NCBI GenBank assembly: GCA_035577985.1
Contig: DATJZY010000093.1
Coordinates: 1-64,000 of the forward strand
From: Candidatus Eisenbacteria bacterium
GTDB taxonomy: Bacteria > Desulfobacterota > Binatia > DP-6
Direction: 5' to 3'
Length of the DNA: 64,000 nucleotides
Below the pieces are notes generated by a model that was not told where the DNA came from, did no database searches, and saw nothing but the letters and a program-made list of their open reading frames with translations. The position numbers and the translations under genes were made by a program. Shown piece after piece: positions 1 through 64,000 of this stretch. Within the stretch, counting starts at the first letter, position 1; each line of letters starts with the position of its first letter.

Positions 1-363
1 CCAGAGGCTCGCGGCGACCATCCAGCCGCGGAGCGTCTCCACGGACAACTGGAGGGCATGCTCCTCGGTGAGCTTCTGGTGCGCGAAGGTCGGGCCGAAG
101 TCGCTGTAGCGCTCGCGCACGAGGCTCAGCGCGCGGTCGCGCGTGCTCGCCGCCAGCCGCCGATTGCTTGGCCGTCCACGCCGCCGCGACGCCAACCCCG
201 ATGCGCCGTGGTGCGTGAACGCCTCGTAGAGCCGGCGCACCTGGCGCTCGCTGAGCTTCAGCAACGCCGCCGCCTTGCGCCGCGTGAGCCGATGCTCCGC
301 GATCCACGTCATGACCTGCAGCCGATCCAATTCCCCCATGCTCAGCTCCACCGTCTCCGCCAT
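1..363 (-). CDS. ISNCY-type transposase, N-terminal part (runs off the left edge)
   Basis: Reading leftward from ATG at 363 an uninterrupted frame runs off the window. The first ~65 residues form a helix-turn-helix of the kind that opens ISNCY-family transposases (RKAAALLKLSERQVRRL), followed by the basic RRRGRPSNRR linker and a segment with SDFGPTFAHQKL and LSVETLRGWM, which in this family precedes the catalytic RNase-H-like domain. That catalytic part lies outside the window, so activity cannot be judged. Directly upstream (384-424) are the repeated end motifs of the element. Family assignment is from remembered motif patterns, not from a search. Confidence 0.8.
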   Translation of the reverse strand, partial: MAETVELSMGELDRLQVMTWIAEHRLTRRKAAALLKLSERQVRRLYEAFTHHGASGLASRRRGRPSNRRLAASTRDRALSLVRERYSDFGPTFAHQKLTEEHALQLSVETLRGWMVAASLW

Positions 364-383
364 CGCGCCACTGTGGCCGAAAA

Positions 384-424
384 GCGGACATCTCTACTTT
401 GGAGGAACCGGACATTTGCACTTT
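384..424. repeat. Repeated terminal motif of the ISNCY-type element
   Basis: Two 17-nt direct repeats, at 384-400 and 408-424, share 13 of 17 bases around a GGACAT...ACTTT core, just upstream of the transposase start. Such paired motifs are typical transposase-binding sites at an IS end. The right boundary of the element and its target duplication cannot be fixed because the other end is outside the window. Confidence 0.5.
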
Positions 425-943
425 GGGCCTACGCACGCCGCGTCCGACTTTCGGAGATTACGTCAGCCTTCCCACCGTTGTCCGGACTGCCGACCCGGTG
501 CCTGTCGGATCATCCCGCGGTAGCGGGACCGTCAACCGGGAGCTGATGTTCCTCAAGCGTGTCTTCAACCTGGCTCCGCGCGATGGCAAGGCTGAGCGGA
601 ACCCCGTCCGGGACGTAAAGTTCTTCAAGGAAGACAACCAGCGGGTTCGTTGGCTCACCGAGGAGGAAGAGGCGCGTCTCCCCTGGCGTGAAGGGCAAGT
701 CAGGGGTTAACGCGACGAACTACATGAACCGCGTCTTTGGGCCCGCGGTCGAGCGCGCAGGCATTCAGAACTTCCACTGGCACGATCTGCGGCACACCTT
801 CGCGAGCCGGCTGGTGATGGCGGGCGTGGACCTGATGACCGCGAGGAACTCATGGGCCACAAGACGATCACGATGACGCAGCGCTACGCGCACCTGTCGC
901 CGGAGCACAAGCTGAACGCGGTGGAGCGGCTCACTCGGCACAC

Positions 944-965
944 AACCGGCACCACTACCGGCACC
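944..965. repeat. ACCGGCACC direct-repeat pair inside the integrase tail
   Basis: A 22-nt sequence with two ACCGGCACC copies separated by three bases. It is identical to 6518-6539 and differs at one base from 1195-1216. All three copies lie close to a tRNA-derived attachment sequence, so they could be arm-type integrase binding sites. That role is inference. Confidence 0.4.
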
Positions 966-1029
966 AGCGCTGAAACCACCGAGGAGCATCGCGAGCCTGC
1001 GACGCAAGTGCATGATCGGCGGAGGGAAA

Positions 1030-1079
1030 AGAGAGCGGGCGACCGGGGTCGAACCGGCGACGTCCAGCTTGGGAAGCTG
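1030..1079. repeat. Attachment-site copy 1: 3' half of tRNA-Gly(CCC)
   Basis: This 50-bp sequence is identical base for base to 16429-16478, the 3' half of the tRNA-Gly gene from the anticodon loop to just past its end, and to 6353-6402. It is not a complete tRNA. Its position at the end of the integrase remnant marks it as the right attachment site of an element lying to the left, and as the left boundary of the next element to the right. Confidence 0.9.
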
Positions 1080-1216
1080 ATCGACGAGGTGCTGCAAGAC
1101 TATGATCCGTGGGGATAGCTCTTGCTACCGCCAGCACTTACAGGCCAGTCCGGATTCTGCCGGTTTCACTGGTTGTCCCCCGGTTTCACTCCTCAACCGG
1201 CACCACGACCGGCACC
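1080..1216. repeat. Conserved element end, copy 1
   Basis: Immediately right of attachment copy 1. Its first 38 bases match 6403-6440 at 33 of 38 positions, and its last 28 bases (1189-1216) match 6512-6539 at 27 of 28 with exactly the same internal spacing of 109 bases. The middle is diverged but keeps a shared CCGGTTTCACT. The pattern says the two stacked elements share a common left end. Confidence 0.75.
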
Positions 1217-1230
1217 GGAGCAGGGGCTCC

Positions 1231-1560
1231 TCATCCCGCCAGACCAAGGAAGATCAGCAACGCGCGGTTCACGCGCACCAGGTCGCGGTCCGAGAGTCTG
1301 CCGATGCGCTTCCCGAGCTTCGCCTTCGGCACCGTGGTCACCTTGTCGACCATCAAGCGAGAGGGCCTGTCGAGCCCGTTCGAGGGACTGGGGTCGACGA
1401 CGAGACGGAACAGCGGGGCGTCCGTCGGATCGCTCGTGAAGGCGCAGATCGTGATCGAACTCGTCGCGTTGAAGCGGTCGTCCTGCACGATGACCACCGG
1501 TCGCGGCTTGCCGGCGTAATCTTTGCCCCCGGCCGCGGTCCATATCTCGCCGCGTGTCAC
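1231..1560 (-). CDS. mazF: MazF/PemK-type mRNA endoribonuclease toxin
   Basis: A 109-residue protein with the MazF/PemK fold signature: the start MTRGEIWTAAGG, then KPRPVVIVQDDRF, a conserved Thr/Ser and acidic stretch, and the C-terminal KLGKRIGRLSDRDLVRVNRAL. Members cleave mRNA at short single-stranded sites and stop growth until neutralised. The GTG start at 1560 directly abuts the stop of the upstream antitoxin gene (1561-1797), which fits translational coupling. Length is normal for the family and no truncation is seen. The pair sits on an integrated element, where it may act as an addiction module; that role is inference. Confidence 0.92.
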   Translation of the reverse strand: MTRGEIWTAAGGKDYAGKPRPVVIVQDDRFNATSSITICAFTSDPTDAPLFRLVVDPSPSNGLDRPSRLMVDKVTTVPKAKLGKRIGRLSDRDLVRVNRALLIFLGLAG

Positions 1561-1797
1561 TCAGTCCTCGGAGGCCAGCGCATCGACGAATGCCTGATCC
1601 TCGGCGGCATGCCGGCTCGATGCGACGAGTCGCGACTGCCGCGCGGCCTGCGCCGCAAACCTCGGCGATCGGGTGTCGGGCACCCAGATCTGGATCGGTC
1701 GCAGCCCTTGTGCACGCAAGCGGTCCCGGTGCGCTTGAACCTTTTGCCGGGAGCTGGAGGGCCTCCGATTCCTGGACCTCGGCTTCGCGGACGGCAT
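1561..1797 (-). CDS. MazE-type antitoxin, DUF3018 family
   Basis: A 78-residue basic protein containing the DUF3018 signature RLRAQGLRPIQIWVPDTRSP followed by FAAQAARQSRLVASS and DQAFVDALASED. Such proteins are encoded just before MazF-like toxins; the N-terminal half is thought to bind DNA and the acidic tail to cover the toxin. Gene order (antitoxin first, zero-base junction with the toxin) is canonical. A perfect 16-bp palindrome lies 22 bp upstream of the start (1819-1834), the likely operator for autorepression by the antitoxin or the complex. The first 20 residues are Arg/Ser-rich and may be flexible. Confidence 0.88.
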   Translation of the reverse strand: MPSAKPRSRNRRPSSSRQKVQAHRDRLRAQGLRPIQIWVPDTRSPRFAAQAARQSRLVASSRHAAEDQAFVDALASED

Positions 1798-1818
1798 GAA
1801 CCGAGCCTCCTTGGGTAA

Positions 1819-1834
1819 AGGTTACATGTAACCT
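1819..1834. promoter_or_regulatory. Palindromic operator of the toxin-antitoxin operon
   Basis: The 16-bp sequence AGGTTACATGTAACCT is a perfect inverted repeat, AT-rich against a GC-rich background, located between the divergent antitoxin gene (start 1797) and the plus-strand gene starting near 1877. It could control either or both. Binding is inferred from symmetry and position. Confidence 0.7.
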
Positions 1835-1876
1835 ACAGCTGGCCGATCGAGAGTGCAACCGGCGAGCCGCCCGGGT

Positions 1877-3313
1877 ATGAGCGGGATCGCGATGACCAAC
1901 GACTGGTGCCGAGCGCTCGGCATCGAGCCGCCCACGCTCGAGGCCGTGGCCCATCACCGGGAAGCGAACACCTTCGCGCTCCTGCTCGTCGCTCTGCTCG
2001 AGCGCGGCGAGCCCATGACGCTGGCTGAGGTCGCGACGCGGTTCGAGGAGGCGGGCATCGCCGGGCGCGCCCAGGCGCTGTCGTCCCTGAAGCGCTGCAA
2101 GCCGGGACGACCGCCGGCCTACCGTGACGGGGATCGTTATCACCTCGACCCGCACGACGACGACCTGGACTTGTGGGTGTTCCGGCTCGGTCTCCGGCCG
2201 CCGAGAGTCGCCCGCATAGCACCACCGGTACTCGGCGCCGCGCCGTTGCCGAACCCCGATGTGGCGCTCACGCCAGCCGAGCTCGACGAGGCGTGGACCG
2301 ATGCGTCGCTCGGCGGCTGGTCACAACGACGCATCGTCCTCGCGGTCCTCGACGCACACGGTGCCCCGCTCGCGCCGGCCGACGTGGTCGCCGCCGTCGC
2401 CCGACGCACGCGATGGCATGGATTGACCGTGGACGCGACGAAGTTCGCCCGCCGCGGCAGCGCGGTGGCGGTGCGAGACGACGGGCGCTGGGCCGTCGCC
2501 GACGACGCCGCCGAGACGATGCGCCAGGTTCGGCGTGCACTGCGCGAACGCATCACGCTCGTGCGGCGTCAGGGGTCGCAGTATCCCGGGCCCGCCGCCG
2601 TGGAGGCGGCCACCGTGGCATGGGAACGACGGCGAGCGGCGCACCGGGCGGAGCTCGCGCGTTTGTCGCGCGCGCTCCTCGTGACGTTCCCACTCTGCTC
2701 ACCGCGGGCTGCCGTGCTGCTCGACGTCGGCGAGCACACGATCCGCGCCTTCGTCGACGACGGGTTGGACGAGCTCCGCGCCGGCCTCGCGACCTACGAC
2801 GTCATCGGCGCCCTGCAGGTCCGCGCCCGTCTGCGCGCGCTCGGCTTCGATCCGGGCGGACGCCGGCTCGCGGAGCTCGAGCCGCCCCAGAAGACGAAAC
2901 AGCTCAACCGGCGCGGGCGCACGTTGAAGGCCACGACAACCTTGTTGGTACAGGGGTCGTGCGGCATCCGTAAGCCGTTCGGGGAGGAGGGCACGCTGGC
3001 AGCGTACCTCGCCACGGGAGCGACCGGGAAGCTTCTTCGACGACTCGAAGCCGACGCGAAGTCCCTGCACGCCCTCTACGAGTACGGACGGCTCCACGGC
3101 GCGGTGCGGCTGCGCTGGGGTTTCCTCGACGAGCGCCTCTCTGTCCCGTGGGTCGATCGCGACGAGCCGACGCTCCACGATCTCGAGAAGTCCGCGCTCG
3201 CGATGAACGTGCCGCTCGAGGTCGTGGTCGGGAGCGCGCCCGGGTGGAGCGAGCCGTGGTCCCGCGTGCGGCTCGCGCGGGTGGTGCGGGATCGGGACGG
3301 GTGGCAGCACTGA
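1877..3313 (+). CDS. Uncharacterised protein with two winged-helix-like segments
   Basis: A protein of about 478 residues that I do not recognise. Two segments look like winged-helix DNA-binding modules: about residues 25-85 (NTFALLLVALLERGEPMTLA, then a basic KRCKPGRPPAYRDGDRY wing) and about 160-215 (RRIVLAVLDAHGAPLAPADV followed by a wing ending DDGRWAVADD). The rest is alpha-helical and basic with no recognised motif. ATG codons at 1877 and 1892 are both possible; the second has a GCGGGA upstream. It is transcribed divergently from the toxin-antitoxin pair with the palindrome between them, so it may share that operator. A regulatory role is only inferred. Confidence 0.6.
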   Translation: MSGIAMTNDWCRALGIEPPTLEAVAHHREANTFALLLVALLERGEPMTLAEVATRFEEAGIAGRAQALSSLKRCKPGRPPAYRDGDRYHLDPHDDDLDLWVFRLGLRPPRVARIAPPVLGAAPLPNPDVALTPAELDEAWTDASLGGWSQRRIVLAVLDAHGAPLAPADVVAAVARRTRWHGLTVDATKFARRGSAVAVRDDGRWAVADDAAETMRQVRRALRERITLVRRQGSQYPGPAAVEAATVAWERRRAAHRAELARLSRALLVTFPLCSPRAAVLLDVGEHTIRAFVDDGLDELRAGLATYDVIGALQVRARLRALGFDPGGRRLAELEPPQKTKQLNRRGRTLKATTTLLVQGSCGIRKPFGEEGTLAAYLATGATGKLLRRLEADAKSLHALYEYGRLHGAVRLRWGFLDERLSVPWVDRDEPTLHDLEKSALAMNVPLEVVVGSAPGWSEPWSRVRLARVVRDRDGWQH

Positions 3314-3531
3314 CTCGTCGGGGACGACGGCGCCGTCATCGACGAGGCCACGGTGCAACGTGCGCGGCTCTCGGTCGCGGTGCATTGACCGAGCGCCCAA
3401 CGGCCTACCTCGGAAAAACCGGTTGCGGTAGCAGGTGGTGGCCGGGGGCCGTAGGGGCCGTAGGCGCGACAACCCTGGGAAGTTGACGGAACCGAGAGTT
3501 ATCAGTTGCTCGGTGCGGCGATCTCCCCCCT

Positions 3532-3939
3532 GTGCCCCCGGCTTGCGCGGTCGACGTCGACGGCATCGTCGCCCTGATCGCGCGGCGCGCGCGCGAGGTG
3601 GACGTGCTGCTCGTCGAGGGCGCCGGCGGCCTCCTCGTGCCGATCGCGGGCGATCTGACGTACCTCGATCTCGCCGTGCGGGCCCGGCTCCCGTTGCTCG
3701 TCGTCGCCGCCAACCGGCTCGGCACCGTGAACCACACGGCGCTCACCGCCCGGGTGGCGACCGCCGCCGGGCTCGACGTCCGCGGCTTCGTGCTCTCGCA
3801 GCCGACGCCGTCGACCGACGTTTCGGCGGCGTCGAACGCGGACACGATCGCGCGGCTCACCGGCCTTCCCTGCCTCGGGGTGCTGCCCCACGCCGAGCGC
3901 CCGGGCCTGACAGCGCATCTGCTCGTGATCCCGAGCTAG
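3532..3939 (+). pseudogene. bioD: Dethiobiotin synthetase, C-terminal fragment
   Basis: The reading frame matches the C-terminal ~135 residues of BioD: DVLLVEGAGGLLVPI (the conserved Gly-rich strand near the active site), then LPLLVVAANRLGTVNHTALT and the GVLPHAE tail. The N-terminal ~100 residues, including the GTDTxVGKT P-loop that binds ATP, are missing; upstream of about 3530 the sequence shows no BioD continuation in any frame. It is therefore a remnant rather than a working biotin enzyme. No other biotin gene is visible nearby, so the fragment was probably left by recombination or brought in on the element. Confidence 0.85.
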
Positions 3940-3985
3940 CCCTTCGATTTACAAGCGCCATCCCGCGCGATAGCCACCCGGGTCG

Positions 3986-5347
3986 ATGCGCCCACTACCG
4001 ATCGTCCTGCTCCTGCTGGCCTCGCTCGCGTCCGTCTGCACGGCGGGGGCCGCGGATCTCGCCGTCCTGACACGCGGGAAGGTTCTCCGTCTCGACGCCG
4101 GGTCCGATCCGGGAAAATCCCGGGGCCTCGTGCGTTTCGGGCACGACGCCGCGCTCGCCGCGGCGCCCGATCCCTCGTGCCCGTCCGCCTCCGCGTTCGA
4201 TCTCGGGCTCTTCACGGTGGCGGCCAACGCGGTCGTCCGGAACGAGAAGGTCGCCCTCGAATGCGCGAAGTGGCGGAAGACCCGCACGGGCTGGCGCTAC
4301 GACGATCCGGACGCCGCCGGCGGCGTCCGTCGGATCACCTACGGACCCCGGGGCCTCGCCGTCCGCCTCGTCGGCCCCGCGGCGATGCCGGCCCCCGGCC
4401 CCGTCGGCTACGCGTTCGTGTGGTTCGAGGTCGGCGCGATGCGATTCCACGGCCGCTTCCACGTCTTCGAGGCGAACACGGCCGACCGGGTGCGAAGCCG
4501 GAGACTCTCGAAGGCCGCCGGCGACGGCGAGACGCGTTTCTGGGCGATCATGTGGGGAGACGATGCTTCCGAGACGGCCGTGCAGGAGACCTCGGCGCTC
4601 CTGCAACGCGCCGCGAAGCGCTCGAAGGCGGACGCCCGATCGCGCTTCCTCCTCGGCATGCTCCATCTCTATCGTTTCGGGCAGCTCACCGAGCGCTTCA
4701 GCGCGGCCAGCGAGGCCGGCCGCGCCGAGATCGCCGCGGCCGTCGCCGCCTTCGACGACGCCGAACCGCTGCTCTGGAACCGGACGACGCGCGTCGGCGA
4801 TTCCCGGATGCCGGGGTTCGCCGCCGCCGCGCGCTACGCGCTCGCCGTCGTCACCGCCGACGAGGCGCTCCGGCAGCGGGCGCTCGCGGATCTCGCGTAC
4901 GCGGTCGAGATCAACGCGTTCTTCAACGTGTTCGACCTGATGACGGTCCTGCAGGCGGAGCCCGCGGGCAGCTCGGCGTTCCAGCAGGCGTTCGCCGACC
5001 TGAGCGCGTACATCGGCGATCCGAACACGCTCGCGTGCGCCGTCACCCAGCCGGAGGTGTGCACGAACGCCGGGCTCGCACCCACGGCGCTTCCCGGCAC
5101 GTTCGTGATGTTCGGCGACGCCTACGCCAAGAGCGGCGACGCCGCGACGGCGAAGTACTGGTACCAGTTCGGGATCGCCGCCGAAGCGGGGTGGGCCTTC
5201 GAGGGCCTCGCCGCGGAACGCCTGGCCGGCGCCGATGCGCGGGTCGCCGCGTACCAGGACGTGGATCCCGCCAACGACCCGCCCATCATCGGCGCAGGCC
5301 CCGAGGCCTGCGCGTCCTGCCACCACCGACCGCTCACGGGCGAGTAG
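3986..5347 (+). CDS. Exported protein with a C-terminal haem-c-type CxxCH motif
   Basis: A 453-residue protein beginning with a clear Sec signal peptide (MRPLPIVLLLLASLASVCTA). The body has no domain I can name; residues ~190-430 are largely helical and Ala-rich with a TPR-like look (DARSRFLLGMLHLYRFGQLT, GDAATAKYWYQFGIAAEAGW). The extreme C-terminus carries CASCH (residues 442-446), a single covalent haem-binding motif as in c-type cytochromes, followed by only seven residues. Export plus CxxCH would put it in the periplasm. A lone motif at the very end could also be a metal site or chance. It stands alone on its strand between the bioD fragment and the DUF1254 fragment. Confidence 0.7.
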   Translation: MRPLPIVLLLLASLASVCTAGAADLAVLTRGKVLRLDAGSDPGKSRGLVRFGHDAALAAAPDPSCPSASAFDLGLFTVAANAVVRNEKVALECAKWRKTRTGWRYDDPDAAGGVRRITYGPRGLAVRLVGPAAMPAPGPVGYAFVWFEVGAMRFHGRFHVFEANTADRVRSRRLSKAAGDGETRFWAIMWGDDASETAVQETSALLQRAAKRSKADARSRFLLGMLHLYRFGQLTERFSAASEAGRAEIAAAVAAFDDAEPLLWNRTTRVGDSRMPGFAAAARYALAVVTADEALRQRALADLAYAVEINAFFNVFDLMTVLQAEPAGSSAFQQAFADLSAYIGDPNTLACAVTQPEVCTNAGLAPTALPGTFVMFGDAYAKSGDAATAKYWYQFGIAAEAGWAFEGLAAERLAGADARVAAYQDVDPANDPPIIGAGPEACASCHHRPLTGE

Positions 5348-5374
5348 TCGGGACCCGGCGTCGTCGAGGCGTCG

Positions 5375-6061
5375 TCACGACGCCTCGCGCACGCGCGGAA
5401 TCTTCCAGCTCCCGTTCAGGATCGACGGGGACTTGTCCTTCGGCCAGTACATCCGCAGCATCAGGATGAAACGGCCGGCGGGCGCGGGCAGCCAGTTCGA
5501 TTCCTTGTCCGCCCCCGGGGACTCGTGCTGGATGTAGAGGTCCACCGAGCCGTCGGGATTCGTCTTGAACGTGTTGCGCTGGCTCACGTTGTAGCGGTCG
5601 AGCGCGTTCGCGACGAAGAAGTAGTCCGCGTCGTACATCGTGAGCGACCAGAAGCCGTTCACCGGCGGCAGCTCGCCCTTCTTGAAGTGCATGACGTACT
5701 TCTTCGCGCCCGTGTAGTCCTGGAGGATGTCGGGCCCCTCGGAGGTGGGATAGACCGCGTCCTCCGGACGGTTCGCGCCGAGGCCGATCGCCGTGATGAG
5801 CGCCCGCTGCCGGTACGCGGGGCCGTAGAGCCCGGTCTTGGTCGTGAACAGCCAGCCGTCCTGGAGCGTCAGGTCGCGGGCCAGGATGCCCTCCTTCATC
5901 CAGCGCATGATCGCGTGCTGGGCCGGCTTCGGCGCCTCGTTGATGCCGGCGACGATCGCGGGCGAGACCTTAGAGGCGTCGAAGTCCTGGCCCGGCACGA
6001 TGCCGATCTTGGCGAGCTTGGCCACCATCGCCGCGTCGGCGGCGGCCGGAGGATTCTTAGA
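5375..6061 (-). pseudogene. DUF1254/DUF1214 protein, C-terminal fragment
   Basis: The open frame encodes about 220 residues of the C-terminal half of DUF1254/DUF1214 proteins: NPPAAADAAMVAKLAKIGI near its start, then TKTGLYGPAYRQRALITAIG, the conserved VNGFWSLTMYD motif and a C-terminal PAPAGRFILMLRMYWPK. Full-length members have about 450 residues with an N-terminal DUF1254 domain and usually a signal peptide, both absent. The homologous frame continues a little beyond the ATG at 6028 and then becomes unrecognisable near 6060, so this looks like a truncated copy. The 50-bp attachment repeat lies about 290 bp from its broken end. Function of the family is unknown. Confidence 0.75.
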
Positions 6062-6352
6062 CGCCGCCCATGGGGTCGGCTCCCAGCGAATGCGGGGCCA
6101 CGCCGAGGTGGCGGGCTTGGCGAGAGGGGGCGTTTCAGCGGATCACCGAACGCAACGGAGTGTTGCGCCAGGTGCATCTGGCGGGGCGCTCCACCGGGTC
6201 GTCATCCCGCCGCGGATTCGGCTCACGCACGCCACGGAAGAGGCGCGGCGGACGCGCATCGCTGGGCTTCCGAAGTTCAGCCAGTGAGACTGGCCCTCAC
6301 GCGATGCCTTTCTAGGAAGCGCGAGAAGGATTTGCTCGGTCGTGCACTTACC

Positions 6353-6402
6353 AGAGAGCGGGCGACCGGGGTCGAACCGGCGACGTCCAGCTTGGGAAGC
6401 TG
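6353..6402. repeat. Attachment-site copy 2: 3' half of tRNA-Gly(CCC)
   Basis: Identical over 50 bp to 1030-1079 and to 16429-16478 within and beside the intact tRNA-Gly gene. A CGTGCACTT lies a few bases to its left at the same place as in the native tRNA flank (16415-16423). It marks the junction between two stacked elements (1080-6402 and 6403-16478). Confidence 0.9.
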
Positions 6403-6539
6403 ATCGACGAAGGGCCGGAAGACTATGATCCGTGGGCATAATCCGAGCGGCGGCGCTTAGTTGGGTGCGGCGGCGGTTTCTACCGGTTTCACTCCAGTTC
6501 ACCCATTTTCGCTCCTCAACCGGCACCACTACCGGCACC
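6403..6539. repeat. Conserved element end, copy 2
   Basis: Counterpart of 1080-1216: near-identical first 38 and last 28 bases at identical spacing, ending in the ACCGGCACC direct-repeat pair. This identifies 6402/6403 as a true element boundary rather than a chance tRNA fragment. Confidence 0.75.
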
Positions 6540-7173
6540 AAGGATTCTGCGGGTCGCGCTAGAGGGGTTGCCGGCAATGGAAGGCGGCCTAGAGGAGTGG
6601 AGAGCCTTCTTACCGCGGGTGACTGCGTCCTGGAAGATTTTGGTCATCAGGGCGCCCCGGTTTGCGACCGGCTTGAGCGAGCAAGCCTCCTTGAGCTGCG
6701 CGAAGTGGAATCGCGCGCTTTCCGGTCCGAGGGTACTCACGCAGTGGGCGAACCAGGGTCGGCTCTGGGGGCTGTCCGTGAAGGAGACGACCTCGTCGAC
6801 CAAGAGGGCGATCGAGGAGAAACCAATGAAACGAGCGCTTCTTGGTGGCGTGACTCTTGCGCTCTGCGCTCGCGCCGAAGCGGGCCCGCGGAAATGGTAG
6901 TCTGCGAGTTCACCGAGTCACGGGGCACAGTGACGGTGTCCGAAGACCTGTTCGGCCGACGTGGTCATGGACTTCATGCCCGCTCCGTTCGTCTCCACGC
7001 TCCAGCTGCAACTTGGCCGCATTGCCTTCGTTCGTCCAAGGTTGAGAGGATAGCTTCGGCGTCGTCGGGGTCGACGAGCGGCGTGAAGTGCACACGCCAC
7101 GCCGACCGTGGCGCATTCACGTCCACGACCGTACGGAGCTGAGCGAGCTATCGCCCTCTGCGGCCTGCCGTGA
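6540..7173. other. Stretch without a supportable gene
   Basis: About 630 bp between the element end and the first gene of the exported-protein run. Frames here are short and overlap each other. A minus-strand stretch around 6960-7130 reads protein-like (SAWRVHFTPLVDPDDAEAIL) but has no start or end I can defend, and could be a gene remnant. No RNA gene or repeat was seen. Confidence 0.4.
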
Positions 7174-8697
7174 TCACGGTGCGCACTCGGCGGGGGCTGG
7201 CGCCTTGCTCGCCTTGAACTGCTTGTCCACCTTCCACGCGGTCGTGCCACCGAATCGCAGGCAGTACCGGTGGGCGCCGAGCGTCACCGCCACATCGACG
7301 GGCGATGGATCGACGGCCAACCAGTGGCCGAGTCCGACCCCCTTGCCGGTGACCTTGAGGGACTTCCCCGCCTTCACCACCACGAGCGTGATCGGGCCAC
7401 TCTTGTCCTTGTACTTGTAGCCCTTGCCCTGCCCCGACTTGCCGACCAGCGACCAGTTCGAGGCCGGCAGGACGTAGGTGTCGTCGAAGCCGCCGTCGAC
7501 GCTACGTATCCGCACTGTGGCGCCTGCCGACGTCGGGTCGTCCTCGCTGTCGTTGCCGGCCCCGAGCGTCAGCGCTGTGTCTTTCGATCCGACGGAGAGC
7601 CCGCCCTTGGCAGGAGCGCCGGCCTTCGTCTTGAGCAACAGCGTGCTGCCCGTGAGGAGGTCGGTCGTCACGGGGGGCAGCGTCGTCGTCGTCACGCTCG
7701 TCGTGGTGGTCGATGAGGTGGGGACGGACGTCGAAGAGGTCGAGGTCGTGACGACGCTGGTGCTCGTCGTCGAGGAGCCGCCGATGGCCACGGTCACCGT
7801 CGCATAGAGGCGTGCTCCCGAGCACGCGCCCGCAGTGCCCGTCGCCCCGTTCACATTGGTGCACGGCTGCCCACCGGCGCCATTCGCGCTGTTCCCGGAC
7901 TCGCCGCCGACCGCGATCGTGTAGTCACCGGCCGCCAGCGCCAGCGTCAATGTTTCGCTGCTACCGTTGTAGCCTGCGACGTGTCCCGGGTTGGAGAAAC
8001 CCCCCGTGGTCGTCGTACCGCAACTGGTGCCGGAGCATGGTGTGTTGCTGACGGAGGAGATGTAGTCGATCTGACTCCAGTCGCCAGACGCGTTCGCCAT
8101 GCTCCAGTTCGCGAAGGCGTCGAATTGACCGAAGTACGTGTTGTTGACCGTGTCTCGGTATCCGTCGTGGGGCGTGTACACCCAGCCGACCGGCCCGGCG
8201 TCTCTCGGCGAGGGGAGTGGCGCAAAGGTGTTGGCGTCGACGGGCTGCAACGGATCACCCGACGTGTCGTCATGCCCCTGGGGCACCAAAGTCCCCGCAT
8301 ACACGCTGAAGGCAGGGTTCAGCACGGTGTCCAGAACGGGCGTCGCGTTGCTCGTCGACGTCGGCTTGTAGTTCGTCGCCGTGATGGTGACGACCGCATC
8401 ACCGCTCAGATGGAACACCCAGAACTCGGCGTTGGTCGTGATATAGTGACTGTCGGCGAGCGTCGCCTCAGTGCCATCGTACCAGCCGTAGCGGGTGAAG
8501 ATGTTCGAGCTCTGGCAGAGAACCCCCTCGGCGACGGAGTGGCACGGATCCGTGATCGCAGTCCCGCTCGCGGTCGTCTCTTTGAACACCGTTCCGGAGT
8601 TCATGTCGTAGTTCGACACGTGAGCGTCCGCCGGGCCGCCGACGGCGAGCCAGAGTGCGGCGAGACCGACGGCGCGTAGGCCCGTGCTCGAGCTCAT
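7174..8697 (-). CDS. Exported protein A of a three-paralogue family (HDGYRDT family)
   Basis: 507 residues, started at ATG 8697 because AGAAGGAGA lies just upstream and a Sec signal peptide follows (cleavage near residue 25). The N-terminal module (26-305) carries motifs shared with the next two genes: LNPAFSVYAG (126-135), GHDDTSGDP (141-149), TPHDGYRDT (175-183) and GQFDAFANWSM (190-200). A Ser/Thr-rich linker (308-345) joins it to a beta-rich C-terminal module (346-507) shared with the protein encoded at 10428-11804, containing GKGYKYKDKSGPI and GAHRYCLRFGG. I know no characterised homologue; both modules look like extracellular beta-sandwich domains. It is last in a minus-strand run of five exported-protein genes, about 47 bp after its neighbour. 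Confidence 0.75.
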   Translation of the reverse strand: MSSSTGLRAVGLAALWLAVGGPADAHVSNYDMNSGTVFKETTASGTAITDPCHSVAEGVLCQSSNIFTRYGWYDGTEATLADSHYITTNAEFWVFHLSGDAVVTITATNYKPTSTSNATPVLDTVLNPAFSVYAGTLVPQGHDDTSGDPLQPVDANTFAPLPSPRDAGPVGWVYTPHDGYRDTVNNTYFGQFDAFANWSMANASGDWSQIDYISSVSNTPCSGTSCGTTTTGGFSNPGHVAGYNGSSETLTLALAAGDYTIAVGGESGNSANGAGGQPCTNVNGATGTAGACSGARLYATVTVAIGGSSTTSTSVVTTSTSSTSVPTSSTTTTSVTTTTLPPVTTDLLTGSTLLLKTKAGAPAKGGLSVGSKDTALTLGAGNDSEDDPTSAGATVRIRSVDGGFDDTYVLPASNWSLVGKSGQGKGYKYKDKSGPITLVVVKAGKSLKVTGKGVGLGHWLAVDPSPVDVAVTLGAHRYCLRFGGTTAWKVDKQFKASKAPAPAECAP

Positions 8698-8744
8698 TTG
8701 AATTCTCCTTCTGCGGTGGACTGTATCGACCTCGTCCAGCGCAC

Positions 8745-10331
8745 CTAGTTCATCACACAGGACGCAGGTGCCCGCTTCACGGTTCTGGCGGCCTGCGTCT
8801 CCTGAAATCTCACCGAGACACCGCAGGGGACGGCGGATTCCACGACGGGGAACTCCGCCTTCCACCGGCCTGACGCCTCCAGCCGTGCGGTTCCCAGGAC
8901 TGCTCCCCCTGTGTTGCCGTCGTCCAACCGGACATCGAGGGTTCCCGACAGGAGCGCGCCGCGCTCCTGCTTGGTGACGATGGGCAGCAGCCGGATCTTC
9001 CCGCTTGCGACGAGCGTCCCGGTGGCTGCGTTCCATTGCGCGTGCGACACCTTGATCGACCTGACCGCCCGGGCCGACGAGCGCCCCGCCGGGAAAATCC
9101 GGATGGCGGTCTTGACGACCGCCGACTCTCGGCCCAGTCCACTGGTTTCCACCGCGCGGACCGACAACCGAAGGATCTTGTTGGCCAGTGACGGCGGCGG
9201 CACCCACTGCAGCGTCGCAGCGAACTTGTGCGTCGCCGGGTCGTAGGTCGTGTCGGAGACCGCCGCTCCGCGCGGTCCCTTCAGCAGCTCGATGGCGACG
9301 GGATCGGCACTGCAGCTGAACGCCGATATCCGGACCCAGGAGAGCGCCTTGCCGACCTCCCCGTCCAGCGGGTTCCCGAGGACCGCGATCTGTGGGCCCG
9401 TATCGCCCGCACACGCGGGCGGCTGGGGGACCGTCTTGATGGCGATGCTGAGCCTGCCGCCAAAGAAGCCGTTCGGCAGGCAGTCCGCGCAGCCGCCACC
9501 GATGACCACCGTGTAGTCGCCTGGCTCGAGATCCTGATCCTCGAGAATCTCGGTCGTGGTGTCGGGCGTCGCGCCGATTCCAGCGTGGTCATTCTTGTGT
9601 CCGACATAGAATATCTTGGCCCAGTCACCCGCGGGATTCCCGTCGGGACACTTCGCGACGGGACAGCCGCTCGGAAGTGTCGGCTGCCCCGGTACGGCCC
9701 ATTCGTTCCCCATGCTCCAATCGCCGAGCGCATCGAACTGGCCGACGAACGGGTTGACGGGAGAGCCGTCGAGGTCGGCATTGCCGCCGTCGTTGGCCGG
9801 TGAGAACAGCCCACCGGTCGTGGAATACCCGTGCGTGTCCCTGTACCCGTCGTGCGGCGCGTACACGTGGCCCTCCGGGGCGACGTCCACTGGAGACGCG
9901 ACCGGAAGAAAGTCGATGTCGTCGAGCGGGTTCGCCGGGTCGTACGGGGTATCGTCGTGGCCGTACAGCGGCATCAGGCCTCTGTAGAGGCTGAACGCGG
10001 GATCCAGCCCGGCGGGATACGTCTGGCCGTCCCGCTGCACCGGCACGGTTTCGAGAGTGAGCGTCACGAGCGACTCGCCATCGAGATGGAACTTGTAGAA
10101 GTAGCTGCCCGCGCCTAGCAACCGGTGGCTGTCGGCGAGCACCGGTCGCGTCCCGTCGGCCCAGGCGCGGTTTCCGGCCCAGTAGTCCTCCACCGGTGCT
10201 TGGGGAGTAACCTCCTTGTAGAGACAATGCGCGAGACCCTGCCTCGCCGTGGCGAACAGCAGGATTCCTGCCAGCAGTCGACTGGTGAAGCGATTCCGGT
10301 GAGGGCGCCGTGCCCTCACCGGATCGCTCAT
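8745..10331 (-). CDS. Exported protein B of the HDGYRDT family
   Basis: 528 residues from the ATG at 10331; the frame is open further upstream but the Sec signal (RLLAGILLFATARQGLAH) fits this start. The N-terminal module matches the paralogues on either side: LDPAFSLYRGLMPLYGHDD, YAPHDGYRDT, GQFDALGDWSM, then PDGNPAGDWAKIFYVGHKND and EPGDYTVVIGGGC. Unlike them it lacks the ~165-residue C-terminal beta module. In its place is a segment of about 190 residues that looks like Ig-like/cadherin-type repeats (PQIAVLGNPLDGEVGKALSW; GTLDVRLDDGNTGGAVLGTA). The paralogue therefore has the same sensing or binding module with a different distal domain. Function is unknown; export is inferred from the signal peptide. 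Confidence 0.72.
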   Translation of the reverse strand: MSDPVRARRPHRNRFTSRLLAGILLFATARQGLAHCLYKEVTPQAPVEDYWAGNRAWADGTRPVLADSHRLLGAGSYFYKFHLDGESLVTLTLETVPVQRDGQTYPAGLDPAFSLYRGLMPLYGHDDTPYDPANPLDDIDFLPVASPVDVAPEGHVYAPHDGYRDTHGYSTTGGLFSPANDGGNADLDGSPVNPFVGQFDALGDWSMGNEWAVPGQPTLPSGCPVAKCPDGNPAGDWAKIFYVGHKNDHAGIGATPDTTTEILEDQDLEPGDYTVVIGGGCADCLPNGFFGGRLSIAIKTVPQPPACAGDTGPQIAVLGNPLDGEVGKALSWVRISAFSCSADPVAIELLKGPRGAAVSDTTYDPATHKFAATLQWVPPPSLANKILRLSVRAVETSGLGRESAVVKTAIRIFPAGRSSARAVRSIKVSHAQWNAATGTLVASGKIRLLPIVTKQERGALLSGTLDVRLDDGNTGGAVLGTARLEASGRWKAEFPVVESAVPCGVSVRFQETQAARTVKRAPASCVMN

Positions 10332-10427
10332 GAGCCACCCGATACGCGCGGATTGCGAGCGCATCGGGAATGTGTCGAGTGAGGATTCCACTCCGATAGC
10401 CCTACCAGTTCGACTCGACACCTCGGT

Positions 10428-11804
10428 TCAAGGTGCGCACACCACCGGGGCTGACGCCTCCTTCGCACTGAACTGCTGGTCCGCCTTCCATTTGGTGACA
10501 CCACCGAACTGGAGGCAGTAGCGATGGCCTCCGAGCGTGAGCGTCACCCGGAGCGGCGCCGGGCTCACCGTGAGGGACTGACCGAGCCCCGCGCCCTTGC
10601 CGGTGATCTTGACGAGTTTGCCAGCGGTGATCGTCGCGCTGCCGATCGGGCCGGCGGCGAGCGTCTTATCCTTGTACTTGTAGCCCTTCCCCTCGCCCGG
10701 CTTCCCGACGAGCGCCCAGTTCGCCGCGGGCAGGTCATAGAGCTCGTCGAAGTCGCCGTTGATGCTGAAGACGCGGACCGTAGCGCCGACCGACGTCGGA
10801 TCGTCCGCGCTGCCGTTCCCCGCCCCCAACGTCACCGCGGGGTCCTTCGACTGGAGCGAGAGCTTGCTCTTCGTGGGTGCACCCACCTTCGTCTTGAGCG
10901 TGATCTTCTTCCCTGTGAGCAGGTCCGAGGAGAGCCCGGGGGCTGCGGTCACGGCGAGCGTGATCCTGCCGCCGAAGCCTCCGAAAGCGCTGCACCCTGG
11001 GCATCCTCCACCGACGATGACGGTGTAATCGCCCGCGTCTAGCGGCTCGTCCTGCAGGACCTCGGCGGTCGTATCGGCCACCGCGCCGACGCCGACGTGA
11101 TCGTTCCGATGTGCGACGTAGTAGATCGTCGCCCAGTCGCCGACGGGATTGCCGTCGGGGCACTCATCGACCGGGCATGCACTCGGAATGGTCGGCTGGC
11201 CGGGTATGCCGTAGGCGTTCGCCATGCTCCAATCGCCAAGCGCATCGAACTGGCCGGCGTACGGATTGATCGGATAGCCGACGTTGAAAGGATCACCGCC
11301 GTCGTTGTCCTCCGTGTAGAGTCCACCGGTGGTGGAGTAGTTCAGGGTGTCCCTGAACCCGTCGTGCGGAGTGTAGACGTGGCCCGGAGGGGCGGCATCG
11401 ACGCGGGAGGCCATCGGCAGGAAATTGACGTCGTCGACGGGATTCAGCGGATCGAAGGACGCATCGTCGTGCCCCTCGAGCGACATCAATCCTTTGTAGA
11501 GGGTGAATGCCGGATCCAGGCCGAGGTCGACGAATGCATCCGGAATCGCAATCCCTTCCACACTGATCGTGACCAGCGAGGGACCGTCCAAGTGGAACTT
11601 GTAGAAGAAGTCTCCCGAGCCCAGGCAGTGGTGACTGTCGCCGAGAATGTTCCGGGTGGCGTCGGCCCAGCAGGCGTTACCGGTCCAGGCGTCATCGACC
11701 GGCGTCCCCGGCGTCAGCACCTTGTACTTGTTGTGCGCGAGTGCCGGGCTGCCAACGAGAAGCAGCAGCGCGAACATGAGTGCAGGGAAGGTTCGATTCA
11801 TCAT
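10428..11804 (-). CDS. Exported protein C of the HDGYRDT family
   Basis: 458 residues with a clear signal peptide (MMNRTFPALMFALLLLVGSP, cleavage after residue 23) and an AGGAGA ribosome-binding site before the ATG at 11804. The N-terminal module shows LDPAFTLYKGLMSLEGHDD (96-114), TPHDGFRDT (145-153), GQFDALGDWSMAN (184-196), PDGNPVGDWATIYYVAHRND (216-235) and DAGDYTVIVGGGC (256-268). Residues 293-458 form the same C-terminal module as the protein encoded at 7174-8697: DPTSVGATVRVFS, GKGYKYKDK, GGHRYCLQFGG. Conserved Cys pairs (CPVDEC; CPGC) suggest disulphides or metal binding. The gene lies 31 bp after the cytochrome-like gene at 11836 and about 97 bp before its next paralogue, consistent with one transcript. 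Confidence 0.75.
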   Translation of the reverse strand: MMNRTFPALMFALLLLVGSPALAHNKYKVLTPGTPVDDAWTGNACWADATRNILGDSHHCLGSGDFFYKFHLDGPSLVTISVEGIAIPDAFVDLGLDPAFTLYKGLMSLEGHDDASFDPLNPVDDVNFLPMASRVDAAPPGHVYTPHDGFRDTLNYSTTGGLYTEDNDGGDPFNVGYPINPYAGQFDALGDWSMANAYGIPGQPTIPSACPVDECPDGNPVGDWATIYYVAHRNDHVGVGAVADTTAEVLQDEPLDAGDYTVIVGGGCPGCSAFGGFGGRITLAVTAAPGLSSDLLTGKKITLKTKVGAPTKSKLSLQSKDPAVTLGAGNGSADDPTSVGATVRVFSINGDFDELYDLPAANWALVGKPGEGKGYKYKDKTLAAGPIGSATITAGKLVKITGKGAGLGQSLTVSPAPLRVTLTLGGHRYCLQFGGVTKWKADQQFSAKEASAPVVCAP

Positions 11805-11835
11805 CGGTTCTCCTCATGGGTTAGCCGGAGGGAAT

Positions 11836-12468
11836 TCATGGGGCAGTCACCGGAACGCAGCGGAATGGGGGGCCGCCCGTCTCCCCCTTCACGACCGTGC
11901 AGTCCGCGTCCTTCTTCCGCATCAGCGGCTCGTCGTTCCGCCAGTCGGCCTTGTGGCAGGACTTCCGGCGGGCGGCCGTGGTCGCGCCGATCGCCGCACA
12001 GACCTCCGCGTGTGAGCAGCCCTGCTGGTCGACGGCTGCGCCAGCGGGTGTCGCCGGACATTTGTCCTCCGCGTTCCGGAGCCCGTCGCCATCGGAGTCT
12101 TCCGTGAGGCTGGCGAGCGCGTCCTCCGCGTCACCCACGTCGGCATGGCACTCCTCGAGCGGCGTCAGGGGAACAAGCCGAAGCACCTTCTGCATCGCGG
12201 TCACGATCGTGGGATCGGACGCGTTTCCGAGGCTTCCCGACGGCGCCGGCGGTATCGCGCGCGCGCCATACACCGCCTTGATTTTCGGAAGCAGGAAATC
12301 GTACCCCTGAAACCCCTCGACGTGGCAGGCGGTGCAGGCGCTGGCTCCCACTGCCGCCTTGATCGTCTCGTTGGCGGACGCGGGCCACGCGAGCAGACCC
12401 GCGGCTACCAGCAGTAGACAGCCGAGCCGCCGCCCTCTCCCCCGACCGTTGGAGCGCGTCGCCGTCAT
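11836..12468 (-). CDS. Exported mono-haem cytochrome-like protein with a Cys-rich C-terminal module
   Basis: 210 residues. After a signal peptide (about 1-32) comes CTACH (residues 45-49), a classical covalent haem-c attachment site in the mature N-terminus. A central Asp-rich DSDGDGLRNAEDKCP is a thrombospondin-type-3-like calcium loop. The last ~75 residues form a Cys-rich module (TPAGAAVDQQGCSHAEVCAA, KADWRNDEPLM, DC, CVPVTAP) repeated almost motif for motif at the C-terminus of the protein from 12465-13739. The start codon overlaps that gene's stop by four bases (ATGA), so the two are translationally coupled. Haem binding is a family-based expectation. Electron transfer or a structural surface role are both possible. 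Confidence 0.72.
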   Translation of the reverse strand: MTATRSNGRGRGRRLGCLLLVAAGLLAWPASANETIKAAVGASACTACHVEGFQGYDFLLPKIKAVYGARAIPPAPSGSLGNASDPTIVTAMQKVLRLVPLTPLEECHADVGDAEDALASLTEDSDGDGLRNAEDKCPATPAGAAVDQQGCSHAEVCAAIGATTAARRKSCHKADWRNDEPLMRKKDADCTVVKGETGGPPFRCVPVTAP

Positions 12469-13739
12469 GGGGCGTCCGTCGCAACGCAGTGAAGCGTCCG
12501 TCCACCGCTCCTGCCTTTGGCGACCGCGCAGTCCGCACCCTTCTTGGTCATCACGGGCTCGTCGTTCTTCCAGTCGGCCTTGCGACACGCTCGCCGGCCG
12601 GCAGGGGTGGTCGCATCGAACGACGCGCAGAATTCCGCCCGCGAGCAGCCCACCTGGTCGACCGCCGCCCCCAGCGGCGTCGACGGGCAGCCGTCGTGGT
12701 CGTCGGCTCGACCGTCGCCGTCCGCGTCGGGGACGGCGCTCGTCATCCGCGCCTGGACCGTGACGAGATCCGCCCGGCACTGCGCCAGGTCGTTCTCGGG
12801 ATCCGTCGGGAACGGGTCGCACGCGTCGCCGACGCCGTCCCCGTCAGTGTCGCGCTGATCGGGGTCTGCCGCGCCCGGGCAGTCGTCCAGGTCGTCCGCG
12901 ACGCCATCGCCATCGGCATCGGCTGGCGCGACACCCGGCGTGATCGTCACGCGGTACCTGCCAGCCACGCCGTCGAGGGCGCCCACGAACAGTGTGTACT
13001 TGCCGTCGTGGTCGGACTGCAGACGGAACGTCGTGGAGACCGTCTCGCCGGAAGTGGATGCGACCCTGTAGTCGAGCAGCTTCAATCCCGCCGAGCCCAG
13101 AGGATCGTCGACGGGGTGTGGCGACGTGGTGTAGGTCTGATGCCGTTCCGACGACGCGTTGGTGTCCCACCCTCCGTACATTGCGAACGCCAGGCGCATC
13201 GGCGCGGTGTTGGCAGGGTCGTCGTCCACGGTGACGGCCACGTACACGGGACCGCCGCCGAGGACGGCGTCGAGGGGCGCGAAATGGATGAGGCCGTAGT
13301 CGAGCCCGTGGCCCCATCCTTGATCGCCGTTGGCCGGGTCGGTCCACGAGCGCCCTCCCACCGCCAGCACGCGATCCGTCGCCAGATCGGGGTCGTGAAC
13401 AGCATTGTAGGCGCTCACCTGTCCCAGCAAGCTTTCCGGGGCCGGGCTTGCGCCATTGCCCGTCTGCACGACGCGCGGCGTGACACCGTCCGTCATCAGG
13501 GCATACCACTGGACCGGGAGGCCGCCGACGTAGCCGGTAACGTCACCGTTGGTCCAGATGGCCCCCGGAGGAGTCGCCGGGAATCCGTCGGCGCCGTTCG
13601 TGCTGCCCGCGATCCCGGCACCGTAGCCGGCGAGGTTATAGGTCGTCTGTGCGTGCGCGCACGGACTCCCGAGCAACACGGCCCCAACGAGGAAGGAGAA
13701 TCCGAGTCGCAGGACGGTCGCCTCCCCCTCTGGTTGCAC
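12465..13739 (-). CDS. Exported thrombospondin-type-3 repeat protein with the same Cys-rich C-terminal module
   Basis: About 424 residues. The start is uncertain: GTG at 13739 is in frame, but GGGGGAGG sits 8 bases before a CTG at 13712 that would begin the signal peptide (LRLGFSFLVGAVLLGSPCAHA) directly. The mature part has a ~250-residue beta-rich domain (PVYVAVTVDDDPANTAPMRL; HDGKYTLFVGALDGVAGRYR), then Asp-rich thrombospondin-type-3 loops (DADGDGVADDLDDCP, DTDGDGVGDACD, DADGDGRADDHDGCP) that bind Ca2+ in this family. It ends with the Cys module (TPLGAAVDQVGCSRAEFCAS, KADWKNDEPVM, HCVATDAP). It is first in the five-gene run, so a promoter probably lies above 13740, though none is obvious. 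Confidence 0.72.
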   Translation of the reverse strand: MQPEGEATVLRLGFSFLVGAVLLGSPCAHAQTTYNLAGYGAGIAGSTNGADGFPATPPGAIWTNGDVTGYVGGLPVQWYALMTDGVTPRVVQTGNGASPAPESLLGQVSAYNAVHDPDLATDRVLAVGGRSWTDPANGDQGWGHGLDYGLIHFAPLDAVLGGGPVYVAVTVDDDPANTAPMRLAFAMYGGWDTNASSERHQTYTTSPHPVDDPLGSAGLKLLDYRVASTSGETVSTTFRLQSDHDGKYTLFVGALDGVAGRYRVTITPGVAPADADGDGVADDLDDCPGAADPDQRDTDGDGVGDACDPFPTDPENDLAQCRADLVTVQARMTSAVPDADGDGRADDHDGCPSTPLGAAVDQVGCSRAEFCASFDATTPAGRRACRKADWKNDEPVMTKKGADCAVAKGRSGGRTLHCVATDAP

Positions 13740-14553
13740 GACGGGAAGTCCTACACGTGCCGTGCGACGCACCACATGCGACAAATCGTCGCCCCCTCGT
13801 GGCCCACTTCGCATCGGGCCCCAGGCGTTTACGTGGATCCGTTCTCTGAGTGCTCGATCCCACGCAGCCCTAAGCCCTGGCATCGTGCTCCCAGGCAACG
13901 GTCCTGGGCGTCCCTGAGCCCGGGTGGGGTATGTGTTCCCCGATCACCCGTAGCCCCGGGTCGGTCACACCATCGACGTCTCTCCGTCCGCTGTGCGTAT
14001 CTGGATCGATGGCGACATCGAGCCCATCTTCAGCCCAATCCGCGTCGAGGACCCCGACAATCGGCGTGTGGACCTCGGCGGCGCGCAGATCGACGCGCAC
14101 GAGGCCGTAGAGGACAACCCTGGCAAGGTCACCGGCTACCTATCGGACATTCCGGTCCCCCCCCCGGCTTGTGTGGGGTACAATAGTAGGCGGTTTGCGG
14201 CTGCCGAGCGCGTAGCCTGCCCCAGCTGCGGACGCGACGGGCGTGCGCGAGGTGACCGCAGGCCGCTTATTGGTTGCGTCAACTTCGGGCTCTAGACAGC
14301 TACCTAGTGCCTGGTTGGCCGTGGACTCCTGGATGCACATCGCGAAGCAGGCCCTGTGGTAACTCGCTCCGCGAACGGGGCGAACCCGGCGTGCTCGTCG
14401 GGTGCGGCATGAGTGAGGACGCCGTTCGTGGCGCGCGCCGGGCGCTTCGGCGAGCGCATCCTGGCAGGCCCCCCGCACGTCCAGCTTCGGCCTCCTCGGC
14501 TGGCTCACGGCGCCGAGCCCGGGTGGCCCGACACAGGGCTCATGCCAGTCGGT
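13740..14553. other. Gene-poor stretch upstream of the exported-protein operon
   Basis: About 800 bp without a supportable gene. A plus-strand frame at 13993-14160 reads protein-like at its start (RIWIDGDIEPIFSPIRVEDP) but loses any pattern after a poly-C run at 14158-14167, and may be a remnant. The promoter of the leftward operon should lie near 13740-13860. No RNA or repeat was recognised. Confidence 0.4.
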
Positions 14554-14970
14554 TCAGGCCGCGAGCACTTTCGCTGCCGCAGCGCTCTTCTCGCACGCCT
14601 CCAGGCATGTCTTGCAGATGGGATGGCGCTCCGCGTGCTTGCGGCACTCGCCGGCGCAGTCGGTACACACCGCCTCGCAGAGTCGGGCCATCGCTGGCAG
14701 ATGTTTGCTCCGTGCGTCGGCGAGCGGGCCGACGCCGCGACAGACCCCGAGCATCTGCGTGACGCTCTTGGCGCAGTCGGCGATGCTGGTGTCGCCCTTG
14801 GCCAGCAGGTCGAGGCAATGCTGCAGGCACGCATCCCCCGCGCGCATGCAGCCGGCGGCGGCGTCAGCGAGCGCTGTAGCGTTGTCGCCGCCTCCGGTCG
14901 CCCCGCCGGGCACCGCCTGCATCGCCAACGTCACCGTTCCCACGGCCATCAGTTCCCGACGTGTCAGCAT
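14554..14970 (-). CDS. Four-helix-bundle copper-storage protein (Csp1-like)
   Basis: 138 residues with 12 cysteines (41, 48, 52, 66, 77, 98, 102, 105, 109, 119, 122, 126) spaced along predicted helices in CxxxC and CxxC patterns (DACLQHCLDL, LCEAVCTDCAGEC, CKTCLEAC). This is the hallmark of the Csp/DUF326 four-helix bundle that fills its core with Cu(I). The N-terminus LTRRELMAVGTVTLAMQAV is a twin-arginine signal, so the protein would be exported folded, as known for Csp1 of methanotrophs. GAGGAGGA lies just before the ATG at 14970. No copper pump or regulator is next to it. Confidence 0.9.
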   Translation of the reverse strand: MLTRRELMAVGTVTLAMQAVPGGATGGGDNATALADAAAGCMRAGDACLQHCLDLLAKGDTSIADCAKSVTQMLGVCRGVGPLADARSKHLPAMARLCEAVCTDCAGECRKHAERHPICKTCLEACEKSAAAAKVLAA

Positions 14971-15196
14971 GGCATCCTCCTCGTGGAGGTTGCAGTAGCA
15001 GAGAACCGAGAGCGTGGGCGAGCCCCCGGAAAGCGATCCCAGGGAGGGCGTCAGCGCGGCGGGCTGTTCAATAGCAGAAAGCGCCAGCCCCTCGCCGTCC
15101 GCAGCACCCTTCGGTCACCGGGCCGGCCCCCCTGACCTCTTAGGCGAACGGGGGGCATCGTCTGATGGAATATGATTTTGATGTCTCCGGACGGGA

Positions 15197-15652
15197 TCAG
15201 GAGTGGCGCAGCTCCGCTTCGAGTTGCGCCCGGAGCGCGGGATCCACGGCGGAGGGTGTGACGTCGGCCGTGGGCGCGGACGCGCGCATCTGGCGCCGCC
15301 ACCACGCGACGACGACGCCGGAAGCGAGCGCGAGGCCGACGTATGGTGCAAGCCACGCGACGAGGCCTAAGCCCCGCCACGGGGGCATCGCTAGGATGCG
15401 CTCGCCGAAGAGTCGCTCGATCTCGGCCCGCACTTCGGCCTCGGGTACGCCCGCGGTGAGGGCCGCGCGGACCTCGTTGCGCAACGTCATCGCGCCGGAA
15501 CTCGAGCAGTCCGCGAGCAGAAGACCCGGGCAATACGGGCTCATGTACTCATGATTGATCGCGCGCGCGTGTTCGTCGACTGTGCTCGCCACGATTGCCC
15601 GGCTGTGCCCGAGCAGGCCCAGCGCGACCACGGCGTACACCGCGCACCGCAT
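15197..15652 (-). CDS. ccmH: CcmH/CycL-type cytochrome c maturation protein, atypical Cys motif
   Basis: 151 residues with the CcmH layout: N-terminal signal/anchor, a short three-helix domain (residues ~35-85) and a transmembrane helix (about 93-115, AWLAPYVGLALASGVVVAWW) with a short cytoplasmic tail. Classical CcmH reduces apocytochrome CxxCH using an LRCxxC motif. Here the site is YCPGLLLADC (Cys41 and Cys49), a variant form of the motif, followed by MTLRNEVRAALTAG. The gene is alone, with no other ccm gene in the window. Its product could serve the CxxCH proteins encoded at 3986 and 11836, an inference from co-location. Confidence 0.8.
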   Translation of the reverse strand: MRCAVYAVVALGLLGHSRAIVASTVDEHARAINHEYMSPYCPGLLLADCSSSGAMTLRNEVRAALTAGVPEAEVRAEIERLFGERILAMPPWRGLGLVAWLAPYVGLALASGVVVAWWRRQMRASAPTADVTPSAVDPALRAQLEAELRHS

Positions 15653-16428
15653 CGAGCTTCACAATAGCGGTCCTTCGCGCAGAGGCCACCGTACAGATTG
15701 CGACACGATGTCGCAGGTACTCCTGCGCCGGAAGAGGTCGGTGGTCGCGCCCACACCCACTTGGCTGGACGGGAGTCGGACCAATCCACCGGAGCGAGCT
15801 CGCTTCCACGGCCATGGCGCCCGTCCTCTCGCAGTAACCGTCCGAGGATCGAGCCTTCGCGCGGACGCGTGACACCATGTCGCATCCCGGCGCTCGCGGG
15901 CGATATGTTGGATGGATGCGCTTCTCGTGGCTCGTGACGGCAGTCGCCCTCGCCTGCACCACGGGTGTCGCCGACGAACTGCTCCTGCACCCAAGTTGCG
16001 CGATCATATCCGTCGAGTTCGCGGTGCCCGCGGACTGGCGCTGTCACGGCATCGACGATTGTCTGCTCTGCGCCCGCACCGGCAGCGGAGTGAGATCTAA
16101 CTAGCCGTTCGTTGTCACGCGTACGGGTGGAACGGTGGAACGCGCGCCATTCCGCGTGGCCGGTCGACTCCATCTGCCCGCCCCCGGCCGGACGGGTCGA
16201 TGACCCGAGCCCGCGGCACGTATCGGAAGCCTAGCTAGATCAGGGACGGCGCGCGGCCGGGCACGGCACCGGAATCGGCGCCAGAGGTTCGCCTCAGCCC
16301 AGAGCCACGTGAGAGGCTTCGGCGAGGCACATCCCGCGCAACTCCTTTTGAAGTCCCGCTTGTCAGACTGGACTTCGCGCCCGCTTCCTATGCCACAAGA
16401 GAAAGACTCACTTCGTCGTGCACTTGGG
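15653..16428. other. Low-coding stretch at the right end of the accessory region
   Basis: About 780 bp downstream of the tRNA-Gly gene. One small signal-peptide ORF (15916-16104) is the only candidate gene; all other frames are short and mutually overlapping. No integrase is present at this end, although an element integrated in the tRNA would normally keep one here. Confidence 0.4.
15916..16104 (+). CDS. Possible small exported protein (62 residues)
   Basis: The ATG at 15916 opens a 62-residue frame beginning MRFSWLVTAVALACTTGVAD, a plausible signal peptide, with five cysteines in the remainder (HPSCAII, WRCHGIDDCLLCARTG). No ribosome-binding site stands out and no family is recognised. It could be chance in a gene-poor stretch. 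Confidence 0.3.
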   Translation: MRFSWLVTAVALACTTGVADELLLHPSCAIISVEFAVPADWRCHGIDDCLLCARTGSGVRSN

Positions 16429-16432
16429 AGAG

Positions 16433-16504
<72 letters not shown>

Positions 16505-16596
16505 GGCAGAGCCGTTTCAGTACCGCAGCGCGCCCGGGGTGGCAAGGCGGCGGCCGTCGTTTGACGCTCGGGGACGCCCACAGTAGAGCCACCCCC

Positions 16597-17001
16597 GTGC
16601 GGGGCCACGCGCGCAACATCATGACCGAGCGCGTGACGAAGATCCTACCCGATACGCTGCTGCCCGAGATCGCCGCGACGCTCGTGGATGCCGGCTTCGG
16701 GGGACTGCCCGTCTGCGACGACGACGACCGCGTGGTGGGCTTCGTCTCGGAGATCGACCTCATGGACGCGCTCCTGCGCGACGATCCCGGGGAGACGCTC
16801 GCGCGCGACATCATGTCGACTCCGGCCATCACGATCGACGAGTTCGCACCGGCCGAGGAGGCCATGACCATGCTGCGGGAGCGCGGCATCCATCACCTCC
16901 CCGTCGTGCGGCAAGGGCGCCTGGTCGGGATCATCGCGCCGGTCGACGTCCTGCGGTATTACGTCGACCACGTGCTGCCGAAGCCACCGGAGGCGGGATG
17001 A
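16597..17001 (+). CDS. CBS-domain-pair protein
   Basis: 134 residues made almost entirely of two CBS domains: the first about 9-60 (NIMTERVTKILPDTLLPEIA ... DRVVGFVSEIDLMDALL), the second about 70-128 (DIMSTPAITIDEFAPAEEAM ... LPVVRQGRLVGIIAPVDVLR). CBS pairs bind adenosine nucleotides or other ligands and usually regulate a partner. The GTG at 16597 keeps the complete first motif; the ATG at 16621 would cut into it. Its stop overlaps the start of gmhA (ATGA), placing it first in a seven-gene operon. Which partner it controls is not visible. Confidence 0.88.
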   Translation: MRGHARNIMTERVTKILPDTLLPEIAATLVDAGFGGLPVCDDDDRVVGFVSEIDLMDALLRDDPGETLARDIMSTPAITIDEFAPAEEAMTMLRERGIHHLPVVRQGRLVGIIAPVDVLRYYVDHVLPKPPEAG

Positions 17002-17597
17002 GCGCCACGCGAAGCGCGATCGCCGAGCTCTTCCGCGAGAGCGCCAAGGTGCGGGACGTGTTCCTGGCCGAGCAGTCCGAAGCCCTCGAGCGCGCGATCG
17101 ACCTCGTCGCGGCAGCGCTCGGAGCCGACCACAAGGTCCTCCTGTTCGGGAACGGCGGCAGCGCGGCCGACGCCCAGCACATCGCCGCCGAGTTCGTCGG
17201 GCGGTTCTATGGCGAGCGGCGCGCCCTGCCGGCCATCGCGCTCACGACCGACACGTCGGCGCTCACGGCCATCTCCAACGACTACGGCTACGACGAGGTG
17301 TTCGCGCGGCAGGTGCGCGGGCTCGCGCGTCCGGGCGACGTCGCGATCGCCATCTCCACCAGCGGGAAGTCGGCGAGCGTGCTGCGTGCGGTCGAAGCGG
17401 CGAAGATCCTCGGCGTGAAGACGATCGGATTCACGGGCGGCACCGGCGGACCGCTCGCGTCGCTGGTCGACGTCGAGCTCCGCGTCTCGGCGAGCACCAT
17501 GTCGGCGCGTATCCAGGAGACGCACATCCTCGCCGGCCACGTCATCTGCGAGCTCGTGGATCGGAAGCTCTTCGGCACGTCCCGGACCCTCTCGTGA
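16998..17597 (+). CDS. gmhA: Phosphoheptose isomerase
   Basis: 199 residues, full length for GmhA, which converts sedoheptulose 7-phosphate to D-glycero-D-manno-heptose 7-phosphate, the first step of ADP-heptose synthesis for LPS core. The SIS-domain phosphate loop GNGGSAADAQHIAAEFVGRF is present, as are DTSALTAISNDYGYDEVFAR, the second Ser-rich loop AISTSGKSASVL and the C-terminal IQETHILAGHVICELVD that carries active-site Glu and His. It overlaps its neighbours at both ends (ATGA, GTGA). Other heptose genes (hldE, gmhB) are not in the window. Confidence 0.95.
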   Translation: MSATRSAIAELFRESAKVRDVFLAEQSEALERAIDLVAAALGADHKVLLFGNGGSAADAQHIAAEFVGRFYGERRALPAIALTTDTSALTAISNDYGYDEVFARQVRGLARPGDVAIAISTSGKSASVLRAVEAAKILGVKTIGFTGGTGGPLASLVDVELRVSASTMSARIQETHILAGHVICELVDRKLFGTSRTLS

Positions 17598-18565
17598 GCC
17601 GCCGCCGGCGAATGAAGCGGCGTCCGGCACCCGCGCCACTCGATCCGCGTCGCGTGCGCACCGTCCCGCTGGGGCGCCGTCCGAGCAAGGTCGAGAAGGG
17701 CCTCCTCGGAGCGCCCGTTCGCTCCGGGCGGTCGATGCGGGCGTTCCTTCGCGGCCTCCCGGACATCCTGGGGGCGCGCGATCTCCGGACCGCCGCCGAG
17801 AAGATCGCGGGCGCGATCCGCCGCGGGCGACCGGTCGTGCTCGGCATGGGCGCGCATCCCATCAAGGTCGGGCTGGGGCCGCTCATCGTCGACCTCCTCG
17901 AGCGCAGCCGGCTCGCGGCCGTGGCCATGAACGGCGCCTGCCTGGTCCACGACTTCGAGCTCGCGTGGGGGGGCAAGACGTCGGAAGACGTTGGGCCCGG
18001 CCTCGATCGCGGGCTCTTCGGCATGGCGCGAGAGACCGGCGAGTTCCTGAACCGCGCGACGTCCGACGGCGTGACCGCCGGCCTGGGGCTCGGGCGGGCC
18101 GTGGGCGCGGCCATCCTGCGCGCGCGGCTCCCCTTCCGCCGCACCAGCATCCTCGCGGCGTGCGCCCGCCTGGACCTGCCGGCGACCGTCCACGTGGCCG
18201 TCGGCACCGACATCATCCACATGCACCCGAGCGCCGACGGCGCCGCGATCGGTGAGGGCAGCCTGCGCGACTTCCGCGTCCTGTCGGCCGTCGTGGGACG
18301 GCTCGACGGCGGGGTCTACCTCAACCTCGGCTCGGCGGTCATCATGCCCGAGGTGTTCGTGAAAGCCTTGAACCTCGCCCGCAACGTCGGCCATCCCGTG
18401 CGGCGCGTGACGACCGTCGACATGGACTTCATCCGTCACTATCGACCGGGCGTGAACGTCGTCGCGCGGCCGACCGCCATCGGCGGGCTAGGGATCCGTC
18501 TCACCGGGCACCACGAGATCATGTTCCCGCTTCTCTGGTCGGCCGTGGAGGAGGCGCTCCGCTGA
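17594..18565 (+). CDS. Deoxyhypusine-synthase-like conserved protein
   Basis: 323 residues. Basic N-terminus, then a Rossmann-like core with conserved GMGAHPIKVGLGPLIVDLLE, NGACLVHDFELAWGGKTSED, VHVAVGTDIIHMHP, GGVYLNLGSAVIMPEVFVKA and a final HYRPGVNVVARP/GHHEIMFPLLW. The pattern resembles the deoxyhypusine synthase fold, but bacteria of this type lack eIF5A, so the substrate is unknown. The GTG start overlaps the gmhA stop, and its own stop overlaps the next start. Constant coupling to gmhA hints at envelope sugar metabolism, but that is inference. The fold assignment is my pattern recognition and is less certain than the conservation. Confidence 0.7.
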   Translation: MSRRRRMKRRPAPAPLDPRRVRTVPLGRRPSKVEKGLLGAPVRSGRSMRAFLRGLPDILGARDLRTAAEKIAGAIRRGRPVVLGMGAHPIKVGLGPLIVDLLERSRLAAVAMNGACLVHDFELAWGGKTSEDVGPGLDRGLFGMARETGEFLNRATSDGVTAGLGLGRAVGAAILRARLPFRRTSILAACARLDLPATVHVAVGTDIIHMHPSADGAAIGEGSLRDFRVLSAVVGRLDGGVYLNLGSAVIMPEVFVKALNLARNVGHPVRRVTTVDMDFIRHYRPGVNVVARPTAIGGLGIRLTGHHEIMFPLLWSAVEEALR

Positions 18566-19329
18566 TCACCCTCACGACCGACTTCGGGACGACCGACCCG
18601 TTCGTCGGCATCATGAAGGGCGTGATCGCGAGCCGCGCACCGGGAGCGGCCGTGGTCGACGTCTCGCACGGCATCCCGCCCCAGAACGTGCTCGCCGGCG
18701 CGCTCGTGCTGCGCGCCGCGGCACCGTATTTCCCCCGCGGGACGACCCACGTCGCGGTCGTCGATCCGGGTGTCGGAACCGATCGCCGGGCCGTGTGCAT
18801 CGAGACGGCCGAGGCCTGCTTCGTCGGACCCGACAACGGGGTCCTCTCCCTGGCGGCACCTCCCGAGCGGGTCCGGCGCATCGTCGAGCTCGAGAACCCT
18901 CGCTTCCACCTCTCGCCTCGTAGTCGCACGTTCGACGGGCGCGACGTCTTCGCGCCGGTGGCGGCCGCGCTCGAGACTGGTACGGGCGTCTCGGACCTCG
19001 GCGCGGAGCGCACCGACCTGGTCCGGGTGTCGCTGCCCGCCCCGGTGCGGGAGGGCGCGACGATTCGTGGCGAGGTCGTCTACGTGGACGGGTTTGGCAA
19101 CCTCGCGACCAACATCGAGGCGCGCGACCTGCCTTCCGCCGTCGCGCGGATGGAAGTCGCCGGGCGGCGCATCGACGCCCTGTCAGCCACCTATGGGGCG
19201 GTCGCTCCCGGGGCCCCCGTCGCGCTCGTGAACAGCTGGGGCGTCGTCGAGATCGCGGTCCGGGACGGCAACGCGCGGGCGACCCTGGGCATCGGCGTCG
19301 GTGCGCCGGTCGTCATCGTGGGCGCATGA
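18562..19329 (+). CDS. SAM hydroxide adenosyltransferase (DUF62/duf-62 family)
   Basis: 255 residues. The family cleaves S-adenosylmethionine with water to adenosine and methionine (chlorinase/fluorinase fold). Diagnostic motifs are at the N-terminus LTTDFGTTDPFVGIMKGVI, then VDVSHGIPPQNVLAGALVL, VVDPGVGTDRRAVCIET, FVGPDNGVLSLA and the C-terminal domain VYVDGFGNLATNI. The conserved N-terminus begins before any ATG or GTG. The best start is CTG at 18562, seven bases after GGAGGAGG and overlapping the previous stop; starting at ATG 18613 would delete the first substrate-binding strand. Fifth-domain details and stereochemistry cannot be told from sequence. Confidence 0.88.
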   Translation: MITLTTDFGTTDPFVGIMKGVIASRAPGAAVVDVSHGIPPQNVLAGALVLRAAAPYFPRGTTHVAVVDPGVGTDRRAVCIETAEACFVGPDNGVLSLAAPPERVRRIVELENPRFHLSPRSRTFDGRDVFAPVAAALETGTGVSDLGAERTDLVRVSLPAPVREGATIRGEVVYVDGFGNLATNIEARDLPSAVARMEVAGRRIDALSATYGAVAPGAPVALVNSWGVVEIAVRDGNARATLGIGVGAPVVIVGA

Positions 19330-20168
19330 ACCGTCGCCGCCTGCTCGTCCACGGGGGGCTGTTCGCGCTGACGGTCGTCACCGCGACCGCGGCCGGCGCG
19401 ATCTGGGACGGCGTCGACCCCTTCGTTTCGGCCGCCGCATATGCGCGAGGGCTGCCTTACGCCATCTCGCTGCTCGCGATCCTCCTCTGTCACGAGATGG
19501 GGCACTACCTCATGTGCCGCCGGCACGGCGTCGACGCCTCGCTCCCCTATTTCCTGCCCGCCCCCCCACCGATCGTGTTCGGGACCTTCGGCGCCTTCAT
19601 CCGCGTGCGATCCAGATTTCCGCATCGGCGGGCGCTCTTCGACATGGGCGCCGCGGGCCCGTGGGCGGGGTTCGTCGTGGCGATCGTCGTGCTGTTCATC
19701 GGCCTCCACTTCTCGCGCGTCGAGACGACGATGCCCGAAAGCGGGGTGTGGATGTTCGGCGACTCGCTCCTCACGGCCTGGCTCACCCGAACCGTCGTCG
19801 GGGCGGATCCGAACAACGTCATCATCCATCCCATCGCGCTGGCCGGATGGTTCGGCCTGCTCGTGACGTCGCTCAACCTCCTGCCGGCGGGACAGCTCGA
19901 CGGCGGGCACATCGTGTATGCGGCAATGGGACGGGCGACGCCCGCGCTCTCCGCCGTCCTGGTGGCGGTGCTCGCCTGGCTCGGCCTCCGCGGCTGGCCG
20001 GGTTGGTATCTCTGGGCGGCCATCGTCGTCCTCATGAACTTCCTCGGACACCCCCCGACGACCGACGACCAGGCGCCGCTCGACCTGGCCCGGCTGGTGG
20101 GTGCCGTGGCCAGCCTGGTAGTCTTCGTCATCACGTTCGTGCCCGAGCCGATCCGGATCATTCCGTGA
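19326..20168 (+). CDS. Site-2-protease-type membrane zinc metalloprotease (M50)
   Basis: 280 residues with about six hydrophobic helices. The zinc-binding HEMGH motif lies in the second helix (LLCHEMGHYLMCRRHGVDAS) and the third ligand region is LLPAGQLDGGHIVYAA (the family LDG motif). Between them is FGTFGAFIRVRSRFPHRRAL and a GPWAGFVVAIVVLFIGL helix. There is no PDZ domain, so it is a minimal S2P rather than an RseP. Such proteases cleave anchored regulators inside the membrane; no anti-sigma factor or substrate is encoded beside it. It overlaps the preceding gene by four bases. Confidence 0.9.
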   Translation: MNRRRLLVHGGLFALTVVTATAAGAIWDGVDPFVSAAAYARGLPYAISLLAILLCHEMGHYLMCRRHGVDASLPYFLPAPPPIVFGTFGAFIRVRSRFPHRRALFDMGAAGPWAGFVVAIVVLFIGLHFSRVETTMPESGVWMFGDSLLTAWLTRTVVGADPNNVIIHPIALAGWFGLLVTSLNLLPAGQLDGGHIVYAAMGRATPALSAVLVAVLAWLGLRGWPGWYLWAAIVVLMNFLGHPPTTDDQAPLDLARLVGAVASLVVFVITFVPEPIRIIP

Positions 20169-20175
20169 GGTCGCA

Positions 20176-20628
20176 ATGAGCACCCGACCGAGCTGGGACC
20201 AGTACTTCATGACGATCACCCGCCAGGTGGCCGAGCGCTCGACGTGCCTGCGCGCCAAGGTGGGGGCTGTCATCGTCCGCGACAAGAACATCCTCGCCAC
20301 CGGCTACAACGGCTCGCCGGCCGGACTGCCCCACTGCACAGACGTCGGCTGCCTCGTCTACAAGTCGACGACGCCCTCGGGCGAGGTCGAGGAGAACTGC
20401 TTCCGGACCATCCACGCTGAGATCAACGCCATCGCTCAGGCGGCCAAGAACGGCCACGCCATCCGGGACGCCGACATCTACATCACCCACACGCCCTGCA
20501 TTCACTGCTTCAAGGTGCTCGTGAACACCGGCATCAAGCGGATCGTCTACGAGCGGCCCTACAAGCTCCACACGATCGAGGAGCTGCTCCGCTACACCGA
20601 CGTCTCGCTGGCCCAAGTCGCCGAGTGA
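20176..20628 (+). CDS. dCMP/cytidine-type deaminase (ComEB-like)
   Basis: 150 residues, typical of bacterial dCMP deaminase, which makes dUMP for thymidylate synthesis. It carries the zinc ligands and catalytic Glu in TIHAEINAIAQAAK and the two Cys ligands in THTPCIHCFKVLVNTG. An N-terminal CPxVGAVIV-like stretch (CLRAKVGAVIVRDKNILATG) and the GLPHCTDVGCLVY insertion (second zinc site or substrate loop) agree with the family. It is sixth in the operon, 7 bp after the protease and overlapping pgeF. Confidence 0.93.
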   Translation: MSTRPSWDQYFMTITRQVAERSTCLRAKVGAVIVRDKNILATGYNGSPAGLPHCTDVGCLVYKSTTPSGEVEENCFRTIHAEINAIAQAAKNGHAIRDADIYITHTPCIHCFKVLVNTGIKRIVYERPYKLHTIEELLRYTDVSLAQVAE

Positions 20629-21275
20629 CGACGACGCGCACGCTCGTCCACGAGCCATGGCTCGCGGTTCCGGGGCTCGTTCACGGCTTCCTGCCGGGCC
20701 TCGTCGACCCGCCGCGGCGGGTCGAGGTCCCACGGCAAGTTCACGGGACGCGCGTCGTGACGCTGGGCGACGGCGCCGAACGTCCCGAGGCCGACGGCCT
20801 GGTGACGTCGGCGCCCTGCGCCTGCGTCGGCATCGTCACCGCCGACTGCGTGCCGATCCTCATGCTCGCGCGCCGCGCGCGTGCCGTCGCCGCCGTGCAC
20901 GCGGGCTGGCGCGGCGCCGCCGCCGGCGTCGTCGAAGCGGCGCTCGATCATCTGCGCGCGACGTTCGGCGTCGAACCGCGCGACGTCGAGATCGCGATGG
21001 GACCGGCGATCGGTGGCTGCTGCTACGAGATCGGTCCCGAGGTGCGCGCCGCGTTCGTCGCGCGTACCGGCGACGTCACCCGCGATGCGTGGACGCGTGG
21101 TGCCGATCGCGACCTGCTCGATCTTCGCGCCGCGATCGGGCTCCTCGCGCGGCGGGCCGGCGTCGTGCACGTCGCCGTGCTGGGACCCTGCACGCGCTGC
21201 GACGGCGGCTACTGCTCCTACCGTCGCGACGGGGGCGACGCCGGACGGCAGGTGAGCTTCATCGGCTGGGGGTAG
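20625..21275 (+). CDS. pgeF: Peptidoglycan editing factor PgeF / laccase-domain purine nucleosidase
   Basis: 216 residues, short for a family of 240-270 but containing the metal- and substrate-binding core: RQVHGTRVV, TADCVPILMLARRARAVAAV, HAGWRGAAAGV and the Cys-rich end GPCTRCDGGYCSYRRDGGDA. Members are reported to remove misincorporated residues from peptidoglycan precursors and to act on purine nucleosides. The missing length is at the N-terminus, where the strand before the VHG motif is compact. GTG start overlaps the deaminase stop. The 3' end overlaps by 17 bp the convergent gene ending at 21259. Confidence 0.9.
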   Translation: MTTTRTLVHEPWLAVPGLVHGFLPGLVDPPRRVEVPRQVHGTRVVTLGDGAERPEADGLVTSAPCACVGIVTADCVPILMLARRARAVAAVHAGWRGAAAGVVEAALDHLRATFGVEPRDVEIAMGPAIGGCCYEIGPEVRAAFVARTGDVTRDAWTRGADRDLLDLRAAIGLLARRAGVVHVAVLGPCTRCDGGYCSYRRDGGDAGRQVSFIGWG

Positions 21276-22122
21276 CGCCGATCGCGAGCGACGGCGCCGA
21301 CGTCGGCACCCGCCCGTCGTACTGCTCCGGGTTGAGGAGGTACGCGCGCATGAGGTCGACCATCTTCCCGGCCTGGTAGCCGTCCATGAACCGGTGATCG
21401 AAGGTCGCGCCGATGGTGAGGAGCGGCCGCACGACGACCCGGCCTTCTTCGGCGACCGGGCGGTCCTCGACCTGGCCCACCAGGACGACGATCGGCGTGC
21501 GGCTGAACGGCACCAGCGGAGCGAGCGCGTTCGTGATCCCGAAGGTCGCGATGTTGCTCACCATGGCGCTCCCGAACTCGTCCTTCACGATGCCGAAGCG
21601 CGAGAGGTCGAGGTCGAGATCGTAGATGAGGTAGGCGATTGTCCGCATGATCGGCCCGAGCAGCGTGACCGGAATGCGGTCCAGGAGGGACTTCGTGCGC
21701 TCGACCTGGCGGTCCTTCCGGGCGCGGAGCAGCTCGACGCGCTCCTCGACCTCGCGGGCGATGTCGACCGCGCCCTTCTCGTCGGCGCGCTGGATCTTGA
21801 ATCCGGAGAGGTCCCGGCCGCCCTCGGTGGCGACCTGGAGGAAGATGTCCACCGTCTCCCGGAGCATGATGCGGCGGCGCGCCACGATGCCGTTCGTCTG
21901 CGGAAAGGCCCGGATGGCGAGCGCCAGCGAGCGCGCGATCAGGTGGGTCACGGTCACCCGGACACCCGAGGCCGCGCGGACCCGCTCGATGTAGGCCAGC
22001 GAGCCCTGCATCGGGAAGTCGACCAGGCTGTACACGCTCGGGTCCCTGGGGGGCCGCCAGGCGTGAACGGCGACCCGGCGCCATCCCTTGAGCGGCTCGA
22101 GCGGGCGGAAGGTTCGCGCCAT
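21259..22122 (-). CDS. Stand-alone 2-oxoacid dehydrogenase E2-type acyltransferase
   Basis: 287 residues equal to the catalytic domain of E2 acyltransferases (CoA-dependent chloramphenicol-acetyltransferase fold). The active-site motif is near the end (TIGATFDHRFMDGYQAGKMV) and the mid-domain conserved GSAMVSNIATFGITNALAPL is present, with RTPIVVLVGQV between. There is no lipoyl domain and no peripheral-subunit-binding domain, and no E1 or E3 gene is nearby. It therefore cannot work as an ordinary pyruvate dehydrogenase core; a free acyltransferase role is likely. It is transcribed divergently from the small gene at 22253. Confidence 0.88.
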   Translation of the reverse strand: MARTFRPLEPLKGWRRVAVHAWRPPRDPSVYSLVDFPMQGSLAYIERVRAASGVRVTVTHLIARSLALAIRAFPQTNGIVARRRIMLRETVDIFLQVATEGGRDLSGFKIQRADEKGAVDIAREVEERVELLRARKDRQVERTKSLLDRIPVTLLGPIMRTIAYLIYDLDLDLSRFGIVKDEFGSAMVSNIATFGITNALAPLVPFSRTPIVVLVGQVEDRPVAEEGRVVVRPLLTIGATFDHRFMDGYQAGKMVDLMRAYLLNPEQYDGRVPTSAPSLAIGATPSR

Positions 22123-22252
22123 GGGACGTCTCGTCTCTAGCGACGGCTATGCGGACCGTCAATGTGCGGCCCCTGTGCTTGTACCTCCACCAGGGCGCTG
22201 GTACTCTCCCGAGGAGCGGTCGGGTCGCTTCGGCCGCGGCAGGAGGTACGTC

Positions 22253-22525
22253 GTGAAAGGGTTCCTGATGACGTTGGTGGTGGTGGCGGGGTTGGTTGCG
22301 GCTCCCTCGATCGGGCGTGCCCACGATGCCTACGACGACAGCCAGTCCCACCCGCTGCGGTTGGCCGGCTACGCGCTCAACCCGGTCGGCTATGCGATCG
22401 AGTGGCTGGTGATGCGACCGATTCACTTCGTCGTCTCCCAGAAGAAGACGGAGCGCATCTTCGGTCACACGCCGCACGAGACGCCTTTCGGCGACTACCG
22501 CGCGTACACGCCGGACGAGGACTAG
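22253..22525 (+). CDS. Small exported protein of unknown function
   Basis: 90 residues from GTG at 22253, chosen because AGGAGG precedes it by seven bases and a signal peptide follows (MKGFLMTLVVVAGLVAAPSI, cleavage near GRAHD). The mature part has NPVGYAIEWLVMRPIHFVVS, possibly a membrane-associated amphipathic helix, and ends HTPHETPFGDYRAYTPDED. I recognise the pattern as a conserved small protein but know no function. It is 27 bp before rlmE and probably co-transcribed. Confidence 0.75.
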   Translation: MKGFLMTLVVVAGLVAAPSIGRAHDAYDDSQSHPLRLAGYALNPVGYAIEWLVMRPIHFVVSQKKTERIFGHTPHETPFGDYRAYTPDED

Positions 22526-22552
22526 GCCCGCCACCGGGGAGACGCGCTCCCC

Positions 22553-23155
22553 GTGAGATACGAGCGCAAGGACGCGCCGTATCGTCGCGCGAAGGCCGAG
22601 GGCTTTCGCGCCCGCAGTGCGTACAAGCTGGCTGAGCTCGACGACCGGGCTCGCCTGCTCCGCCGCGGCGACCGCGTGGTCGACCTCGGCGCGTGGCCGG
22701 GTGGATGGATCCAGGTCGCCCTCGACCGCATCGGTCCGTCGGGCCGCATCGTCGCCGTCGATCTGGTCCCTATCGATCCGTTTCCGGGACGTCCCGTCGA
22801 GACAGTGGTCGGCGACCTTCGAGATCCCGCCGTCGTCGCGACGCTGCGAGAGCGACTCGGCGGCCCCGCGGACATCGTCCTCTCGGACGCCGCACCCAAG
22901 CTGACCGGCGTACGCGACGTCGACGAGGCCCACTCGTCGGAGCTGGTCGGCGCGCTGCTCGACGCCATTCCCGTTCTCCTCGGACCGGGCGGTCGAGCCC
23001 TCGTCAAGCTCTTCATGGACTCCGGATACACCGCCACGTCGGCGCGACTGCGGGAGCTGTTCGCCGATGTGAAGACCACACGTCCCTCCTCCTCGCGACG
23101 GGGATCTTCAGAGCTCTACCTGATTGCCCGGGGCTTCCGACCGGCGACCCGGTAG
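22553..23155 (+). CDS. rlmE: 23S rRNA 2'-O-methyltransferase RlmE (FtsJ)
   Basis: 200 residues, normal for RlmE, which methylates the ribose of U2552 in the ribosomal A-loop using SAM. The first catalytic Lys is in RARSAYKLAELDDR, the SAM-binding loop is VVDLGAWPGGWIQVA, acidic residue and Lys follow in LSDAAPKLTGVRDVDEAHSS and ALVKLFMDSGY, and the C-terminal KTTRPSSSRRGSSELYLIAR holds the final Glu. GTG start; SD-like GGGGAG upstream. Confidence 0.94.
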   Translation: MRYERKDAPYRRAKAEGFRARSAYKLAELDDRARLLRRGDRVVDLGAWPGGWIQVALDRIGPSGRIVAVDLVPIDPFPGRPVETVVGDLRDPAVVATLRERLGGPADIVLSDAAPKLTGVRDVDEAHSSELVGALLDAIPVLLGPGGRALVKLFMDSGYTATSARLRELFADVKTTRPSSSRRGSSELYLIARGFRPATR

Positions 23156-23809
23156 GGTGTGGATAAGCTGTGGACCTGTGAACAACCCCGCGCCTGGCAC
23201 GCGCCCCTCCGCCGGCTCGTGCCCTTTCGGGGTGACCTGCTCGTAAAGAGCCAAGTTATTTGCGGAAAGCAGTGTGCCGCGGGCTAGGCGATAAGGTGCA
23301 CCCGGGGCCGTGTTCGCGATCCGATCCGCAGGCGAACGCCAATGGGTCCCGTGTGGATAACCGGGCTGTCCCGATCGGCCTTGTGCGGCAAGCGTTTCGT
23401 GATCGCTGGGCGCGCAAAGCCTCTCCGGGCAAGGGCTACAGCGAGGGACGGCTCCGGAATACTTGCGGCGCAAGCATTCTGGTCGGCTCCATCGTTCTCG
23501 TGCCTGTGCTGCATGTGGAAGATCGTCACATGGTGCGATCGAGCCATCGGACAAAGGCGGAATCGTTCACTCTCAGATCGCGCGCGTCGTGATCGATGGG
23601 CGTCGGAGACCGCCGTCGTGGATGAGGCGCTCGCTTTGTCGACCTCGCGTGAGCGGGCGTACCGGCAGTCGTTCGCGTGAGCGCCGACCAGCTGTCCGGG
23701 CTTGTCCGGATTGCTTTTCCCGACAGCGCTTGCTCTAACGACGTCGTGCGATCGCGGATTTCGCGGCTCGCACTCTCGACTTGTTCCGCAATCGCGGAAG
23801 GGGGTGGGG
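23156..23809. other. 654-bp intergenic stretch with perfect DnaA boxes
   Basis: No gene is supportable here. TGTGGATAA, the reverse complement of the consensus DnaA box TTATCCACA, occurs perfectly at 23158-23166 and 23352-23360. Related sequences follow the first copy (TGTGGACCT at 23170, TGTGAACAA at 23178), and TTATTTGCG occurs at 23257. The stretch lies about 10 kb from dnaA. It may be an origin-like DnaA-binding region or a DnaA-titrating site. Confidence 0.45.
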
Positions 23810-24619
23810 ATGGCACGGGTGAAAGAGGAGCCGCGTGGTCGGCTTGCAACGTTGCAGGACATGCTCGCAGGCGGAGGTCAGGTGATTCTCGACCAGGCCC
23901 AGACGCTCCGCGACGGTCTGCAGCGGCGCATCGGCGACGTGAGCCGCGGTCTGGAGGGACAGCTCGGCACGCTGTTCTCGGGACTCGAGCAGCGTTTGAT
24001 GGAGCAGCTCGACGAGCTCGTGAGCGGCCTCGCGATCTCGCTCCGCAAGGACATCGACCGGTTGCGTGAGCGCCTGCGAACGATCGAAACCCGCCTGACG
24101 GACGTCCCCAAGGAAGGCGTGCGTGAGCTAGTGAATCCGCTCCAGACCCTCGCGACCAATGCCGTCGAGACGGCCGCAACCGTTCAGACGCGCCTCGAGG
24201 AGCTCGTGTCGCGCCTCCAGCAGGTCGAGCGCCGCGCCGTCGAGATCGGGCGCGAAGCGACGCAGGACACGCATGCCGCCGACGATCTGCGGCAGCGCAT
24301 GGAGCGGATCGAGAGCCGCCTCGCCGACATCTCGCGCGACGTCGGCGGCAAGCTGGGTGAAGTCGGGGCCCTGCGGGAGCGCCTCACCCGCATCGAGAGT
24401 CGCGTTCTGGACACGAGCAAGGACCAGATCGCGCGCGCCGGCGAGTCGACCGGCCTGCGCGATCGGTTGGCGCGCCTCGAGGCGCGCCTGAGCGATCTTT
24501 CGCGCGAGCAGGTGGCGCGTGCGGTCGAGGCCGCCGGCCTCCGCGAGCGCGTCTTCCGACTCGAGCAGCGCACCGTCGTCGCCGAGCCGCCTCGCTTCGC
24601 GGCGGAGCGACCCGAGTAG
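23810..24619 (+). CDS. Long coiled-coil protein with tandem ~30-residue repeats
   Basis: 269 residues from ATG 23810 (GGAAGGGGG upstream); the longer frame above it lacks coding character. From residue ~110 the protein is built of recurring units: LRERLRTIETRLTD, LRQRMERIESRLADIS, LRERLTRIESRVLDTS, LRDRLARLEARLSDLS, LRERVFRLEQR, each followed by a K/D/Q-rich spacer. Charged heptads throughout predict one long parallel coiled coil. The N-terminal 80 residues (GGQVILDQAQTLRDGLQRRI) resemble phasin-like or poly-hydroxyalkanoate granule proteins only weakly. No catalytic motif. A scaffolding role is inference. Confidence 0.75.
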   Translation: MARVKEEPRGRLATLQDMLAGGGQVILDQAQTLRDGLQRRIGDVSRGLEGQLGTLFSGLEQRLMEQLDELVSGLAISLRKDIDRLRERLRTIETRLTDVPKEGVRELVNPLQTLATNAVETAATVQTRLEELVSRLQQVERRAVEIGREATQDTHAADDLRQRMERIESRLADISRDVGGKLGEVGALRERLTRIESRVLDTSKDQIARAGESTGLRDRLARLEARLSDLSREQVARAVEAAGLRERVFRLEQRTVVAEPPRFAAERPE

Positions 24620-24625
24620 ATATCG

Positions 24626-25405
24626 GTGGACGTCGTCGCGGTCCCGCAGCTCCTCGACAACTACGCGTACCTGGTCATCGATCCGGCGACGCACGAGGCA
24701 GCGGTGGTCGACTGTGCCGAGGCTACGCCGGTCCTGGCCGAGGTGAAGCGTCGGGCCGTGCGGCTCACGGCCGTGCTCGCGACGCATCATCACTTCGACC
24801 ACGTCGGCGGCAACAACGACCTGCGCGCGGCGCTGCCCGATCTGCGCATCTTCGGATCGGCCGAGGACGCGCCGCGCATCCCGGGCATCACCAATCCGGT
24901 GCATGACGGCGACTCCGTCGCGGTCGGCAAGCTCGCGGGACGGATCATCTTCATTCCCGCCCACACGAGCGGACACGTGGCGTACTACTTCCCGAATTGG
25001 AAAGCGGTCTTCACCGGCGACACGCTCTTCGCGGCGGGTTGCGGCCGCCTTTTCGAGGGCGACGCCAAGCAGATGATGGGCTCGCTCCAGCGCCTGGCCG
25101 TTCTCCCGGACGACACCCGCATCTACTGCGGGCACGAGTACACGCAGAAGAACCTCGAGTTCGCCGCCACGCTCGAACCGTCGAATCGGGCCGTATCCGA
25201 GAAGCTCCAGGCGGTGCGCGTTCGTCGCGGTCGTGGCGAGCCGACGGTGCCGAGCACGATCGCCGAGGAGAAGGCGACGAACCCCTTCCTGCGCACCTCC
25301 AGCCCCGAGCTCGCCGCCTCGGTCCGGGCCAAGGTTCCCGGGCTCGCGGCAGGTGACCCGGTGGCTCTGTTCGCCGCGACGCGAGCGTTGAAGGACCGGT
25401 TCTGA
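24626..25405 (+). CDS. gloB: Hydroxyacylglutathione hydrolase (glyoxalase II)
   Basis: 259 residues, full length. It hydrolyses S-lactoylglutathione to D-lactate and glutathione. The binuclear metal motif THHHFDH is at residues 53-59, followed by the conserved HTSGHVAYY, FTGDTLFAAGCGRLFEGDAK and YCGHEYTQKNLEFAATLEP with the glutathione-binding C-terminal helices (TNPFLRTSSPEL). GTG start six bases after the previous gene. Glyoxalase I is not seen nearby. Confidence 0.94.
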   Translation: MDVVAVPQLLDNYAYLVIDPATHEAAVVDCAEATPVLAEVKRRAVRLTAVLATHHHFDHVGGNNDLRAALPDLRIFGSAEDAPRIPGITNPVHDGDSVAVGKLAGRIIFIPAHTSGHVAYYFPNWKAVFTGDTLFAAGCGRLFEGDAKQMMGSLQRLAVLPDDTRIYCGHEYTQKNLEFAATLEPSNRAVSEKLQAVRVRRGRGEPTVPSTIAEEKATNPFLRTSSPELAASVRAKVPGLAAGDPVALFAATRALKDRF

Positions 25406-25422
25406 GGCGGTAGAGGCTCGCC

Positions 25423-26196
25423 ATGGCCGACGAGATCCTGGCGGGCACCGAAGATCACATCTGCACGATCACCCTCAACCGGGCCGACAAGCGCAACGCG
25501 CTCAACGGCGAGATGATCGCCCAGCTTCGGGCGACCCTCGCGCGTGTGGCGAAGGACAGGGACGTCCGCGTGGTCGTGCTGCGCGCCAACGGGTCGGCGT
25601 TCTGCGCCGGCCTGGATCTCTCCGAGATGGCCAAGCAGCGCGAGGCCGGCGAGGCGGACCTCGGTGGCCTCGAGGTGGTGCTGCACGAGCTGGAGGAGGT
25701 TCCGCAACCGACGATCGCGGCCGTGCAGGGTGACGCGGTCGCCGGCGGCTGCGAGCTGGCGCTCCACTGCGACATCCGGGTGGCGGCCGACGATGCGCGC
25801 TTCTCGATGCCGCTCGCGCGTATCGGGCTTGCGGTGCCGGTGACGCTCACCTGGAAGCTCGTCGACACGATCGGCGCCGCGAAGACGAACGAGCTGCTGT
25901 TCACGGGTGAAGCCGTCGGCGCGGAGACGGCCGCGCATCTGGGCCTCGCCAACCGCGTCGTCTCGGCCGATGAGCTCGACAGCTCCGTGCAGGCGCTGGC
26001 GCGCCAGATCGTGAACAACGCGCCGCTGTCGGTTCGGGCGATGAAGGCGTTCGTGAAGCGCGCCGTGCAGTTCCGGAAGGCGACGCCGCGCGACGACCTC
26101 GAGGAGATGCATCGCCAGGTGCGCCAGAGCCGCGACCTCCAGGAAGGGCTCGCCGCGCGCCGCGAGCGACGCCCGCCGAAGTTCCGCGGCGAATAG
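25423..26196 (+). CDS. Enoyl-CoA hydratase/isomerase (crotonase) family protein
   Basis: 257 residues, typical crotonase length. Oxyanion-hole segments are FCAGLDLSEMAKQREAGEAD and AVQGDAVAGGCELALHCDIR; the substrate loop RFSMPLARIGLAVPVTLTWK and the AAHLGLANRVV block also match. Several crotonases use two Glu residues for hydration; the second position here cannot be assigned firmly, so hydratase, isomerase or another crotonase activity is possible. It lies 17 bp after gloB and meets the convergent DUF255 gene end to end at 26196/26197. Confidence 0.9.
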   Translation: MADEILAGTEDHICTITLNRADKRNALNGEMIAQLRATLARVAKDRDVRVVVLRANGSAFCAGLDLSEMAKQREAGEADLGGLEVVLHELEEVPQPTIAAVQGDAVAGGCELALHCDIRVAADDARFSMPLARIGLAVPVTLTWKLVDTIGAAKTNELLFTGEAVGAETAAHLGLANRVVSADELDSSVQALARQIVNNAPLSVRAMKAFVKRAVQFRKATPRDDLEEMHRQVRQSRDLQEGLAARRERRPPKFRGE

Positions 26197-28233
26197 CTAC
26201 TCGAGCAGCCCCCGGAGCTCCGCCGGGTCGGTCGTCGGCGCCGAGCAGGTGAACTGCCGACATACGTACGCGGTCGGACGTCCGTCGCGAGCCGGACGAT
26301 CGCGGGCGGGTGCCGGCGGCGCCGGGTCACCCGGCTCGACGCGCACGAGCGCGCGGTGCGGAAGGTAGGCCGAGCGCACGACGTCCCAGAGCGCTCGGGT
26401 CCCGGCGTCGCCGCGCGGTCCGACGATGACGACCTCGGTCGGCGTCCGCGCGTAGAGCTCGAGCGCCTCGAGGTAGGTCGCATAACCGAAGGGCTGTTGC
26501 GCAGCGGCGTCGTGGTAGAGGTGCAGCAGCTCGTCGGCGCGCGCCCGGTATCGGTCGAGACCGGTGAAGGCGTGGAGGCGGAGCAGGGTGATCGTCGCGA
26601 CGGAGCTGCCCGACGGCAGGGCGCCGTCGGCGCCGGACTTGGAGCGCGTGATCAGGGCCTCGCCGTCGCTCGGGGTGAAGAAGTACCCGCCGCCCCGGTC
26701 GTCGTGGAACCGGGCGTCGATCGCGTCCACGAGCGTCTGCGCGCGCTCGAGGTGTCGCGGGTCGGCCGTCGCTTCGTACAGATCGAGGCACGCAGCCGCG
26801 AGGAACGCGTGATCGTCCAGGAACGCGAGCTGCTTCGCCTCGCCCAGCGCCCAGCCGTGGAGGAGGCGACCACCCCGTCGAACGGCACTCCACAGGAAAT
26901 CGGCCGCGCCGACCGCCGCCTCGATCCAGCGCTCCACGTCGAGCACGCGACCCGCGTCGGCCAGCGCGGAGATCATTAGCGCGTTCCAGGCGACGATCAC
27001 TTTCTCGTCGCGCCGTGGCGGTACGCGCCTGGCCCGCGCCTCGTACAGCCGCTCGCGGGCACGCTCGATCGCCTCGGCCGTCGCCTGCGCCGATCGTCCG
27101 AAGACCTTCGCCAGGTCCTCGACGTCCAGGGTCAGGTGCGCGATGCTCCTGCCCTCGAAGTTTCCCTCGTCGGTGATGTCCCAGTGGCGACAGACGAGGT
27201 CGACGTCGGCGGGGTCGACGATGTGCGCGACCTCCTCCCGCGTCCAGACGAAGAACTTGCCTTCCTCGCCTTCGCTGTCGGCATCGGTCGCCGAGTAGAA
27301 GGCGCCCCCGGGGTCGCGCATCTCGCGCAGGACGTAGTCGAGCGTGTCGGCGACCACGCGCCGGAAGCGATGGTCTCCGGTCACCTGGTGGGCGTCCAGA
27401 TAGAGCCTCGGGAGGAGGGCGTTGTCGTAGAGCATCTTCTCGAAGTGGGGCACGAGCCACCGCTCGTCGACCGAATAGCGATGGAACCCCCCGCCGATCT
27501 GGTCGTACATGCCTCCGGCAGCCATGCGCCGGCAGGTGAGGCGGACCGCCTCGAGGAGGTCCGGGCGCGTGCGGTGATGGCGCAGCATCAGTTGGAACAC
27601 CTGGGCGTGGGGGAACTTCGGCGCTGCGCCCAGGCCGCCGTAGGTCTCGTCCACGTGGCCGACCAGCGCGATCGCGGCGCGCTCCGGAAGCGACGGATCG
27701 AGCACGGTCGCAGGCGTGTTGGTCCCCTCCAGCTTCTCCACGCCTGCCAGGATTTCCTTCGTCGCCTTGGCGACGTCGTCGGGGCGTTCGTGGAACGCCC
27801 GTGCGATGGCCTGGAGGACCCGGGGGAACGCCGGCAGGCCGTGCCGGTCGACCGGCGGGAAGTAGGTCCCCCCGTGGAAGGGCTCCTTGCTCGGGGTGAG
27901 AAAGACCGTGAGGGGCCACCCCCCGCGGCCGATCAGGAGCTGGACCGCCTTCATGTACACGTCGTCGATGTCCGGCCGCTCCTCGCGATCGACCTTTATG
28001 CTGACGAAGAGATCGTTCATGAGGCCGGCGATGCCCGGATCGTCGAAGGACTCGCGCTCCATCACGTGGCACCAGTGACAGGACGAGTAGCCGATGGAGA
28101 GAAGGACGGGCTTGTTCTCCCGTCGCGCCCGCTCGAACGCTTCCTCGCCCCATGGGTACCAGTCGACCGGATTGTGGGCGTGCTGGAGGAGGTACGGGCT
28201 CGTCTCGCTGGCGAGCCGGTTCGGACGCCCCAT
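26197..28233 (-). CDS. DUF255 thioredoxin-fold / (alpha/alpha)6-barrel protein (YyaL/SSP411-like)
   Basis: 678 residues, start set at ATG 28233 where the conserved [21 protein letters not shown] begins. Residues ~5-165 form the DUF255 thioredoxin-like domain with [16 protein letters not shown] (CxxC) and [20 protein letters not shown]. Residues ~220-650 form a six-hairpin glycosidase-like barrel ([51 protein letters not shown]). Family members occur in bacteria and as human SPATA20; their function is unsettled. No neighbour suggests a pathway. Confidence 0.92.
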
Positions 28234-28316
28234 GACGGCATGCTGGCAGTCGAGTCCCGCCGCGGCAACCGCTTCGGCGTTGACAGTCGGGCCCTTGCGG
28301 ACTACCAAGCGCGATT

Positions 28317-28544
28317 GTGCGGACCGTGTACGTCTCGGAGTACCCGGCGATTCAGCATGCCCATGGGCCGAGCGACATGGTGACTGTCCGATTGAAGCGC
28401 CAAGGGGGCGAGTGGCGCGCCATCTGCGCCGGCTGCGACACGGAGTTCGTGTACCGCAAGCCCCAGAAGAGCACCGTCCGCCACTTCCAGTCGCCGCTCC
28501 TCCCCAACGTGAAGGGCAACTTCGACGCCGGGGACGACCACTAG
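28317..28544 (+). CDS. Small protein of unknown function
   Basis: 75 residues from GTG 28317, or 55 from ATG 28377; neither has a good ribosome-binding site. The second part ([20 protein letters not shown], then [20 protein letters not shown]) contains a single CxxC and many basic residues, which might bind zinc or nucleic acid. It is divergent from the DUF255 gene and upstream of the riboswitch. No family recognised. Confidence 0.45.
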
Positions 28545-28612
28545 GGCGTCTGCGAGGGTGGCTTGACAGCTCCTGCCCGGTGGGGCAACAAACCCGCCTA
28601 CCGAAAATATCG

Positions 28613-28731
28613 GTACGCCTAATCCCCGTAAGGGGAGCGGAGGACCCAGAAGTTTCTGGGGTGAATCCGGAATCGTCCGGACGGGCTACGCTCTTTGTGC
28701 CCGAACCCGTCAGCTAACTTCGCCGGCGTAC
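28613..28731 (+). promoter_or_regulatory. Cyclic di-AMP riboswitch (ydaO/yuaA type)
   Basis: The stretch holds the conserved ydaO/yuaA blocks in order: GGAGGACCC followed by a hairpin and TGGGGTGAATC (28649-28676), then GCTACGCTCTTTGTGCCCGA and ACCCGTCAGCTAACTTCGC (28685-28723). The outer stem P1 is visible as GTACGCC (28613-28619) pairing with GGCGTAC (28725-28731). This class binds two c-di-AMP molecules and commonly controls cell-wall hydrolase and transport genes. Here it sits 13 bp before an rlpA-type gene, a typical target. The expression platform appears to be the terminator hairpin at 28764-28797. Confidence 0.94.
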
Positions 28732-28744
28732 AAGGAGCGGGATC

Positions 28745-29146
28745 ATGAAAGCCGAGCTCAATCGAGCCGGGGGAGCGATCCCCCGGCTCTTCGTTTTGGT
28801 GGCCCTTGGGGTCACCCTGTGCACCAGCGGAGTCGCTCGTGCGGACTTCGGGGCCGTGCCGCGCAAGACCGTGATTGCGTCGTGGTACGGGCCGGGATTT
28901 ACCGGACGTCGTACGGCGAGCGGGGATCGCTTCGACCCGCGAGCGCTCACCTGCGCCCACAAGACGCTTCCGCTCGGCACGAAGCTACGCGTGACGAATC
29001 CGCGCACCGGCGCGCAGGTGCTGGTGACCGTCACGGACCGCGGGCCGTATTCCGGCCGGCGCGAGATAGACCTGTCGCACGCTGCCGCGCGCGAGGTCGG
29101 GATCATCGGGCGCGGTGTCGCGCCCGTGCTGATCGAGATCCTGTAG
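28745..29146 (+). CDS. rlpA: RlpA-like septal/cell-wall protein (double-psi beta-barrel)
   Basis: 133 residues. AAGGAGCGGG precedes the ATG, and a signal peptide follows (FVLVALGVTLCTSGVARA, cleavage near residue 33). The mature protein is one RlpA/3D double-psi beta-barrel: IASWYGPGFTGRRTASGDRF, ALTCAHKTLPLGTKLRVTNP, VTVTDRGPYSGRREIDLSHA and EVGIIGRGVAPVLIEIL. RlpA-type lytic transglycosylases cut peptidoglycan lacking stem peptides at the septum; the catalytic Asp of VTDRGP is present. The SPOR domain of long RlpA proteins is absent. Expression is governed by the upstream c-di-AMP riboswitch. Confidence 0.92.
   Translation: MKAELNRAGGAIPRLFVLVALGVTLCTSGVARADFGAVPRKTVIASWYGPGFTGRRTASGDRFDPRALTCAHKTLPLGTKLRVTNPRTGAQVLVTVTDRGPYSGRREIDLSHAAAREVGIIGRGVAPVLIEIL
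28764..28797 (+). terminator. Intrinsic terminator inside the rlpA signal-peptide codons
   Basis: A perfect 10-bp stem, GAGCCGGGGG/CCCCCGGCTC, with the six-base loop AGCGAT, is followed by TTCGTTTT. It lies 33 bp after the riboswitch aptamer and 19 bp inside the rlpA reading frame. The most direct reading is that it is the expression platform of the riboswitch, causing premature termination after the start codon. Confidence 0.7.
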
Positions 29147-29162
29147 TCGCGCGTCGAATCGC

Positions 29163-29621
29163 TCAGGCGATGTGGCGCAGGCCTGGGGCGCGTCCCGTGA
29201 CCGCGTGACGCGAGCCGTTCACCCGACGGAACGGGAAGCGGACGACCTTCACGCCATCGACGTACGAATCCTGTTGCCGCTGCTTCCAGCGACGCAGGCC
29301 GGCGCGAATGAATTCGCTCTCCAGATCGAGCGCGTTGCACACGTTCACGAACGAGTATGGCCAATCGAGGTCATCGGACTCGAACCATTCCTCGACCTCG
29401 GCCAGAAGACGCTGCCCGGCGCGATCTCTCGCCCAGACGTACTTCTGAAAGCTCCCGACCGCGTCCTCGAGGACGGCGAGCATGAGACGCTTCTCCGGCT
29501 GCAGGGAAGCATCGACGCCACCCTTGCCGTAGAACTGCGAGGGCATCACCACTTCGGGCTCGATCTCGAGCCCCAGCCCCGGTGAAGAGGTCACGGTTCG
29601 TTCCGCCGCCGCGTTGTTCAT
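29163..29621 (-). CDS. Conserved hypothetical protein
   Basis: 152 residues from ATG 29621 (GGGGGA upstream). The core EKRLMLAVLEDAVGSFQKYV, EEWFESDDLDWPYSFVNVCN and ALDLESEFIRAGLRRWKQRQ is helical and reads as a known conserved domain of deltaproteobacterial genomes without an assigned function; an acidic middle and basic C-terminus are notable. It converges on rlpA with 16 bp between stops. About 140 bp separates its start from the end of the solitary parB gene. Confidence 0.7.
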   Translation of the reverse strand: MNNAAAERTVTSSPGLGLEIEPEVVMPSQFYGKGGVDASLQPEKRLMLAVLEDAVGSFQKYVWARDRAGQRLLAEVEEWFESDDLDWPYSFVNVCNALDLESEFIRAGLRRWKQRQQDSYVDGVKVVRFPFRRVNGSRHAVTGRAPGLRHIA

Positions 29622-29760
29622 GACGTTCCCCCTGAGCGAAGGTCGTGCCATTGTTCGATGCCATGACTTCCGCTGAAGATACGGGGATCGTCGGACGTTC
29701 GGACGGCACCCACACGTGAAACGCCGGTAACAAAACGTGACGGGTATGCGTCTCGAAGCG

Positions 29761-30645
29761 CTACAACGAGGCTTTGATGCCTTTGGACATGGACGAAATC
29801 GCTCGGAGGCGGCGCTGGATGAGACGTTCCGAACGGCGCAGCACGCGTACGATTTCGGGCGGCAGCTCCAGCTGGGGATCCCCCTCCATGGCTAGCCGCC
29901 GAAGAGCTCGGTTGAACCGCCGTGCAGCGAGGAACACGTCCCGCAGGACGGGGCGATCCGTCGCCTTCCCGGTCTTTTCGGCGCGGAACTTTCGGACCGA
30001 CACCGCAGCGAGCTGGATGCGTCGCCACAGCGCCTCGGCCGCTTCCGAGGTCTCCTGCCTCGCGATTCCCATCAGCAGCTCGCGCGAGATCGATCGCCCT
30101 TCGCGGTGGAGATCGGCCTTCACGGACTCGGGTAGGCGATTCAGCGCCAGCGTGTTCGACACGTAGGGACGGCTCTTCCCGAGCAGATCGGCAACGTCGC
30201 GATGGCTGTAGTCGTGGCGCTCGATGAGAAGCGCGAGCGCCTCGGCCTCTTCGAGCGGTGAGAGATCCTCGCGCTGCAGGTTCTCGATCAGCGCCACCTC
30301 GAGCGTGTCGTCGCCTTCACGAATGAGGGCGGGCACCCTATCGAGGCCAGCCAACTGCGCCGCTCGGAACCTGCGCTCTCCGGCCAGGAGCTGGAAGCCG
30401 GCGGCCTCGCTGCGCCGGACGACGATCGGCTGGAGAAGCCCTCGTGCGCGAATCGACGCGGCGAGCTCCGCCAGCGCGTCTTCGGCGAAGTGCTTGCGCG
30501 GCTGATCGGGGTTGGGAGTCACCGCGCTCAGCGGGACCATCGTCAGGACCGTTCGTTGCCGGCGCTGCAACGATCCTGCGAGCGCCAGCGAGCGAACCTT
30601 CGAGTCACCCTGCGGCGTATCGGACCCCGGGACGCTCCACCACAT
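29761..30645 (-). CDS. Second, solitary ParB/RepB/Spo0J-family protein
   Basis: 294 residues from ATG 30645, which has AGGAGGTGGGG before it. The N-terminal ParB domain is complete: VTPNPDQPRKHFAEDALAEL, LLQPIVVRR, the CTP-binding GERRFRAAQLAG, IENLQREDLSPLEEAEAL. The helix-turn-helix follows (YSHRDVADLLGKSRPYVSNT) with LPESVKADL. The C-terminal ~90 residues differ from chromosomal ParB, being basic and helical (RRFNRALRRLAMEGDPQLEL). No parA lies beside it. A canonical parAB pair is at 45482-47170. This paralogue could be a transcription factor or nucleoid-occlusion factor like Noc. Confidence 0.88.
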   Translation of the reverse strand: MWWSVPGSDTPQGDSKVRSLALAGSLQRRQRTVLTMVPLSAVTPNPDQPRKHFAEDALAELAASIRARGLLQPIVVRRSEAAGFQLLAGERRFRAAQLAGLDRVPALIREGDDTLEVALIENLQREDLSPLEEAEALALLIERHDYSHRDVADLLGKSRPYVSNTLALNRLPESVKADLHREGRSISRELLMGIARQETSEAAEALWRRIQLAAVSVRKFRAEKTGKATDRPVLRDVFLAARRFNRALRRLAMEGDPQLELPPEIVRVLRRSERLIQRRLRAISSMSKGIKASL

Positions 30646-30773
30646 GCCCCACCTCCTCCTCAACAACAGATCGGGTCGTCAGCGCTCTCTCACTCCCTCG
30701 AGCACGCCGCCAGGGACGAGGTGTCGGTCGGCCGAGGGCGGCTGATCCCCGGCCGACCGCCAAGTGGACTCGG

Positions 30774-31097
30774 TCAGATCTTAGCCTGCAAGAAGAAGGA
30801 GATCACGAGGGCATAAAGCGTGAGCGCCTCCATTAGTGCCAGACCGATGATGAGCGGCGTCTGGATCTTGTCGGCCGAGTTCGGATTGCGCCCGATCGAC
30901 TCCATGGCCGCTGCCGTCGCACGGCCCTGTCCGAGCGCCGTGCCGAGGGCCGCCACCCCGAGACCGAGACCGGCCGCGAGGGCGATCAGCCCCTTCGTGA
31001 TGTCCCCGCCACCCCCCGCCGCCGTCTCCGCGAGGGCCGGACTGGCGAAGAGCACGAGGCCCATCAACGCGAACAAGAACTTCCCGAAACGCTTCAT
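30774..31097 (-). CDS. atpE: ATP synthase F0 subunit c
   Basis: 107 residues: an N-terminal extension that looks like a cleavable signal (KFLFALMGLVLFASPALAE), then the two-helix hairpin GLIALAAGLGLGVAALGTAL, the loop GRNPNSADKIQTP and the second helix with the proton-carrying Glu in IGLALMEALTLYALVISFFL. EALTLY fits a proton rather than sodium type, though ion specificity is not certain. It forms the c-ring of the rotor. The gene is about 80 bp downstream of atpB. Confidence 0.95.
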   Translation of the reverse strand: MKRFGKFLFALMGLVLFASPALAETAAGGGGDITKGLIALAAGLGLGVAALGTALGQGRATAAAMESIGRNPNSADKIQTPLIIGLALMEALTLYALVISFFLQAKI

Positions 31098-31178
31098 ATC
31101 TCCCCTTTCAGCACCACCGGGATTTTCCGCTCCTCTTGTCCTCTTCCACTCCCACCGCCCGATGATGAAGACGATCGA

Positions 31179-31895
31179 CTAGAGCTCCTCGACGTGCTCG
31201 GCGCCGTGGGCCACGGCCCCCGAGATGTAGATCGCCGAGAGCATGGTGAACACGAAGGACTGTACGATGCAGACGAAGAATCCGAGGGCATAGAACGCGA
31301 CGGGGATCAGGGCCTTCGTCAGATCCGTGAAGATCTCGATCACCGTGTGGTCGGCGAACATGTTGGCGTAGAGACGGACACCGAGAGAGACCGGCCGGAA
31401 GGCGTGGCTGAACAGCTCGATCACCAGCATGAGGGGCGCGATGAACGCGACCGGCCCGAGGAAGTGCTTGAGGTACTTTCCGAGGCCCTGCGCCTTCACG
31501 CCGTAGGCGTGATACGCGCCGAACGACACGCATCCCAGGGCGAACGTGATGTTGAACGTCGACGTCGGCGGCGCGAAGCCGGGCACCAGCCCCAACACGT
31601 TCGAGAGCAAGATGAAGGCGAAGAAGGTGGCGAGCAGCGGCACGTAGTGCTCGGCATGGTGCGGGATGGCGCTCTTCGCGAGTCCGATGATCGCCTCGAC
31701 GAAGGTCTCGGCGACGTTACGGGCGGTGACGCCGTCCTCGGGCGCGATCGCGCGCTCTGTGTTGGCGAGTCCGCTGCGAACCCTGATGCCGAAGAGGAGC
31801 AGGACCAGCACGACCAGGCTGGCCCCCGCCACGTGCTCCCAGGCACCGTGGAGGTGTGCGACCGTTCCGAACCAAGTAAACGGATGATGCTCCAT
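31179..31895 (-). CDS. atpB: ATP synthase F0 subunit a
   Basis: 238 residues from ATG 31895, whose start overlaps the atpI stop (TGATG). About five to six hydrophobic helices. The essential Arg lies in FSHAFRPVSLGVRLYANMFA, and FFAFILLSNVLGLVPGFAPP and TFNITFALGCVSFGAYHAYG match subunit a. It forms the proton half-channels against the c-ring. Confidence 0.95.
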   Translation of the reverse strand: MEHHPFTWFGTVAHLHGAWEHVAGASLVVLVLLLFGIRVRSGLANTERAIAPEDGVTARNVAETFVEAIIGLAKSAIPHHAEHYVPLLATFFAFILLSNVLGLVPGFAPPTSTFNITFALGCVSFGAYHAYGVKAQGLGKYLKHFLGPVAFIAPLMLVIELFSHAFRPVSLGVRLYANMFADHTVIEIFTDLTKALIPVAFYALGFFVCIVQSFVFTMLSAIYISGAVAHGAEHVEEL

Positions 31896-32245
31896 CAACC
31901 CTTCCTGCCCCGCACCGCATCCCAAACGACGGCGGCCGGGAAACACGTAACTCCGAGCGCGAAGCCAATCGGATCCGGCCGCTCGCTTCCGGAGGCGAAG
32001 GCCAGCCAGCCGAGCCCCAGGAAGGCCGCAAGCTTAGCAAACAAGAGCCCGATCGCAAGGCGACGACGCCCCCCGACGACGACCAGGCCGACGAGCGCTC
32101 CGTAGAGCGCCACGGATAGCCCCATCATCGCCCCACCGAGGAGCGTCCCCCCGATTCCGGGACGCCCGGCAATCGCGGCGACGAGGGCGGCCGTCGCCAC
32201 CAGGCACCAGTGTCGGGCCTGGAGGCGGGCGACGTCACTTCCCAT
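31895..32245 (-). CDS. atpI: ATP synthase subunit I (AtpI)
   Basis: 116 residues with four hydrophobic helices (WCLVATAALVAAIAGRPGIG, GGAMMGLSVALYGALVGLVV, FAKLAAFLGLGWLAFASG, GFALGVTCFPAAVVW). Small four-helix AtpI proteins assist c-ring assembly and are encoded immediately before atpB, as here. Sequence is poorly conserved, so the name rests mainly on position and topology. It overlaps atpZ by 11 bp. Confidence 0.8.
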   Translation of the reverse strand: MGSDVARLQARHWCLVATAALVAAIAGRPGIGGTLLGGAMMGLSVALYGALVGLVVVGGRRRLAIGLLFAKLAAFLGLGWLAFASGSERPDPIGFALGVTCFPAAVVWDAVRGRKG

Positions 32246-32459
32246 GGTCGAGGCGGTCGAGCCGGCGAAGTTGGCTCACTAGCCGGACGAAGCCTCCGGC
32301 TACCCCGAGGAGAAGGAAGCCCAGGATGCCGTATGGTTCGGTGCCGAACTGGCGGTCGACGAGCCAGCCCACGACCGCGCCGGCGAGGATCGTCCCGACG
32401 AAGTCCCAGAACAGGGCCACCGACCGCCCGAATCGAAGTGCTGGGCTCGGGGCCGCCAC
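32235..32459 (-). CDS. atpZ: AtpZ/AtpI-type small membrane protein
   Basis: 74 residues with two transmembrane helices (FVGTILAGAVVGWLVDRQFG and GILGFLLLGVAGGFVRLVSQ), the AtpZ hairpin known to promote Mg2+/Ca2+ uptake or c-ring assembly beside F0 genes. GTG start at 32459, five bases after the hemL stop. Together with atpI, atpB and atpE it makes a minus-strand F0 operon. Confidence 0.8.
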   Translation of the reverse strand: MAAPSPALRFGRSVALFWDFVGTILAGAVVGWLVDRQFGTEPYGILGFLLLGVAGGFVRLVSQLRRLDRLDHGK

Positions 32460-32463
32460 CGTA

Positions 32464-33747
32464 TCAGAGCCTCGCCAGCACTCTCTTCGCCGCGTCTCCC
32501 AGTAGGGCGACGTGATCCTCGCCGTGGGCGAGCGAGACGAACATCGATTCGAACTGGGAGGGCGGAAGGTAGATTCCCTCCTCGAGCATGCCGCGGAAGT
32601 AGCGCGCGAAGCGCTCGGTGTCGGCAGCCGTGGCCTCGTCGTACCCCGTTACGCGGTCGACCCCGAGGAAAAGCGTCAGCATGGATCCCACCCGGTTGAC
32701 GGTCCCCTTGGTGCGGGTCTCGGCAAGGGCACCCCGCAGCTCCTTCTCCGCGCCCGCCCCGAGCATCTCGAGTCGCTCGTACGCCGAGGGATTCGCCTTC
32801 AGCTCCCGGAGGGCGGCGAGGCCTGCCGCAACGCTCACCGGGTTTCCCGACAGCGTTCCCGCCTGGTAGACCGGGCCCGCCGGTGCAACCATCGACATCA
32901 GGTCACGCCGGCCACCGAACGCAGCGAGTGGCATTCCACCGCCGACGATCTTGCCGAGACACGTGAGGTCCGGCCTGATGCCGTAACGTCCCTGAGCGCC
33001 TGCCCACCCCAGGCGGAAGCCCGTGATCACCTCGTCGAACACGAGAAGGGCGCCCACGCGCTCGGTCTCTTGCCGCAACATCTCGAGGAATCCGGCCTTG
33101 GGGGGAACGACGCCCATGTTCCCCGCGACCGGCTCGACCACCACGGCTGCCAGCTCCGCGGCGTGGCGTTCGATCAGGTCCCGGGTAGTGGCCAGGTCGT
33201 TGTACGGCGCCAGAAGCGTGAGATCAGCGATGGATCCGGGAACGCCGGGGCTGTCCGGGACCCCCAGCGTCAGGGCTCCGGACCCCGCCCGGACGAGCAG
33301 GGCGTCGACGTGCCCATGGTAGCATCCGACGAACTTGAGGATGCGGGAGCGCCCCGTCGCCGCCCGCGCCAGTCGCAGCGCGCTCATGGTGGCTTCGGTG
33401 CCGGAGCTGACGAGACGCACCTGCTCGACCGCCGGCAGTGCCTCGACGAGCAGCTGGGCGAGCTCGACCTCGAGCCGGGTCGGCGCTCCGAAGCTCGTGC
33501 CGCGCGCCGCCTGCTCGGCGATCGCGCGCACGACGGCGGGGTGCGCATGTCCCAGGATCAGCGGTCCCCACGAGCCGAGGAAGTCAACGTAGCGCCGTCC
33601 GTCGGCGTCGAAGACGAATGGGCCCTCGCCGTGCGCGATGAAGGCGGGGTTCCCGCCGACGGCGCGCCACGATCGCACGGGGCTGTTCACGCCGCCCGGA
33701 ATCAGCCGGCATGCCTGTGCGAACAGTCGCTCCGATTCTGCGCCCAC
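32464..33747 (-). CDS. hemL: Glutamate-1-semialdehyde 2,1-aminomutase
   Basis: 427 residues, normal length. It makes 5-aminolevulinate from glutamate 1-semialdehyde for tetrapyrrole synthesis by the C5 route. PLP-binding Lys is in TCLGKIVGGGMPLAAFGGR; substrate and cofactor motifs include GGVNSPVRSWRAVGGNPAFI, LVSSGTEATMSALRLARAAT, CYHGHVDALLVRAGSGALTL and DEVITGFRLGWAGAQ. The GTG at 33747 gives the usual start. It is divergent from dnaA with 117 bp between and probably leads the hemL-atpZIBE transcript. Confidence 0.96.
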   Translation of the reverse strand: MGAESERLFAQACRLIPGGVNSPVRSWRAVGGNPAFIAHGEGPFVFDADGRRYVDFLGSWGPLILGHAHPAVVRAIAEQAARGTSFGAPTRLEVELAQLLVEALPAVEQVRLVSSGTEATMSALRLARAATGRSRILKFVGCYHGHVDALLVRAGSGALTLGVPDSPGVPGSIADLTLLAPYNDLATTRDLIERHAAELAAVVVEPVAGNMGVVPPKAGFLEMLRQETERVGALLVFDEVITGFRLGWAGAQGRYGIRPDLTCLGKIVGGGMPLAAFGGRRDLMSMVAPAGPVYQAGTLSGNPVSVAAGLAALRELKANPSAYERLEMLGAGAEKELRGALAETRTKGTVNRVGSMLTLFLGVDRVTGYDEATAADTERFARYFRGMLEEGIYLPPSQFESMFVSLAHGEDHVALLGDAAKRVLARL

Positions 33748-33864
33748 GGCGATGGCGACCGGCTAACACCGCGTGGCCTGCTGCGCAACGACTTGAACGG
33801 CGAACGCGACTTCGCCTAGAACGGCCCCCCTCCCAGCACGACGAGGGGTGGACGGGACCCTAAC

Positions 33865-35229
33865 GTGACGCAGGCGCATCGCAGCTCGGCGGCGACGAAT
33901 CTCGAGCGCCCTTGGCGAGACGTGCTCGCACGCCTGGTGTCGCACGCAACCGAGCCCGCCGCGCGCGACATCCTGCGACGTCTCCGCCTGCGCGCCGTGA
34001 CGCCGGCGCAGGTCGTCGTCGAAGCGCCGAACCGTCTCGTGCTGTCGTGCGTGAACGACAACTATCTCGGCAAGCTGCAAGATGCCGTCGCCGCCGTCAT
34101 GGGTCCGCGCCAGGTCGTCCTCGACCTCGCTAGCCGCGAGCAGGGCGAGCTCTTTCCCAACCTTCTGCCGCGCAAGCCCGAGCGCAGGCCCGTCGCCATC
34201 GGTACGCCCCTCAACCCGCGCTACACGTTCGGGAGCTTCGTCATCGGCGCGTCGAACCAGTTTGCGCACGCGGCGGCGCGAGCGGTGGCGACACAGCCGG
34301 GCGACCACTACAACCCGCTCTTCATCTACGGCGGTGTTGGTCTCGGAAAAACGCACCTCGTGAACGCCATCGGGCACGCGCTGCTCGATCACGATCCGAC
34401 GCGCAAAATCGCCTATCTTTCGGCGGAATCCTTCATGAACGACCTCATCTCCTCGCTGCGGCGGGACCGGATGGAGGCCTTCAAGAACCGCTTCCGGCAG
34501 GTGGCCGTCCTGATCCTCGACGACGTCCAGCTCCTGGCTGGTCGCGAGCGCACGCAGGAGGAGTTTTTCCACACGTTCAACAGCCTTTACGAACAGCGCC
34601 GGCAGATCGTTCTCACGTCCGACCAGGTGCCCAAGGACATCCCGCATCTGGAAGAGCGCCTGCGCAATCGTTTCGAGTGGGGACTGATCGCCGACATCCA
34701 GGCGCCCGACATCGAGACGCGCGTCGCCATCCTCGAACGCAAGGCGGAGCTGGAATCGATCACGCTCGATCACGAGGTCGCGATCTTCCTCGCCGAGCAC
34801 GTCGCCTCCAACGTCCGCGAGCTCGAAGGTGTGCTCACCCGTCTGGGCGCGCACGCTTCGCTCAGCGGCGGGCCGATCACGATCGACTACGCCCGCGACC
34901 TTCTGCGGACGACCGTCCGGTCGCTGCGGCCAGCCGTCACGGTCGACGCCATCATCGACGCCGTCTGTGCCCAGTTCTCACTGCGCTCCACGGACCTGCG
35001 CTCTCGCCGGCGGAGCAAACACGTCGCACAGCCGCGCCAGATCGCCATGTATCTCTGCCGTCGTCTCCTCGGCGCCTCGTTGCCCCGCATCGGACAGCTC
35101 TTCGGGCGCGACCACTCGACCGTCCTCCATGCCGTCGCGACGACGACGCGCCGTCTGAAAGAAGACGTTGCGCTCCAGACCATCGTCACCGCCCTCGAGC
35201 ACGACCTCCGCGACGAGACCAACACCTGA
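33865..35229 (+). CDS. dnaA: Chromosomal replication initiator DnaA
   Basis: 454 residues. Domain I (about 1-80) is diverged; the linker is short. Domain III carries Walker A in FIYGGVGLGKTHLVNAIGHA, Walker B in VAVLILDDVQLLAGRERTQE and sensor motifs to about residue 345 (LEERLRNRFEWGL). Domain IV ends in the DnaA-box-binding signature GRDHSTVLHAVATT. It binds TTATCCACA boxes and opens oriC. The GTG at 33865 lies in a short promoter region shared with hemL. Confidence 0.97.
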   Translation: MTQAHRSSAATNLERPWRDVLARLVSHATEPAARDILRRLRLRAVTPAQVVVEAPNRLVLSCVNDNYLGKLQDAVAAVMGPRQVVLDLASREQGELFPNLLPRKPERRPVAIGTPLNPRYTFGSFVIGASNQFAHAAARAVATQPGDHYNPLFIYGGVGLGKTHLVNAIGHALLDHDPTRKIAYLSAESFMNDLISSLRRDRMEAFKNRFRQVAVLILDDVQLLAGRERTQEEFFHTFNSLYEQRRQIVLTSDQVPKDIPHLEERLRNRFEWGLIADIQAPDIETRVAILERKAELESITLDHEVAIFLAEHVASNVRELEGVLTRLGAHASLSGGPITIDYARDLLRTTVRSLRPAVTVDAIIDAVCAQFSLRSTDLRSRRRSKHVAQPRQIAMYLCRRLLGASLPRIGQLFGRDHSTVLHAVATTTRRLKEDVALQTIVTALEHDLRDETNT

Positions 35230-35411
35230 AAAAGGGCGTGGACGGGCGTGGACAACCCGCCTGCGATCCACTAGGTGTGATCGCAGGAATAGCGGCGTTT
35301 TCCACGGCGTCCACACCCCTTACGACGGTGACGGTTTTCTCTCTGAAGGATCTACGGAACACCTACAGCGTATGCGGATAACTGGTAGATGTCGGCGCGG
35401 CGAGGTGGTGT
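35230..35411. other. dnaA-dnaN intergenic region, candidate origin element
   Basis: A 182-bp gap with several weak DnaA-box-like sequences (CGTGGACAA, TTTTCCACG, CGTCCACAC, TGCGGATAA) and a perfect 9-bp inverted repeat CCTGCGATC/GATCGCAGG at 35260-35287. In many bacteria oriC lies next to dnaA, so this gap is a candidate. None of the boxes is perfect, so the case is weaker than for the boxes at 23158 and 23352. It must also hold the dnaN promoter. Confidence 0.4.
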
Positions 35412-36524
35412 ATGGAGTTCAGCGTCAAGCGTGAAGATCTGCTCCACGGCTTGTACTTGGTACAGGGCGTGGTCGAGCGGCGAACACCACAGCCCATACT
35501 GGCCCACGTCCTGATCGAGCCGGACGAAGACGGCATCGCGCTCGCGGCGACCGACATGGAGGTGGGTCTGCGGTGTAGGATTCCCGCCAAGGTGAAGAAG
35601 GGTGGGCCAGTCACCGCGAATGCACGCAAGCTCTACGAGATCGTCCGTGAGGTGACGGCCGAGGAGGTCACCCTGAAGGCCAATACGGCCGGTTGGGTCG
35701 ACCTCGTCGCGGGGCGCTCGAAGTTCAAGGTCGTGAGCCTCGAGCCGAAGGAATTCCCCGTGATCCCGGTCGGCCCCGGGGCGACCGCCGGGACGGCGAT
35801 CAAGATCGCGGCAGGGACCCTGCGGGAGATGATCGACAAGACCCTGTTTGCGGTGTCGACCGACGAGACCCGGTTCAATCTCTCGGGGGTGTACCTGGAG
35901 AGCTCGGACGGCGGCATCCGGATGGTGGCGACCGACGGCCACCGCCTGGCGATGATCGAACGGACGCTGAAGGCGCCGAAGCTGGCCCGCGGCGTGATCA
36001 TGCCACGCAAGGGCCTGGTCGAGGTCCGCAAGCTGATCGAGCAGCAGGAAGAGGTCGAGCTGGCCTTGGTGGTGGCTGACAAGGACGTGCGGGTCCAGGC
36101 CCCCAACGTGTCGTTCTTCATGCGGCTCGTGGAGGGAGAGTTTCCGGACTACAAGCAGGTCGTTCCGGGAAGCACGCGGTCCAAGGTTCGGATGAACCGC
36201 GAGGACTTCCTTGGGGCTCTGAGGCGGATCGCCCTGTTGGCGAGCGAGCGCTCACACGGGGTGAAGCTCGGCCTCGACAAGGGCACATTGGAGGTCGCTG
36301 CGAGCAACCCCGATCAGGGGGAGGCGAGCGAGGACATCGAGGTCTCGTACGCCGGCGAGCCGATGACGATCGGATTCAATGCGCGCTACTTGCTCGACGT
36401 CCTGGGTGTTCACGCCGCCGGCGACGTCGTCGAGATGGGCCTCACCGACGAGGTCGGCCCCGGGGTCATCCACGGGTCGCAGGACCCAACTTTCACGTAC
36501 GTGCTCATGCCGATGCGGCTCTGA
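35412..36524 (+). CDS. dnaN: DNA polymerase III beta subunit (sliding clamp)
   Basis: 370 residues, the expected three-domain clamp. The start MEFSVKREDLLHGLYLVQGV follows a GGCGAGGTGG sequence. Domain landmarks are RTPQPILAHVLIEPDEDGIA, DETRFNLSGVYLES, ATDGHRLAMIERTL, VEGEFPDYKQVVP and the C-terminal SQDPTFTYVLMPMRL, the consensus clamp end that lines the hydrophobic partner pocket. It tethers the polymerase to DNA. Confidence 0.97.
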   Translation: MEFSVKREDLLHGLYLVQGVVERRTPQPILAHVLIEPDEDGIALAATDMEVGLRCRIPAKVKKGGPVTANARKLYEIVREVTAEEVTLKANTAGWVDLVAGRSKFKVVSLEPKEFPVIPVGPGATAGTAIKIAAGTLREMIDKTLFAVSTDETRFNLSGVYLESSDGGIRMVATDGHRLAMIERTLKAPKLARGVIMPRKGLVEVRKLIEQQEEVELALVVADKDVRVQAPNVSFFMRLVEGEFPDYKQVVPGSTRSKVRMNREDFLGALRRIALLASERSHGVKLGLDKGTLEVAASNPDQGEASEDIEVSYAGEPMTIGFNARYLLDVLGVHAAGDVVEMGLTDEVGPGVIHGSQDPTFTYVLMPMRL

Positions 36525-36574
36525 GGCTCGTTCCAAGGGCCCGGCGAAAAGTAGCACCATCCATCCCCCAACGG

Positions 36575-39036
<2,462 letters not shown>

Positions 39037-39038
39037 GC

Positions 39039-41528
39039 ATGGAGCAGGATCCCCGCCGCCTCCCCGTCAACATCGAGGACCAGATGCGCGAGTCCTACAT
39101 GGACTACGCGATGTCGGTCATCATCGGTCGCGCCCTGCCGGACGCGCGCGACGGCTTGAAGCCGGTTCACCATCGGATCCTCTACGCGATGTTCAACGAG
39201 GGGCTCCTCCACAACCGGCGCTACTCGAAGTGCGCGGGCGTCGTGGGCGAGGTGCTGAAGCGCTACCACCCGCACGGCGACTCGGCGGTGTACGACGCCC
39301 TGGTTCGCCTCGCGCAGGACTGGAACGTGCGCTACCCGCTGGTCGACGGCCAGGGGAACTTCGGATCGATCGACGGTGACCCGCCGGCCGCCTATCGTTA
39401 CACGGAATGCCGGCTGACGGCGCTGGCCGAGGAGCTCCTCGCCGACATCGACAAGGAGACCGTCGACTTCGCGCCGAACTTCGACGACTCGACGACCGAG
39501 CCGACCGTCCTGCCAACGAAGGTGCCGAACCTTCTCGTGAACGGCGCCGCCGGCATCGCCGTCGGCATGGCGACGAACATCCCGCCGCACAATCTGCGCG
39601 AGGTGTGCGATGCGCTGATCGCGCTCATCGAGACGCCCGAGCTCACCGTCGAGGAGCTCATGCGCTACATCCCCGGCCCGGACTTCCCGACCGCCGGGTT
39701 CATCTGCGGGCAGGGTCCGATCCGGGAGGCGTACACCGAGGGCCGCGGCATCCTCACCATGCGGGCGCGGGCGACGATCGAGACCGACGACAAGAGCGGC
39801 AAGTCGTCCATCATTGTCCACGAGATCCCGTACCAGGTGAACAAGGCTCGGCTCATCGAGCGCATCGCCGAGCTCGTGAACGAGCGCCGGCTCGACGGCA
39901 TCGCCGACCTGCGCGACGAGTCCGATCGCGAGGGCATGCGGATCGTCATCGACCTCAAGCGCGACGCGGTCGCCGACGTGCTGCTGAACCAGCTCTACAA
40001 GCACACGCCGCTGCAGGAGTCGTTCGGCATCAACATGCTCGCGATCGTCGACGGGCGGCCGCAGCTCCTGTCGCTGAAGGACGCGCTCCAGGTCTTCCTG
40101 AAGCACCGGCGCGAGGTCGTCGTCCGCCGGACGACGTACGATCTTCGCAAGGCCGAGGAGCGCCTGCACGTGCTGGCGGGCCTCAAGATCGCAGTCGAGA
40201 ACCTCGATCGCGCCATCGCCATCGTTCGCGGTGCCGCCGACCCGGCGACGGCGCGCGAGGGCCTCATGGCGGCCCTCGGCCTCTCACAGATCCAGGCCCA
40301 AGCGGTCCTCGACATGCGCCTGCAGCGCCTCACTGGCCTCGAGCGCGAGAAGATCATCGAGGAGTACCAGGAGACCGAGCGGCTGATTGCGCGCTACCGC
40401 CAGATTCTCGCGGACGAGCGGGAAGTCTTGAAAATCATCGCCGCCGAGCTCGCGGACATCAAGACGAAGTACGGCGATCCGCGCCGCACGCAGATCATCG
40501 ACGAGGCCGCCGAGCTCTCGGCCGAGGATCTGATCGTCGAAGAGGACATGGTCGTCACGATCTCCCACGAGGGATACGTGAAGCGGAATCCCGTCGGCCT
40601 CTACCGCGCGCAGCGCCGCGGCGGTCGTGGGAAGATCGGCGCGACCACGCGGGACGAGGACTTCGTCGAGCATCTCTTCGTCGCCTCGACGCACTCCTAC
40701 TTGCTCTTCTTCACAACCACCGGGAAGGTCTACTGGCTGAAGGTGCACGAGATCCCGCAGGCGGGCCGTGCCGCGCGCGGCCGCGCTGTGACGAACCTCC
40801 TGCAGCTGAAGGCCGAGGAGAAGCTCTCCGCGTTCCTCCCGGTACGGGAGTTCAAGGAGGACTGCTACCTCGTCTTCGCGACCCGGCGGGGCCTCGTCAA
40901 GAAAACCGACCTCATGCAGTACTCGTCACCACGACCGAGCGGCCTGATCGCAATCGCCCTCGAGGAGGGTGACGAGGTCGTCGGCGTCCGGCTGACCGAC
41001 GGGCGCAGCGAGGTGATCCTCTCGACCGCCGAGGGCCAGGCAATCCGCTTCGAGGAGGCCGAGGTCCGGCCGATGGGTCGCTCGACGTACGGCGTGCGCG
41101 GCATGACCCTGGACGAGGGCGATCAGGTCGTCTCGATCGATCTCGTGGAGACCGGCGCGTCGCTCCTGGCCGTCGCCGAGAAGGGCTACGGCAAGCGGAC
41201 CGAGATGGACGAGTACCGTCGTACCCACCGTGGCGGCAAGGGCATCATCACCATGAAGACGACCGACAAGACCGGCCGGGTCGTCGGCGTTCGCATGGTC
41301 ACCGACGACGACCAGATCATGCTGGTGTCGAGCGGCGGCAAGGTGGTGCGCCTGCGCGTCAACGAGATCCGGGTGATCGGCCGCAACACGCAGGGCGTTC
41401 GACTCATCGACCTCGAGGAGGGCGAGCGCGTCGCCGCCGTCGCGCGCCTGGCCGAGCGCGAGGACGAGCCCGACAACGGCGAGGCCCCAGCGGCGGAGCC
41501 AGCGGCCGACGACTCCACCGAGTCGTAG
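39039..41528 (+). CDS. gyrA: DNA gyrase subunit A
   Basis: 829 residues. The winged-helix breakage domain carries the quinolone region [19 protein letters not shown] with the usual Ser and the active-site Tyr in [17 protein letters not shown]. Coiled-coil tower about 350-500. The C-terminal pinwheel has the GyrA box [10 protein letters not shown] needed for DNA wrapping and identifies gyrase rather than topoisomerase IV, followed by six beta blades and an acidic tail. It is cotranscribed with gyrB. Confidence 0.98.
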
Positions 41529-41530
41529 AC

Positions 41531-41544
41531 GTTCGACGTCGAAC
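41531..41544. terminator. Palindrome after gyrA (possible terminator)
   Basis: A perfect 14-bp palindrome GTTCGACGTCGAAC three bases after the gyrA stop, without a following T-run. The sequence after atpC (53460-53479) is built from the same GTTCGAC/CGAAC arms. Termination activity is uncertain. Confidence 0.3.
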
Positions 41545-41669
41545 CGGTCGTCGAACCCCGTGTAGTCCGGCGTAGGTTCCGTACGAAAACCATCGGACCA
41601 CCGCCGCTTACATTGACTTTTCAGGGAGGCCGTGGTTTGCGTTCCGGTTGCGCCGGAGCGCGCTGAGCG

Positions 41670-41828
41670 ATGAAGAGAACCTATCAGCCGAGCAATCGGC
41701 GACGAAAGCGGACGCACGGATTTCGTGCCCGGATGGCGACCCCCGGGGGACGAAACGTGCTGAAGCGGCGGCGGGCGAAGGGGCGGAAGCGCCTTTCCGT
41801 GTCGGTCCCGCCGAAGCAGCCAGGGTGA
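41670..41828 (+). CDS. rpmH: Ribosomal protein L34
   Basis: 52 residues, too short for most ORF calls, found by its signature: [40 protein letters not shown] and a basic end RLSV. L34 sits at the bottom of the 50S subunit. The stop overlaps the rnpA start (GTGA). A TTGACT lies about 55 bp upstream without a clear -10. The last eight residues (SVPPKQPG) extend the usual 44-residue form. Confidence 0.95.
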
Positions 41829-42178
41829 CCACGCAGCCGTCGGGTTCGTTCCCGAAGCGTGCTCGGCTCCGCCGGCGTAACGAATTTCTCCGGGTGCAGG
41901 CCGAGGGACGACGGCAGCACACCGAGCATTTCGTCGTCCTCACGGCTCCGCCCGCGTCGTGTTCGACCCGTGTCGGCATCACGGTCAGCACCCGGGTGGG
42001 GAATGCGGTCGCCAGAAATCGCGTCAAACGCCTGGTTCGCGAGGTCGTTCGGCAGGCAGGGAGCGTGGCCGAGCCCCCGCGCGACATCGTGGTCATCGCC
42101 AAGCCCGGGGCCGCTCACGCCACATATGCAGACGCCGCCGCACAACTCTCACGAGCCCTCGGCTTCGGCGAACGCTGA
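41825..42178 (+). CDS. rnpA: Ribonuclease P protein component
   Basis: 117 residues from GTG 41825, which overlaps rpmH as is common. Core landmarks: [40 protein letters not shown] and [10 protein letters not shown] (the RNR motif that contacts the RNA), then [20 protein letters not shown]. It forms the holoenzyme with the catalytic RNA that matures tRNA 5' ends. The RNA gene is not in the window. The frame is open far upstream, overlapping rpmH, but that part is a shadow. Confidence 0.95.
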
Positions 42179-42419
42179 CGAGCCCCGGCCGGGATCGGTC
42201 GCGACGGCCGTGCTGGCCGCGATCCGGGGCTATCAGCTCCTCGTTCGTCCGGCGTTGCTACCGTCCTGTCGGTTCGCGCCCAGCTGCTCGGTCTATGCCT
42301 CGGACGCCGTGCGCACCCACGGCGCCGCTCGGGGCGCCGTGCTCGCCGCGCGCCGGATCGCACGCTGCCACCCCTGGCATCCCGGAGGGTACGACCCCGT
42401 ACCCGCCCGCAAAGGCTGA
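42126..42419 (+). CDS. yidD: Membrane protein insertion efficiency factor YidD
   Basis: 97 residues from ATG 42126, overlapping the 3' end of rnpA by 53 bp. The YidD core is complete: IRGYQLLVRPALLPSCRFAP, SCSVYASDAVRTHGAARGAV, RIARCHPWHPGGYDPVP, with three conserved Cys. The first 25 residues are hydrophilic and not part of the family, so a downstream GTG near 42209 could be the real start. YidD helps YidC insert inner-membrane proteins. Confidence 0.93.
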   Translation: MQTPPHNSHEPSASANADEPRPGSVATAVLAAIRGYQLLVRPALLPSCRFAPSCSVYASDAVRTHGAARGAVLAARRIARCHPWHPGGYDPVPARKG

Positions 42420-42421
42420 CG

Positions 42422-44038
42422 ATGGACCAGCGCCGCGTGATGCTCGCCGTGGCCCTCTCGCTGGCCGTCGTGCTGCTCTACAACGAGTTCGTCGTCCGGC
42501 CGCGGCAACACCGGGGCGAGGAAGCGACTCCGCCCGCCCCGACCCAGGAGGCCCAGGGCACGCCGACCCCGACGCCCGAGGCGGCCGCACCGGCCCCGCC
42601 GCCGAAATCCGGAGGATATCTTTCTTTCGATCCTGGCCAGGAATCGCCGATCGTCGTCGAAAACGACGTGTTCCGCGCGACCGTCACGCCGGTCGGCGGA
42701 CGTCTGACGAGCTTCGACCTGAAGGGCTTTCGGCGCGGGGTCGCGGCCGACAGCCCACCGCTCGATCTCGTCGAGCCCGGGTCGTTGCTCCCGTTGACCG
42801 TCCAGCTCGGCGACGGCTCGAGCGACGCCGGGGTCACCTACGCGCCGAGCACCCGCGCGCTGGCGTTGTCGGCGGACGCGCAAGGCGAGGTCGTTCTCAA
42901 GGGAAAGACCGCATCGGGGACGGAGGTCGAGAAGCGCCTCCGCTTCAGCGGCAACTCCTACGTGTTCGACGTCGGCGTGCGTGTGGCAGGCGCCGACCCT
43001 CCGACGTCGGCCGGTCTGGTGATGCCGCGCCTCGCGCGCGACGGAACGCACGGCAGTGGAAGCTCGGCGCGAGAGCTGGGCGTGATCTTCTCGGAGGGGA
43101 AGCTCAGCGAGAAGGATTTCACCGGGATCGACACGAAGAGCAGCTCCGAGCCGCCCAAACCCGAGTCCAAAGCGGGCGCGCAGTGGGTCGGATTCAGCTT
43201 GCCGTACTTCCTGAGCGCCGTAGTGGCGCCCGAGACCGGCGGCGGGACGGCCGTCGTCGAACTCGCTGGTTCGACGCCGATCGTCATGATGGACGAGAAG
43301 CTCGTCGACGGGGCTGCGACGTTCAAGCTCTTCGTCGGTCCGAAGACACGCGAGCTGCTGGCCGCGGCGGGCTACGACCTCGGTCGCACGCTCGACTTCG
43401 GCTGGTTCTGGTTCATCGCCGTTCCGATGCTGCACGCGCTTCGGCTGCTGCATCGTGTGAGCGGAAACTACGGCGTCGACATCATACTCCTCACGATTCT
43501 CGTCCGGGCGGCGACGATCCCGCTCACCCAGAAGTCGTTCCGCAGCATGAAGGAGATGCAGAAGCTGCAGCCCCAGCTGAAGCGGCTCCAGGAGCAATAC
43601 AAGGACGATCAGTCCCGGCTGCAGAAGGAGATGATGGAGCTGTACAAGCGCCACAACGTGAACCCGTTTTCCGGTTGTGCGCCGATGGTGCTGCAGATCC
43701 CGATCTTCGTCGGCCTCTACAATGCGCTGCTGCACGCGATCGAGCTGCGCCATGCGCCATTCGCGCTCTGGATCACAGATTTGTCGGCGCCCGAGCGGCT
43801 CATGATCGGAGGCATCGGAATTCCCGTCCTGACGATCCTCATGGGCGGAACGATGATCCTGCAGCAGTGGCTCACGCCGCAGCAGGGCGACCCGACACAG
43901 CGTCAGATGATGATGATCATGCCCCTCGTGTTCACGTTCATGTTCATCAACTTTCCGGCGGGGCTTGTTCTCTATTGGCTGGTCAGCAACATTCTCGGTA
44001 TCGCGCAGCAGTATGTGATGCTCAAGTCACCGACCTAG
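42422..44038 (+). CDS. yidC: Membrane protein insertase YidC
   Basis: 538 residues, Gram-negative type: an N-terminal anchor (VMLAVALSLAVVLLYNEFVV), a large periplasmic beta domain (about 60-330) and the conserved insertase core of five helices beginning FGWFWFIAVPMLHALRLLHR, with the cytoplasmic hairpin LTQKSFRSMKEMQKLQPQLK and the hydrophilic groove Arg in ILVRAATIPLTQK. It ends NFPAGLVLYWLVSNILGIAQ. It starts 3 bp after yidD. Confidence 0.96.
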   Translation: MDQRRVMLAVALSLAVVLLYNEFVVRPRQHRGEEATPPAPTQEAQGTPTPTPEAAAPAPPPKSGGYLSFDPGQESPIVVENDVFRATVTPVGGRLTSFDLKGFRRGVAADSPPLDLVEPGSLLPLTVQLGDGSSDAGVTYAPSTRALALSADAQGEVVLKGKTASGTEVEKRLRFSGNSYVFDVGVRVAGADPPTSAGLVMPRLARDGTHGSGSSARELGVIFSEGKLSEKDFTGIDTKSSSEPPKPESKAGAQWVGFSLPYFLSAVVAPETGGGTAVVELAGSTPIVMMDEKLVDGAATFKLFVGPKTRELLAAAGYDLGRTLDFGWFWFIAVPMLHALRLLHRVSGNYGVDIILLTILVRAATIPLTQKSFRSMKEMQKLQPQLKRLQEQYKDDQSRLQKEMMELYKRHNVNPFSGCAPMVLQIPIFVGLYNALLHAIELRHAPFALWITDLSAPERLMIGGIGIPVLTILMGGTMILQQWLTPQQGDPTQRQMMMIMPLVFTFMFINFPAGLVLYWLVSNILGIAQQYVMLKSPT

Positions 44039-44053
44039 CGGGAGAATGTACGA

Positions 44054-44782
44054 ATGCGATCGATCGAGACGGAGGCCGGAACGATCGATGAGGCAATCGA
44101 GCGGGCCCTGGAAGCCCTCCAGGTGACGCGCGACAAAGTCGAGCTCGAGATCCTCGAGTACACGACGCGAGGTTTGCTGGGCCTGGGCGGAAAACGCGCT
44201 CGTGTCCGAGCGACCATCCGCGTGCCGCGAGCGATGGGCGAGGCCGTCGGGGCCGAGGATCTGGTTTCCCGGGGAACCCCGGGAGAGCTGAACGGTGCGC
44301 CTGCGGACGTCGTCGACCCGGTGCGGGCCGTGCTCGAAAGGATCCTGAGTGCGCTGGGCGTCGACGTCCCCGTCGAGGTGCGGGGTCCGACCGAGGACGG
44401 CCTCACGCTCGAGCTCATCGGCCAGGACACCGGCATCGTCATCGGCCGTCACGGCCAGACCCTCGACGCGATCGAGTACCTCCTGAACCGTATCGTCGCG
44501 CAACGCGGACGAACATCGATCCGCATCTCGGTCGACGTCGAAGGCTATCGCGAGCGACGACGTGAGTCGCTCGAGCTGACGGCTCGGCGGCTCGCGGCCC
44601 AGGCGAAGAAGACGGGGCGACCCGAGAGCTTGAGCCCGATGAGCCCCAGGGACCGCCGCATAGTCCATCTGGCCCTCAGCGAGGACGAAGGAGTGACGAC
44701 GCGCAGCGAGGGCGAGGGCTCGTACCGCCGTGTCGTGATCATCCCGTCCCGGTCGGCAGGTCGAGCGCGATCTGGTGCCTAG
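44054..44782 (+). CDS. jag: RNA-binding protein Jag/KhpB (KH and R3H domains)
   Basis: 242 residues. Jag_N domain (about 1-50, RSIETEAGTIDEAIERALEA, GLLGLGGKRARVRATI), a KH domain (DTGIVIGRHGQTLDAIEYLL with the GxxG loop) and a C-terminal R3H domain (MSPRDRRIVHLALSEDEGVT, TRSEGEGSYRRVVI). It binds small RNAs and mRNAs in Gram-positives, where it partners KhpA. It follows yidC by 15 bp. The usual next genes mnmE and mnmG are absent here. Confidence 0.95.
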   Translation: MRSIETEAGTIDEAIERALEALQVTRDKVELEILEYTTRGLLGLGGKRARVRATIRVPRAMGEAVGAEDLVSRGTPGELNGAPADVVDPVRAVLERILSALGVDVPVEVRGPTEDGLTLELIGQDTGIVIGRHGQTLDAIEYLLNRIVAQRGRTSIRISVDVEGYRERRRESLELTARRLAAQAKKTGRPESLSPMSPRDRRIVHLALSEDEGVTTRSEGEGSYRRVVIIPSRSAGRARSGA

Positions 44783-45425
44783 CGCCACCAGCGCTTCGAT
44801 TCTCGAACTTTTCAGCCTGCGGCTGGGATTCTCGCTCACCCCCGATGCCATCCGCAGGATCGATCGCTTCCTCGACACGCTGGAACTCTGGAACCGCCGG
44901 CTCCGTCTGACCGGCACACAGAGCCGCGAACAGTTGATCCAGCACCACGTCGCCGACGCGTTGGCCTGCGTTCCCTTGCTGCCGGGGGCTGGCGAGGTGC
45001 TCGATCTCGGAACGGGGGCAGGCTTCCCTGGCGTGGTCCTCTCCTGTGTGAGTCCCGATCAGACCGTGACGCTCCTCGATTCCCGGCAGCGCCCCGTGAG
45101 CTTCTTGAACGAAGTCATCCGGGTCGCCGATCTCCAGGGAGCACGCACGATCCTCCTTCGGGCAGAGGATGCGGCCAGGGACGGGCGACTGGCCGGCCGC
45201 CAGACGCTCGTGACGTCGAGAGCGATTCGTCCCGATACGTTCTTCCGACTCGCGAAGCCGCTACTTGCCCCGGGCGGCCTCGCGGTGTCGATGCAAGCGC
45301 CGGCCGTTTCCCCGGAAACGATCCGAGCGATGGTTGCACCGCTCCGCCTGGAGCTCGTCGAGCTGCGAGACTACCGTCTTCCCGACGGCGATCCCCGACG
45401 GCTCGTCGTCTGCCGCGTCTCCTAG
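44775..45425 (+). CDS. rsmG: 16S rRNA m7G527 methyltransferase RsmG (GidB)
   Basis: 216 residues from GTG 44775, overlapping jag by 8 bp. It methylates G527 of 16S rRNA. Substrate helices RFLDTLELWNRRLRLTGTQS and IQHHVADALACVPLLPG precede the SAM loop VLDLGTGAGFPGVVLSCVSP, then LLDSRQRPVSFLNEVI and the TSRAIRPDTFFRLAKPLLAP catalytic region. Loss of the gene confers low-level streptomycin resistance in other bacteria; this copy looks intact. Confidence 0.95.
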   Translation: MPSATSASILELFSLRLGFSLTPDAIRRIDRFLDTLELWNRRLRLTGTQSREQLIQHHVADALACVPLLPGAGEVLDLGTGAGFPGVVLSCVSPDQTVTLLDSRQRPVSFLNEVIRVADLQGARTILLRAEDAARDGRLAGRQTLVTSRAIRPDTFFRLAKPLLAPGGLAVSMQAPAVSPETIRAMVAPLRLELVELRDYRLPDGDPRRLVVCRVS

Positions 45426-45481
45426 CCCGGTTCACGGTGCCGCCGCGCTGTGCTAACAGGGCGCTGGCGGGAAGGCTGGGG

Positions 45482-46273
45482 ATGGGGCGCATCATCGCGG
45501 TCGCGAACCAGAAGGGCGGAGTCGGCAAGACGACGACCGCGGTCAACATCGCCGCCGCGCTCGCGCTCGACGGACTCAGAACGCTGCTCGTCGATTGCGA
45601 TCCCCAGGCGAGCGCAACCACCGGACTCGGCGTTCGTCCGGGCGAGGGGCAGGCGACGACGTACGATCTGCTGATCGGCGACCACATTCCCGCCGGCGTC
45701 GTATGTGGCACGAGCATCGAGCAACTCGATCTCATCCCAGCGACGCGCGATCTCGTCGGTGCGGAGATCGAGCTCGTCGGGCTCGCGCGCCGCGAATTTC
45801 GGCTACGCGATCGCCTGATGCCGATCGCGCAGCCGTACGATTTCACGATCATCGATTCGCCGCCCTCGCTGAGTCTGCTGACGGTGAACGCCCTGTGCGC
45901 CGCCGATGGCGTCCTCGTGCCGCTCCAGGCGGAATATTACGCGCTCGAAGGTCTCACGGCGCTGCTCGACACGATCGGTCGCGTGCGCGACGCGCTGAAT
46001 CCGACGCTCGCGCTCGACGGCCTCGTACTGACCATGTTCGACGGGCGGAACAGCCTCGCGCAGCAGGTGCAGACGGAAGTACGGACACACTTCGGCGATC
46101 AGGTCTTCCGGACCGTCATCCCACGCAACGTCCGGCTTTCGGAGTGCCCCAGCCACGGCCTGTCGGTGCTGCAGTACGATCCGCGGTCGCGCGGAGCGGT
46201 CGCCTATCGGGCGCTCGCGCGCGAGATCGCGACGCCGCGAGCGATCCGTGAGCCGGTCGCTGCAGAGGCTTGA
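45482..46273 (+). CDS. parA: Chromosome-partitioning ATPase ParA (Soj)
   Basis: 263 residues from ATG 45482. Deviant Walker A is in IIAVANQKGGVGKTTTAVNI, followed by LLVDCDPQASATTGLGVRPG, FTIIDSPPSLSLLTVNALCA and the mid-region YYALEGLTALLDTIGRVRDA; a C-terminal VFRTVIPRNVRLSECPSHGL completes the Soj pattern. It lacks the N-terminal helix-turn-helix of plasmid ParA. The ATPase gradient on the nucleoid moves ParB-parS complexes; parB begins right after it. Confidence 0.96.
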   Translation: MGRIIAVANQKGGVGKTTTAVNIAAALALDGLRTLLVDCDPQASATTGLGVRPGEGQATTYDLLIGDHIPAGVVCGTSIEQLDLIPATRDLVGAEIELVGLARREFRLRDRLMPIAQPYDFTIIDSPPSLSLLTVNALCAADGVLVPLQAEYYALEGLTALLDTIGRVRDALNPTLALDGLVLTMFDGRNSLAQQVQTEVRTHFGDQVFRTVIPRNVRLSECPSHGLSVLQYDPRSRGAVAYRALAREIATPRAIREPVAAEA

Positions 46274-46297
46274 ATGATAGATAGCATGGAGGCGAGA

Positions 46298-47170
46298 ATG
46301 CGCAAAGCGTTGGGTCGCGGCCTCGAGGCGTTGCTGCCGGGAGCCCCCACCGAACCCGCACAGCCACAGACGCGGGACCGGATCCCGCTGGCCGAGATCC
46401 GCCCCAATCCCGACCAGCCGCGGCGCCATTTCGAGGAGGCCGCCCTGGAGAGCCTCGCCCAGTCCATCCGCCGTCGGGGGCTCCTCCAGCCCCTGGTCGT
46501 GCGCCGAGTGGACGGCGGATACGAGCTGATCGCCGGCGAGCGCCGCCTGCGGGCCGCCCAGCGGGCGGGACTCGACGTCGTGCCGGTGGTCGTGCGCGAG
46601 GCCGGCCCACAGGAGCGTCTCGAGATCGCCCTCATCGAAAACCTCCAGCGCGAGGACCTGACCCCGCTCGAAGAGGCCGAAGCCTACCGCCACCTGATCG
46701 AGGTCTATGCGCTCACGCAGGACGAGGTGGCGCAGGCCGTAGGCAAGAGCCGCCCGGCCGTGGCGAACGCGATTCGGCTCCTCTCGCTCCCGGACGCCGT
46801 CAAGGCGCAGCTCGAGGGCGGGGAGCTCAGCGCGGGCCATGCCCGAGCCGTGCTGTCGATCGACGGCCAGCGGGACCGGATCGAGTTTGCCCGCGAGCTC
46901 GTCGCCGACAAGGCGACCAAGGGGGAAGCCGAGCGCCGAGCCCAGGCCCGACGCACGAGGGAGACCCGCCCCGGAGCGCCGACCCGCCGGCGCGCGGAGG
47001 ACCCGCATTGGCGATCGCTCGCCGAGGAGCTGACCAGGGCCCTCGGAACGCGCGTGCGCCTGCACCCTCGGGCGCGCGGCGGCACGATCGAGATCGAGTT
47101 CTACTCCGAGGCGGAGCTCACGCGGCTGGTCGACCGGCTTCGGGGTGCGGAACGCGCGCGAGCGTTTTGA
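46298..47170 (+). CDS. parB: Chromosome-partitioning protein ParB
   Basis: 290 residues. ATG 46298 is preferred because GGAGG lies five bases before it and the family start MRKALGRGLEALLPG follows; ATG 46274, overlapping the parA stop, would add eight residues. ParB/CTPase domain: IPLAEIRPNPDQPRRHF, the GERRLRAAQRAG phosphate loop, ENLQREDLTPLEEAEAYRHL; helix-turn-helix LTQDEVAQAVGKSRPAVANA; C-terminal dimerisation helix GTIEIEFYSEAELTRLVDRL. It loads at parS and slides as a CTP clamp. No full parS palindrome was found by eye in the window. Confidence 0.96.
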   Translation: MRKALGRGLEALLPGAPTEPAQPQTRDRIPLAEIRPNPDQPRRHFEEAALESLAQSIRRRGLLQPLVVRRVDGGYELIAGERRLRAAQRAGLDVVPVVVREAGPQERLEIALIENLQREDLTPLEEAEAYRHLIEVYALTQDEVAQAVGKSRPAVANAIRLLSLPDAVKAQLEGGELSAGHARAVLSIDGQRDRIEFARELVADKATKGEAERRAQARRTRETRPGAPTRRRAEDPHWRSLAEELTRALGTRVRLHPRARGGTIEIEFYSEAELTRLVDRLRGAERARAF

Positions 47171-47266
47171 CTCCATCTCCGAGCCGGTGCTAGAACCGCC
47201 CGGCTGTCCTTCAGGTGACCACCGCGGCCGTCGGGGCGAACTCGGCGACGCCCTCGGAGTACGTCG

Positions 47267-47836
47267 ATGGCAATTTTCGGCAAGGATCGTGAGCGGGGGG
47301 AGCGAACGCGCCTCGGGTCGTTCGAGGGCCCTGCACCATCCGGTGGAACATCGCCCGCGGAGGGGGAGATGCAGGAGCGCGACAGGGCGAGAACGACTGG
47401 TGACGAAAGCACCGGATCGAATGCATTTCTCGGCAAAGGAACACGGATTGTCGGCAAGATCTTCTTCGAAGGGCCCGCGCGCATCGAAGGCGCCGTCGAA
47501 GGCGAGATCAGTGCACAGGACACGCTCACCATCGGCGAGAGCGCGGTCGTGAATGCGCAGATCACGGGCAACTCCGTGATCGTCCATGGCCGCGTCACCG
47601 GTGACGTCAACGCGCGCAAGCGCCTCGAGATCCGCGCTCCGGGACGCCTGGTGGGTAACATCTCCACTCCGAGCCTCGTCATCTTCGAGGGGGTCGTCTT
47701 CGAGGGGCAGTGCAGCATGGGGAGCGATGCGCGCGCGACCGACAAGGATCGCAGAATGGCCATCGTCTTCCCGAAGGACGACCGGGAGGCGGGCCTCACG
47801 GCACCACCCCGCGCCGCCGGGGAGCTCGGGAAGTAG
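47267..47836 (+). CDS. Bactofilin (polymer-forming cytoskeletal protein)
   Basis: 189 residues. Disordered polar N-terminus (1-50), the bactofilin right-handed beta-helix about 52-150 (FLGKGTRIVGKIFFEGPARI, EGAVEGEISAQDTLTIGESA, SVIVHGRVTGDVNARKRLEI) and a basic/acidic tail. Bactofilins polymerise without nucleotide and often organise ParAB or cell-wall enzymes. In myxobacteria a bactofilin scaffold positions ParB-parS, and this gene stands directly between parB and the ATP synthase genes. Confidence 0.93.
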   Translation: MAIFGKDRERGERTRLGSFEGPAPSGGTSPAEGEMQERDRARTTGDESTGSNAFLGKGTRIVGKIFFEGPARIEGAVEGEISAQDTLTIGESAVVNAQITGNSVIVHGRVTGDVNARKRLEIRAPGRLVGNISTPSLVIFEGVVFEGQCSMGSDARATDKDRRMAIVFPKDDREAGLTAPPRAAGELGK

Positions 47837-47884
47837 GAGAGCGTCGGCTTCCACGCGACCCGCGCTCCTCCCCGACCGGAATCC

Positions 47885-48319
47885 ATGGAAATCCCCGAAG
47901 AGTTCTTCAAGGTCCTGCTCGTCCAGATTGCGCTCTTCGTGGGGCTTTGGATGGTGCTGAAGCGCTTCTGGTTCGAGCCGGCACTGAAGGTCATCGCGGC
48001 GCGCGAGAAGCGTTCCCACGGAGCCATCGCCGAGGCGAAGGCCGCCCAGGACGAAGCGGCGCGTCTTCGACGCGAGCACGCCGCGGCGCTCGACCAGGCC
48101 AAGAGCGAAGCACAGCGCGACGTCCAGGAGCTCCTGCGTGAAGCCGAAGTGCAGCAACGAACGCTGATCACCGAAGCGACCGAGCAGGCGCATCGGACGA
48201 TGGGCGAAGTGCGCAGCCAGATCGAACGGGAGGTCGCGTCCGCCCGGCAGCAGCTGCGCGCCGACGTCCAGGCCATGGCCAGGGAAGTCGCGAAGACCGT
48301 CTTGGGACGCGCGATCTGA
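47885..48319 (+). CDS. atpF': ATP synthase F0 subunit b'
   Basis: 144 residues: one N-terminal transmembrane helix (FKVLLVQIALFVGLWMVLKR) and a long charged coiled coil (SHGAIAEAKAAQDEAARLRR to MAREVAKTVLGRAI). Position before a second b-type gene marks it as b', as in cyanobacteria and Geobacter-like bacteria whose peripheral stalk is a b/b' heterodimer. It begins 48 bp after the bactofilin gene. Confidence 0.92.
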   Translation: MEIPEEFFKVLLVQIALFVGLWMVLKRFWFEPALKVIAAREKRSHGAIAEAKAAQDEAARLRREHAAALDQAKSEAQRDVQELLREAEVQQRTLITEATEQAHRTMGEVRSQIEREVASARQQLRADVQAMAREVAKTVLGRAI

Positions 48320-48320
48320 C

Positions 48321-48821
48321 ATGGAGCACGGGGGCCACGAGCCGTCCATCACGGAGCTGGGTTGGCCGCTGGTCAACTTCCTGCTGTTCGTGGGGCTGCT
48401 CGTCTGGCAGCTGCGCGGGCCGATTCGCGAATTCTTCCGCGCGCGCACGGAGCGTCTCCGCGACGAGCTCGCCGCCGGCGAGCAGGCGCGCAAAGAGGCC
48501 GAGGCGCTGCGCGCACGGCTCGCGAAGGACCTCGCCGATCTTCCCGCCACGCGCGACCGGCTGAAGGCCGATCTCCTCGCGACGGCGGGGCGCGAGCGCG
48601 ATCAGATGATCGCGCAGGGCAAGGAGACGGCCGAGCGCATCCGGAACGATGCCAAGCTGCTCGCCGCGCAGGAGCTGGCTACGGCGCGGCGCGCGCTCCG
48701 TCAGGAGCTGGTCGGCGACGTCGTTCGGGAGGCGGGTCGGCTCGTGCAGGGCGCGCTCGCCCCCCAGGACCAGGAGCGGTTCGTGCGCGAGTTCGTCGAC
48801 GCCGCGAGGTCGGCGTCGTGA
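48321..48821 (+). CDS. atpF: ATP synthase F0 subunit b
   Basis: 166 residues: N-terminal membrane helix (LGWPLVNFLLFVGLLVWQLR) then a coiled coil (REFFRARTERLRDELAAGEQ onward) ending RLVQGALAPQDQERFVREFV. The second stalk partner of b'. One base separates it from the atpF' stop; its stop overlaps the atpH start. Confidence 0.94.
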   Translation: MEHGGHEPSITELGWPLVNFLLFVGLLVWQLRGPIREFFRARTERLRDELAAGEQARKEAEALRARLAKDLADLPATRDRLKADLLATAGRERDQMIAQGKETAERIRNDAKLLAAQELATARRALRQELVGDVVREAGRLVQGALAPQDQERFVREFVDAARSAS

Positions 48822-49363
48822 CCGGCGGCCTCGGTCGACGCTACGCGCAGGCATTGATCGGCCTCGCGCGCGATGGGGGTACGCTCGTCACGGCGGGCGA
48901 AGAGCTGGCACGGGCCGCGGCAACGTTCGCGACGCCCGAGCTCCGCAACGTCGTGATCAATCCCGGAGTCGCCGCGGTCAGGCGCCGCGCGGTCGTGGAC
49001 GCGACGGTCACCAAGCTCGGCGTCTCGACGATCGTGGGGAACCTGATTCGCCTGCTGGGCGATCGGGATCGCCTCGCGGTGCTGGATGACGTCGCGCGCG
49101 CGTACGATGCGCTCGTCGATCGCGAGCTCGGCCGCGCGCGGGTGAAGATCCGCAGCGTGACGAAGCTCACCGACGTCCAGATCGCCGAGCTCGAGCAACT
49201 CGCACGGCGACTCACCGGGAAGAGCCAGATCGTCGTGTCCACCGAGATCGATCCCGCGCTCATCGGTGGCGTCGTGCTCGATGCCAGCGGCACCGTGTAC
49301 GACGGCAGCGTCAAGACTCAGCTCGCCCGCCTGGCCGGCAGCATGGCCGGCGAGGGGGCGTAA
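48818..49363 (+). CDS. atpH: ATP synthase F1 subunit delta
   Basis: 181 residues from GTG 48818 (GTGA overlap with atpF). GGLGRRYAQALIGLARDGGT opens the helical N-domain that caps alpha; the C-domain has RVKIRSVTKLTDVQIAELEQ and the conserved STEIDPALIGGVVLDASGTV YDGSVKTQL end. It joins the stalk to the F1 head. Confidence 0.94.
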   Translation: MTGGLGRRYAQALIGLARDGGTLVTAGEELARAAATFATPELRNVVINPGVAAVRRRAVVDATVTKLGVSTIVGNLIRLLGDRDRLAVLDDVARAYDALVDRELGRARVKIRSVTKLTDVQIAELEQLARRLTGKSQIVVSTEIDPALIGGVVLDASGTVYDGSVKTQLARLAGSMAGEGA

Positions 49364-49384
49364 ACGACCGGGGGGAATGGTTTG

Positions 49385-50893
49385 ATGCAGATCAACGCTG
49401 CGGAAATCAGCGACATCATCCGCCAGCAGATCAAGGACTATCAGAAGCAGGTCGAAGTACGGGAGACCGGGCTGGTCCTCTCGTGCGGCGACGGCATCGC
49501 GCGCGTCTACGGGCTCGACAAGGTCGCGGCCGGGGAGCTCGTCGAGTTTCCGCACAACGTCTTCGGCCTCGTGCTGAACCTCGAAGAGGACAACGTCGGC
49601 GTGGCGCTCATGGGCGAGGCCGACCTCATCAAGGAAGGCGACGAGGTTCGTCGGACGGGGCGCATCGCAGAGGTGCCGGTCGGCGAGGCGCTGCTCGGAC
49701 GCGTCGTGAACGCGCTCGGGCAGCCGGTCGACGGCAAGGGCGCGATCAAGACGCCGCACTCCCGGCGCATCGAGCTGAAGGCGCCCGGCATCATCGCACG
49801 CGAGCCCGTGAAGATGCCGCTGCAGACTGGGCTCAAGCCCATCGATGCCATGATCCCGATCGGACGCGGCCAGCGCGAGCTGATCATCGGCGATCGCCAG
49901 ACCGGCAAGACCGCGGTCGCCATCGACACGATCATCAACCAGCGCGGCGGCGACGTGCAGTGCTTCTACGTCGCGATCGGCCAAAAGCGCTCGACGGTCG
50001 CGCAGGTCGTCGACCGGCTCTCCAAGTTCGGTGCCATGGACTACACGACAGTCGTCGTTGCGTCGGCGTCGGACCCGGCGCCGATGCAGTTCATCGCGCC
50101 CTACAGCGGCTGCACGATGGGCGAGTATTTCCGCGACAGCGGACGGCACGCCCTCGTGATCTACGACGATCTTTCCAAGCAGGCGACCGCGTATCGCCAG
50201 CTCTCGCTGCTCCTGCGGCGTCCGCCGGGCCGCGAAGCGTACCCGGGCGACGTCTTCTACTTGCATTCGCGCCTCCTCGAGCGCGCCGCGAAGATGAGCC
50301 CCGAGCAGGGCGGTGGCTCGCTGACCGCGTTGCCGATCATCGAAACGCAGGCAGGCGACGTGTCCGCGTACATCCCGACCAACGTGATCTCGATCACGGA
50401 CGGCCAGATCTTCCTCGAGAGCGATCTCTTCTACGCCGGCGTTCGACCCGCGGTGAACGTCGGCATCTCCGTGTCTCGCGTCGGCGGCAACGCCCAGATC
50501 AAGGCCATGAAGAAGGTCGCGGGACCCCTGCGCCTCGAGCTGGCGCAGTACCGCGAGATGGCGGCGTTCGCACAGTTCGGCTCGGACCTCGACGCCGCCA
50601 CCAAGCGGCAGCTCGATCGCGGCGTGCGCCTGGTCGAGGTGATGAAGCAGGGACAATACGTTCCCCTCGCCGTCGAGAAGCAGGTCGCCATCATCTACGC
50701 CGCGACGAACGGGTACCTGGACACCCTGCCCGTCGCGGCGCTCCAGCGCTACGAGCGTGAGCTCTACAACTTCCTCGAAGCCAAGCACCCGCAGACCCTT
50801 CCCGCCGTCAAGGAGAAGAAGGAGATCACGGACGACGTGAAGGCCAAGCTCGACGCTGCGCTGCAGGACTTCGCGAAAGTCTTCGCCGCCTAG
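49385..50893 (+). CDS. atpA: ATP synthase F1 subunit alpha
   Basis: 502 residues from ATG 49385; GGGGGAA lies upstream. Nucleotide-binding P-loop in [40 protein letters not shown] and the catalytic Arg finger region [20 protein letters not shown] are present. N-terminal helix [20 protein letters not shown] contacts delta. All six F1 landmarks agree with a functional non-catalytic subunit. Confidence 0.97.
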
Positions 50894-50898
50894 CCGCG

Positions 50899-53195
<2,297 letters not shown>

Positions 53196-53196
53196 G

Positions 53197-53460
53197 ATGG
53201 CGACCCGACTGCGCCTGCGCGTCTACAGCCCCGAGCGCCAGCTCGTGGACGCCGACGTCTCCGAGGTGACGGCTCCCGGAGCGTTCGGCGAGATCGGCGT
53301 CCTGCCCGATCACGCGGCGCTCGTGACCGCGCTCGAGCCCGGAACGCTCTCGTACAAGGACGGCGCGACCACGACCCGGCTCACGATCGGCGGCGGCTTT
53401 GCCGAGGTGCGCGACAACGTGATGACCGTGCTCGCCGACTCGGCGCAGGTGGAGGCGTAG
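53197..53460 (+). CDS. atpC: ATP synthase F1 subunit epsilon (short form)
   Basis: 87 residues: the beta-sandwich domain only (RLRLRVYSPERQLVDADVSE, GAFGEIGVLPDHAALVTALE, FAEVRDNVMTVLADSAQ). The C-terminal helical hairpin that inhibits rotation in E. coli is missing, giving a short epsilon like those of chlorobi and some deltaproteobacteria. It is last in the F1 operon, one base after atpD. Confidence 0.94.
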   Translation: MATRLRLRVYSPERQLVDADVSEVTAPGAFGEIGVLPDHAALVTALEPGTLSYKDGATTTRLTIGGGFAEVRDNVMTVLADSAQVEA

Positions 53461-53479
53461 CGGTTCGACGGCGAACCGC
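53460..53479 (+). terminator. Hairpin after atpC (possible terminator)
   Basis: GCGGTTCG-ACGG-CGAACCGC makes a perfect 8-bp stem with a four-base loop starting at the last base of the atpC stop codon. No T-run follows, so it could be a weak or Rho-assisted terminator of the ATP synthase operon or an mRNA end stabiliser. Confidence 0.35.
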
Positions 53480-53488
53480 GGGCGTCGC

Positions 53489-54235
53489 ATGGGCAGGCTC
53501 GATGGCAAGACCGCGCTGGTGACCGGCGGCGGCCGCGGCATCGGGCGCGGCATCGTGCTCGAGTTCGCCCGCGAAGGCGCCGACGTCGCGATCAACTACC
53601 GTCGGGACAAGGATGCCGCCGAGACGACCGTGCGCGACGTCCAGGGGCTCGGTCGCCGGGCGATCGCCGTGCGCGGCGACGTCAGCCAGTGGGACCAGGT
53701 GTCGGCGATGGTCGCGGAGGCGGTCGGCTTTCTCGGTGGGCTCGACATCGCGGTCGCGAACTCCGGTGTGGCGTCGAGGTTTCAGACCGTCGCAGACCTC
53801 GATCCGGGCGAGTGGAAGCGCGTGACGTCGACGGATCTCGACGGCGCGTTCTACACGGCCAAGGCCGTCATCCCTCACGTCGTCGCGCGCAAGGGCGTGG
53901 TGCTCTTCATATCCTCGGTCGGGGCCGACATGGCAGCCGCTCGCGGCGCGCCCTATCACTCGTCCAAAGCGGCCGTGAACGCGCTCGCGCGCGTCCTCGC
54001 CAAGGAGGTCGCCTCCGCCGGCGTACGGGTCAACTGCATCGCGCCGGGTCTCGTGCGCTCCGACATGGGAAACAAGCTGATCGGATTCTTCGGCGAGGGG
54101 CTCGTCCAGACGATCCCGCTCGGCCGCGCCGGCGAGCCCGTCGACATCGGACGGGCGGCCGTCTTCCTCGCCTCCGATGACGGTGGATGGATCACGGGCA
54201 AGATCCTCCGCGTCGACGGCGGCGCCTGCATGTAG
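53489..54235 (+). CDS. Short-chain dehydrogenase/reductase (FabG-like)
   Basis: 248 residues. NAD(P) loop TGGGRGIGRGIVLEFA, NSGVA at the usual NNAG position, catalytic Ser in VLFISSVGADM, Tyr-xxx-Lys in APYHSSKAAVNALARVLAKE, and the C-terminal GGWITGKILRVDGGACM. Beta-ketoacyl reductase or hydroxyacyl dehydrogenase activity is likely but the substrate is not known. It lies 28 bp after atpC, behind the hairpin, and 74 bp before a TetR gene. Confidence 0.9.
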   Translation: MGRLDGKTALVTGGGRGIGRGIVLEFAREGADVAINYRRDKDAAETTVRDVQGLGRRAIAVRGDVSQWDQVSAMVAEAVGFLGGLDIAVANSGVASRFQTVADLDPGEWKRVTSTDLDGAFYTAKAVIPHVVARKGVVLFISSVGADMAAARGAPYHSSKAAVNALARVLAKEVASAGVRVNCIAPGLVRSDMGNKLIGFFGEGLVQTIPLGRAGEPVDIGRAAVFLASDDGGWITGKILRVDGGACM

Positions 54236-54271
54236 GGGCTTGCGGGGTGGTGCAGCGACCTGATTTCCCCG

Positions 54272-54311
54272 TTGACAGGGCGCGTCACCGAAGATACTGA
54301 ACGTTTAGTAT
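54272..54311 (+). promoter_or_regulatory. Promoter and palindromic operator of the TetR gene
   Basis: TTGACA at 54272-54277 is followed at 54294-54311 by a near-perfect palindrome, ATACT-GAACGTTT-AGTAT (16 of 18 bases symmetric), whose right end overlaps the ATG of the TetR gene at 54310. A weak -10 (GATACT) lies inside the palindrome. The arrangement would let the TetR protein shut off its own promoter. Confidence 0.6.
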
Positions 54312-54963
54312 GTCGCCCGTCGGCCGGCCCAGGCGAGCGGAGCGCGCCGAACCCTCGCGCAAGCACTTGATGGCGGCAGCCATCGATTGCTTCGCCCGCC
54401 TCGGCTACCAGGGCACCTCGATCGACCGCATCGCCCGCCACGCGGGCGTGACCAAAGGCGCGCTCTACTACCACTTCCGGGACAAGGAAGAGCTCCTCTT
54501 CGAGGCCGTGAGCGACCGCGTCGGCGGCTTCGAGCAGCACGTGCTCGCCGAGGTCGGGCCGTCGATCGACACGATCGGCGCGCTCCGCCGGGTCATCGAC
54601 GCCTGCTTCTTTCACGCCACGGTTTCGAACCACCGGCGCTTCATCATCACCCTCATGGTCGAGGCGCTCGACACGAATCCGCAGCTCTCGGCCAAGTTCC
54701 AGCGCATCCTGCGGCGCATGCGCGCCTTCCTCGCCGAGGTCGTGCGGCGCGGTCAGGAGGCCGGGACGGTTCGAGCCGAGCTCGACGCCGAGCAAACGGC
54801 GGCGCTCGTCGCCGGCGCGATCATGGGAGCCGAGATTCAACACTACCAGGATCCCGCCGAGGTCGATCTCCGCAGGGTCCTGGACACGCTGGTCGTGCAG
54901 CTCGCCGACTGGCTGACGCCGCGATCCAGGGCGGTCGCGACGACGGGAGGCTACGAAGCATGA
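54310..54963 (+). CDS. TetR/AcrR-family transcriptional regulator
   Basis: 217 residues. The helix-turn-helix is at about 20-65: LMAAAIDCFARLGYQGTSID, IARHAGVTKGALYYHFRDKE. The ligand domain follows (LRRVIDACFFHATVSNHRRF) with no recognised motif. The stop overlaps the start of the first acyl-CoA dehydrogenase (ATGA), so regulator and enzymes are one operon, and an acyl-CoA or fatty-acid ligand is likely. The start codon lies within the operator palindrome, leaving almost no 5' leader. Confidence 0.92.
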   Translation: MSPVGRPRRAERAEPSRKHLMAAAIDCFARLGYQGTSIDRIARHAGVTKGALYYHFRDKEELLFEAVSDRVGGFEQHVLAEVGPSIDTIGALRRVIDACFFHATVSNHRRFIITLMVEALDTNPQLSAKFQRILRRMRAFLAEVVRRGQEAGTVRAELDAEQTAALVAGAIMGAEIQHYQDPAEVDLRRVLDTLVVQLADWLTPRSRAVATTGGYEA

Positions 54964-56051
54964 TCAACTTTCAGCCGTCGGAGGAGCAGGAGCTCCTGCG
55001 CAAGACGCTCGCCTCCTTTGCGCGCGAGGTCGTGCGGCCGAATGCGCGCGAGGCCGACGAGAAGGAGCACGTCCCGGCGCCCGTCGTCGACAAGGGCTGG
55101 GAGCTCGGGCTCGTCCAGGACGCGATCCCCGAGGGCCTGGGCGGCTACGGCAGCCCCCGCTCGGCGATCGGGGGTACGTTCATCCTGGAGGAGCTCGGCT
55201 ACGGGAGCCTCGGCGTCGCGCTCCACCTCGTGACACCCCGTCTGTTCACGATCCCGCTGCTGGTGGCCGGTACCGACGAGCAGCGCGCCAAGTGGCTTCC
55301 GAAGTTCGCCGGAACGAGCTTCGCGGTCGGGACCGCCGCCTTCACGGAGCCCCGCTGGGACTTCGACCCGACCACCCTCGCCACCAGGGCCGAGCGCAGC
55401 GGCGCCGACTGGGTCCTCACCGGTGAGAAGTGCTTCGTCCCGCTCGCCGACAAAGCCGAGGCGATCCTCGTCTACGCGACCGCGCCGGACGGCCTCGCCG
55501 CGTTCGTCGTCGAACCTGGAGCGAACGGGCTCACCGTCGGCGAGCGCGAGAAGAACATGGGGATCAAGGCCCTCGACACCTTCGGCCTGACGCTTGCGGG
55601 GGTGCGCGTCCCCGCCGCCAGCCGGCTCGGCGGCGACGGAGCGAAGCTACAGGCGCTGGTCGACGCGCAGCACGTGGCCAGCGCCGCGGCGGCGGTGGGC
55701 GTCGGACGGGCCGCGTTCGACTATGCGCGCGACTATGCCAAGGAGCGCACGGCGTTCGGCGTGCCGATCGCGACCAAGCAGGCGATCGCGTTCATGCTCT
55801 CGAACATGGCGATCGAGATCGACGCCATGCGCCTGCTCGCCTGGGAAGCGGCGTGGCGGCTCGACCAGAGCCTCCCCGCCACACGGGAAGCGTACCTGGC
55901 CAAGCAGTACGCCGCCGACGCCGTGCTGAAGATCGCCGACAACGCCCTCCAGGTGCTGGGCGGCCACGGATACATCCGCGACCATCTGGTCGAGCTGTTC
56001 CTGCGCGACGCGCGCAGCTTCGGCACGATCGATGGCGTCGCCATCGTCTGA
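54960..56051 (+). CDS. Acyl-CoA dehydrogenase-like protein lacking the catalytic Glu
   Basis: 363 residues with acyl-CoA dehydrogenase domains: N-terminal helices (FQPSEEQELLRKTLASFARE), middle beta domain (TAAFTEPRWDFDPTTLATRA, ADWVLTGEKCFVPLADKAEA) and C-terminal bundle (VASAAAAVGVGRAAFDYARD, ALQVLGGHGYIRDHLVELFL). At the position of the catalytic Glu in the family IYEGT motif it reads TIDGV (Asp358), and the protein ends soon after. The usual TExxAGSD substrate motif is TEPRWDFD. With the complete partner gene 17 bp downstream this looks like the non-catalytic half of a heteromeric dehydrogenase. Confidence 0.88.
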   Translation: MINFQPSEEQELLRKTLASFAREVVRPNAREADEKEHVPAPVVDKGWELGLVQDAIPEGLGGYGSPRSAIGGTFILEELGYGSLGVALHLVTPRLFTIPLLVAGTDEQRAKWLPKFAGTSFAVGTAAFTEPRWDFDPTTLATRAERSGADWVLTGEKCFVPLADKAEAILVYATAPDGLAAFVVEPGANGLTVGEREKNMGIKALDTFGLTLAGVRVPAASRLGGDGAKLQALVDAQHVASAAAAVGVGRAAFDYARDYAKERTAFGVPIATKQAIAFMLSNMAIEIDAMRLLAWEAAWRLDQSLPATREAYLAKQYAADAVLKIADNALQVLGGHGYIRDHLVELFLRDARSFGTIDGVAIV

Positions 56052-56068
56052 CGAGAGGAGCTGGGACC

Positions 56069-57298
56069 ATGATCGACTTCGAGCTGTCCGAAACCGTCAA
56101 GGGCATGCAGACCATGATCCACATGCTCGCCGAGCAGGCGATGCGCCCGATCTCCCGCGAGTACGACGAGCGGGAGCACGAGAAGCCGTGGGACTTCCTC
56201 AACACGATGTGGAACGTCTCGCGCGGCGCCAGCATGACCGGCGAGGGCGGCGAAAAGACCGAGAAGAAGGAGCGTCGCGGGCCGTCCGAGCAGAACCTCA
56301 ACATGTGCGTGACCGTCGAGGAGCTGTGCTGGGGCGACTGTGGCCTCTACCTCTCGATCCCGAACTCGGGTCTGGGCGGTGCCGCCGTCGCCGCGGCGGG
56401 CACGCCGGAGCAGAAGGAGCGCTTCCTCGCCCGCTTCCGGGAGGGCGAGCCCAAGTGGGGCGCCATGGCGATCACCGAGCCGCACTGCGGATCGGACAGC
56501 TCGGCCATCCAGACGACGGCGGTGAAGGACGGCGACCACTGGGTGCTCAACGGAACGAAGATCTTCTGTACGAGCGGCCTCATGGCGGCCGAGAAGTCGA
56601 AGGGCTTCGTGGTCGTATGGGCCACGCTCGACAGGTCGGCGGGCCGCGCGGGCATCCGGGCCTTCGTCGTCGATGCCGGCACGCCGGGCATGTACGTGAC
56701 CAAGGTCGAGCACAAGCTCGGCATCCGGGCCTCGGACACCGCGACGATCGTGTTCGAGGACTGCCGCATCCCGCTCGACAACATCCTGGGCAGCCCCGAG
56801 GTGCCGAAGACGAGCCAGGGCTTCAAGGGCGCCATGGCGACCTTCGACGCCACCCGTCCCCTCGTCGCCGCGAGCGCCATCGGCGTCGCGCGGGCCGCGC
56901 TCGACCTCGTGAAGCAGACCCTGGCGGAGCACGGCGTCGAGCTGCGCTACGGACTGCCGCCGCACAAGCTGACGGCGCTCGAGCGCGACGTGATGGAGAT
57001 GGAGGCGCAGGTGCAGGCTGCGCGCCTCCTCGTCTGGCGCGCGGCGTGGATGCTCGACAACGGACTTCGCAACAACCTCGAGGCCTCGATGTCGAAGGCC
57101 AAAGCGGGCCTCGTCGTCACCTGGGTGACCCAGAAGGCGGTCGAGCTCCTGGGCCCCCTCGGCTACTCCCGCCAGCAGCTCCTCGAGAAGTGGATGCGCG
57201 ACGCCAAGATCAGCGACATCTACGAGGGCACGCAGCAAGTGAACCAGCTCATCATCGCCCGTCGCATCCTCGGCTACAGCTCCGAGCAGCTCCGCTAG
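56069..57298 (+). CDS. Acyl-CoA dehydrogenase
   Basis: 409 residues. TEPHCGSDSSAIQTTAVKDG, WVLNGTKIFCTSGLMAAEKS, IRAFVVDAGTPGMYVTKVEH, GIRASDTATIVFEDCRIPLD and the catalytic Glu in DIYEGTQQVNQL (Glu386) are present, so FAD binding and alpha-beta dehydrogenation are expected. An unusual polar insertion (GEGGEKTEKKERRGPSEQNL) follows the first helix bundle. Start ATG 56069 has GAGAGGAG upstream. It is likely the catalytic partner of the preceding gene. Confidence 0.92.
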   Translation: MIDFELSETVKGMQTMIHMLAEQAMRPISREYDEREHEKPWDFLNTMWNVSRGASMTGEGGEKTEKKERRGPSEQNLNMCVTVEELCWGDCGLYLSIPNSGLGGAAVAAAGTPEQKERFLARFREGEPKWGAMAITEPHCGSDSSAIQTTAVKDGDHWVLNGTKIFCTSGLMAAEKSKGFVVVWATLDRSAGRAGIRAFVVDAGTPGMYVTKVEHKLGIRASDTATIVFEDCRIPLDNILGSPEVPKTSQGFKGAMATFDATRPLVAASAIGVARAALDLVKQTLAEHGVELRYGLPPHKLTALERDVMEMEAQVQAARLLVWRAAWMLDNGLRNNLEASMSKAKAGLVVTWVTQKAVELLGPLGYSRQQLLEKWMRDAKISDIYEGTQQVNQLIIARRILGYSSEQLR

Positions 57299-57314
57299 GA
57301 CGGACGTCGATGCT

Positions 57315-57351
57315 GCTGGGGGCGGGCGCCACCCGGGCGCCCACCCCCAGC
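57315..57351. terminator. Strong hairpin between convergent genes
   Basis: GCTGGGGGCGGGCGCC and its near-perfect complement (one C-A mismatch) form a stem of about 16 bp with a short ACCC loop, midway between the stops of the plus-strand dehydrogenase (57298) and the minus-strand gene (57363). It could terminate both transcripts. No long T-run on either side. Confidence 0.5.
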
Positions 57352-57362
57352 GCACTACGCGG

Positions 57363-57953
57363 CTAGTTGGTCTTCGTCTTCTTGTGCGTGGTACGGGCCG
57401 CCATCTTCGCGACGACGGCCTCGGTGCGGTCCGCGGCGCTCTCCGCCTTCACGGCGGCGGCGTCGATGCGATCGGCGGCGTTCTCGGCCCGAGCTGCGGC
57501 GCACTCGGCCCGCTGGGACGCGGAGCCGCTGCACGTCGTCTCGGCCACGGCCGTCGGTGTGGTCGTGGTCGCGGAAGCGACCTGCTCGCCGGCGATCATC
57601 TGATGCGTGCGCAGCGCGTTGATGTCCGCGTTGGTCAGCACGCGCTGATAGCGCAACAGGTGCACCTGGGGGCTACCCAGGATCCGCGCCCGCGCGAAGC
57701 TCACCTCCTTGCGCTGCTCGAAGTAGTAGAGCGTGACCTCGTGATCGTCCCACGGTGGCTCGTCCGAGATCGGACGCACGATCGCCACGTCCGGCATGCC
57801 GTTGTACTTGATGTACCGGGCGAGCGCCCTGTTCTCCTCTACCTGAGCCTGGAGCTCGGAGCGTCCGAGATCCTGCTCGTGGCTCGCGCGCGCTACGCCC
57901 GCAAGCGCCGCCAGCGCGACCGCCACCGTCCACACCACCATCCGTCGCCGCAT
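57363..57953 (-). CDS. Exported protein with an Ala-rich helical C-terminus
   Basis: 196 residues from ATG 57953, followed by a signal peptide (MVVWTVAVALAALAGVARAS). A middle part (LQAQVEENRALARYIKYNGM, DDHEVTLYYFEQRKEVSFAR, YQRVLTNADINALRTHQMI) matches no family I know. The end (CAAARAENAADRIDAAAVKA, ESAADRTEAVVAKMA) is a heptad-like Ala-rich helix resembling short lipoprotein-type coiled coils, closed by a Lys-rich THKKTKTN. It is convergent with the dehydrogenase and divergent from the CorC-like gene. Confidence 0.65.
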   Translation of the reverse strand: MRRRMVVWTVAVALAALAGVARASHEQDLGRSELQAQVEENRALARYIKYNGMPDVAIVRPISDEPPWDDHEVTLYYFEQRKEVSFARARILGSPQVHLLRYQRVLTNADINALRTHQMIAGEQVASATTTTPTAVAETTCSGSASQRAECAAARAENAADRIDAAAVKAESAADRTEAVVAKMAARTTHKKTKTN

Positions 57954-58101
57954 GTCTTCCTCCTCCACGGGGCGCGCCTCGCGCCCATCCGCTCCGAGCA
58001 TAGCGGGCGGCGGCGCGAGTGTCATGCAGGGCCCCTCCGGCCTTGCTTCGGCCGCTGGCCATCCTCTAGCATGCCGCCCCGGACGGGGTTCCCGGCCACG
58101 G

Positions 58102-59427
58102 ATGTTGCCTGACCCTTTGCTGATTGCGGTTGCCGTTGGGCTGGTCCTCCTGAACGCCTTCTTCACCGCGGCGGAGCTGTCCATGGCCCGGGTCCGCAAC
58201 ACCCGCATGGAGGAGCTCACCCAGGAGGGGGACTGGCGGGCCCAGGCCGTCCGGGGTCACCAGGACCGCCTGCAGTACTTCCTGTCGGCGACCCAGCTCG
58301 GCATCACCCTCGCGAGCCTCGGCCTCGGCTGGGTCGGCGAGCCGGCCTTCGCCCACCTGCTGGCGCCGACGTTCGTCACCCTGGGGATCACGTCGGACGT
58401 GGTGGTACACAACGCGGCTGCGGCTGTCGCCTTCCTCTTCATCACCTTCCTGCACATCGTCGTCGGCGAGCTCGTCCCGAAGGCCTACGCGATCCGGGCG
58501 ACCGAGAAGGTCGCCTTGTGGACGGCGCTTCCCATGCGCGGCTTCCAGGTCGCCGTGAAGCCGGCGCTATGGTTCCTCGACCAGACGGCCTCCCGCATCC
58601 TGCGATGGCTGCACGTCGACATCCGCAGCACGACCGACGCGCACTCCGAGGAGGAACTGCGCATGCTGCTCGCCGAGTCGCACCGCGTCGGGACGCTGTC
58701 GGGCGAGAAGCGCGAGCTGCTCGAGAACATCATCGACTACACCGAACGCACCGCCCGGCACGCCATGATCCCGCGCGGCGACGTCGTCTACCTCTCGCTG
58801 GCGCGTCCCCTCGAGGACAACGTGAAGATCATCGCGCAGACCACGCACACGCGCTTTCCTCTCGCGACGATCGACATCGATCACGTCGCGGGCATGATCC
58901 ACGTGAAGGATCTCTTCCTGCGCCGCGACCAGCTGAAGAGCTCCGAGGACCTCGTCGACATCAAGCGCGAGATCCTGTTCGTGCCGGAGTCGCGCCCGCT
59001 CGACGCGCTCCTGCGCGAGTTCCAGCAGAACCGCACGCACATGGCGATCGTGGTCGACGAATACGGCGGGACGGCCGGCATGATCACGCTCGAGGACGTG
59101 ATCGAAGAGATCGTGGGAGAGATCCAGGACGAATTCGACCGCGAGTCGCCCAAGGTCGTCGAGACTCCCGACGGGCTCGTCTTCGACGGCCTCTCGCTCG
59201 TCGACGACGTGTGGGAGAAGCTCGGCATCGAGGTCGAGGGCACCCACGAGGTGAGCACCCTCGGGGGATTCGTCACCGAGCAGCTCGGACGCATCCCGCG
59301 GCTGGGCGATCGCACCGCGGTCGACGGCTACGAGCTGCGCGTGCTGGAGATGAAGGGCCGCCGTGTGAGCAAGGTGCTGGCGGCCCGGCGTGGCGAGCCG
59401 AAACCGGCGGAGGTTCCATCCGGATGA
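58102..59427 (+). CDS. CNNM/CorC-type membrane protein (DUF21, CBS pair, CorC_HlyC)
   Basis: 441 residues from ATG 58102. DUF21 transmembrane domain about 1-190 (LLIAVAVGLVLLNAFFTAAE, GLGWVGEPAFAHLL, ITFLHIVVGELVPKAYAIRA), a CBS pair about 205-345 (MIPRGDVVYLSLARPLEDNV, THMAIVVDEYGGTAGMITLE) and the C-terminal CorC_HlyC domain (VVETPDGLVFDGLSLVDDVW, RIPRLGDRTAVDGYELRVLE). These proteins transport or regulate Mg2+/Co2+; the name hemolysin is historical. It overlaps the next gene by four bases. Confidence 0.92.
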   Translation: MLPDPLLIAVAVGLVLLNAFFTAAELSMARVRNTRMEELTQEGDWRAQAVRGHQDRLQYFLSATQLGITLASLGLGWVGEPAFAHLLAPTFVTLGITSDVVVHNAAAAVAFLFITFLHIVVGELVPKAYAIRATEKVALWTALPMRGFQVAVKPALWFLDQTASRILRWLHVDIRSTTDAHSEEELRMLLAESHRVGTLSGEKRELLENIIDYTERTARHAMIPRGDVVYLSLARPLEDNVKIIAQTTHTRFPLATIDIDHVAGMIHVKDLFLRRDQLKSSEDLVDIKREILFVPESRPLDALLREFQQNRTHMAIVVDEYGGTAGMITLEDVIEEIVGEIQDEFDRESPKVVETPDGLVFDGLSLVDDVWEKLGIEVEGTHEVSTLGGFVTEQLGRIPRLGDRTAVDGYELRVLEMKGRRVSKVLAARRGEPKPAEVPSG

Positions 59428-60566
59428 TGCGTTTCGATCTGTCGCCCGAGCAGCAGCAGCTGAAGGAGACCGCCAGGCGCTTCGCGGCCGAGGAGATCAT
59501 TCCGGTCGCCGCGCAGCACGACGAGGAGCAGAAGTTCCCGGCCGAGATCGTGAAGAAGGCGTGGTCGCTCGGCCTCATGAACTTCGAGGTGCCGGTCGAG
59601 CACGGCGGCCCGGGGCTCGGCGTGCTCGACACCTGTCTCGTGCTCGAAGAGCTCAACTACGGGTGCGCGGGCATCACGAACGCCATCGCCGCGAACGGGC
59701 TCGCCGCGATCCCGGTGGGCGAGGCGGGCACCGACGCGCAGAAGAAGCGCTACCTGGGTCAGCTCGCCTCCGAGCCGGCGCTCGCCGCCTTCTGCATCAC
59801 CGAGCCGGGTGCCGGATCGGACGCCGCCGGCATCTCGACGACGTACCGCAAGATCGGCGACGAGTACGTTCTCAACGGGACCAAGCACTTCATCTCGAAC
59901 GGCACCGTCGCGAGCTGGTACGTCGTGTTCGCCACCCAGGACCGCAAGCTGCGACACCAGGGCATCTCGGCCTTCGTCTTCCCGGCGGATCTTCCGGGCA
60001 TCACGAAGCACCGCATGAAGAACAAGCTCGGACAGCGGGCCGCGGACACCGGAGAGATCGCATTCGAGGAAGTCCGGGTCCCGAAGGACGCGCTCCTCGG
60101 TCGCGAGGGGGAGGGCTTCAAGCTCGCGATGCGCACGTTCGATCGCAGCCGGCCCGAGATCGGCGCCATCTGCATCGGCGTCTCTCAGCGCGCCCTCGAC
60201 GAGTGCACGCGCTACGCCAAGGAGCGACAGCAGTTCGGCCAGGCGATCGCCCAGTTCCAGGCGGTGCAGTTCATGCTCGCCGACATGGCGGTCGAGATCG
60301 AGGCGATGCGGCTGCTCACCTACAAGGCGGCGTGGATGCTGGACCAGGGTGCGCAGGCGTCGATCGTGTCGAGCTACGCGAAGGCGTTCGGCGCCGATCA
60401 CGCGATGCGCATCACGACCGACGCCGTGCAGATCTTCGGCGGCTACGGCTACATGAAGGAGTATCCCGTCGAAAAGCTCATGCGTGACGCGAAGCTGCTG
60501 CAGATCTACGAAGGGACGAGCCAGGTGCAACGGATCGTGATCGCTCGGAACCTGCTCAAGAACTGA
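59424..60566 (+). CDS. Acyl-CoA dehydrogenase (short/branched-chain type)
   Basis: 380 residues. CITEPGAGSDAAGISTTYRK, VLNGTKHFISNGTVASWYVV, MKNKLGQRAADTGEIAFEEV, RSRPEIGAICIGVSQRALDE and QIFGGYGYMKEYPVEKLMRD, with the catalytic Glu in QIYEGTSQVQRIVIARNLL (Glu363). Closest in pattern to butyryl/short-chain acyl-CoA dehydrogenases. The ATG overlaps the stop of the CorC-like gene; no electron-transfer flavoprotein genes are in the window. Confidence 0.94.
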   Translation: MMRFDLSPEQQQLKETARRFAAEEIIPVAAQHDEEQKFPAEIVKKAWSLGLMNFEVPVEHGGPGLGVLDTCLVLEELNYGCAGITNAIAANGLAAIPVGEAGTDAQKKRYLGQLASEPALAAFCITEPGAGSDAAGISTTYRKIGDEYVLNGTKHFISNGTVASWYVVFATQDRKLRHQGISAFVFPADLPGITKHRMKNKLGQRAADTGEIAFEEVRVPKDALLGREGEGFKLAMRTFDRSRPEIGAICIGVSQRALDECTRYAKERQQFGQAIAQFQAVQFMLADMAVEIEAMRLLTYKAAWMLDQGAQASIVSSYAKAFGADHAMRITTDAVQIFGGYGYMKEYPVEKLMRDAKLLQIYEGTSQVQRIVIARNLLKN

Positions 60567-60594
60567 ATTCGGCGACACGCCAGGGGTTGGCTCG

Positions 60595-61182
60595 ATGAAG
60601 GTACGGGGAGAGACGACGCGCCGGGCGGTTCTGCGCGCCGCGGAAGCCGTCTTCGCGGAACGAGGCTACGCGGGTGCCCGCATGGACGAGGTCGCGGAGC
60701 GGGTCGGGATCCGGCGGGCCTCCATGGTGTACTACTTTCGCGACAAGAAGAGCCTGTACGAGGCCCTGCTCGACGATCTCTTCAATGACCTGCCCGCCCG
60801 CTACCGGGCGGCCCTCGATGCCGGGGGGCCGCTGAAGGACCGGGTACTCGGCTGCATCGACGTCTGGTCCGCGCAGGTGATCGACCGGCCCGGGTTGCTC
60901 CGGATCTCCCTGTGGGAGCTCGCCCGGGCAGGGCGCTCGAGAGCCGTGCCCCTCGCCTCGCGGATCGCCCCGATCGTGAAGCTTCTCGCCGACGCGGTGC
61001 GGATGGGTCAACGCGAGGGGGTGTTCCGGAGCGTCGACCCGGTCCGCTACGTCATGAGCGTCGCCGGGGCGACCGCGTTCCTCACCCTCGGCATGACCCT
61101 CACTGGGGCTCCCGAGCTCGATTCCGAGGCGCTCGGCACAGAGCTGCGTGGTCTCACCCGTCTCATTCTTTTTGTGGATTGA
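60595..61182 (+). CDS. TetR-family regulator 1 of a tandem pair
   Basis: 195 residues. Helix-turn-helix about 8-55: RRAVLRAAEAVFAERGYAGA, EVAERVGIRRASMVYYFRDK. The effector domain begins YRAALDAGGPLKDRVLGCID and is closely similar throughout to that of the next gene, so the two arose by duplication. It follows the third dehydrogenase by 28 bp and may be in the same transcript. Ligand unknown; acyl-CoA metabolism is suggested by context. Confidence 0.92.
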   Translation: MKVRGETTRRAVLRAAEAVFAERGYAGARMDEVAERVGIRRASMVYYFRDKKSLYEALLDDLFNDLPARYRAALDAGGPLKDRVLGCIDVWSAQVIDRPGLLRISLWELARAGRSRAVPLASRIAPIVKLLADAVRMGQREGVFRSVDPVRYVMSVAGATAFLTLGMTLTGAPELDSEALGTELRGLTRLILFVD

Positions 61183-61877
61183 CAGTCTGCCTGCACGCAG
61201 GTAGAGCCCGGACGCTGTCGGCTCTAGCGACATCACGCCGGCCCAAGGGGCACACTCGTCGCGCCGCGATCATCGTAGCCGCCGAGCAGATCTTCGCCGA
61301 GCAGGGCTACGACCGGGCGCGGCTCGAGGACGTGGCGCAACGGGTCGGCGTGCGTCGCGCGTCGCTCGTCTACTACTTCAAGGACAAGGCGGAGCTCTAC
61401 GCCACCGTCCTCGACCATCTGCTGCACGAACTCTTCGCGCGCTACCAGCGCGTCCTCGTCGGCGGTGGGCCGATCGAGCAACGGATCGAGGGGCTGGTCG
61501 ACGTCTGGGTCGACTTCGTCCACCATCGTCCCGCCCTGCTGCGGATTCTTCTCCGCGAGATGGCCGACGGGGTGAGCGAGCACTCGCGGCCGGTCGCCGA
61601 CAGCACGCTCCCGCCGACGCTGGCGGTCATCAAGGCCATCAGCGAGGGGCACGAGACGGCGGCGCTCCGCACGATCAATCCGCTCCATCTCATCATGACG
61701 CTCGCCGGGACGAGCGCGTTCCTTCTCTTGGGGCAGACGATCGTCGCCCCGCTCGCCGCACGTGAGTATTGGACCGACGTGACGCCCGAACAGCACCACG
61801 ACATCCTCCTGACGATCATGCGCCGCCTCCTGGGTACCCGTGGACCCCGCTCGGTCTCCGAGACGAAACACCGGTAG
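61179..61877 (+). CDS. TetR-family regulator 2 of a tandem pair
   Basis: About 232 residues. Helix-turn-helix RRAAIIVAAEQIFAEQGYDR, DVAQRVGVRRASLVYYFKDK; effector domain YQRVLVGGGPIEQRIEGLVD, HHRPALLRILLREMADGVSE. It resembles regulator 1 through its first ~110 residues, then differs and is longer by a C-terminal TVNP-like segment ending RRLLGTRGPRSVSETKHR. No ATG or GTG fits upstream of the conserved part. TTG at 61179, overlapping the previous stop, is the likeliest start; a CTG near 61218 is an alternative. A longer upstream frame is a shadow of regulator 1. Confidence 0.85.
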   Translation: MTVCLHAGRARTLSALATSRRPKGHTRRAAIIVAAEQIFAEQGYDRARLEDVAQRVGVRRASLVYYFKDKAELYATVLDHLLHELFARYQRVLVGGGPIEQRIEGLVDVWVDFVHHRPALLRILLREMADGVSEHSRPVADSTLPPTLAVIKAISEGHETAALRTINPLHLIMTLAGTSAFLLLGQTIVAPLAAREYWTDVTPEQHHDILLTIMRRLLGTRGPRSVSETKHR

Positions 61878-61900
61878 GTTCGAAGGAAGGGAGTTCGACG

Positions 61901-62386
61901 ATGGAAGCACAAGGGCAAACCGACTGGCGTGATTGGATGCGGGGACTCGGCCGTCAAGCGCGTCGGGTGCGTGAGTTTCTCGGGCTTTCGCAGGAGCAGC
62001 TGGCGCGACTCGCCGGCGTGAGCCAGGGTGCCGTGAGCCGCCTGGAAGCGGGACGCGGGCTGGCGACTCCGCTGCTCGTCGTCGTCAAGCTGCACATCGC
62101 GATGCACAAGGCGATTTCCGCCTACGATCCGGAAGTGCTGTCGCCGGAGGCGCGGCGCTTCCTGGTGGAGAACGAGCAGCAGTTCCCCACGGGCCCCGAG
62201 AACGGCTTCCCGGCGTATCCCGTCGCGAAGGATCAGGGCATCGAGGAGCTGGTCCGCCTGTACCGCGGCCTGCCGGAGCGCCAGCGCGAGAAGATGCTGA
62301 GCGTCGTCCGCGCGACCGCGTCGGCGCTGGCGCCGGCCGATGCCGAAGGCGGCTCGGGAAGCCTCGGCGAGCGACGCGCCGGCTGA
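61901..62386 (+). CDS. XRE-family helix-turn-helix regulator
   Basis: 161 residues from ATG 61901, with GAAGGAAGGGAG upstream. A Cro/CI helix-turn-helix at about 22-65 (REFLGLSQEQLARLAGVSQG, AVSRLEAGRGLATPLLVVVK) is followed by a non-catalytic helical domain (RFLVENEQQFPTGPENGFPA, LVRLYRGLPERQREKMLSVV). It sits between the TetR pair and the dehydratase gene; its targets are not visible. Confidence 0.88.
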   Translation: MEAQGQTDWRDWMRGLGRQARRVREFLGLSQEQLARLAGVSQGAVSRLEAGRGLATPLLVVVKLHIAMHKAISAYDPEVLSPEARRFLVENEQQFPTGPENGFPAYPVAKDQGIEELVRLYRGLPERQREKMLSVVRATASALAPADAEGGSGSLGERRAG

Positions 62387-62434
62387 CGCGACGCGTTTGC
62401 CCGGCCCGCGGCGACTCGGTAAGGGTCGCCGTCT

Positions 62435-63493
62435 ATGGCCACGATCCGCAAGCAGCACGGGCACTATCTCGAAGATTTCCGGCCCGGCGAGTTGCTCCGT
62501 CACAAGGGTGGCAAGACGATCACCGAGGGCGTCTTCGCCCTCTTCACCGACTTCTCCTTCACCCCGAATCCCCTCTCGAAGAACGTCCGCTACGCCCAGG
62601 CCTACGGCTATCGCGGGCTCGTCCTGCCGCCGGGGCTGGTCATGGGCGTCGTGTTCAGCCAGAGCGTCGAGGACATCTCCGAGAACGCGCGCGCGAATCT
62701 CGAGTACATCGACATGCGGTTCGGCGCGCCCGTGTGCGTCGGCGACACGCTAGAGGCCGAGACGCTCATCCTCTCGGTCAAACCGTCGAGCAAGAACCCC
62801 GATCTGGGCGTCGTGCACGTGCAGACGACGGGACGCAACCAGGACGGTGACGTGGTGCTGACGTTTCAGCGCAAGGTACAGGTCTGGAAGCGCGATCCCA
62901 AGGCCGCCGTGGACGACCGCGAGGTGGCGCCGCGCGACGTCGCGTGCGTCTTCACCGCGCCCGCGTACGACCGCAAGCGCGCCTATCGCGACCTCGCGCA
63001 CTTCAGCAGCCCGGATACGTACTTCGAGGACTTCAAGCCGGGCGACGTCTACGAGCACGTGCGCGGCCGCGTGATCACCACCGATCACATCATGCTGACC
63101 GGGATCCTCGACAACACCTCCCAGGTGCACTGCAACCAGTGGATGGTCGACCAGGATCCGGAGCGTTTCGTCGGCGGGAAGCTGATCGTGTTCGGAGGCA
63201 TTCCGTTCCAGCTCTGCCTCGGCCTCTCGTCCGCCGACGTCGCCGACAACTCGCCGGGCGACCTGCGCTACGCGACCGGGCGGCACACGGCCCCGAGCTT
63301 CGCGGGCGATACGCTGTTCGCGAGCACCGAGATTCGCGCCGTACGCGATCTTCCCGGACGCGAGGACCTGGGCGCCCTGGACACGATCCTGCGCGGGCAC
63401 AAGTTCGCCAAGAAGGGCGATGCGATCGAGAAGATCGAGATCTTCCACCTCGAGCGCGAGATCGCCGTGAAGCGTCGAAGCCACTACGCCTGA
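62435..63493 (+). CDS. Double hot-dog MaoC-family dehydratase
   Basis: 352 residues with two MaoC-like hot-dog domains: about 5-150 (YLEDFRPGELLRHKGGKTIT, GLVLPPGLVMGVVFSQSVED, FGAPVCVGDTLEAETLILSV) and about 185-340 (TYFEDFKPGDVYEHVRGRVI, HIMLTGILDNTSQVHCNQWM, APSFAGDTLFASTEIRAVRD). The second carries His residues where the Asp/His catalytic pair of R-hydratases is expected. The architecture matches mesaconyl-CoA hydratase and related beta-hydroxyacyl-CoA dehydratases; which substrate is used here cannot be told. It follows the XRE gene by 48 bp. Confidence 0.82.
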   Translation: MATIRKQHGHYLEDFRPGELLRHKGGKTITEGVFALFTDFSFTPNPLSKNVRYAQAYGYRGLVLPPGLVMGVVFSQSVEDISENARANLEYIDMRFGAPVCVGDTLEAETLILSVKPSSKNPDLGVVHVQTTGRNQDGDVVLTFQRKVQVWKRDPKAAVDDREVAPRDVACVFTAPAYDRKRAYRDLAHFSSPDTYFEDFKPGDVYEHVRGRVITTDHIMLTGILDNTSQVHCNQWMVDQDPERFVGGKLIVFGGIPFQLCLGLSSADVADNSPGDLRYATGRHTAPSFAGDTLFASTEIRAVRDLPGREDLGALDTILRGHKFAKKGDAIEKIEIFHLEREIAVKRRSHYA

Positions 63494-63498
63494 GTCGC

Positions 63499-63903
63499 GT
63501 GGTGCCGACGACGCTGCGCTGGCTGGGGGCTCTGCTGGTCGTCCTCGGCGCAGCGCTCGTCGTCCGCAGCGGGCTGCTCCTGTCGGGGCGAGGGCGTCCG
63601 CGACGCGGTCCACAACCCGCGTTCGTCGTCGCCGGACCCTACCGCCGCGTGCGCAACCCGCTCTTCGGCGGGATCGTGATCGCGATCCTGGGCACGGCCG
63701 CCTGGGCGGCATCCGGTGCGATCGCTCTCGTGGCGATCGCGGCCGCCGCCGCGGCGCACGCGTGGATCGTGCTCGTCGAGGAGCCCGCGCTCACGCGGCG
63801 CTTCGGGGCCGCGTACGAAGCGTACCTGCGCCGGGTTCCGCGCTGGTGGCCGTCGCGCTCCGCGTCCGACGACGACGAGGACGCCGCACGAGACGTCCGC
63901 TGA
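63499..63903 (+). CDS. Small isoprenylcysteine carboxyl methyltransferase-like membrane protein
   Basis: 134 residues from GTG 63499, six bases after the dehydratase stop. Two N-terminal and two central hydrophobic helices surround VAGPYRRVRNPLFGGIVIAI; the end has WIVLVEEPALTRRFGAAYEA YLRRVPRWWP. GPYRRVRNP and EEPALxxRFGxxYxxY are the SAM/phospholipid-binding signature of ICMT/PEMT-type methyltransferases, in a minimal form. The modified lipid or protein is unknown. Confidence 0.82.
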   Translation: MVPTTLRWLGALLVVLGAALVVRSGLLLSGRGRPRRGPQPAFVVAGPYRRVRNPLFGGIVIAILGTAAWAASGAIALVAIAAAAAAHAWIVLVEEPALTRRFGAAYEAYLRRVPRWWPSRSASDDDEDAARDVR

Positions 63904-64000
63904 TGGGCCGGGGCGGAGCCGACTCGCGTCGGCATCCGCCGCCCGGCCTCCCCTTCTCTCTCCTCAGCCGTCCTTCCGCCCCGCCGCCCCTCAACCATCC
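63904..64000. other. Right window edge, no gene seen
   Basis: The last ~100 bp after the methyltransferase-like gene are pyrimidine-rich on the plus strand and show no start, stop or repeat I can support. Confidence 0.3.

Follow-up and report, generated by a model that had tools for sequence, protein, structure and literature searches.

A Five-Gene Run of Exported Proteins with a Predicted MopE/CorA-like Fold and Candidate Metal-Binding Histidines

What could five adjacent genes for exported proteins, assembled from a small stock of shared modules, be doing together? They lie in the window, by which we mean the whole 64,000-nucleotide stretch analyzed (positions 1 to 64,000 of contig DATJZY010000093.1, assembly GCA_035577985.1, Candidatus Eisenbacteria bacterium), and all coordinates for these genes and their parts refer to the minus strand.

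Layout of the run and its C-terminal modules

Gene 1 (12465..13739; family A6) encodes a 424-aa exported protein with a putative MopE/CorA-like N-domain, thrombospondin-3 (TSP3) loops matching Pfam PF02412 and a Cys-rich C-module (12468..12728). Gene 2 (11836..12468; 210 aa, exported) combines a single CxxCH with its own Cys-rich C-module (11839..12105), which is 60% identical to that of gene 1. Gene 3 (10428..11804; 458 aa) joins an N-module to a C-module of the GKGYKYKD family (10431..10937); gene 4 (8745..10331; 528 aa) joins an N-module to a C-terminal region without a match, which the initial annotation had called Ig-like; and gene 5 (7174..8697; 507 aa) consists of an N-module, a Ser/Thr-rich linker and a C-module (7177..7680) that shares 62% identity with that of gene 3. 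Each of the five products carries a signal peptide, as judged by eye. Genes 1 and 2 overlap by 4 bp (ATGA), and the other intergenic gaps are ∼31, 96, and 47 bp. The initial annotation had described five coupled or closely spaced same-strand genes for exported proteins, with one C-module common to two N-module genes and a Cys-rich one common to the other two, of which one bears TSP3 loops and the other a haem CxxCH; this description holds throughout. A single transcript for the run is plausible, since no promoter-like site was found within it and its terminator-like sites show no excess over shuffles. Searches of the five proteins against Pfam, NCBIfam, and PHROGs return TSP3 and otherwise only weak partial matches, and the plasmid and phage collections that were searched contain no match.

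Both C-modules had been taken as parts of a linked system, a role that we reject because they are unlinked, class-wide tails that occur singly, scattered over many unrelated proteins. The idea that a Ser/Thr-rich linker typifies the C-module was likewise rejected, since only 7/45 have one. The haem-binding motif of gene 2 (CTACH, codons at 12322..12336) had suggested a redox partner that would recur beside the N-module proteins; the gene 2 protein proves to be an orphan, and for that reason it was discarded as a recurrent partner. Outside the operon, and beyond the range initially annotated, the product of a plus-strand gene (3974..5344) is exported, contains one CxxCH, and has at its N-terminus a C-module copy that is divergent (E 1.2e-6); it is possibly an associate of the set.

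Predicted fold and candidate ligands of the N-terminal domains

The mature N-modules of gene 3 (10950..11735), gene 4 (9417..10229), and gene 5 (7783..8622) all start with His1 and are 45–60% identical in pairs. AlphaFold models of the gene 4 N-module and of a compact relative were compared with 350,542 PDB chains using Foldseek, and the best matches (E down to 7e-7) are two copper proteins of methanotrophs, CorA and MopE. MopE ranks first (E 1.5e-4) and CorA third for gene 4; for the compact relative, CorA takes ranks 1–3 (E 7e-7 to 2e-6), MopE is fourth, and PPC domains follow at E 1.5e-4. With a mean pLDDT of 69 and 76 and TM about 0.4–0.5, the models are moderately confident, and on their basis the N-module is predicted to adopt the CorA/MopE β-sandwich fold. 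At the sequence level, no match to solved MopE or CorA emerges at E 10 when PDB sequences are searched with profile A5 (hmmsearch), and our profiles retrieve nothing from the PDB for the N-module family and chance matches for gene 1 and the C-module. Otherwise the similarities are a weak match to PPC and one to the DVUA0089 family (NF038127; 18.8 bits against a curated cut-off of 29) near the C-terminal strands. No Pfam match to MbnP (PF20243) was found for the proteins, and the genome search for MbnP was silent everywhere, controls included.

His1, Trp23, His35, and His91 are invariant among 19 divergent N-modules, and the [DN][ST]H and HD motifs are nearly so across the family; in gene 4 they read DSH at His35 and HDD at His91. 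By sequence, a His directly follows the predicted signal-peptide cleavage site in ∼80/83 N-module ORFs, including genes 3, 4, and 5, and a stricter detector places it there in 34/44 N-module ORFs vs 13/121 other exported ORFs. The W-x-H motif that is the kynurenine precursor is present in 0/41 N-modules, which have D/N-S/T-H instead. A His that becomes N-terminal on removal of a signal peptide serves as a working predictor for metal-binding proteins (PMC12537917), and the products of genes 3–5 probably hold metal via the first residue of the mature protein.

Gene 1 follows another pattern. Its mature MopE/CorA-like domain (12930..13649) has Gln at position 1, where the family has His1, and contains W-G-H at residues 142–144 (13308..13316) followed by His200 (RHQT; 13140..13142), a second candidate ligand at +56 from the W-x-H His. 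Both elements, at this spacing, are found in 6/6 class members of the gene 1 family. In the known proteins the motif is Trp130-x-His132 (MopE) or Trp62-x-His64 (CorA), with ligand spacings of +71 and +50 (PMC3423442, PMC3912023), and by pattern and spacing the gene 1 residues may be the equivalent of the MopE site. Taken alone, the profile comparison between gene 1 and the N-module is weak (P 0.087), but a bridge protein (L167, 7686-8807) matches both the N-module profile (9e-6) and gene 1 (1.4e-4) and has W-x-H plus a His at +59. The N-domain of gene 1 would thus be a remote relative of the N-module, and where the initial annotation had correctly assigned a common N-module to three genes, four of the five proteins appear to share the fold. 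The gene 1 family adjoins a di-haem CCP_MauG gene in three loci, one of them in the same genome as the run (contig C173), and di-haem CCP/MauG genes also stand beside some N-module clusters; none lies within the window.

The reading that we favor, and hold to be probable though well short of certain, is that the products of the run form a secreted set, probably exposed at the surface, that binds a transition metal, most likely copper, with gene 1 as a MopE/CorA-type member and genes 3–5 as a kynurenine-motif-free, N-terminal-His branch. We infer metal binding, the identity of the metal, the ligand geometry, a function in uptake, and the role of gene 2. The products of genes 3–5 would carry PPC-like β-sandwiches whose closest solved relatives are CorA and MopE, using in place of W-x-H the N-terminal His freed by signal-peptide cleavage; their candidate ligands are His1, the internal His of D-x-H, and a third His in the HD motif. 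Gene 1 would be a remote relative that retains the W-x-H...H pattern, and its di-haem CCP/MauG neighbors are of the kind thought to oxidize the W-x-H Trp. Copper would be captured by these proteins at the surface or in the periplasm, with the variable C-terminal domains determining where each one is retained.

The PPC and DVUA0089 similarities suggest a different reading, namely a generic surface β-sandwich for adhesion, flocculation, or matrix building in which His1 arises incidentally from the signal peptide. PEP-CTERM or VPLPA-CTERM tails, which end 49/68 N-module relatives, fit this view as well, and PEP-CTERM tails are typical of exopolysaccharide-associated proteins. However, CorA and MopE rank ∼200-fold above PPC, and a generic role leaves unexplained both the CCP/MauG neighbors and the retention of His1 and two further invariant His in very divergent copies. 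We regard it as unlikely, if the strongest of the alternatives.

Distribution and genomic neighbors

The N-module is absent from all 144 class relatives searched, and peptide patterns drawn from the three window copies found nothing in the genome and viral collections scanned. The family was recovered with the looser DNA motif GQFDx[LF][GA][DN]W. Its members are abundant in Methylococcales-type methanotrophs, Nitrospira, Methyloversatilis, and gammaproteobacterial MAGs, where a single cluster can hold as many as 16 copies, and the gene 5 N-module falls within a supported clade of Methylococcales copies. The tails on N-modules differ between lineages; the window proteins have no match to a PEP-CTERM or VPLPA-CTERM tail and have at their C-termini either the class-wide C-module or another domain. 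We infer a horizontal origin of the N-modules from a methanotroph- or Nitrospira-like source, with refitting by the lineage's own tails.

PmoA/AmoA is encoded in 5/8 N-module genomes. No PmoA was found in the genome that carries the run, and methane-monooxygenase supply was rejected on that account as the local purpose. The N-terminal His logic is shared with DUF4198, DUF6702, and Ang domains, which are tied to other metals too (PMC12537917), so the proteins could be binders of nickel, cobalt, or zinc; the CorA/MopE-like fold, the CCP/MauG partners, and the co-occurrence with a copper enzyme indicate copper instead, and we give another metal a small probability. Smaller still is the chance of a histidine-brace copper enzyme, an LPMO-like oxidase or peroxygenase that would attack extracellular polymers and bind through its multi-domain tails. 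A β-sandwich with an N-terminal and an internal His would suit such an enzyme, and glucose/sorbosone dehydrogenase genes, found in some N-module clusters, are possible electron donors, but the best fold matches are copper-binding proteins rather than LPMOs, and polysaccharide-degrading neighbors are not obvious in the loci read. That the five genes are chance neighbors from domain shuffling with no common function, as the scattered C-modules, the orphan haem domain of gene 2, and the lack of N-modules in all relatives might suggest, is about as improbable, since gene-1-type and N-module genes adjoin in three other genomes (L155, L156, L217) and N-module genes are clustered in the genomes first examined. 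The earlier idea of a surface or periplasmic system with a redox protein thus survives in part: the N-modules recur in clusters and gene-1-type proteins adjoin di-haem CCP/MauG in this genome and in relatives, but the CxxCH protein and the C-modules do not belong to the recurrent set.

Comparison with known copper and surface proteins

The copper-binding reading also bears on a wider proposal, which we advance tentatively and judge slightly less than an even bet: the N-modules would form a large branch of the MopE/CorA fold, apparently not described before, in which copper is bound through the N-terminal His without kynurenine. This branch, with as many as 16 copies in a methanotroph genome and with members in Nitrospira as well, would be encoded close to DUF3570, spermidine-synthase-like, and di-haem genes and would have spread horizontally to a different phylum-level lineage, exchanging its sorting tails there for local C-terminal domains. 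How methane and ammonia oxidizers gather extracellular copper is an open question, and MopE and CorA are known from few organisms. If the proposal is true, the same fold with a simpler candidate site (an N-terminal His and no oxidized Trp), present many times over in methanotrophs and in AmoA-carrying Nitrospira, would widen the picture of copper gathering and offer a clean test of what kynurenine contributes. The lineages also provide a natural tail-exchange comparison, in which one secreted domain bears PEP-CTERM-type tails or an unnamed class-wide C-terminal domain.

The initial annotation knew no description of such a set, a statement that goes too far. Described counterparts exist in the copper systems MopE/SACCP and CorA/CorB, which agree with the set in predicted fold, in the W-x-H...H seen in gene 1, and in the cytochrome gene that neighbors members of the gene 1 family; corA and mopE likewise adjoin di-haem CCP/MauG genes (PMC3423442, PMC3912023). 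MopE of Methylococcus capsulatus Bath resembles the N-module in modeled fold and gene 1 in its W-x-H and later His, and relatives of gene 1 adjoin a di-haem CCP as mopE adjoins SACCP; the N-modules differ in having His1 rather than W-x-H, the ligand spacing is different, and sequence similarity is undetectable. CorA of Methylomicrobium album BG8 ranks first in the fold comparison for the compact relative and is similar in size, and it shares W-x-H with gene 1, with the His at +50 rather than +56; unlike CorA, the N-modules are without W-x-H, and the window has tandem paralogues with large C-terminal domains. CopC, LPMOs, DUF4198, DUF6702, and Ang-1/2 likewise have a His after the signal peptide and internal His as candidate ligands, but they are of other folds or families, and the N-module family is absent from those in PMC12537917. 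PEP-CTERM and VPLPA-CTERM surface proteins share their tails with the N-module relatives and not with the window proteins, and the likeness to the DVUA0089 family is confined to weak, below-cut-off similarity in the C-terminal strands.

Organization of the five-gene run and its C-terminal modules

The region 7174-13739 is filled by five genes for exported proteins, all on the minus strand: gene 1 (12465-13739), gene 2 (11836-12468), gene 3 (10428-11804), gene 4 (8745-10331), and gene 5 (7174-8697). Genes 1 and 2 share an ATGA overlap, and the remaining gaps are ∼31, 96, and 47 bp. The initial annotation described a same-strand run with interchangeable modules, which our comparison confirms: an N-terminal module (N-module) is common to genes 3, 4, and 5 (45-60% identity), a C-terminal GKGYKYKD module to genes 3 and 5 (62%), and a Cys-rich C-module to genes 1 and 2 (60%). 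TSP3 loops are the sole feature of the five proteins named by Pfam or NCBIfam. Gene 2 contains one CxxCH, and no clear relative of its haem domain was found in the class. A DUF1214 protein (PF06742; 5375-6028, minus strand) lies downstream of the cluster. Elsewhere in the window, dnaA, dnaN, gyrB, and gyrA, identified by their sequences, mark 33865-41528 (plus strand) as what looks like the replication-origin region.

The C-modules had also been taken as parts of one system, a view that was not borne out, as the GKGYKYKD module is present in 39 of the 78 genomes searched, behind varied passengers (25 copies in the own genome; maximum 31 per genome). Of 43 closed reading frames, 36 have it at the extreme C-terminus, and the passengers ahead of it resemble, as judged by sequence, beta-helix, lamin-tail-like, and other proteins. 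In the other seven frames it lies away from the C-terminus, for example, ahead of a protein resembling glucose/sorbosone dehydrogenase, a placement that speaks against a simple sorting signal removed by cleavage. This unnamed domain of ∼165 residues occurs on many unrelated exported proteins per genome, both in the own genome and in class relatives (e.g., loci L064-L078 and L005-L033), and is a candidate lineage-specific surface-retention domain. Its repetition may point to Binatia/Binatota as the source lineage. A divergent copy (E 1.2e-6) forms the N-terminus of an exported protein at 3974-5344 (plus strand) that has a CxxCH close to its C-terminus and no Pfam name. The full-length Cys-rich module is found in a handful of class proteins, mainly gene-1 relatives. 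Next to gene-1 relatives, two loci encode large exported beta-propeller proteins (L167, 8431-12189; L166, 2780-6079) that combine two CxxCH with a GKGYKYKD module at the C-terminus.

Predicted fold and candidate metal site of the N-module

The methanotroph copper proteins MopE and CorA, which are secreted or located at the surface, bind Cu(I) through two His near a kynurenine derived from Trp (Trp130-x-His132 and His203 in MopE; Kyn62-x-His64 and His114 in CorA), and each gene shares a transcript with one for a di-haem cytochrome c peroxidase (PMC3423442, PMC3912023). When the AlphaFold model of the gene 4 N-module (pTM 0.74, pLDDT 68.6) was compared with the PDB, MopE was the best match (E 1.5e-4, probability 1.00) and CorA the third. 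For the model of a compact Nitrospira relative (pTM 0.76, pLDDT 76), the first three matches were CorA chains (E 7e-7 to 2e-6) and the fourth was MopE, followed by PPC domains at 1.5e-4; the alignments behind the two models overlap, and the models are not fully independent.

Seven residues do not vary across 19 divergent N-modules: His1, Trp23, His35, Tyr82, Gly84, His91, and Asp92 (mature numbering). Asp almost always occupies position 33. His1 is predicted to follow the signal peptidase site directly. Our detector recognized such a His in 81 of 83 ORFs; on inspection it had made a few false picks and missed a few true ones, hence a fair count of about 80. With a stricter detector, it was found in 34 of 44 N-module proteins vs 13 of 121 other exported-looking ORFs at the same loci, some of the latter probably being weaker family members. 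Metalloproteins have been discovered by searching for a His that directly follows the signal peptide (PMC12537917); a term search of the main text of that paper gave no mention of the N-module family.

Origin and genomic neighbors of the N-module

The N-module was found in no other genome among 145 relatives, and 395 genomes of the phylum gave no convincing case. Scanning one genome per species for a DNA motif, combined with a profile search, located it in Methylomonas koyamae, another Methylomonas, a Methylococcaceae MAG, Nitrospira, Methyloversatilis, and two gammaproteobacterial MAGs, with 3-13 mostly clustered matches per genome in eight such genomes. Within the order of Methylomonas, 25 of 151 genomes have matches, one of them 16. 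In M. koyamae R-45383 one N-module gene (L083, 5694-7176, minus strand) is split across two frames; a relative's copy (L222) is intact. A maximum-likelihood tree of 71 copies places gene 5 among Methylococcales copies in a supported clade (the most similar copy is 55% identical) and pairs genes 3 and 4 in a different clade, so that at least two N-module lineages would have reached the own genome, most simply by horizontal transfer. A VPLP/VPVP/VPEP-type tail ends 49 of 68 copies outside the window, several scoring as PEP-CTERM or VPLPA-CTERM; in its place the window proteins have the class-wide C-module (genes 3 and 5) or another domain (gene 4).

Among 28 surveyed loci, not all independent because some come from near-identical strains, N-module genes neighbor a spermidine-synthase/MFS-like gene (12 loci), a DUF3570 gene (10), a CCP/MauG gene (four or five), and in some cases redoxin, ApbE, or glucose/sorbosone dehydrogenase genes; L220 carries most of these. 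None of these neighbors is found in the window, which has only gene 2 with its one CxxCH. The spermidine-synthase/MFS-like fusion recurs in Methylococcales and Nitrospira (L148, L149, L152, L153, L212-L214, L217, L219-L221, L227). DUF3570, redoxin, and CCP/MauG genes occur together with N-module genes in L149, L151, L212, and L220, with ApbE too in L151 and L220, apparently a wider conserved cluster.

Gene 1 family and comparison with MopE and CorA

Within the class, the gene 1 family was found in 4 of 118 genomes; the own genome encodes three copies. Each of the six class members carries W-G-H, followed at +56 by a His, a spacing within the range from CorA (+50) to MopE (+71). Five of the six start with His1, and gene 1 of the window has Gln instead. 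Members adjoin CCP_MauG genes in two class genomes (G001 and G050) and on another contig of the own genome (C173). Loci L155, L156, and L217 have gene-1 relatives interspersed with N-module genes. Direct profile comparison of the two families is weak (P 0.087). Despite this, a third kind of protein, in G050 (L167, 7686-8807), joins them, as it matches both the N-module profile (9e-6) and gene 1 (1.4e-4) and has W-T-H with a His at +59.

Gene 1 looks, from its sequence, like a MopE/CorA-type copper protein, and genes 3-5 look like a branch of the same fold that lacks the kynurenine motif and carries an N-terminal His. The metal of this predicted binding set is most likely copper, given the fold, the di-haem neighbors, and PmoA/AmoA encoded in five of the eight N-module genomes. 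No match to PmoA was found in the own genome, so local use could be in other cuproenzymes, storage, or detoxification. The W-x-H of MopE and CorA is missing from all 41 N-modules compared; if His35 is the equivalent ligand, order and spacing suggest that Asp33 would occupy the place of the kynurenine Trp.

Follow-up and report, generated by a model that had tools for sequence, protein, structure and literature searches.

How can a riboswitch act through transcription termination when its only evident terminator lies behind the start codon of the gene that it precedes, and what would the ribosome then contribute? This question is raised by a locus in the window, by which we mean the whole 64-kb stretch of DNA that was analysed, where a predicted c-di-AMP (ydaO/yuaA) riboswitch stands directly ahead of a gene for an RlpA-like protein. 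The features of the locus are collected in Table 1.

Table 1. Coordinates of the riboswitch, the rlpA-like gene and the paired elements in the window
Feature	Position	Strand	Basis
TTGACA, a possible -35 box for the riboswitch	28563..28568	+	-10 region poor
c-di-AMP (ydaO/yuaA) riboswitch aptamer, RF00379	28606..28744	+	Covariance-model match
P1 5' strand ACGCC	28615..28619	+	Sequence and Rfam consensus structure
Pseudoknot 5' strand, aptamer loop CGCUCUUUGU	28689..28698	+	10 bp with 28730-28739
Putative antiterminator strand UUCGCCGGC, composed of the 3' sides of two aptamer helices	28719..28727	+	Complementary to hairpin 5' arm 28766-28774
P1 3' strand GGCGU	28725-28729	+	Sequence and Rfam consensus structure
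Pseudoknot 3' strand ACAAGGAGCG, containing the Shine-Dalgarno (SD) sequence AAGGAG (28732-28737)	28730..28739	+	Pairing and covariation
GGGAUC linking SD to AUG; could pair with GAUCCC of the hairpin (28777-28782)	28739..28744	+	Pairing count
rlpA-like gene encoding 133 aa with a DPBB_1 (lytic transglycolase) domain	28745..29146	+	Pfam domain
Terminator hairpin GAGCCGGGGGA-GCGA-UCCCCCGGCUC, 11 bp, GCGA loop, codons 7-15	28764..28789	+	Sequence, folding, scans
T-rich tail TTCGTTTT, codons 16-18	28790..28797	+	Sequence

The aptamer and the gene that it precedes

The initial annotation had called the aptamer canonical, and the Rfam search of the 64-kb window agrees, with a score of 97.2 bits against the RF00379 cut-off of 38 (E 9.3e-22) over the full model (1-134). 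The only other Rfam match in the window is a tRNA gene at 16433-16504 (-). The aptamer is the sole copy in its genome by genome search, and the same genome carries a putative diadenylate cyclase gene, with a DAC domain (PF02457, 149 bits against a cut-off of 27); the riboswitch is predicted to bind c-di-AMP. A consensus promoter scan returned no promoter for the riboswitch, and TTGAC[A/C] is found 53-62 nt ahead of the P1 5' strand end in six of eight family members. Just upstream of the riboswitch lies a 75-aa open reading frame (28317-28541, +) that has no Pfam match; a similar reading-frame end, on the reverse strand, was seen by eye upstream of the riboswitch at L005, L007 and L012.

The rlpA-like gene is opened by the ATG at 28745, 7 nt behind its SD sequence, and no second in-frame Met occurs in the whole 133-aa protein. 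The DPBB_1 domain spans residues 42-129 (E 4.9e-23), the closest solved chain is PA4485 (4avr), and the N-terminus, judged by eye, resembles a signal peptide, so that the protein is probably exported.

A terminator-like hairpin within the coding sequence

The claim that a terminator falls within codons 7-18 of rlpA is borne out, counting from the ATG at 28745, with the correction that the stem comprises 11 bp and not 10. A strict scan (at least 7 pairs, at least 5 G-C pairs and at least 6 T in 8) covering both strands of the 64 kb picked out this hairpin and tail and no other site, and of the three perfect hairpins of 10 bp or more in the window it alone is followed by a T-rich tail. The segment 28745-28800 folds at -29.1 kcal/mol (z -3.6), a value equalled by 0 of 200 shuffles. 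The terminator score applied to the hairpins is uncalibrated, and a loose terminator criterion was set aside as uninformative when used alone, because it returned one site in the 2 kb scanned against 0.9 in shuffles. A GC-rich stem-loop with a T-rich tract directly after it, both kept in all eight copies of the family, make this an intrinsic-terminator-like element inside a coding sequence, at which transcription would be expected to stop.

Conservation of the hairpin was followed through RF00379 searches of the family (7 genomes, 6 with matches, 8 aptamers), the class (148 genomes, 15 with matches), a near set (58 genomes, 9 with matches) and a draw from the phylum (395 genomes, 52 with matches). 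The near set, phylum and class together gave 82 distinct matches, of which 80 were used (G363:C224 is partial and G138:C79 falls below the cut-off), and 78 of these entered the alignment A2, one of the others being cut by a contig end and one lacking the core motif. All eight family aptamers share the SD, the ATG, the hairpin and the T-rich tail, in a nearly rigid geometry: the ATG stands 0-2 nt past the Rfam end and 7-8 nt from the SD, the hairpin's GCC always lies 21 nt from the ATG, and the loop is always a GNRA tetraloop (GCGA or GCAA). RlpA is encoded directly downstream in six of the eight. Hairpin cells are paired in 97.7% of cases, with nine of the 11 pairs invariant, one appearing as A-U, G-U or G-C in seven copies and unpaired in the eighth, and one broken in a single copy.

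Covariation of the pseudoknot described below and of the hairpin is not significant against shuffles within the family alone, since both are nearly invariant there. The expectation of the initial annotation that relatives would keep the hairpin by compensatory changes therefore holds in part: the hairpin is kept, mostly by sequence identity, and compensation is weakly supported because only one pair shows alternative pair types. Loss of the hairpin beside a retained aptamer, named there as evidence against the terminator, is not seen in any of the eight family copies, but beyond the family no hairpin stands at this position. By eye, the aptamers of the sister-family copies G032 and G487 are followed by a related hairpin with a T-rich tail, with no SD-spaced ATG ahead. 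In the copies of a third family (G038, G057, G482, G483, G485 and G486), a stretch of pyrimidines that could pair both with the tail and with a later SD is mostly present, and no clear terminator was seen by eye in the sequences of these six. Also by eye, the tail GGAGAGG in sister families matches, as its complement, a CCUCUCC-like stretch further downstream, itself complementary to a later SD (L002, L004, L010, L011, L042, L044-L046, L048, L003, L043 and L049), an arrangement that looks like a translational switch with the pseudoknot tail as its switching strand.

That the hairpin constrains the coding sequence, as had been proposed, is also seen in the codons. Across the eight family copies, codons 8-14 occur in at most two forms each and the neighbouring codons 2-7 and 15-24 in three to eight each. 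Could the hairpin instead be a product of chance, or the by-product of a protein motif? The encoded AGGAIPR is indeed nearly invariant as protein too, but third codon positions in the hairpin are nearly frozen as well, the T-rich tails persist while the encoded residues change, and a RAGGAIPR-type peptide occurs in six of six riboswitch-linked RlpAs against none of 11 other RlpA homologues from the same seven genomes, which indicates that the constraint acts on the RNA; together with the solitary position of the site in 64 kb, this makes either explanation most improbable. The core pattern of the hairpin was found at 10 places in 143 class genomes, eight of them being the family riboswitches, and with only two of the ten elsewhere the idea of a general repeat was rejected. 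One of these two, in G051 from another family of the class (L114, around 1500), has the hairpin core, a GCAA loop and TTCGTGTTTT directly after a stop codon, a terminator-like copy positioned as an ordinary terminator would be; the other, in G027, has no T-rich tail.

The Shine-Dalgarno sequence as a pseudoknot strand

A feature that the initial annotation overlooked is that the SD sequence is itself the 3' strand of a pseudoknot, formed in the window by 10 bp between an aptamer loop and the tail that follows P1. Among the 78 aptamers of the phylum alignment, the eight corresponding pairs are paired in 91.0% of cells, and 169 cells show changes in both partners where shuffles give 58.1, with 0 of 500 shuffles reaching the observed value. 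Since kinship alone can lift related sequences above shuffles where there is no structure, slid registers of the helix served as the control, and these are paired at only 43-66%. In the eight family members the helix is 96.2% paired, with mismatches in G001. A pseudoknot has been described in the crystal structure of ligand-bound ydaO, and the construct sequence printed in that paper displays the same loop-tail complementarity (PMC5393176).

An SD-like core is present in 50 of the 78 tails, so that the class appears predisposed to the use of its tail as an SD, and in this family the tail stands directly ahead of an ATG. The intragenic layout may have its origin in the recruitment of the pseudoknot tail as the SD of an upstream ATG. 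As the SD coincides with a pseudoknot strand, translation is probably controlled directly as well. This SD-occluding half of the design is already known, because a review counts ydaO among the classes in which the complex with ligand docks with the ribosome-binding site and thereby occludes it (PMC10907184). When folding is computed without pseudoknots, the loop-tail helix stays as a plain hairpin in most family copies, and the SD might therefore be covered in both states.

Related arrangements occur elsewhere in the phylum. In six genomes from two other families (L033, L054, L036, L055, L063 and L069), a tail AGGAGGAGG or AAGGAGG is directly followed by the ATG of a short open reading frame, of 34-64 aa in five cases and 196 aa in one, that precedes a larger one; possibly these are translated leader ORFs under direct control of c-di-AMP riboswitches. 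Within the family, the two aptamers that are not followed by RlpA (G005b and G002b) precede a different, probably exported protein with its own start; such a second cassette of aptamer, SD, ATG and hairpin before this protein was noted at L009 and L013, in two genomes of one genus. In both G005b and G002b the SD, ATG and hairpin are retained as the start of a leader ORF, which in G002b terminates in an ATGA shared with the start of the following gene and in G005b is in frame with the next gene. Compared over their alignable 165 nt, the leaders show 7, 4 and 13 differences in 53 first, second and third codon positions, respectively (Fisher p 0.03), and the conserved part contains 6-nt indels; this codon-position bias and the indel length, in a small sample, suggest that the leaders are translated.

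Proposed mechanism and alternative explanations

We propose, with a probability of roughly 0.48, that the locus is a c-di-AMP OFF switch acting at two levels, in which the SD is buried and the intragenic terminator forms when ribosomes are excluded. Binding of c-di-AMP would close the aptamer and let the loop pair with the tail, covering the SD of the rlpA-like gene and thereby blocking the ribosome start; the untranslated mRNA would then fold the 11-bp hairpin behind RNA polymerase, and transcription would stop at about 28797. Without ligand the SD would be free, and a ribosome starting at the ATG and moving over the hairpin would both make the protein and prevent termination, possibly aided by an RNA antiterminator formed by 28719-28727 with 28766-28774. 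The aptamer, the SD within the pseudoknot helix, the fixed distance from ATG to hairpin and the conserved hairpin with its T-rich tail are shown by sequence comparison, and from these we infer ligand binding, the OFF direction, real termination and the role of the ribosome as antiterminator. In its stricter form, which is rather doubtful, no RNA antiterminator takes part: the pseudoknot strand is the SD, the first ribosome antiterminates the codon 7-18 terminator, and the cassette of SD, ATG and hairpin could serve as a translated leader ahead of an unrelated gene as well.

Several points speak against the two-level switch. The ribosome would need to start while polymerase makes the approximately 60 nt from the SD to the T-rich tail, a short interval unless polymerase pauses; the window copy has an interrupted tail (TTCGTTTT), and in G003 the outer stem ahead of the tail is imperfect. 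To these are added the possible covering of the SD in both states, the pseudoknot mismatches of G001 and the prospect of an RNA antiterminator. Strand exchange would use exactly such an element: without ligand, UUCGCCGGC would capture the 5' arm of the hairpin, GCCGGGGGA, and so block the terminator, and ligand would lock the strand into the aptamer and release the hairpin, the ribosome having no part in termination. The duplex has eight of nine pairs in the window (-14.2 kcal/mol) and lies between -11.8 and -18.0 kcal/mol in seven of eight copies; in G002b a change of G to C in the 5' arm mends the antiterminator mismatch and breaks the matching hairpin pair; and partners for both sides of the hairpin would explain its frozen sequence. 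Against this, the duplex performs weakly in comparison with 1000 arm shuffles (fraction 0.025-0.128 over the eight copies), UUCGCCGGC is not the best-pairing aptamer window in five of eight copies, the pairing fails in G001 (-8.0 kcal/mol), and the helix, although paired in 88.9% of cells, is without significant covariation among the eight copies. We regard strand exchange as less probable than the two-level switch, and the alternative pairings as hints of it and not as proof. Pairing of the linker GGGAUC with GAUCCC in the hairpin is possible for 47 of 48 cells (97.9%) over eight sequences, with one G-C to A-U double change in G002b; it was rejected as the main antiterminator, as this lone double change is matched by 73 of 500 shuffles and the helix would compete with the local 11-bp hairpin. 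A 5-bp helix CCGGC:GCCGG alone was likewise rejected, being paired in 97.5% of cells without covariation and with one pair broken in G001.

Control of translation only, with the ligand burying the SD and the terminator serving as a constant brake insensitive to c-di-AMP, is unlikely in our estimation. The same order of parts, an SD in a pseudoknot, AUG1 and a validated terminator, is described for metA of Sinorhizobium (PMC9373788), and the Corynebacterium nlpC c-di-AMP riboswitch appears translational (PMC9960051). On the other hand, the frozen hairpin and its complementarity to both an aptamer strand and the linker suggest more than a constant brake, and metA starts at AUG2, whereas the protein of the window has no second in-frame Met. 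It would take a start past the hairpin, at an alternative codon, to turn the element into an ordinary leader terminator. In-frame TTG and GTG codons do follow the hairpin in the window, three of six RlpA copies have a later in-frame ATG inside the hydrophobic stretch, and in two of eight copies the downstream gene has its own later start; but the ATG is accompanied by an SD at 7-8 nt in all eight copies, and a later start would strip the basic n-region, as judged by eye, from the signal peptide of the window protein, which leaves this explanation very unlikely.

Comparison with known systems

The initial annotation considered termination after the start codon unusual for this riboswitch class. 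In searches of the open PMC subset, no case was recognised of a c-di-AMP riboswitch whose terminator falls within the coding sequence, which is not proof of absence. In another class the layout has a precedent (PMC9373788). A search of the same subset found no paper pairing Binatota with a riboswitch. Termination as such is an established mode of the class, as in kdpFABC of thuringiensis, which is like the window in its aptamer, its presumed ligand and OFF direction and its intrinsic terminator (PMC6488665). It differs in that its terminator precedes the start codon (143 bp upstream in kdp), whereas that of the window begins 19 nt inside the gene, and in that the SD of the window sits between aptamer and terminator. 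The c-di-AMP riboswitch of nlpC in Corynebacterium glutamicum shares the control of a cell-wall gene and a probably translational mode, the authors proposing that CTCC pairs with GGAG of the ribosome-binding site, and unlike the window it has no canonical terminator reported (PMC9960051).

The nearest precedent for the layout is the SAM-II riboswitch of metA in Sinorhizobium meliloti, a member of another riboswitch class, in which the SD lies in a pseudoknot, AUG1 is next and an intrinsic terminator follows just after AUG1; this terminator is validated and not predicted to respond to SAM (PMC9373788). The ligand and the aptamer are different, and metA starts at an in-frame AUG2 past the terminator. 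Such an AUG2 is absent from the gene in the window, and an in-frame ATG before the mature domain is found only in some family copies.

If the two-level switch is real, one metabolite-sensing RNA would link the start of translation to the end of transcription with no need for a dedicated leader peptide, one small RNA could turn a cell-wall gene off at two levels, and RNA regulation would dictate part of the signal sequence of a secreted protein. The locus offers a compact system, probably from Binatia, for asking whether a ribosome can be the antiterminator of a riboswitch. In translation-coupled attenuators of the Escherichia coli pyrBI type, a ribosome close behind polymerase prevents the terminator hairpin, and a leader peptide together with polymerase pausing decides the outcome. 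The locus described here would be alike in having a hairpin blocked by the ribosome, and unlike in that the decision would fall to a ligand covering the SD.
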